From positions 1 to 21,044 of IMG/VR virus record IMGVR_UViG_3300029309_000412: a stretch of DNA of 21,044 nucleotides; one strand, given 5' to 3'. The position numbers and the translations under genes are program-made. The notes under the pieces were generated by a model. The model did no database searches. It was not told where the DNA came from and worked only from the letters and a program-made list of their open reading frames with translations. Shown piece by piece: positions 1 through 21,044 of the stretch; the first letter of the stretch is position 1, and each line of letters starts with the position of its first letter. Source of the DNA: a virus.

Positions 1-2
1 TC

Positions 3-56
3 ACGGCGCAAGTCGCGCAAGGCTTAATCGAAAGTTACATGGAGGTAAAACAATGA
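3..56 (+). CDS. 3' end of an upstream gene (partial, unknown)
   Basis: Frame 3 is open from the window edge and ends in TGA at 54-56. The last residues read TAQVAQGLIESYMEVKQ, a plausible amphipathic helical C-terminus. Its stop overlaps the start of the next gene as ATGA, the same coupling used by many other gene pairs in this window. Frame 1 also ends early (SRRKSRKA, stop at 25-27) and cannot be fully excluded, but it lacks the overlap. Nothing can be said about function from 17 residues. Confidence 0.5.
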   Translation, partial: TAQVAQGLIESYMEVKQ

Positions 57-1234
57 CTAAAAGAAAAGGAAGAAAACGCAATGGATACAGAACAAATCCA
101 AATGTAGTGGAAGGTGTAACCAACGCATCCTCACTCTTTGTGCCCACTGAAAAGAATTTTGAAAAGTGGAGCAGTCTAGATAGGAAGGTGAATGAAAACT
201 TTCTGGTCAACAATGTCACGTTTGGTTCGGGTAACATGAACTTGAAGGACACCTACGGAGAGCCAGAGATGTCTAAGGCTTATACCCTAGCCAAACAAAT
301 CAGGGTTGGCACTGTGCCCAAGTCTCCGAAGAGGCAGATGCTATACTTTGTTCGTGACATGGTGCACTTCTATAGATCGAATGGGTTTCATCGGTTAGCT
401 GACACAATGGCAAAGGACATCCAGTTCTTTGATGTGAACGAGATCTTTGAGTATGTTTCCATAAACCTCGAAAACATTTTTCCAGAGCCAGAGACACCTC
501 CTTCTACGGATGTGGTTCTACCTGCCCATAAGGTTGGCTTGTACTGTAATCTTCTTGAACAAGATGGTTGGGTCGCAGATGGAAAAAAGTTCGATAGTTC
601 TGAGACAGAAGACTATTGGAAGAATAAAAACCCTGACAAAAAAGGTGCGGAGGCAATGTACATTCTTTCCAATCTTGTGAATGATCCAGAGGATGAACGG
701 TACTGCCGGATTTTTGAAGTTGATGTAATATATCGACCTGTCTCTACCGATACGATAGCGGACACCAAACCGTTGGAGGTGGGAACAGTTGATAGCATCA
801 AGGGTGTTATTACTCCATACGATGATACTTTGGAGAAGCACAAACCGCTCATGATTCAGATGGCACAATTTGCCTGTGCTTTTTTACAGACCATAAACAC
901 ACCGAGGTTCGTGGTTCAACGACAGCAGAAAGTTCATCCCTTCCACAAGGCAAAGATAAGAAAGATGTTGGGTAAGTTTACTCCTGACAGTTGGAACTTA
1001 GTCCAGTGGAATGTGGGTGAGCCAGTCAAGTCAAAGGATGAAGAGACAAAATCTGGTGGCAAGCAAGCCCTACACTTTCGTCGTGGGCATCCGAGGATAG
1101 CAGAAGAACATTGGGATAAAGTTTATTGGAGCACGGTTCGCAATCGTTGGGAGCAGTACATCCATGGCTACGAAGCAGGCCACCCGAGGTTTGGCATAAA
1201 GAAAAGTTATCATCTACCGAGAAAGGAGGTATGA
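53..1234 (+). CDS. Hypothetical phage protein, 393 aa
   Basis: I do not recognise a named family. The start is chosen at the ATG preceded by GGAGGT (42-47). The frame is open upstream, but the stop/start overlap with the previous gene supports this ATG. The N-terminus is strongly basic (TKRKGRKRN). The middle is mixed and globular-looking, with aromatic-rich helices (RQMLYFVRDMVHFYRSNG). The C-terminal 60 residues carry a pattern of Arg-Gly-His, spaced Trp and a final Gly-Tyr/His-Pro segment (FRRGHPRIAEEHW, then WEQYIHGYEAGHP). Similar RGH...W...G endings occur in various phage proteins of unknown role. No signal peptide or membrane segment is seen. It is first in the visible run of early-type genes and is followed after one base by the next gene. 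Confidence 0.85.
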   Translation: MTKRKGRKRNGYRTNPNVVEGVTNASSLFVPTEKNFEKWSSLDRKVNENFLVNNVTFGSGNMNLKDTYGEPEMSKAYTLAKQIRVGTVPKSPKRQMLYFVRDMVHFYRSNGFHRLADTMAKDIQFFDVNEIFEYVSINLENIFPEPETPPSTDVVLPAHKVGLYCNLLEQDGWVADGKKFDSSETEDYWKNKNPDKKGAEAMYILSNLVNDPEDERYCRIFEVDVIYRPVSTDTIADTKPLEVGTVDSIKGVITPYDDTLEKHKPLMIQMAQFACAFLQTINTPRFVVQRQQKVHPFHKAKIRKMLGKFTPDSWNLVQWNVGEPVKSKDEETKSGGKQALHFRRGHPRIAEEHWDKVYWSTVRNRWEQYIHGYEAGHPRFGIKKSYHLPRKEV

Positions 1235-1235
1235 T

Positions 1236-1442
1236 ATGATTGACGATAGGATTTGTATTTATTACGTCGCGGATCGCGTTCAGGAGATTCGTGACGGCGA
1301 CGCAACAGCAGAAGAGTTCTTACGAGAGTTGAACCATAACATTGGCGTCAATACTAGAATTAAACGTAACAATCCTGATGCACTGGTGGCTGACTTGCCA
1401 CCTATAGATGCCCCCAGGACAAAAAGAAAAAGGAAAAAATGA
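1236..1442 (+). CDS. Small hypothetical protein, 68 aa
   Basis: This short ORF starts at an ATG just after the previous stop, with a strong Shine-Dalgarno (AAGGAGGT, 1223-1230) inside the end of the preceding gene. The N-terminal half looks helical and acidic (VADRVQEIRDGDATAEEFLREL). The C-terminus is a Pro/Lys/Arg tail (PRTKRKRKK) that could contact nucleic acid. The stop overlaps the next start as ATGA. The function is not recognisable. Tight coupling and a good RBS argue that it is real. Confidence 0.7.
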   Translation: MIDDRICIYYVADRVQEIRDGDATAEEFLRELNHNIGVNTRIKRNNPDALVADLPPIDAPRTKRKRKK

Positions 1443-1837
1443 TGTATGTAGTTACATGGTTGGAGGATATTGAACCATTAGGGTTTTTAGAAATCAGTCA
1501 GCTTCCACACTGGGAACTGAAAGAGAACTGGTCCGAGGTTCAAGAGCTTGTGAACAAACTCAAAAAGCTCGATAATGTTTTAACTTGGTCAATAAGCATG
1601 GTATTTGATGGAATGGATCATCATCTGTGCGAAGGGCCGCAGGGTCAAACGGAAAAAGGGCTTTGGTTTGACAACCTATCAAAGCTCTTGCCTGATTACA
1701 TGAGCAACATGGAGGTATTAGCAACGCTCATGAACATTGCCAGTAAGTACTGGAACGCAGAAGACATGAAGTTAGGTGCAGAGATGATGGTCATGGCGAC
1801 TGAAGATCTGCGTGAAGAAGTTATCTATAAACATTGA
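1439..1837 (+). CDS. Hypothetical acidic protein, 132 aa
   Basis: This soluble acidic protein begins MMYVVTWLEDIEPLG and shows no recognised domain. It is Trp- and Met-rich, with predicted helices in the second half (MEVLATLMNIASKYW, LGAEMMVMATEDL). The ATG overlaps the stop of the preceding gene (ATGA), and an AAGGA purine stretch lies upstream. A second ATG directly follows, so the true start could be three bases later. It sits in the early-type block just upstream of a winged-helix gene, so a host-takeover or regulatory accessory role is possible, but only by position. Confidence 0.7.
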   Translation: MMYVVTWLEDIEPLGFLEISQLPHWELKENWSEVQELVNKLKKLDNVLTWSISMVFDGMDHHLCEGPQGQTEKGLWFDNLSKLLPDYMSNMEVLATLMNIASKYWNAEDMKLGAEMMVMATEDLREEVIYKH

Positions 1838-1845
1838 GGTATCAA

Positions 1846-2070
1846 ATGAGAAAGAACACGAAAGCATATCAAGTATTAGCAGACATAAACAGAGACAAGG
1901 GCACGACTGTGCAGATAGCAGATCGGACTGCGATCAAGCGGAGCACGGTTGCGTATTACCTGTCCACAATGAAGGGAAAAGGGTGGGTGAAGATGTCCCA
2001 CATTTCTCCTGTGGGCAACCCTTGTTTTGTCTGGGAGATCACAGACGAGGGCAAGCAACAACTTGGCTGA
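1846..2070 (+). CDS. Winged helix-turn-helix DNA-binding protein, 74 aa
   Basis: The ATG at 1846 is preferred because GAGGT (1836-1840) lies five bases upstream; a TTG four codons earlier has no comparable site. The protein reads as a compact winged helix. It has a first helix (KAYQVLADINRDKG), a second helix and turn (TTVQIADRTAIKRS), a recognition helix (STVAYYLSTMKGKGWV) and a beta wing (VKMSHISPVGNPCFVWEIT), ending in a short helix (DEGKQQLG). This is the layout of MarR/ArsR-like single-domain regulators and of many phage transcription factors. No effector domain is present. The likely role is a DNA-binding regulator of early genes; the target site is unknown. Confidence 0.7.
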   Translation: MRKNTKAYQVLADINRDKGTTVQIADRTAIKRSTVAYYLSTMKGKGWVKMSHISPVGNPCFVWEITDEGKQQLG

Positions 2071-2083
2071 GTTTTTAGGGACT

Positions 2084-2269
2084 GTGAGAAAGCAACCTCA
2101 AGGTAAGCACCTGAGGTTGTTTTGCGAAGATTGTAAGTCGATGTGGGTTGCAGGAAGATTTCCTATGTCCGTATCTAAAGTTGAAAAAATAATGGAAAGC
2201 AAATGCCTGATGTGCGAGAGCACTAATCTTTCGGTGTTTGATGATTTCTTGGAGGAAACAAGGGAGTGA
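2084..2269 (+). CDS. Small zinc-ribbon protein, about 61 aa
   Basis: There are two Cys pairs, CEDC and CLMC, about 33 residues apart with hydrophobic strands around them. This is the pattern of a small zinc ribbon that binds one Zn(II). The start is uncertain. The frame has only non-ATG starts: TTG at 2027, TTG at 2063 and GTG at 2084. GTG 2084 is chosen because it follows the previous stop and gives the clean start MRKQPQGKHLRLFCEDC, although AGGG (2077-2080) is rather close to it. The stop overlaps the next GTG start (GTGA, 2266-2269). Such proteins often bind nucleic acid or host proteins; the specific function is unknown. Confidence 0.65.
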   Translation: MRKQPQGKHLRLFCEDCKSMWVAGRFPMSVSKVEKIMESKCLMCESTNLSVFDDFLEETRE

Positions 2270-2946
2270 TACACTACCACGGTACGCCTATCACGCCACG
2301 TTCAAAACTATTGGCGATGGCGGGTAAACATTTTTGTGTTTCGTTTGCCGACAAACGAGATGGAGATTGGTGTTTGTTAAACGCTCAATCTGTAATGTGG
2401 GATAACGGTGCATTCACGGCATTCACTAAAGGCGCAGAACCAAACTGGGTCAAATACTATGAATGGTTGGAAGCACGTTTGTCCCACCCGCATTGGGCAG
2501 TTGTGCCTGATGTAATTGATGGTGAGCCAGAAGATAATCTGGATCTAATCAAGCAATGGCCTCACAGAAAAGATTGCAGTGCAATCGTGTGGCACATGGC
2601 TGAACCAATAGACCATCTATTAAAACTGCTTGACCTGGGATTCGGGAAAATTTGTTTCGGGTCAAGTGGGAAGTATTGGCAAGTAGGATCTGCTCCTTGG
2701 GAAAGAAGAGCAGACGAGGCGTTCAATGCTATATCCAAACGTGGATCAATTCCTTGGATACATATGCTTCGAGGGTTGGCTTTGTCTGGAGACAAGTGGC
2801 CTTTTGCCAGTGCTGATAGTGCCAATGTGGCACGACATCATAATGAACTAAACATCTGTCCCGAGCGGATGGCAAGGAGGATTGACGCAGTACAATGCCC
2901 AGTAGGATGGGAGTTGCGTCCAGAACAAACGGAGATGATTATATGA
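2266..2946 (+). CDS. TGT/DpdA-like protein, putative 7-deazaguanine DNA or tRNA transglycosylase
   Basis: This 226-aa protein belongs to a phage family I recognise by its motif series. The motifs are DNGAF (46-50, comparable with the catalytic DSGGF of tRNA-guanine transglycosylases), PDVIDG (81-86), IVWHM (107-111), FGSSG (131-135), HMLRGL (166-171) and SADSAN (182-187, a candidate for the second catalytic Asp). Alternating strand/helix segments fit a TIM barrel. TGT enzymes exchange guanine for 7-deazaguanines in tRNA; phage DpdA homologues do this in DNA. It is much shorter than cellular TGT (about 370-400 aa) and has no C-terminal zinc site. The start is GTG with GGAGG upstream and overlaps the previous stop (GTGA). 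The next gene, a queuosine-precursor transporter, overlaps by ATGA and strongly supports a deazaguanine role. Target and activity are inference; another nucleoside-processing barrel is possible. Confidence 0.6.
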   Translation: MIHYHGTPITPRSKLLAMAGKHFCVSFADKRDGDWCLLNAQSVMWDNGAFTAFTKGAEPNWVKYYEWLEARLSHPHWAVVPDVIDGEPEDNLDLIKQWPHRKDCSAIVWHMAEPIDHLLKLLDLGFGKICFGSSGKYWQVGSAPWERRADEAFNAISKRGSIPWIHMLRGLALSGDKWPFASADSANVARHHNELNICPERMARRIDAVQCPVGWELRPEQTEMII

Positions 2947-3461
2947 AAAAGTATTTAGCATTCGCAGGATTTGTTGCCACAGTTCCGGCGGCAAACTGGA
3001 TGATTTCAAATGTTGGCACGGTCTGTGTTCCAGACGGACCATGTCTTATACCATTGGGCTTCGGGATCACCGCCCCCTCTGGTGTGTTAATGGTAGGAGC
3101 CGCACTGGTTCTGAGGGACTTGGTTCACGAATGGATGGGCGCGAAGTATGCTCTTGCGGCTGTTGTGATTGGTGCCATTCTTTCCTACTTCTTGGCGAAT
3201 CCATATATAGCACTGGCAAGTTTCATTGCGTTCTCAATATCAGAACTCTCTGACTTCTTTGTGTACGCGAAGTTAAGACAGAAGAACAAACCGTTAGCTA
3301 TCCTAGCTTCTGGCGGTGTGGGTTCTGTTGTAGATAGCGTGGCATTCTTAGCCATAGCCTTTGGATCGTTAGCCTTCATAGAAGGTCAGATTATCGGTAA
3401 ACTTTTAATCAGTGCGTTAGCTGCTGCGGGATTATACGTTTGGAGGAAGCGCAATGTTTAA
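2943..3461 (+). CDS. VUT/YhhQ-type queuosine precursor (preQ0/preQ1) transporter
   Basis: This is a 172-aa integral membrane protein with about five or six hydrophobic segments: 5-20, 46-58, 69-98, 119-146 and 150-166. It has the signature patterns of the VUT (formerly DUF165, YhhQ) family: RDLVHEWMG (58-66), SELSDFFVY (100-108) and SGGVGSVVDSVAF (123-135). Established knowledge is that E. coli YhhQ imports preQ0, and relatives supply queuine or preQ1 for queuosine synthesis. The ATG at 2943 is chosen over an upstream in-frame start because it overlaps the preceding stop as ATGA and has GGAG 8-9 bases upstream. It is shorter than E. coli YhhQ (roughly 220 aa) but keeps the conserved charged motifs within membrane regions. 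It would sit in the host inner membrane and feed the upstream TGT-like enzyme. Confidence 0.8.
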   Translation: MKKYLAFAGFVATVPAANWMISNVGTVCVPDGPCLIPLGFGITAPSGVLMVGAALVLRDLVHEWMGAKYALAAVVIGAILSYFLANPYIALASFIAFSISELSDFFVYAKLRQKNKPLAILASGGVGSVVDSVAFLAIAFGSLAFIEGQIIGKLLISALAAAGLYVWRKRNV

Positions 3462-3708
3462 ACTATTCTATACTTTACTGGTCATTGAGTACGTGGTCGA
3501 AGACCAAGACGTATCGACCTCTGTTATCTTCCCGAGTGAGCAAGCTTGTTACGATGCTTTTGGAGACGGGGTTCTTGATAATTTGTACGATGTCCTTGCC
3601 GATACATATGGCAAGGAGATCATGATGTACTGTAAGAAGACACCGTTTCAATCTGGTGTAAAGAAACCTGACATCAAACCGAAGGTGAGACCTGATGAAG
3701 AAAACTAA
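3454..3708 (+). CDS. Small hypothetical protein, 84 aa
   Basis: The start follows a good Shine-Dalgarno (GGAGGA) inside the end of the transporter gene and overlaps it by 8 bases. The N-terminus is short and hydrophobic (MFKLFYTLLVIEYVV), perhaps a signal or anchor segment but weak. It is followed by an acidic body with two Cys (about residues 33 and 60) and a Pro/Lys-rich tail (KKPDIKPKVRPDEEN). Two cysteines after a possible signal could form a periplasmic disulfide, which would fit a neighbour of a membrane transporter. That is speculative. The family is not recognised. Confidence 0.65.
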   Translation: MFKLFYTLLVIEYVVEDQDVSTSVIFPSEQACYDAFGDGVLDNLYDVLADTYGKEIMMYCKKTPFQSGVKKPDIKPKVRPDEEN

Positions 3709-3856
3709 ACCAAGGATGAGCAGGTGGACTGAGGCACAGAAAGAGTGGCTCGGTTACAAACGCCGGATGTCAGTAATGAAGAGGAAGGATATCACTTTGG
3801 CTAAACCGCCTTGGGAAAAAGAACCTTTGGATAAGGAGAAAGTTAAAGATGGGTGA
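3695..3856 (+). CDS. Very small basic hypothetical protein, 53 aa
   Basis: This ORF runs from ATG 3695 to TGA 3854-3856 and fills what would otherwise be a 140-base gap in a gapless operon. It overlaps the previous gene by 14 bases and the next by 8. A GGTGAG purine stretch lies 6-8 bases upstream. The product is basic and Trp/Lys/Arg-rich (KKTKPRMSRWTEAQKEWLG, then YKRRMSVMKRKD) with an acidic/Lys C-terminus. No domain is recognised; small size and charge suggest nucleic-acid or protein binding. The tight two-sided overlaps are the main evidence that it is translated. Confidence 0.55.
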   Translation: MKKTKPRMSRWTEAQKEWLGYKRRMSVMKRKDITLAKPPWEKEPLDKEKVKDG

Positions 3857-4037
3857 TGAATCACTCAGCCCCGCCCAGAAGTTCGAGTATCGGTTTTTAA
3901 AACAACAGGTCAACAGGTTGGAGGAAGAGCGTTACAGGTACGATGCACGACCCAACATACAACAGGACTTGTGGAAAGCACGAGAAGAGCTTAAAGAGTT
4001 TGTGTCAAGGTTAAGAACTAACGGAGTTAAAATATGA
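3849..4037 (+). CDS. Small coiled-coil protein, 62 aa
   Basis: It has a strong Shine-Dalgarno (AAGGAG) about nine bases before ATG 3849. The protein is almost wholly charged helix (FEYRFLKQQVNRLEEERYRY, then LWKAREELKEFVSRLR), with heptad-like leucine/valine spacing that suggests a short coiled coil or helical hairpin. The stop overlaps the next ATG (ATGA at 4034). It has no catalytic features. It may partner the HTH protein encoded directly downstream, but this rests on adjacency only. Confidence 0.65.
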   Translation: MGDESLSPAQKFEYRFLKQQVNRLEEERYRYDARPNIQQDLWKAREELKEFVSRLRTNGVKI

Positions 4038-4228
4038 GACAATGGAAGTACACGGTTGACGATTACAGGAAGTGTGCCGAGAAAGGTCTAACGATATCCG
4101 AAACGTCAAGGGAACTTGGCATATCTCGTCAGGCTGTACATCAAGCATCCAAACAATACGACATAGACTTTCACAGGAAGGACAATCGTGGAGGTGCGAG
4201 GGATCTTAACAAAGTAACCTGGCATTAA
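4034..4228 (+). CDS. Helix-turn-helix DNA-binding protein, 64 aa
   Basis: A clear HTH occupies residues 18-40. Its first helix is LTISETSRELG and its turn and recognition helix are ISRQAVHQASKQYDI, resembling the HTH of sigma-70 region 4 or resolvase/Sal-type domains. A basic, flexible tail follows (FHRKDNRGGARDLNK). This size gives a DNA-binding domain and nothing else, typical of a phage repressor- or Cro-like regulator. It is the last gene of the first plus-strand operon, translationally coupled (ATGA) to the coiled-coil gene and followed five bases later by a strong hairpin. An operator is not identified; the 9-bp inverted repeat at 4272-4295 is a candidate. Confidence 0.75.
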   Translation: MRQWKYTVDDYRKCAEKGLTISETSRELGISRQAVHQASKQYDIDFHRKDNRGGARDLNKVTWH

Positions 4229-4232
4229 AAGA

Positions 4233-4251
4233 GAGGGGGCGAAGCCCCCTC
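4233..4251. terminator. Strong GC hairpin terminator between convergent genes
   Basis: There is a perfect 8-bp stem, GAGGGGGC (4233-4240) and GCCCCCTC (4244-4251), with a GAA loop. It starts four bases after the HTH gene ends. Read on the minus strand the stem is followed by TCTTTTA, a modest U tract. On the plus strand it is preceded by AAAAGA but not followed by a good U run. It probably stops transcripts from both sides, more canonically those of the minus-strand helicase island. Confidence 0.75.
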
Positions 4252-4271
4252 AGTATTCCAAAAATTTTAAT

Positions 4272-4295
4272 CTTTTCATATGGAGCTATGAAAAG
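4272..4295. repeat. 9-bp perfect inverted repeat in convergent intergenic region
   Basis: CTTTTCATA (4272-4280) and TATGAAAAG (4287-4295) are perfect inverted copies separated by TGGAGC. On the minus strand the hairpin is followed by a T-rich stretch (ATTTTTGG) about 5-10 bases later, so it may be a second minus-strand terminator. Its AT-rich symmetry also fits an operator for a dimeric regulator such as the adjacent HTH protein. The sequence alone does not decide between the two. Confidence 0.6.
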
Positions 4296-4324
4296 TACGA
4301 GCAGTATCTTTATGGTAACACGAG

Positions 4325-4546
4325 TTACGATTCTGGCAAATACTTTTTATTCACCCAGTCTGGCCCCTTGCGATATCCTCTTATTTCAACAGCCGACATC
4401 TTCGACCATCCTCTACAAAAAGCCTTTGCTACATCTAAGTTGAGGCCAGTCAGCTTTGCTATTTCTTTTGCAGCTGTCTCTTCCGAAGCGTATCCAACGC
4501 ACCGTTCTTCCAATATTTTTGTTATGTCGGGATCATAGTCAGCCAT
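4325..4546 (-). CDS. Hypothetical protein next to SNF2 helicase, 73 aa
   Basis: This is a small soluble protein with a helical pattern: ITKILEERCVGYASEETAAK, then IAKLTGLNLDVAKAFCRGW. The C-terminus is basic (YRKGPDWVNKKYLPES). It overlaps the end of the helicase gene by 25 bases. Its ATG has a purine-rich GGAGAAGAGG stretch 8-17 bases upstream within the helicase coding sequence, so it is probably translated from the same transcript. The central segment could be a small HTH-like fold (ETAAKEIAKLTGLNLDVAKAF), but no clear family is recognised. It may be an accessory factor of the helicase by position. Confidence 0.65.
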   Translation of the reverse strand: MADYDPDITKILEERCVGYASEETAAKEIAKLTGLNLDVAKAFCRGWSKMSAVEIRGYRKGPDWVNKKYLPES

Positions 4547-5985
4547 TGTCTAGCCTCTTCTCCAAGAACTCTTGCACCAATTTCAATCTTAGCTTGTAAA
4601 GATTTCACAATCTTCTCATCAATTGAACCCTCAGTTATAAGATCAATGTATGTCACGTTGTTCTTCTGTCCAATTCTGTGCGCTCTATCCTCCGACTGCA
4701 TACGAGTTTCGAGGTTAAAGTCATTCGCATAGTACACCACCAGGTTTGCTTCCGTCAATGTCAGACCGTATCCGGCGGTCTGTGGATTGCCAACAAAGAA
4801 ACGCAAAGGATGTTGCGGATTTTGAAAGTTTTGCACAATATTATTACGTTCATCATCAGAAGTGTCGCCAAAGTATGCAGCAGCTGAACCGTATCCAAAC
4901 TTTTTGTTGAGCATTTCTACAATCTGTTGGATGTCGTAACGGAACCGAGACCAGATGATTGCTTTACCATCGTGTTCGTCCATGATTTCTGCAAGTGCAT
5001 CCATTCTTTTGGATGGAAAGTATATCATCTCTCCATCGTCTGTCTTCAAGTGACCAGAAAGTATTTGTTGTAACCTAAGTAACTGTGTAATCACAGCAGG
5101 AGCCGAGGTCATTTCACCATCTTCAAACAAAACCATGGCATGACGCCGGATACTCTCGTACATTTGTTTCTGTTCTTTGGTGGTCGGCACGTATCTGGCA
5201 GTGTAAATCTTTTCTGGTAGATCAAGACAATCTTTTTTCAGAACTCGATACGAGAACTTATCGATCTTTACTGTCAGTTCGTCTAGGTTTTTGAACCCGA
5301 CGATTTGATTGAACGCCTGTGCTCCCATCTTCTTCCGCTGCAACACAGCATATCGACCTTGGAATGCGTAGAATGAATCATATCCGAGAACATTCTTTTG
5401 TAGGAACTCGGCCTGGGAATAGATGTCAAGCGGACTTTTTGTTATCGGAGACCCTGTCAACAGTCTTTTGTAGTTGAATGCCTCTGCAATTTTGTTAAGA
5501 CTTTTAGTGCGTTTGGCTTTGGGGTTCTTGATCGTGGTTGATTCGTCAATGGCAATCATTCCCCTCGAACCAAACGCACGACCCAACCATTCCCCCGCTT
5601 GCTTTCCTTTGACCGTGGAGAACGCTTCGACATTCATGACAAAGATAGTCAGTCCATCAAACGGATCTTTTACTGACCGCATTTCTTTTGTCTGTGTTTT
5701 GTTTGCATTTGCCACCCACCGAATCACTCGAACAGGCACATCATCAGACATATGCTCTGGAATTTCTTTCTGTACCCAGTTGCGGTACACACCTTTTGGT
5801 GCAATGATCAATGCAAAGTTTATTATGTTCTGTTGATAGAGCATCCCGATATTGTCTATTAAAACCTTAGACTTACCAGTTCCCATCTCCATGAAGTAAC
5901 CAAAAAACTTCTTGTGTCCACCAAGATCCAATGCAGTCTTTTGATGTTTATATGGATTTGTTTTAAATTTATACTTGCAATTCAT
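4522..5985 (-). CDS. SNF2-family (SF2) DNA helicase/translocase
   Basis: This is a 487-aa ATPase of the SNF2 type. It has Walker A MGTGKS (34-39), a DEST Walker B box (147-150, in place of DEAH) and motif III LLTGSP (175-180). In the second RecA lobe are AIIWSRFRYDIQQIV, a GYGLTLTEAN motif V, and the SNF2 hallmark QSEDRAHRIGQ (430-440). It has the compact size usual for phage and bacterial SNF2 proteins, with no extra nuclease or bromo-type domain. Such enzymes translocate on duplex DNA and remodel or unwind protein-DNA complexes. Phage copies are linked to replication or recombination. The ATG has GGGAG six bases upstream. Together with the 73-aa gene it forms a minus-strand island inside plus-strand blocks, so it is separately transcribed. 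Confidence 0.92.
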   Translation of the reverse strand: MNCKYKFKTNPYKHQKTALDLGGHKKFFGYFMEMGTGKSKVLIDNIGMLYQQNIINFALIIAPKGVYRNWVQKEIPEHMSDDVPVRVIRWVANANKTQTKEMRSVKDPFDGLTIFVMNVEAFSTVKGKQAGEWLGRAFGSRGMIAIDESTTIKNPKAKRTKSLNKIAEAFNYKRLLTGSPITKSPLDIYSQAEFLQKNVLGYDSFYAFQGRYAVLQRKKMGAQAFNQIVGFKNLDELTVKIDKFSYRVLKKDCLDLPEKIYTARYVPTTKEQKQMYESIRRHAMVLFEDGEMTSAPAVITQLLRLQQILSGHLKTDDGEMIYFPSKRMDALAEIMDEHDGKAIIWSRFRYDIQQIVEMLNKKFGYGSAAAYFGDTSDDERNNIVQNFQNPQHPLRFFVGNPQTAGYGLTLTEANLVVYYANDFNLETRMQSEDRAHRIGQKNNVTYIDLITEGSIDEKIVKSLQAKIEIGARVLGEEARQWLTMIPT

Positions 5986-6058
5986 ACAGAACTCCCTATG
6001 TTGTCTAATACATGGATCAAATGATTCATAATTTCAACCCTGAAGAGGAAAAAAACTT
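5986..6058. promoter_or_regulatory. Divergent intergenic region between SNF2 gene and replication operon
   Basis: These 73 bases separate two divergent transcription units, so both promoters should lie here or run into the flanking coding starts. The region is AT-rich, with a TTGAAA on the minus strand (6037-6032) but no convincing -10 box at standard spacing. No clear sigma-70 or phage-polymerase consensus is seen. It also holds a 16-codon ORF (6012-6062) leading into the plus-strand gene. Confidence 0.45.
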
Positions 6059-6062
6059 ATGA
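6012..6062 (+). other. Possible 16-codon leader ORF
   Basis: ATG 6012 opens a short frame encoding MDQMIHNFNPEEEKNL. It ends in TGA at 6060-6062, overlapping the start of the following gene as ATGA. The Shine-Dalgarno-like GAAGAGGAA of the downstream gene lies within this ORF. The leader has no obvious RBS of its own, so translation is unproven. If translated, it could couple or tune expression of the replication operon. Confidence 0.3.
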
Positions 6063-6619
6063 CTGATATATTCGAAGACTACTTTGATGACGGCGAGGCT
6101 CTCGCCAATGTTGAGTTTGTAACTGCAAAGCAACTCAGTGACCTGGTTCGCAAGCTGCGCAAGGTCGAAGATCAAATTGCCGATGCAGAACAATACTTGA
6201 AGACTATAAAGGCAGAGAAGCACAAGCTCTCTACCGAAAACATTCCTGCACTTATGGATGAGATGGGTATGGAACGTATCGACGTTGACGGTTTGACCGT
6301 TGAGCGTAAGATGATTGTTTCTGCTTCTATTCCACAGGATCGCAAGGAAGAAGCTTTCGCATGGCTGCGTGAGAACGGATTGGATGATATCATCAAGAAC
6401 GATATCACTTGTTCTTTTGGCAAAGGCGAAGACAATCTAGCAGGTGACGTTGTGGGTATCTTGCGTGAGAAGGGTTTTGATCCATCGACCAAGACCCATG
6501 TACATCCATCCACATTGAAAGCGTTTGTGAAAGAGCGTGTTACGGATGGTAAACCAATCGACCTCGATATGTTCGGGGCATTCATTGCAAACGCAGCACA
6601 AATACGGAGGAAAGTGTAA
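6059..6619 (+). CDS. Phage replication-cluster protein with N-terminal coiled coil, 186 aa
   Basis: This protein type recurs beside SSB and primase genes in podo- and siphophages, but I know of no assigned function. Residues about 25-62 form a charged helix likely to be a coiled coil (LRKVEDQIADAEQYLK). A beta-rich part follows (MGMERIDVDGLTVERK), then a conserved-looking FAWLRENGLDDIIK and a closing VHPSTLKAFVKERV, which suggest a small alpha/beta domain. It starts MTDIFEDYFDDGE and is markedly acidic at the N-terminus. The GAAGAGGAA Shine-Dalgarno is 8-16 bases upstream. The gene ends in TAATG overlap with the SSB-like gene, so the two are probably made in proportion. A DNA-mimic or nuclease-inhibitor role is conceivable but unsupported. 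Confidence 0.75.
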   Translation: MTDIFEDYFDDGEALANVEFVTAKQLSDLVRKLRKVEDQIADAEQYLKTIKAEKHKLSTENIPALMDEMGMERIDVDGLTVERKMIVSASIPQDRKEEAFAWLRENGLDDIIKNDITCSFGKGEDNLAGDVVGILREKGFDPSTKTHVHPSTLKAFVKERVTDGKPIDLDMFGAFIANAAQIRRKV

Positions 6620-7401
6620 TGGCAAATGCAGTAGCAAAAGCAAAAGGTGTGGAAGTAAGCACCGATGTAATTGATGATATCTTTGAAACAGCAGGTGATG
6701 GTGCGTCATTTGACAGTTCCGAAATGCAGATACCATTTATTCGTATTCTTCAAGCAATGTCTCCACAACTCAGCAAAAAGAAGCCTGAGTACATAGAGGG
6801 GGCAACGCAAGGAGATGTGTTCAATACAGTTACTGGTCAGTACTGGGATGGCGATATGGGAATCACATTGATCCCGTGCTTCCAGACGACAAAGTATCTG
6901 GAGTTTGTTCCTCGGGAGCAAGGCGGTGGGTTCCAAGGTGAACGTGCTGCTAACGATCCCGATCTAACAAAGACAACTCGTGAGGGTGCAAAAGAACTTT
7001 TACCCAACGGTCATGAACTTGTTCGTTCTGATCAACACTATTGTCTGATCGTTGAGGAAGACGGCTCGTTTCAACCTGCGGTTGTTGACATGAAGTCAAG
7101 CCAGTTGAAGGTAAGCAGACGTTGGAAAACTCAGATTGCAATGCAGAAAGTAAAACACCCGAAGTCTGGACAGATGGTAACACCTGCTGTTTATGCTACG
7201 GTGTGGCGAATCTCTACTACCGAAGAGTCAAATGACCAAGGTACGTGGGGCAACTACCAAGTTGAAAAAGAAGGCTTGGTTACTTCGCGTGATCTATTGA
7301 TGGAAGCCAAAGCTTTCCGTGAGTCGATCATGGCGGGTGAGGTTAAAGCTGCAAAAGAACCAGATAGTTCTGTAGATATGGATAACGAAATTCCATTCTA
7401 G
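6619..7401 (+). CDS. Putative single-stranded DNA-binding protein (SSB-like)
   Basis: The 260-aa protein starts at an ATG in TAATG overlap with the previous gene and has GGAGGA nine bases upstream. Its C-terminus is a disordered acidic tail ending DMDNEIPF, the signature of SSB tails that dock replication proteins (E. coli SSB ends DDDIPF). The central part is beta-strand rich with aromatic and basic patches (GDMGITLIPCFQTTKYLEF, then MKSSQLKVSRRWKTQIAMQK), consistent with an OB-type or analogous ssDNA-binding domain, although no classic SSB sequence motif is present. This family is common next to primase genes in phages. It should coat ssDNA at the phage fork and recruit partners. The assignment rests on the tail and context. 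Confidence 0.6.
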   Translation: MANAVAKAKGVEVSTDVIDDIFETAGDGASFDSSEMQIPFIRILQAMSPQLSKKKPEYIEGATQGDVFNTVTGQYWDGDMGITLIPCFQTTKYLEFVPREQGGGFQGERAANDPDLTKTTREGAKELLPNGHELVRSDQHYCLIVEEDGSFQPAVVDMKSSQLKVSRRWKTQIAMQKVKHPKSGQMVTPAVYATVWRISTTEESNDQGTWGNYQVEKEGLVTSRDLLMEAKAFRESIMAGEVKAAKEPDSSVDMDNEIPF

Positions 7402-7412
7402 GTAGCAGTTTT

Positions 7413-7453
7413 GGGGGCACTTGGTTTTATTCTCCTTTTCTCCTTGTGCCCTC
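7413..7453 (+). other. Hairpin in the SSB-primase gap
   Basis: GGGGGCAC (7413-7420) and GTGCCCTC (7446-7453) can pair over 8 bp with one G-U. They enclose a 25-nt T/C-rich loop (pyrimidine run around 7425-7445). No U tract follows, so it is not a classic terminator. At 76 bases this is the longest non-coding gap in the replication operon. The structure may stabilise the upstream SSB message or attenuate read-through into the primase gene. Confidence 0.45.
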
Positions 7454-7477
7454 ATTCAACCTCATCAGGAGCAGAAT

Positions 7478-9010
7478 ATGTCAGCAGCAAAAAGACTGAT
7501 GTCTGTGTTCGAGGGTTCACAGAAAGGCCACGGTCAAACCACGGTGGGTCGGATTGGTAGAAACGGTAAAGCAGATGCAAAGAGTTTCGTGATCCGAGGA
7601 TCGTTGACAGAAGATATAGTACAGGGACACATTGATGGGGCGCAAGGAATCGGTGCCATACCCATCAAGTCTGGAGACGTGTGTAAGTTCGGAGCATTGG
7701 ACATAGATGTCTATGACCTGGATCACAAATCTCTTAGTCAAAAGATACAGCAATTAAAATTACCATTGCACCACTGTCGATCCAAATCCGGCGGTGCTCA
7801 TTTGTTTTTATTCTTGAAGGACTGGGAGCCTGCTGCTCTGGTCCGTGAGATATTATCCGAGATGGCTTCAGCCATCGGGTTCTCGGGTTGTGAGATCTTT
7901 CCAAAGCAAGACACAATCATTGAGGACAGGGGGGATCTAGGAAACTTTATTAATCTTCCATACTTCAATGCCGAAGAGACAATGCGTTACTGTTTCGACA
8001 AGAAATGTGAGGCCATGGATCTTGCTACGTTCTTGATGAATGTAGAAAAGAAAAAGGTCTCGATGGCAGAACTAAACGAGATGTCTTTTGCAGGAGACCG
8101 AAAACACTTTGGCGACGGTGCCTATTGTTTGGAGTTGCTTTCAAGTCTGGGCAAGGTCACGGAGAACAGAAACATCTTTCTGTTTGCGGTGGGTGTGTAC
8201 TGTAGAAAGAAGTGGACAGACGATTGGAAGAAGCACCACGAGGAATATAACAGGTTGCTGTGCCAGCCTCCACTTCCTGCACCCGAGGTCATGCAGCTAC
8301 AAAAATCTTTGGAGAAAAAAGATTACTTCTACCAGTGTGACATCTGTCCTTTGAAAGATCATTGTAACAAAGAGATATGTAAGACTAGAAAGTATGGCAT
8401 CGGAAACGATGGTGCAGATGTCCCGAGAGTCGATGCACTTACTATCATGCAATCAGAACCACGTTTGTATTTCTTAACTGTCGATGGCGGAAGATTGGTC
8501 TTGTCTACGGATCAGCTGCAACATCCATCCTTGTTTCAGAAAGCTTGCATGGAACAACTAGACATCATGCCACCAGTTCCTAAGCCTGGGGATTGGCAGA
8601 AGCTGATAAACTCAATGATGCAAACAGCAACCAAGTTATCTGTAAGCGAAGAACTTACCTACGCCGGACAGTTTAAAAACCACTTACGCGACTATTGTAC
8701 CAGTCGTATAAGAGCCATGGCTCCCGAAGAAATAGAAATGGGCAAGCCATGGACAGAAAGAGGGACGACTATGTTCCGTATCGAAGCTTTGATGGAGTAC
8801 CTCAAGAACAGAGGGTTTACTCAATACACCAGGGCACAGGTGCAAGATCAACTGAAACATCTAAACCATGATCAAGAATGTCATGGAACAAAGAACATCA
8901 GACGGGACGATGGCAGAAGAACGTCCATCCGTGTTTGGTGGGTTCCTGAGTTCGAAGATATGTCTGTAGAAATTACTGCCGAGGAGAAAACTGATGAAAT
9001 CCCGTTCTAA
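7478..9010 (+). CDS. Archaeo-eukaryotic-type primase (AEP superfamily)
   Basis: The ATG at 7478 is preferred because AGGAG lies about eight bases upstream; the TTG at 7421 has no such site and falls in the hairpin region. The 510-aa product has an N-terminal AEP catalytic domain. It shows the metal-binding DxD of ALDIDVYD (73-80; Asp75 and Asp77), the SKSGGAHLFLFL block with catalytic His108 (102-113), and a later NLPYFN (159-164). A Cys cluster at 287, 290, 296 and 301, followed by RKYGIG, suggests a zinc-stabilised region seen in phage and plasmid AEP primases. The C-terminal part is helical with possible wHTH character (FTQYTRAQVQDQLKHLN). It makes primers for the family A polymerase encoded downstream. 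The last residues, TDEIPF, match an SSB tail, which is unusual. No fused helicase domain is present. Confidence 0.8.
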   Translation: MSAAKRLMSVFEGSQKGHGQTTVGRIGRNGKADAKSFVIRGSLTEDIVQGHIDGAQGIGAIPIKSGDVCKFGALDIDVYDLDHKSLSQKIQQLKLPLHHCRSKSGGAHLFLFLKDWEPAALVREILSEMASAIGFSGCEIFPKQDTIIEDRGDLGNFINLPYFNAEETMRYCFDKKCEAMDLATFLMNVEKKKVSMAELNEMSFAGDRKHFGDGAYCLELLSSLGKVTENRNIFLFAVGVYCRKKWTDDWKKHHEEYNRLLCQPPLPAPEVMQLQKSLEKKDYFYQCDICPLKDHCNKEICKTRKYGIGNDGADVPRVDALTIMQSEPRLYFLTVDGGRLVLSTDQLQHPSLFQKACMEQLDIMPPVPKPGDWQKLINSMMQTATKLSVSEELTYAGQFKNHLRDYCTSRIRAMAPEEIEMGKPWTERGTTMFRIEALMEYLKNRGFTQYTRAQVQDQLKHLNHDQECHGTKNIRRDDGRRTSIRVWWVPEFEDMSVEITAEEKTDEIPF

Positions 9011-9203
9011 ATTATTACGAATAGGCGAGGTGTCGGAATGGCTAAACATCTCGCGTTCCACCATTTACAAGTGGGTCAATGATGGAGAGTTCCCAGAACC
9101 TGTGGTTCTTGGGCAAGACGATGGCAAGCGTAGTGCGACTCGATGGAGAGAAGAAGAAGTCCAAGAGTGGCTTGAGACCAGACCACGAGGGGTGCAGGGA
9201 TGA
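8994..9203 (+). CDS. AlpA/excisionase-like helix-turn-helix protein, 69 aa
   Basis: This is a small MerR/AlpA-type DNA-binding protein. It has LLRIGEVSEWLNISRSTIY (7-25) as the helix-turn-helix and KWVNDGEFPEPV as the wing. A further TRWREEEVQEWLETR helix is typical of AlpA and Xis-like proteins, where it contacts DNA. Family roles include prophage-gene activation, excision architecture and regulation. The ATG overlaps the end of the primase gene by 17 bases with GAGGAG just upstream, and the stop overlaps the helicase start (ATGA). Its place inside the replication operon, with no integrase seen, favours an origin-binding or regulatory role over excision. That is inference. Confidence 0.8.
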   Translation: MKSRSKLLRIGEVSEWLNISRSTIYKWVNDGEFPEPVVLGQDDGKRSATRWREEEVQEWLETRPRGVQG

Positions 9204-10732
9204 TACCGCACTCTGAGATTATATTCGGGCCGCCTGGTTGCGGAAAGACATACACTCTTATGGAAGAGGTAGAGAGCGAACTGTCTTCTGGAACACCACC
9301 AGATCGGATTGGATATGTCTCATTCACACGCAAGGCTATACAGGAAGCTGTATCCAGAGCGTCATCCAAGTTTAACTTGGATCGTAAACAGATGCCGTGG
9401 TTCAGGACGCTGCACTCGTGGGCATTCAACGGTCTTGGTTTATCAAACACAGACATGATGGCTACAGAGGACTGGGATGCTTTGGGTAGAAGTCTTGGGT
9501 TGAGGTTTCGAGGAACAAGGGCAGTGAACCCTGATGACGGAATGCTTATGCCTGGTGCCATTGATACGGGAGATGTTTATCTTCAGATGGAGAACAGAGC
9601 ACGGTACAGAATGATCTCAATTGCACAGGAGTTCAACGACGTTGCCAACCATGCTTTGAACTTCGACCAGTTCAGGAAGGTCGCAGAGCAAGTAAAGGCG
9701 TATAAAGATAACACGATGAAGTTTGACTTCGCGGATCAAATAGAAAAGTACGTGGAGATGGGTGAGCCACCTTCGCTAGATCTTCTTATCGTGGACGAGG
9801 CACAGGATCTGACGCCGCTGCAATGGTCGATGGTCTCTAAGATAGCCGAGAAAGCAAACCGAGTATTGATTGCAGGAGATGACGACCAAGCAATCCACCG
9901 TTGGACGGGTGTGGATGTGAAGCGTTTTCTCGGTGTGTCTACAAGGTATCGAGTTCTTACACAAAGCTATCGTATGCCCAGGTCGGTTCATGAGTTGTCA
10001 CAAAAGATTGTTAAACGGATACAGGGTGGGCGAAGAGAGAAGGAGTTCTTTCCAACCGACAACGAAGGTCGGATAGACTGGGCAATGAACAGTCACGAGA
10101 TGGACTTGACAGAGGGTTCTTGGACTCTGATGGCAAGGACAAACTCTTTCGTGCGTAGTTGGGGAGATGCGCTACGACAGGAGGGGTATTTGTTTTCGAT
10201 CAAGGGAACCAGTAGCATAAACCAAGACGCAGCCATGGCGGCTGCTACGTGGCGTAGACTGCAAAAGAATGAAGGTGTAGACCTAGCGTCTATAAGAGCG
10301 TTGTATGACTTCGTACCGAAGCAGGGAGACCATGCCGTTGTAAAGCGTGGATCTGCAAAGCTACTGGATGCAGCTAACCCAGAATCTTTTTTGACATACG
10401 ACGAGTTGGTGTCTGAGTTTGGCATGATTGCCGACATAAGCAAGGACCCGTTAGAGATCGCTAGATTTGGTAAGGATGATATGAGGTACATTCGAGCCAT
10501 TGAGCGTAGAGGAGAGGACATCAGTTCCCCACCTCGCATAAAGCTGTCCACATTCCACGGGATGAAGGGCGGCGAGGATGATAACTGCGCTGTTTTCTTG
10601 GGTTCAACACAAGCCTGTGTGAACAGCAAGCATCCTGACGATGAGCATCGGGCCATGTACGTTGGCCTGACGAGAACCAAAAACAGGCTGTTCCTAGTGG
10701 ACACAGATCACAGGTATAAATACAAAATATGA
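9200..10732 (+). CDS. UvrD/Rep-like SF1A DNA helicase
   Basis: This is a 510-aa superfamily 1 helicase. Walker A GPPGCGKT is at 10-17, followed by motif Ia VSFTRKAIQEA (40-50) and the motif Ib region FRTLHSWAF. Motif II VDEAQD (198-203) is followed by motif III AGDDDQAIHRWTG (225-237) and the motif IV region LTQSYRMPRSV. Motif V is STFHGMKGGEDD and motif VI is YVGLTRTKNR (about 487-496). All catalytic motifs look intact. It is shorter than cellular UvrD or Rep (about 670-720 aa), with reduced 1B/2B insertions and no nuclease domain. It probably unwinds DNA 3'-5' in phage replication or recombination. Because no DnaB-type helicase appears in the window, it may be the main fork helicase. It is ATGA-coupled to both neighbours. 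Confidence 0.92.
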   Translation: MIPHSEIIFGPPGCGKTYTLMEEVESELSSGTPPDRIGYVSFTRKAIQEAVSRASSKFNLDRKQMPWFRTLHSWAFNGLGLSNTDMMATEDWDALGRSLGLRFRGTRAVNPDDGMLMPGAIDTGDVYLQMENRARYRMISIAQEFNDVANHALNFDQFRKVAEQVKAYKDNTMKFDFADQIEKYVEMGEPPSLDLLIVDEAQDLTPLQWSMVSKIAEKANRVLIAGDDDQAIHRWTGVDVKRFLGVSTRYRVLTQSYRMPRSVHELSQKIVKRIQGGRREKEFFPTDNEGRIDWAMNSHEMDLTEGSWTLMARTNSFVRSWGDALRQEGYLFSIKGTSSINQDAAMAAATWRRLQKNEGVDLASIRALYDFVPKQGDHAVVKRGSAKLLDAANPESFLTYDELVSEFGMIADISKDPLEIARFGKDDMRYIRAIERRGEDISSPPRIKLSTFHGMKGGEDDNCAVFLGSTQACVNSKHPDDEHRAMYVGLTRTKNRLFLVDTDHRYKYKI

Positions 10733-11007
10733 AAAGAGATAAAGTTCTTGAGAAAGCAGCAGAATATATAAACGGTCAAAGAGCCAAGGATTACGGAGAC
10801 GCATACGACAACTTCAGCCGCATAGCAGTTGGTTGGAACGTTATAATAAAAGAGTCAGATGGTTACATCACACCACAGCATGTGGCTTTGATGATGGACT
10901 GGGTAAAGACCGCTCGTCTCCTTAACGAACTAACGAATGAAGATAGTTGGATCGACAAGTGCGGATACAGTGCACTCGGTGCAGAGTTCTCTGATCGGGA
11001 GAAATAA
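10729..11007 (+). CDS. DUF6378-like phage protein, 92 aa
   Basis: This small helical protein has the features of a widespread phage family (resembling DUF6378). It has an N-terminal RAKDYGDAYDNFSRIA, then GYITPQHVALMMDWVKTARL, and the closing DSWIDKCGYSALGAEF. The conserved Asp/His/Lys pattern and the YGD...F...W layout resemble small MazG-like or nucleotide-processing helical bundles, but activity is unproven. Such genes often lie among phage replication and nucleotide-metabolism genes, as here between helicase and polymerase. The start overlaps the helicase stop (ATGA), and the stop precedes the polymerase start by one base. Confidence 0.75.
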   Translation: MKRDKVLEKAAEYINGQRAKDYGDAYDNFSRIAVGWNVIIKESDGYITPQHVALMMDWVKTARLLNELTNEDSWIDKCGYSALGAEFSDREK

Positions 11008-11008
11008 A

Positions 11009-12928
11009 ATGGCGAGAGATCGTAAAGATAAAAAGACGGTGGATCTTGTGGCTAGATTGGAACTGGGGGAATCCTTAGATCCAGACTGGAACATCCCATC
11101 CGAGTTTCCAGACCTGACACAATACAAAACTGTGGCTGTAGACTTGGAAACAAGAGATCCAAACATACAAAAGCTAGGCCCTGGTTGGGCACGGGATGAT
11201 GGAAACATCGTTGGGATTGCGGTAGCAGCAGGCGAATACAAGGGTTACTTTCCTATCCGACACCAGAATGGACACAATCTTGATGCCAAGATGACGATGA
11301 AATGGTTCAAGAAGCAGATGGCGACACCAAACATCGAAAAGATCATGCACAATGCCACATACGACGCAGGATGGCTCCGTGCAGAGGGGGTAGAGGTTCA
11401 AGGTAAGATAATCGACACAATGATCGCTTCGCCACTGGTGGACGAGAACAGGTGGTCTTACAGCCTAAACAACCTGGGGCGTGATTACATCGACATGCGC
11501 AAGGACGAGCGGATGCTTCGCGCTGCGGCAAAAGATTGGGGGATTGATCCCAAGGCTGACATGTGGAAACTGCCACCAAAGTATGTCGGGGCATACGCTG
11601 AACAAGATGCCGTCATGACGTTGAAGTTGTGGGAGAGACTGAAGACAGAGATCACATCTCAGGAACTGACACACATTTTTGATCTTGAAACAAGTTTGAT
11701 TCCGCTCATGCTAGACATGAGGGCACGGGGGGTTCGTGTTGACTTGGACAAAGCCGACATAGTTCGTCAAGGACTAAAAGCCAAGGTCAAAGAACTGAAA
11801 GCAGAAATCAAGCGAAAGACAGGCGTGGAGATAGAGCCATGGGCGGGAGCGTCTGTACTCAAAGTCTTTGAAGCCCTGAACTTGGAGTATCCGAAGACAG
11901 AAGCAGGTGCTCCTTCTTTTACCAAACAGTATCTAAACATGCACCCACACGAAGTGTGCCAAATGATTGTAAAACTGAGAGAGTTTGACAAAGCTGACAG
12001 TACGTTTATCGACTCCATACTCAGGCACGAGAAGGACGGTAGGATACATACTGAATTTCATCAGCTTCGATCCGATGATGGGGGCACGGTAACAGGGCGG
12101 TTCTCGTCTTCTAACCCAAACCTTCAGCAAATTCCGGCACGAGATCCTGACATCAAGGCTATGATCCGTGGATTGTTTGTGCCAGAAGAGGGGCACAAGT
12201 GGGGATCGTTTGACTATTCGAGCCAAGAGCCAAGGCTACTGGTTCACTTTGCAGCTAGTATGCCTAGCGATATGCGGCACCCGGTTGTTGATACAATCGT
12301 AGAAGAGTATCAGAAGGGTGATGTTGATCTGCACCAGATGGTTGCAGACCTTGCAGGTATCAAACGAAAAGAGGCGAAGACCGTTAACCTGGGCATCATG
12401 TACGGTATGGGTGTGGGCAAACTAGCGGCACAGCTAGACATATCCAATCAGGAAGCCAAGGATCTGATTGAAAGGCACAGAGAGAACGTGCCGTTTGTGA
12501 AGCAACTTGCAAACGTTGCCAGTCAAAGAGCAGAGAAGCACGGACAGATACGCACGTTGCTAGGACGTAAATGCCGCTTCCATCTTTGGGAACCTCGAAG
12601 CTTTGGTTACAACAAACCGTTGCCGTATGAAGATGCGTTGAAAGAGTATGGGAACATCAACAATCTGAAAAGAGCGTTTACTTACAAGGCGTTAAACAAG
12701 CTGATCCAAGGGTCAGCTGCGGATCAAACAAAGAAAGCCATGGCAGATTGTTATGCAGAGGGATTAATTCCCTTGCTTACTGTTCACGATGAGTTATGCT
12801 TTTCAGTAGAGGGCGACGATCAAGCGCGACGCATCAAGGACATAATGGAAAACGGGTTGTCGGATGTCTTGAAAGTCCCCTCTAAGGTAGACGACGAGCT
12901 AGGTGATAACTGGGGCGAAGTCGGCTAG
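11009..12928 (+). CDS. Family A DNA polymerase (PolA) with 3'-5' exonuclease
   Basis: The ATG at 11009 is chosen because GGGAGAA lies just upstream and it follows the previous stop directly. An earlier in-frame ATG at 10937 would overlap the previous gene heavily. The 639-aa enzyme has an intact proofreading domain: Exo I DLE (Asp45, Glu47), Exo II NATYD (Asn115, Asp119) and Exo III YAEQD (Tyr196, Asp200). The polymerase domain has motif A FDYSSQEPRL (Asp402), motif B KEAKTVNLGIMYG (Lys457, Tyr465) and motif C VHDE (592-595). There is no 5'-3' exonuclease domain, as usual in phage PolA. At the E. coli Phe762 position it has Leu461, a variant reported in marine virioplankton. I see no inserted DnaJ-like zinc finger. 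Its stop shares a CTAG palindrome with the convergent giant gene. Confidence 0.95.
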   Translation: MARDRKDKKTVDLVARLELGESLDPDWNIPSEFPDLTQYKTVAVDLETRDPNIQKLGPGWARDDGNIVGIAVAAGEYKGYFPIRHQNGHNLDAKMTMKWFKKQMATPNIEKIMHNATYDAGWLRAEGVEVQGKIIDTMIASPLVDENRWSYSLNNLGRDYIDMRKDERMLRAAAKDWGIDPKADMWKLPPKYVGAYAEQDAVMTLKLWERLKTEITSQELTHIFDLETSLIPLMLDMRARGVRVDLDKADIVRQGLKAKVKELKAEIKRKTGVEIEPWAGASVLKVFEALNLEYPKTEAGAPSFTKQYLNMHPHEVCQMIVKLREFDKADSTFIDSILRHEKDGRIHTEFHQLRSDDGGTVTGRFSSSNPNLQQIPARDPDIKAMIRGLFVPEEGHKWGSFDYSSQEPRLLVHFAASMPSDMRHPVVDTIVEEYQKGDVDLHQMVADLAGIKRKEAKTVNLGIMYGMGVGKLAAQLDISNQEAKDLIERHRENVPFVKQLANVASQRAEKHGQIRTLLGRKCRFHLWEPRSFGYNKPLPYEDALKEYGNINNLKRAFTYKALNKLIQGSAADQTKKAMADCYAEGLIPLLTVHDELCFSVEGDDQARRIKDIMENGLSDVLKVPSKVDDELGDNWGEVG

Positions 12929-15900
12929 GTTCTATTCAACGATTCAGCCAAAGCCTGAGTAGCCGGATCTGTACCGAGAAGTGTCGGATCTACTTTTCTT
13001 TGCGGTGCAGGCCCAGACGACGTAGGCGCAACACCTCGAAGTTGGTTTAGATCTATCGTTGGTGCCGCAGGCGCGGGAGCTTGTACTTGTGGTGCAACAG
13101 ATCGCAACGCATCAATGTCTATCTTTTGGTATCTCTGGCTTGGACCGACCCGTGACTCTGGTAACAGTTTGGCGGCGTCTAGAAGAAAGTTCCCAAAACC
13201 TTTTCTGTATTCATTGATATCTGTATATGGAATCTCTTCCATCGGAGTGATTTTTCTAAGATCGTTGTATCTGGCAAGATCTCTTTGAAAGTCTGTTGAT
13301 ATCGGAGTGATGTATAACTTACCATCCATAATAGATCCGACCTCGGCCTTACCCATTCCGGCACCACGCAGAGCATTAGCTATGTCATCAGCAGGCGTTC
13401 CCAACTCTTCCGCGACTTTGATTGAGTTGTAAATCAAGTTTTGAAAACGTTGTTGATCTTCCACGTAATCTTTGTACGCCTGCAACTTTTCTGCTGCGGT
13501 ATAATCAGGTGCTCTAAGGATCGAACCCATTGCGGCTCTTGAGTCATTACGAAGCTGTTGATATTCTTCTGCATTATATCCCAAACTCTGAACACCACTT
13601 ACTTTCATCGGTGTAAAACCTGTAACCAGACGAGCAAACTCTGCATTGAAATCTACGTCGTCTCCAGTTACCGCTGCGGGTGTGCCAGTAAGAGACCTTA
13701 GTAACTTACCTTTTCTAGGTCTTCCGTTTCTCTCTTCTGCCATCTCCAACCAGTATCGAGGAGCGAGACCCTCTAATACGTGCCACGTTCCTTTTACAAA
13801 CGCCTCTCCCCTTGTATCACTCTTTCTGTATACCTTTGATCCAGTGGATGTAACACCGTTACGACCAACAGCTAAATAGTCTGGAAGTACAGTTCTAAGT
13901 CTGTCGTAGATGATTGTTTCTGAACCAAACGGGTCTGCAAACTTTTCAAATCCCGCAGCCATGGCGGCATCCATAAGTTGTTTGGCTTCGCTTTTACCCA
14001 ATCTTCCGGCTTCGTTGTACGCTTGCAAGCCTGATCTGATCGCCTCTGTAATGTATCCGTATGGATTGTGATAGGACTGGTTAACAACTTCGATGTTACC
14101 TTTGTTGTCATTTTCAAGAACGATGAAGTTACCACCCTTGGCAAAATCTGGTACACTTGCTTCGATTGCCGCCATCTCTGCGTCTGTGGTTCCTGTAAGT
14201 TTTTGAGAAAACTTGGTTAGTCCCTTCGGCGCTGCAACAGCAACAGCAAGACTATTCGTTAGTCTTTGCGCCCCGATACCTCTAATTTGTTTTTCAAAGA
14301 TGTCGATTGAAGCAAGAGCTTGTTCTCTTGTTCGACCTTTACCCATTTGATCCACAATGATTGAATCTCTCTGTGCAGGAGCTATTTCAAAAGAAAGTTC
14401 TTTCAGCCCCCGGTCAAGGATGTTGTATCCGTTTCTAAAGTTCTCAGAGGCAAAGGATGTAAAGTTACCAAAGATAGGCACACGGTCAAGAAATCGAAGA
14501 GCTTCTGGAATACGGTCATACATCGGCATCGTATCTTTAACGATGTTGATAGCACTCCCATCGAGCAATCCAAACTTGGAGATGCCAAGCTGACCTGTGG
14601 ACGGTCTGACAAGTCCCGCTTGTTCCATAGCTTCGTAAAGAAACTTATTGCTTTGATTCAAACCAGACTTAGCAAAAGCATTCCCTAGCTTGTTTCTCTC
14701 TCCCATGTAAGCCAACGCTTTGAAGAACGCATCAGATTCGCCGTATATCTTTTCAGCAAACCGCATGAACGGAACAACATCTTCAAAACCTTGAATACCT
14801 TTTGCTAACACACCACCGGCCTTTAAATCTTTCCCCGCAGCTTGATATTCTTTCAAGGATCTGAAGATAACACTACTGTCTCTCAATCCCGAATGGTTGA
14901 GAATGTCAGCAAGGCGTCGAACCTCATCGTCACCTAAATCACCAAGACCTTTTGTGAAAACCTCAAACGCATCCATAAAGTCTAGGTTTCTTTGAACGTT
15001 TCCGTTCATCATCAACATCTGAAAGTTACCAGTGATGTTTCTAACCTGGGTTGTAGGACTTGGAACAATCGCCATCTTTTGTGAGAACGCTCGGATCTGT
15101 TGGAAGATACCTACGATTTCGCTGCTAGGAGAAAGGTTTAACGGCTCATGCAAAGCACGATATGTTTCTGGAGAAACCCATTGACCAGTAAGATCTCCAT
15201 ACCTACCACCAAATATACTAAGAGATTCATCAACAACACCTGTTTCTGGATCAGCCCCTAACTTGACGTAGTTACTAGTATCCAACGACTTCTCAAGTCT
15301 CAGTATTTCTTCAGTAATTTCACCCACATCTGTTGCACCTGCTTTTTGACCAATTGAATCAAAAAGTCCTGACACGGGATTTTCTTTTGGAGCGTCAACG
15401 TATCTAAATCCTGATCGCATAGCTTGGTTTCTTGCGTCTATTTCAGGTTTTGTCGGAACTCGAACAACGGAGGGTCTAGCATTGCCTCCTATGATATCAT
15501 TTATAGTTTCTTGTGATATGTCCCTAGCCAAAGGTGATTTAAGAATTGAGGAATATAGCTCCGCAGCGGAACTTGTTTTGGCTATATCTGATGTTGTTCT
15601 AACATATGCTTCAAGTGGATCAGTCACCTCTCCCATGAGAGTTCTTAGTTTTGGAGATTTGTTTATTAACTCATTTCGTTTTATCAACATGTCCTCAACA
15701 ACAGAGAGCCTGTTGACATCTTTAGCAAAAAGCCCTCCTTCTTTACCCTCTTTGAAACCTTGTATAATTTTTCCCAAAACAATATCTGGATCTACGCTGT
15801 CATCTATAACAGCAGGCAAATAAATAGATTCGTTAACTATTTTTTCTGCTTCTTTTCTTATGTACGCTTCTGATTTTCCAACATTTTCTGCATTATCAAA

Positions 15901-17472
15901 TATGTTGTTAGCAATCTCATCAACTGCTTCTATGTATTCTTTTGATTTAACACCGCCTCTTTTGAAGAAACCTCTTAAAAAATTTTCTGGGTTTTCTTTG
16001 GCTTCAAAAATACGTCTCAAATACCCTTCGCCTGCGGCGTTGGTTTCTTTGATTACACTTATCGCATCTAGTGCCGCTTTCTTTCTGTTGCCAGGACCAA
16101 GAACCGAGACTTCTCTCTCTAGCCTACCTAACAAAAAATCTTGCAAATCGGCACGAGAGTCCAACATCTTGTCCGCAGCTTCTCTGACCTTGGCACCATA
16201 TTTTATTTGGAACTTCTCACCCTGCATTGCAAAATCAAATGGCTTTCCTTTCTCTTGTCCAAACTGAAAACGCAAGTAAGCGTCCAGATCGTTCCGTAGT
16301 TCTGTGGCTTCTGGTTTTGTTTTCTGCCAGAACTTTGTTTGTTTTAAAACGTTATTGGTTGCGGAATGGAATTGATCCATGGCGTCCAGTGCTTTTCTCT
16401 GTAAGCCGTCACCTTTGTCTACGGTGTCTCTAATTCCTTGAATCAATACAGGATCGGCACCACCTGTGGTTGTGAAGTACCTAGCAAGTTTTGCCCCTGC
16501 TTTATCTGTAACAGGTTTTATTTTTGTCTTTCCTTTAGCAAACAGGTTAGCGGCATAGGTGTCTGCCACTTGTTCACCAAGAACATCTGAAGCTTTTCTG
16601 ATTACTTCCGCTGTTTTCCTTGTTCCATAGGACAACGGCGTTGAAACATATGGACTACGAACCGCAGCTTGGGCACCAAAGAATCCTGCATCCAATAATC
16701 CTGAAAGTGCGGCTATCTCTGTGCCTCTTTTTAATTTGTTAGACAGAACTCGATTTGCGTTGTCTCTACCTTTATGATTGTCGTATTGCTCTGTCTGCAA
16801 GAAGTCAGGGAGTACATCGAACTGGTCAGAAAGAGAAGGACGAGAGTCTGGAGAAGTTAAAAACTCAGTGCCGAAATGGTAAGCGGCACCGATTCCACCT
16901 GTTGCAATTCCTCTTTTGATTGTTTCTTTTGACACAAGAGGAGCATCACTAGCAAACAAACGTTGTCCCGTTTTGCTTCTACCAAACTTTTGTACCGCTC
17001 GTCCGACTTGGCTTGCTGCGTCTGGAACTACTGCTCCTGCTTTTTGCCCTTTTGCCGCTTTTTGAGCTATTCTTAAATATCTAAAAAGAGGAATTAGTTT
17101 TATTCCCTCTTCTGTAGCGAGTTGAGAAATGTTTCCCGCAGCGGTTTCTGGTCTGTACGGTTCAAGCATGTAGTCAAAAGCTTTAGTTGTAGGAGCCGTC
17201 AGATTTGTCCCAAACTGCCTGTCAACCAAAGCTGTTGTTGTTTCTGAAATCCCTTGTAACAATGCTGTTGGGGCTGCGATTATACCCTTGCCGATATCCA
17301 CCGCTGTGCGAGGGCTTTTCTTTATACCCGCAATAAATTTTTCACCCAAAGAACGTTTGGGTGCCGCTTCTTTCAAAGCGTTCAAATCTATCCCACCGCT
17401 AGATGGTTTTGTTTCTTCTGTTTTTTGTTTTGGGGCTGCTGACCTAAGAGCCTCAAGATCTATCTCTGCCAC
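12925..17472 (-). CDS. Giant putative virion/ejection protein, 1515 aa
   Basis: A long uninterrupted reading frame starts at GTG (17472) with AGGAG six bases upstream. No catalytic family is recognised. It is mostly helical, with alanine- and leucine-rich segments and several amphipathic or weakly hydrophobic stretches (for example IGKGIIAAPTALLQGI near the N-terminus). A PSPTTQVRNITGN segment resembles ones seen in large phage internal or polyvalent proteins. The N-terminus has two IDLxxLRxxAP motifs (residues 4-14 and 28-38) and the C-terminus two more (1451-1461 and 1473-1483), the last pair in a Pro/Ala-rich linker. Size, composition and position at the end of a minus-strand structural run suggest an internal virion or DNA-ejection protein. 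This is inference. It converges on polA with overlapping stops and no terminator between them. Confidence 0.8.
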   Translation of the reverse strand: MAEIDLEALRSAAPKQKTEETKPSSGGIDLNALKEAAPKRSLGEKFIAGIKKSPRTAVDIGKGIIAAPTALLQGISETTTALVDRQFGTNLTAPTTKAFDYMLEPYRPETAAGNISQLATEEGIKLIPLFRYLRIAQKAAKGQKAGAVVPDAASQVGRAVQKFGRSKTGQRLFASDAPLVSKETIKRGIATGGIGAAYHFGTEFLTSPDSRPSLSDQFDVLPDFLQTEQYDNHKGRDNANRVLSNKLKRGTEIAALSGLLDAGFFGAQAAVRSPYVSTPLSYGTRKTAEVIRKASDVLGEQVADTYAANLFAKGKTKIKPVTDKAGAKLARYFTTTGGADPVLIQGIRDTVDKGDGLQRKALDAMDQFHSATNNVLKQTKFWQKTKPEATELRNDLDAYLRFQFGQEKGKPFDFAMQGEKFQIKYGAKVREAADKMLDSRADLQDFLLGRLEREVSVLGPGNRKKAALDAISVIKETNAAGEGYLRRIFEAKENPENFLRGFFKRGGVKSKEYIEAVDEIANNIFDNAENVGKSEAYIRKEAEKIVNESIYLPAVIDDSVDPDIVLGKIIQGFKEGKEGGLFAKDVNRLSVVEDMLIKRNELINKSPKLRTLMGEVTDPLEAYVRTTSDIAKTSSAAELYSSILKSPLARDISQETINDIIGGNARPSVVRVPTKPEIDARNQAMRSGFRYVDAPKENPVSGLFDSIGQKAGATDVGEITEEILRLEKSLDTSNYVKLGADPETGVVDESLSIFGGRYGDLTGQWVSPETYRALHEPLNLSPSSEIVGIFQQIRAFSQKMAIVPSPTTQVRNITGNFQMLMMNGNVQRNLDFMDAFEVFTKGLGDLGDDEVRRLADILNHSGLRDSSVIFRSLKEYQAAGKDLKAGGVLAKGIQGFEDVVPFMRFAEKIYGESDAFFKALAYMGERNKLGNAFAKSGLNQSNKFLYEAMEQAGLVRPSTGQLGISKFGLLDGSAINIVKDTMPMYDRIPEALRFLDRVPIFGNFTSFASENFRNGYNILDRGLKELSFEIAPAQRDSIIVDQMGKGRTREQALASIDIFEKQIRGIGAQRLTNSLAVAVAAPKGLTKFSQKLTGTTDAEMAAIEASVPDFAKGGNFIVLENDNKGNIEVVNQSYHNPYGYITEAIRSGLQAYNEAGRLGKSEAKQLMDAAMAAGFEKFADPFGSETIIYDRLRTVLPDYLAVGRNGVTSTGSKVYRKSDTRGEAFVKGTWHVLEGLAPRYWLEMAEERNGRPRKGKLLRSLTGTPAAVTGDDVDFNAEFARLVTGFTPMKVSGVQSLGYNAEEYQQLRNDSRAAMGSILRAPDYTAAEKLQAYKDYVEDQQRFQNLIYNSIKVAEELGTPADDIANALRGAGMGKAEVGSIMDGKLYITPISTDFQRDLARYNDLRKITPMEEIPYTDINEYRKGFGNFLLDAAKLLPESRVGPSQRYQKIDIDALRSVAPQVQAPAPAAPTIDLNQLRGVAPTSSGPAPQRKVDPTLLGTDPATQALAESLNRT
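13024..13122 (-). repeat. C-terminal pair of IDLxxLRxxAP peptide motifs
   Basis: Two copies, IDIDALRSVAP (13122-13090) and IDLNQLRGVAP (13056-13024), are separated by a Pro/Ala linker. With the N-terminal pair, the consensus is I-D-[LI]-x-x-L-[RK]-x-[AV]-A-P. Confidence 0.85.
17359..17463 (-). repeat. N-terminal pair of IDLxxLRxxAP peptide motifs
   Basis: Two copies, IDLEALRSAAP (17463-17431) and IDLNALKEAAP (17391-17359), are separated by a Lys/Glu/Ser linker. The same motif recurs at the other end of the protein. It looks like a short amphipathic docking helix followed by a Pro cap. Confidence 0.85.
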
Positions 17473-17481
17473 ACGAGACTC

Positions 17482-18774
17482 CTAGTCGTAAAACTTCAAG
17501 GCACCTTTTTTACTCAACTCCAACAAGACATTTTGATCTTGAAGGTTCATGCCCTCTTCAACTTGACTCATATCCACTTCAGCAATGACTACTGGTTGCC
17601 CGTCAACAATCATACTTATTTTACCCGTTGCGGCATCAACAGTAGGCACACCTTCTGTCACTGGTGTTTTGCCAGAGGTAGAAGGAGACGTTACATTAGG
17701 CATTGAACCTCCCGCTGCCTCTACTTCTTTAGCTTTTCTTACTAGGTTTGGATAGCTTTCTGCGATGTCATCCAGAGCTGCGGGTAAATTATTGTTGTTC
17801 GTTCCCATGGCAGTAGTAAGAAGTTTTTCAAAAAACTCACCTTCGTCAGTTCCATACCATGCATTTGGATTTACTGGATCTACTGCATCAGCAGCAATCT
17901 TGGCTTTCGCCAGTTCCATCTCTGTCTCTGCTCTTCGAGTCTCTGTATCACGAGCAAAGGTCAGTCCTTCCACTGCGGCGTCAGCTATGCGTTTACCGGC
18001 TGTTGGTCTTAGCTCCTCACCAGTCTGAGGGTTTACATAGTTACCACCAATCGCACCCGCTAGTTTGGCACCAAAGATAGCTTTGTTTAGTTGGTCTACT
18101 TCAGCTTCCGCCGGAACACGTTCTATGCCTAAATCTTGAGCAACCTTACGAAGGTCATCGCCCTTATCGCCTGTCTGCATTTCCTTGGGCAAGCTCTCGT
18201 TTATTATTTCTTCCGCTGCCTTTTCAGGATCTTTCAAAGTTTCCTTTGCGTCTTTGACTTTCTTTGTAGCATCTGGCTTGCCCAACTCTTCAGGGTCTTT
18301 TGATGTCAAAGCTTTCTGCCCAAGTTCAAACATCTTATTGTAAACGAAGGACACAGGAGCGGTTATGGCATCTGTCATGCCACCAAGAAACATTTTCTTT
18401 ACACCTGGTTTCTGTGTTGGTTGTGGCCTCGGTTGCTGCCTAGACTGTGCCATGGGTTGCGGCCTTGGTTGCGATTGCCCTGTCTGTGGTATTCCCGCGA
18501 TATTAGGAATGGGTCTAGAAGGTGGGAGCATGGACGCTGCACCTTGTGACATGGGCATAGATGTCGGTTGTGTTGTGCTTGGAAGAACAACAGGTCGTCG
18601 CATAGCAGCTACCTGCATCAACTCAGGAGAAGAAGCCATGATTCCACTGACTTGAGACGTTTCTTTCTCTGGCATGGCGGCGATACCACCCATCTCTCGT
18701 AGTCTATCTCTGGCCTTGTTTACAAATAGCTTTCTGTTGAAAACGTTTTGTTCTGGAATCTCTCGTTCTCTCAT
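17482..18774 (-). CDS. Putative virion-associated Pro/Gln-rich protein, 430 aa
   Basis: The ATG follows AGGTAGG on the minus strand. The N-terminal region carries GIMASSPELMQ, a segment type I associate with structural-cluster proteins of marine phages. It is followed by a low-complexity Pro/Gln/Arg stretch (residues about 60-125, with repeated RPQP units such as QPRPQPMAQSRQQPRPQPTQ). Next come a charged helical zone (EELGKPDATKKVKDAKETLK) and a probable coiled coil (TRRAETEMELAKAKIAADAV). No enzyme motif or signal peptide is seen. It lies six bases after the DxxGN-repeat gene and ten bases before the giant gene, so all belong to one transcript. An internal or scaffold-like virion role is inferred from composition and context. 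Confidence 0.75.
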   Translation of the reverse strand: MREREIPEQNVFNRKLFVNKARDRLREMGGIAAMPEKETSQVSGIMASSPELMQVAAMRRPVVLPSTTQPTSMPMSQGAASMLPPSRPIPNIAGIPQTGQSQPRPQPMAQSRQQPRPQPTQKPGVKKMFLGGMTDAITAPVSFVYNKMFELGQKALTSKDPEELGKPDATKKVKDAKETLKDPEKAAEEIINESLPKEMQTGDKGDDLRKVAQDLGIERVPAEAEVDQLNKAIFGAKLAGAIGGNYVNPQTGEELRPTAGKRIADAAVEGLTFARDTETRRAETEMELAKAKIAADAVDPVNPNAWYGTDEGEFFEKLLTTAMGTNNNNLPAALDDIAESYPNLVRKAKEVEAAGGSMPNVTSPSTSGKTPVTEGVPTVDAATGKISMIVDGQPVVIAEVDMSQVEEGMNLQDQNVLLELSKKGALKFYD

Positions 18775-18780
18775 GTTTAC

Positions 18781-19992
18781 CTACCTGTTTATCAGACCAC
18801 CGAGGATAGACCCTCCGCCATATTGCTGTTGATATGCACCAAGACCCTGTGCCCCTGCAACTGTGCTACCTAATACGTTTTGTTCTGGTTTAGCACCCAA
18901 AGTAAAACCAGAAGCCGGAGTTCCTCTCGTTGCTGTTGCAAAGATGTTAGCCATCGAACCAAATCGAGTAAACGGTTCATACGCTTGTTCAATCGCACTC
19001 TGTCTTTGAACATCATACTCAGCTTGCATTTGTGATTGTTCTATGCCACCAACGTTCATAAGGTTTGAAACGTCTTTATAACCGAGGTTTTGTGCCAACT
19101 GACCAAGTCCCGCTTGCGCTGTGCCCAACCCTTGAAACAACTGTGCTCCCGTTTGTCCTCGTTTCTGTGCATTCTCAAAAGCACTCGCAGCTTGTTGTTG
19201 CGCTCCGCTGAAAGCAGCAGATCGTAACTGTGCTCCCGTTCTGGCTTTACGGTCATCCGCTGCACGTTGTATCTCTTGCTCTGCTATCTCAGCACGAGAT
19301 CCACCAAAAGCACCAGAACCCACCGCTCGAGCAGCTTGTCTTGCTCTCTCTTGTGTAGCTTGTCTTTGTATGTCTTGTTCAGTGGTGTCTATGACCTGTT
19401 CAACAAACGGATCGTAAAAGTCTTTGTATCCACCAACTCTACGTTCTACGGCTTGCCCTGTTTCTGGATCTACGTCCATGATTGGATTACCTTGATAGTC
19501 ACGGACAACCTGACCTCTTGGATCATACCGACCAAGTGACCCCTCAAGTGTACCAACCCCTGTTTCATAGGTGCCCTTGGCTTCTTCCATCAAAGGTGCA
19601 TATGCGCCGATGCCCTGTATACCAAGCTGTATCGCTTGTTGTTGGGCAGGCGTAAGAGGCATGATGTCTGGACGAGGAACGCCACCTATAACCTCTTGAA
19701 TAGGCTGACCACGAGCGTCAAGAATCAAGTTACCAGAATTATCTCTCTTGTATACAGGATTGCCGTCTGCATCAAACTGTGGCTGTCCAAGGAGCGGGGA
19801 TCGAGAAGCTATACCCCCAGGCACAGATCGTGTGACCGGGTTGCCCTCGTCATCAAGAACTGGATTACCCTCTTCGTCTAAAACGGGTTGTTGTTCTGTT
19901 CTATATATGTTTGATAAAAGATCTTTGACAAACCGCTCTTGGTACTCCGGCATCAATTGCAGTTGTGCGGAGGTGATAATTTGTTCAGACAT
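18781..19992 (-). CDS. Putative virion protein with DxxGNPV repeats, 403 aa
   Basis: Residues 37-186 hold about eight D-x-x-G-[NQ]-x-[VIL] units (DEEGNPV, DDEGNPV, DADGNPV, DNSGNLI, DARGQPI, DPRGQVV, DYQGNPI and a longer DPETGQAV), likely beta-hairpin turns. Residues about 200-330 are an Ala/Gln-rich helical domain with SGAFGGSRAEIAEQE, a segment type common in phage structural or internal proteins. The C-terminus is Gly/Gln-rich and ends in QQQYGGGSILGGLINR. The ATG overlaps the preceding stop (TAATG on the minus strand). A tail, adhesin-like or injected-protein role fits, but the family is not firmly recognised. Confidence 0.75.
   Translation of the reverse strand: MSEQIITSAQLQLMPEYQERFVKDLLSNIYRTEQQPVLDEEGNPVLDDEGNPVTRSVPGGIASRSPLLGQPQFDADGNPVYKRDNSGNLILDARGQPIQEVIGGVPRPDIMPLTPAQQQAIQLGIQGIGAYAPLMEEAKGTYETGVGTLEGSLGRYDPRGQVVRDYQGNPIMDVDPETGQAVERRVGGYKDFYDPFVEQVIDTTEQDIQRQATQERARQAARAVGSGAFGGSRAEIAEQEIQRAADDRKARTGAQLRSAAFSGAQQQAASAFENAQKRGQTGAQLFQGLGTAQAGLGQLAQNLGYKDVSNLMNVGGIEQSQMQAEYDVQRQSAIEQAYEPFTRFGSMANIFATATRGTPASGFTLGAKPEQNVLGSTVAGAQGLGAYQQQYGGGSILGGLINR
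19435..19884 (-). repeat. DxxGN repeat region within virion protein
   Basis: This segment encodes the degenerate DxxGNPV units. The first two (PVLDEEGN and PVLDDEGN) are direct 24-bp neighbours and nearly identical at DNA level. Later units are spaced irregularly. Confidence 0.75.
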
Positions 19993-20741
19993 TACGCTCT
20001 CCTCTCAAACCTATTCATCATCTTGTACATCTCAGCAGCCCCCTTTGCTCGGTTGCCACCGCCTGCACCTTTTACCGCATCCGCTGTCATGACAAACTCG
20101 CCGTCTGAGAGTCGTGCTTCCTGCACTCTGCCACCATCTTGGTAGATCGCTGCGGGTATTGAATCGCTTGTGCCTGTCCCTGGACCAGAGATCATGCCGC
20201 CTGTTGCGGCTCCAATGATACCACCTCGTGCAGCAGCCATTACGGGGGTTCCTTGGTAGTTAGGTGCTCTCTCGCCTTTTGCTAATTGATCTTTTTGTAA
20301 TTGAGTAAGAGGAGTGGGTTTTGGTTCACCCATCTGTACCAATCCAGAAAGGATTAGGTTCTCCATGCTCAGTCCACCAAGACCGCCCATTTGAGCACCT
20401 GTCTGAGCAGCCGTTTGAGCAGCCGGAGCAAGACCTGATCCTGCGGGAACACCCTGACCTAGGCCACCCACCATTTTTCCTATTGGTGATTGAGTAGCCA
20501 TTTTTTGTGCCGCTGCAAACTTACCTGAAAGACCTTGCATACCCGCAGCAGATGCTGCATTGCTTGCGAATCCCGCCACTCCAGGGATAGATCCAAGGCC
20601 ATAACCCATAAGCCCTGCTTTCAAAGCGTCCCCTATGTTGCCACCAGAAGCAAGCGATCCGATCCCAGAACCAAGAGCCGCGCCTAACGGACCACCATAC
20701 GCTAGTCCTACTAAACCTCCGATTGCAGATATTAAACTCAT
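19992..20741 (-). CDS. Glycine-zipper putative virion protein, 249 aa
   Basis: The first 50 residues are a Gly/Ala-rich hydrophobic stretch (GGLVGLAYGGPLGAALGSG) of glycine-zipper type that could insert in or cross a membrane. A long Ala/Gly/Gln linker follows. The C-terminus has YQDGGRVQEARLSDGEFVMT, then ADAVKGAGGGN and a final basic helix (MYKMMNRFERRA). The DGEFVMTADAV block is a familiar conserved ending of structural-cluster proteins in cyano- and other marine phages. Both ends use TAATG overlaps. A role as a small internal or channel-forming ejection protein is plausible because a membrane-active stretch precedes structural motifs, but this is inference. Confidence 0.75.
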   Translation of the reverse strand: MSLISAIGGLVGLAYGGPLGAALGSGIGSLASGGNIGDALKAGLMGYGLGSIPGVAGFASNAASAAGMQGLSGKFAAAQKMATQSPIGKMVGGLGQGVPAGSGLAPAAQTAAQTGAQMGGLGGLSMENLILSGLVQMGEPKPTPLTQLQKDQLAKGERAPNYQGTPVMAAARGGIIGAATGGMISGPGTGTSDSIPAAIYQDGGRVQEARLSDGEFVMTADAVKGAGGGNRAKGAAEMYKMMNRFERRA

Positions 20742-20974
20742 TATGTTTCTCCTGAAATAGGTTCTGGTGCGGTAACTGTAATAGCCGTATGTCTTTTAGT
20801 TTCTCCTGTCCAAGACTTTCCGCAATCAGGACACGTCCCATCTGGATATGATGCCACTTCTTCGGGCGTATCCACAACATTATTACAATGGTGGCATTGT
20901 AGTTTATCAACTGATGTAGAAGGTCTAAATTTAGAACCATCCCCTATTACTATAATATGTTCATCATCGCTCAT
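20741..20974 (-). CDS. Small zinc-ribbon protein, 77 aa
   Basis: CHHC (about residues 27-30) and CPDC (about 48-51), separated by roughly 17 residues, form a classic zinc ribbon that binds one Zn(II). Flanking regions are short and charged or Thr-rich (SDDEHIIVIGDGSKF; TAITVTAPEPISGET). The start overlaps the stop of the upstream gene (ATGA) and the stop overlaps the next start (TAATG). Its place in a structural operon suggests a virion-assembly or minor virion protein, but zinc ribbons are too generic to assign a job. Confidence 0.75.
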   Translation of the reverse strand: MSDDEHIIVIGDGSKFRPSTSVDKLQCHHCNNVVDTPEEVASYPDGTCPDCGKSWTGETKRHTAITVTAPEPISGET

Positions 20975-21044
20975 GTTGTGCTCACTGTTACTGATCCGAC
21001 TGTCCCCGTGCCTTGAGATCCACGAAGAAAAGCGGAGTGGGTTA
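20971..21044 (-). CDS. 3' end of a further minus-strand gene (partial)
   Basis: Entering from the right edge, one minus-strand frame reads THSAFLRGSQGTGTVGSVTVST and one more Thr, then TGA at 20973-20971. This overlaps the zinc-ribbon start as ATGA. The Gly/Thr/Ser/Val beta-strand-like ending resembles a tail or virion protein C-terminus. The remainder lies outside the window. Confidence 0.6.
   Translation of the reverse strand, partial: THSAFLRGSQGTGTVGSVTVSTT

Follow-up and report, generated by a model that had tools for sequence, protein, structure and literature searches.

Two overlapping genes in a 21,044-base IMG/VR virus record probably form a two-gene, salvage-type cassette for modifying DNA with 7-deazaguanines. 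The whole record, probably a partial genome, was analysed and is here called the window. In the mechanism that we favor, a membrane protein of the VUT family would supply the infected cell, by import, with a 7-deazaguanine base (preQ0 or a related one, for instance preQ1 or 7-carboxy-7-deazaguanine). A DpdA-like enzyme would then put this base in the place of guanine in phage DNA by a base exchange of the TGT type, in which invariant aspartates would bind the base and serve as general acid/base and as nucleophile, and the modified DNA would presumably resist some host nucleases. The coupling of supply, from VUT to the DpdA-like enzyme, is well supported by comparison of loci at the sequence level, whereas we infer the direction and cargo of transport, the exchange chemistry, the DNA target and the protective benefit. 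The features of the locus are:

2027 to 2269, plus strand: open reading frame of 80 amino acids containing two CxxC pairs; it shares 4 bases with the start of the enzyme gene (ORF list).
2251 to 2255, plus strand: Shine-Dalgarno-like GGAGG ahead of the GTG start of the enzyme gene (sequence).
2266 to 2946, plus strand: putative DpdA-like base-exchange enzyme of the phrog_887 family, short, 226 amino acids, GTG start (phrog_887 profile, alignment, AlphaFold2).
2931 to 2934, plus strand: Shine-Dalgarno-like GGAG ahead of the ATG start of the transporter gene (sequence).
2943 to 3461, plus strand: predicted membrane transporter of the Vut_1/COG1738 (YhhQ/QPTR) type, 172 amino acids, ATG start (PF02592, phrog_4899, invariant residues).
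3454 to 3708, plus strand: open reading frame of 84 amino acids, overlapping the 3' end of the transporter gene by 8 bases (ORF list).

The stop of the enzyme gene and the start of the transporter gene share the sequence ATGA. Both open reading frames and this overlap are present as the original prediction described them, and the motifs quoted there were all found, DNGAF, FGSSG and SADSAN in the enzyme and RDLVHEWMG, SELSD and GSVVDS in the transporter. The two genes are embedded in a series of overlapping small genes, among which the 84-residue frame is retained in close relatives only; the 80-residue frame has no family match, occurs in three loci at most and is not conserved with the cassette. 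We detected no RNA family and no tRNA in the window. Nor did these 21 kb of a probably partial genome yield any QueC, QueD, QueE or FolE, in agreement with the absence noted earlier.

The DNA polymerase of the window has its nearest sequenced relatives in Pelagibacter phages HTVC023P and HTVC027P and a few others, at ~50% identity. The replication module also holds, beside a UvrD-type helicase and the family A DNA polymerase, a gene at 7421-9010 whose 529-residue product resembles Pfam AEP-TOTE, the primase domain of TOTE conflict systems (4e-15). The module whose polymerase is nearest to those of the Pelagibacter phages includes a gene at 6619-7401 encoding a 260-residue protein similar to Pfam Pam3_Gp34 (3e-64), which takes its name from a protein of phage Pam3. 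A frame of 1515 amino acids on the minus strand (12925-17472) has no Pfam match and probably encodes a virion protein.

The assignment of the second gene to the VUT/YhhQ family, first made from sequence signatures, was borne out by a match to Pfam Vut_1 (PF02592; 9.4e-14, 52.5 bits against a cut-off of 27.2), and phrog_4899 matched at 9.5e-35. The NCBIfam model TIGR00697, 'queuosine precursor transporter', gave 45.1 bits, under its cut-off of 50.95; judged by its sequence, the protein is homologous to this family yet falls under the curated limit. The sequence is mostly hydrophobic, and residues R58, D59, E101, D131 and K153 are invariant among 21 phage homologues.

The enzyme matched phrog_887, 'queuine tRNA-ribosyltransferase', at 1.1e-38, with residues 1-192 aligned to positions 11-215 of the 509 in the profile. 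It matched no Pfam family up to an E-value of 0.1 and no NCBIfam model, and PF01702 (TGT) has no match anywhere in the window. The enzyme thus has no match over the cut-off to the Pfam DpdA family PF23859, and its profile showed weak similarity to that of a PF23859-type set (p 0.0013). The CxCxxC zinc motif is absent from the enzyme; in a canonical TGT we saw the C-terminal zinc site CxCxxC...H. The upstream 80-residue CxxC protein was ruled out as supplier of the missing zinc domain, as it is not conserved with the enzyme. Alignment of 97 sequences (A4) identified 16 invariant residues: G6, P8, D46, D82, P99, V108, W109 and H110 in the first half, then G132, S133, H166, R169, P179, S182, D184 and S185. 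An AlphaFold2 model built with 97 sequences (pLDDT 94.5, pTM 0.89) predicts an 8-stranded alpha/beta barrel of alternating strands and helices and places the invariant residues, D46, D82 and D184 included, at or just past the ends of successive strands. This model supersedes a first one (22 sequences, pLDDT 72.5), which was too weak.

Structure prediction had been proposed as a check for a TGT fold. Foldseek against BFVD, using the first, weaker model, returned phage queuine tRNA-ribosyltransferases as the best named matches; against PDB, no TGT was among the 50 matches listed, which were generic barrels (TrpA, transaldolase) at E-values of at least 5e-3. Comparison of the enzyme profile with five bacterial TGTs was not significant, and because the accepted PF23859 DpdA, used as positive control, also failed, this comparison lacks power. 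We take the motif order DNGAF, PDV, FGSS, HxxR, ADS to correspond to TDSGG, FDEC, GG, YLMG, FDC of TGT; D184 is then presumably the nucleophile, and the same order suggests that D46, D82 and D184 are equivalent to the Asp residues of TGT. In view of the missing zinc motif and the lack of a TGT fold or PF01702 match in these searches, we file the enzyme with the phrog_887 DpdA-like phage enzymes and not with canonical TGT. The description of the protein as TGT-like thus holds at the level of the phrog_887 family and does not extend to canonical TGT, as judged by PF01702, the zinc motif and the PDB folds listed.

A survey of related phages had been suggested for conservation of the pair. We chose the sample on the enzyme alone, blind to VUT, by an IMG/VR search with clustering at 90% identity as the only kinship control, which gave 58 non-redundant viral loci flanked on either side by 900 bases or more. 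VUT lies within 2.5 kb of the enzyme in 48 of the 58 (83%) and within 400 bp in 46. All 48 pairs are encoded on the same strand, VUT being downstream in 28 and upstream in 20. VUT homologues were detected in just 42 of 50,697 phage records, so the pairing is not a matter of chance. The VUT partners belong to lineages that are clearly distinct, their identity to the VUT of the window ranging from 37% to 99%, with others weaker still. Among the first 67 loci, enzyme and VUT were the sole genes recurring together, other genes recurring among close relatives only. The pair occurs in the isolated phages Pam5, RHph_N3_2 and RHph_X2_30 and in prophage-like loci of Agrobacterium, Ensifer, Devosia, Rhizobium, Microvirga and others.

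The replication genes common to the window phage and its relatives allow the cassette to be compared in place. Loci L006 and L007 carry, in order, a primase-like gene, a small HTH gene, enzyme, VUT, a UvrD-type helicase, a 92-residue gene and DNA polymerase; in L016 and L017 the order is primase-like gene, enzyme, QueE, QueD, helicase, 92-residue gene and polymerase. In L016, QueE scores above the NCBIfam equivalog cut-off of TIGR04508 (7-carboxy-7-deazaguanine synthase) and QueD above that of TIGR03367 (6-carboxytetrahydropterin synthase). Between the same flanks, therefore, the slot beside the enzyme holds either a transporter or two steps of precursor synthesis. In bacterial contigs without VUT the enzyme is accompanied by QueE and QueD (L109) or by QueD (L088, L097, L106). 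In the window the cassette is placed elsewhere, ahead of an SNF2-type gene, and in L008 the order of enzyme and VUT is reversed and the VUT is divergent, indicating that the cassette changes position but stays together. A 98-residue truncated or reduced QueD-like protein (PTPS, 22.5 bits) is encoded by Caulobacter phage DMCA (L071:5705-6001), its gene touching the start of the enzyme gene.

Across the 58 loci of the window's enzyme family, 46 have VUT only, 3 have Que genes only, 2 have both and 7 have neither. VUT loci without a window-type enzyme usually have an adjoining member of phrog_15826, a family related to that of the window by profile comparison (hhalign p 1.6e-6) and annotated 'DpdA-like' in isolated phages such as Zilizebeth and Aoka. 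Its 58 non-redundant loci divide into 38 with VUT only, 8 with synthesis genes only (7 of these with QueC, QueD and QueE), 1 with both and 11 with neither. VUT and Que genes tend not to co-occur (Fisher p 0.03 and 0.0003, pooled 9.6e-6, with 90% identity clustering as the only kinship control). From these gene distributions, importer and synthesis genes appear to stand in for one another as sources of the enzyme's substrate, and this mutual replacement implies that supply limits the enzyme. A third family is represented by phiLM21, where a gene matching Pfam DpdA PF23859 (2e-43) overlaps VUT; the phiLM21-type DpdA was ruled out as a third regular partner of VUT, as the arrangement was found in 2 of 25 loci. 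Erebus product76 was rejected as a DpdA, being an SSB/DUF669 protein. In L145 (5530-6309) a divergent radical-SAM QueE-like protein follows straight after the DpdA-like enzyme, in the place of VUT.

Strong QueC matches were present in 33 of the 37 bacterial genomes that carry the prophage-type enzyme, which rules out absence of preQ0 synthesis as a general rule among hosts of the pair. Strong QueC was missing from 3 of the 12 VUT-type hosts and from 1 of the 25 others, a difference no more than suggestive, in genomes that are partly MAGs. Since host QueC is usual, import is not obviously necessary and host synthesis may contribute; the original proposal that the phage needs only two genes does not follow. 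In the complete phage genomes of Pam5, RHph_N3_2, RHph_X2_30, Zilizebeth, Aoka and ReqiPine5 we found no QueC, QueD or FolE.

As to the target of the enzyme, we infer DNA rather than tRNA, mainly by analogy with relatives such as MED16. The window enzyme is 34.6% identical to that of MED16 over 92% of its length, and MED16, which has DpdA without preQ0 genes, contains dADG in its DNA (PMC8306585). Phage 7-11 also has dADG in its DNA at a low level (PMC6884629). The extent of modification in such DpdA-only phages is small, 0.13% of G in MED16 and 0.02% in 7-11 (PMC8306585, PMC6884629), and the dADG of MED16 does not noticeably block restriction enzymes (PMC8306585). Orion, with DpdA only, showed no modification when grown on M. 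smegmatis, which reportedly does not synthesize preQ0 (PMC6884629); our search of the 50,697 phage records detected no VUT in Orion. The claim that the phage transporter supplies the neighboring enzyme draws strong support from the near-constant pairing, in both orders and with several VUT lineages, and from the replacement by Que genes; it stands for a DpdA-like enzyme and not for a canonical TGT.

Several other readings of the pair were weighed. That the two are unrelated accessory genes that happen to be neighbors in a variable region would be in keeping with the 7 of 58 enzyme loci without VUT or Que genes nearby and with the changing position of the cassette within its lineage. This reading is effectively refuted by the association counts, and we give it next to no credence: the 83% association came from a VUT-blind sample, is always on the same strand, is seen in both orders and with several VUT lineages, and is repeated in the second enzyme family. 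It is also quite improbable that the barrel protein is not a transglycosylase and acts instead on 7-deazaguanine compounds, for example toward a dNTP for the phage polymerase. The generic barrels listed from PDB, with no TGT among them, speak for this, as does the failure of the enzyme profile to reach TGT, shared by the PF23859 DpdA control. Against it stand phrog_887 and the best named BFVD fold matches, all phage queuine tRNA-ribosyltransferases, and the conserved motif order, which we take to parallel that of TGT. In addition, HHpred related the MED16 homologue to the TGT structure 2ASH at 99% (PMC8306585).

If tRNA were the target, a minimal transglycosylase would place imported preQ0, preQ1 or queuine in host or phage tRNA and so adjust decoding during infection. 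Bacterial transporter-TGT fusions and clusters do serve tRNA queuosine (PMC11130926), and tRNA roles have been proposed for phages with Q-pathway genes and no DpdA (Hutinet et al. 2019, PMC6884629). We nevertheless regard this as unlikely: the enzyme has neither a PF01702 match nor the C-x-C-x2-C zinc motif of bacterial tRNA-TGT, a canonical TGT is already present in 7 of the 8 host genomes checked, and the DpdA-only relatives MED16 and 7-11 carry their dADG in DNA (PMC8306585, PMC6884629). A reading that deserves more weight, although we lean against it, is that the enzyme mainly uses preQ0 made by the host, with VUT a helpful rather than an essential source. The frequency of strong QueC in the bacterial genomes agrees with this, and enterobacterial relatives carry the enzyme alone. 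The mutual replacement of VUT and Que genes, implying limitation by supply, argues the other way, as do the pairs of VUT and DpdA-like genes in phages of M. smegmatis, a host reported to be without the preQ0 pathway (PMC6884629); cluster-P phages, among them Zilizebeth, carry such a pair on this host.

The salvage cassette that we favor resembles several described systems. DpdA-only 'group 3' phages (Salmonella 7-11, Mycobacterium Orion, Pantoea MED16) likewise have a DpdA-like enzyme without preQ0 biosynthesis genes; unlike the window, MED16 has no VUT partner near its gene. Clusters of the Seuratvirus/EC151 type (folE-queD-queE-queC-dpdA) share with the window a DpdA and a preQ0-type transporter, but there full synthesis is present and the transporter is seen as a supplement (PMC8310023), whereas in the window's family the transporter replaces synthesis. 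In cluster-P mycobacteriophages (Zilizebeth, Majeke, Ksquared), Arthrobacter phage Aoka and Rhodococcus phage ReqiPine5, VUT adjoins or lies very near a 'DpdA-like' gene of phrog_15826, the distant relative of the window's enzyme. The window's own enzyme family is found in RHph_N3_2 and RHph_X2_30 (Rhizobium) and Pam5 (Pseudanabaena), with enzymes 44-49% and VUT proteins 53-58% identical. The pair overlaps directly in RHph_N3_2, as in the window, whereas Pam5 and RHph_X2_30 have small frames between the two genes and RHph_X2_30 has the order reversed; in all three the genes are annotated merely as hypothetical, transglycosylase, DUF165 or VUT. In bacterial salvage by Tgt (PF01702) and QPTR/YhhQ a transporter of the same family likewise feeds a base-exchange enzyme; compared with Tgt, the window enzyme has no PF01702 match and is missing the zinc-binding region and ~150 residues.

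Precursor uptake has been put forward before. Hutinet et al. (2019) considered that phages with DpdA alone may draw their precursors from the host or from an exogenous source, and suggested uptake (PMC6884629); they noted YhhQ homologues in some phages, correlating with no group (PMC6884629), and DpdA-only phages formed the largest group of their survey, with a modification status called hard to predict (PMC6884629). We found no description of the tight coupling of enzyme and VUT or of the VUT-Que exchange in the literature searched, little of which was subscription-based. That the transporter is the usual partner in two DpdA-like families, alternating with synthesis genes, offers a mechanism for DpdA-only phages; if the salvage cassette is what we take it to be, phage DNA modification would be nutrient-conditional.

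More broadly, import-or-make may be a general rule covering a large share of phage DNA-modification systems, with DpdA-like enzymes in swappable cassettes where one transporter gene replaces the 7-deazaguanine synthesis genes. We hold this tentatively, at somewhat less than an even chance; if true, the chemistry of phage DNA would depend on nutrients outside the cell. Such a rule would include cases with an importer and QueC only, which would suit import of 7-carboxy-7-deazaguanine. At L170:4456-5001, L183:4450-4995 and L286:4503-5048, QueC-family proteins of 181 residues adjoin a DpdA-like gene in loci that also carry VUT (the short QueC matches PF06508, at ~1e-42 where tested). To judge from their gene content, these loci would fit an importer joined to the last synthesis step, serving 7-carboxy-7-deazaguanine import or the making of the amide (ADG). 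A VUT-family gene also adjoins a QueC gene in two alphaproteobacterial host genomes (G018:C2:1146482-1147703 and G017:C16:31591-32821), where importer and QueC are thus paired outside phage cassettes too.
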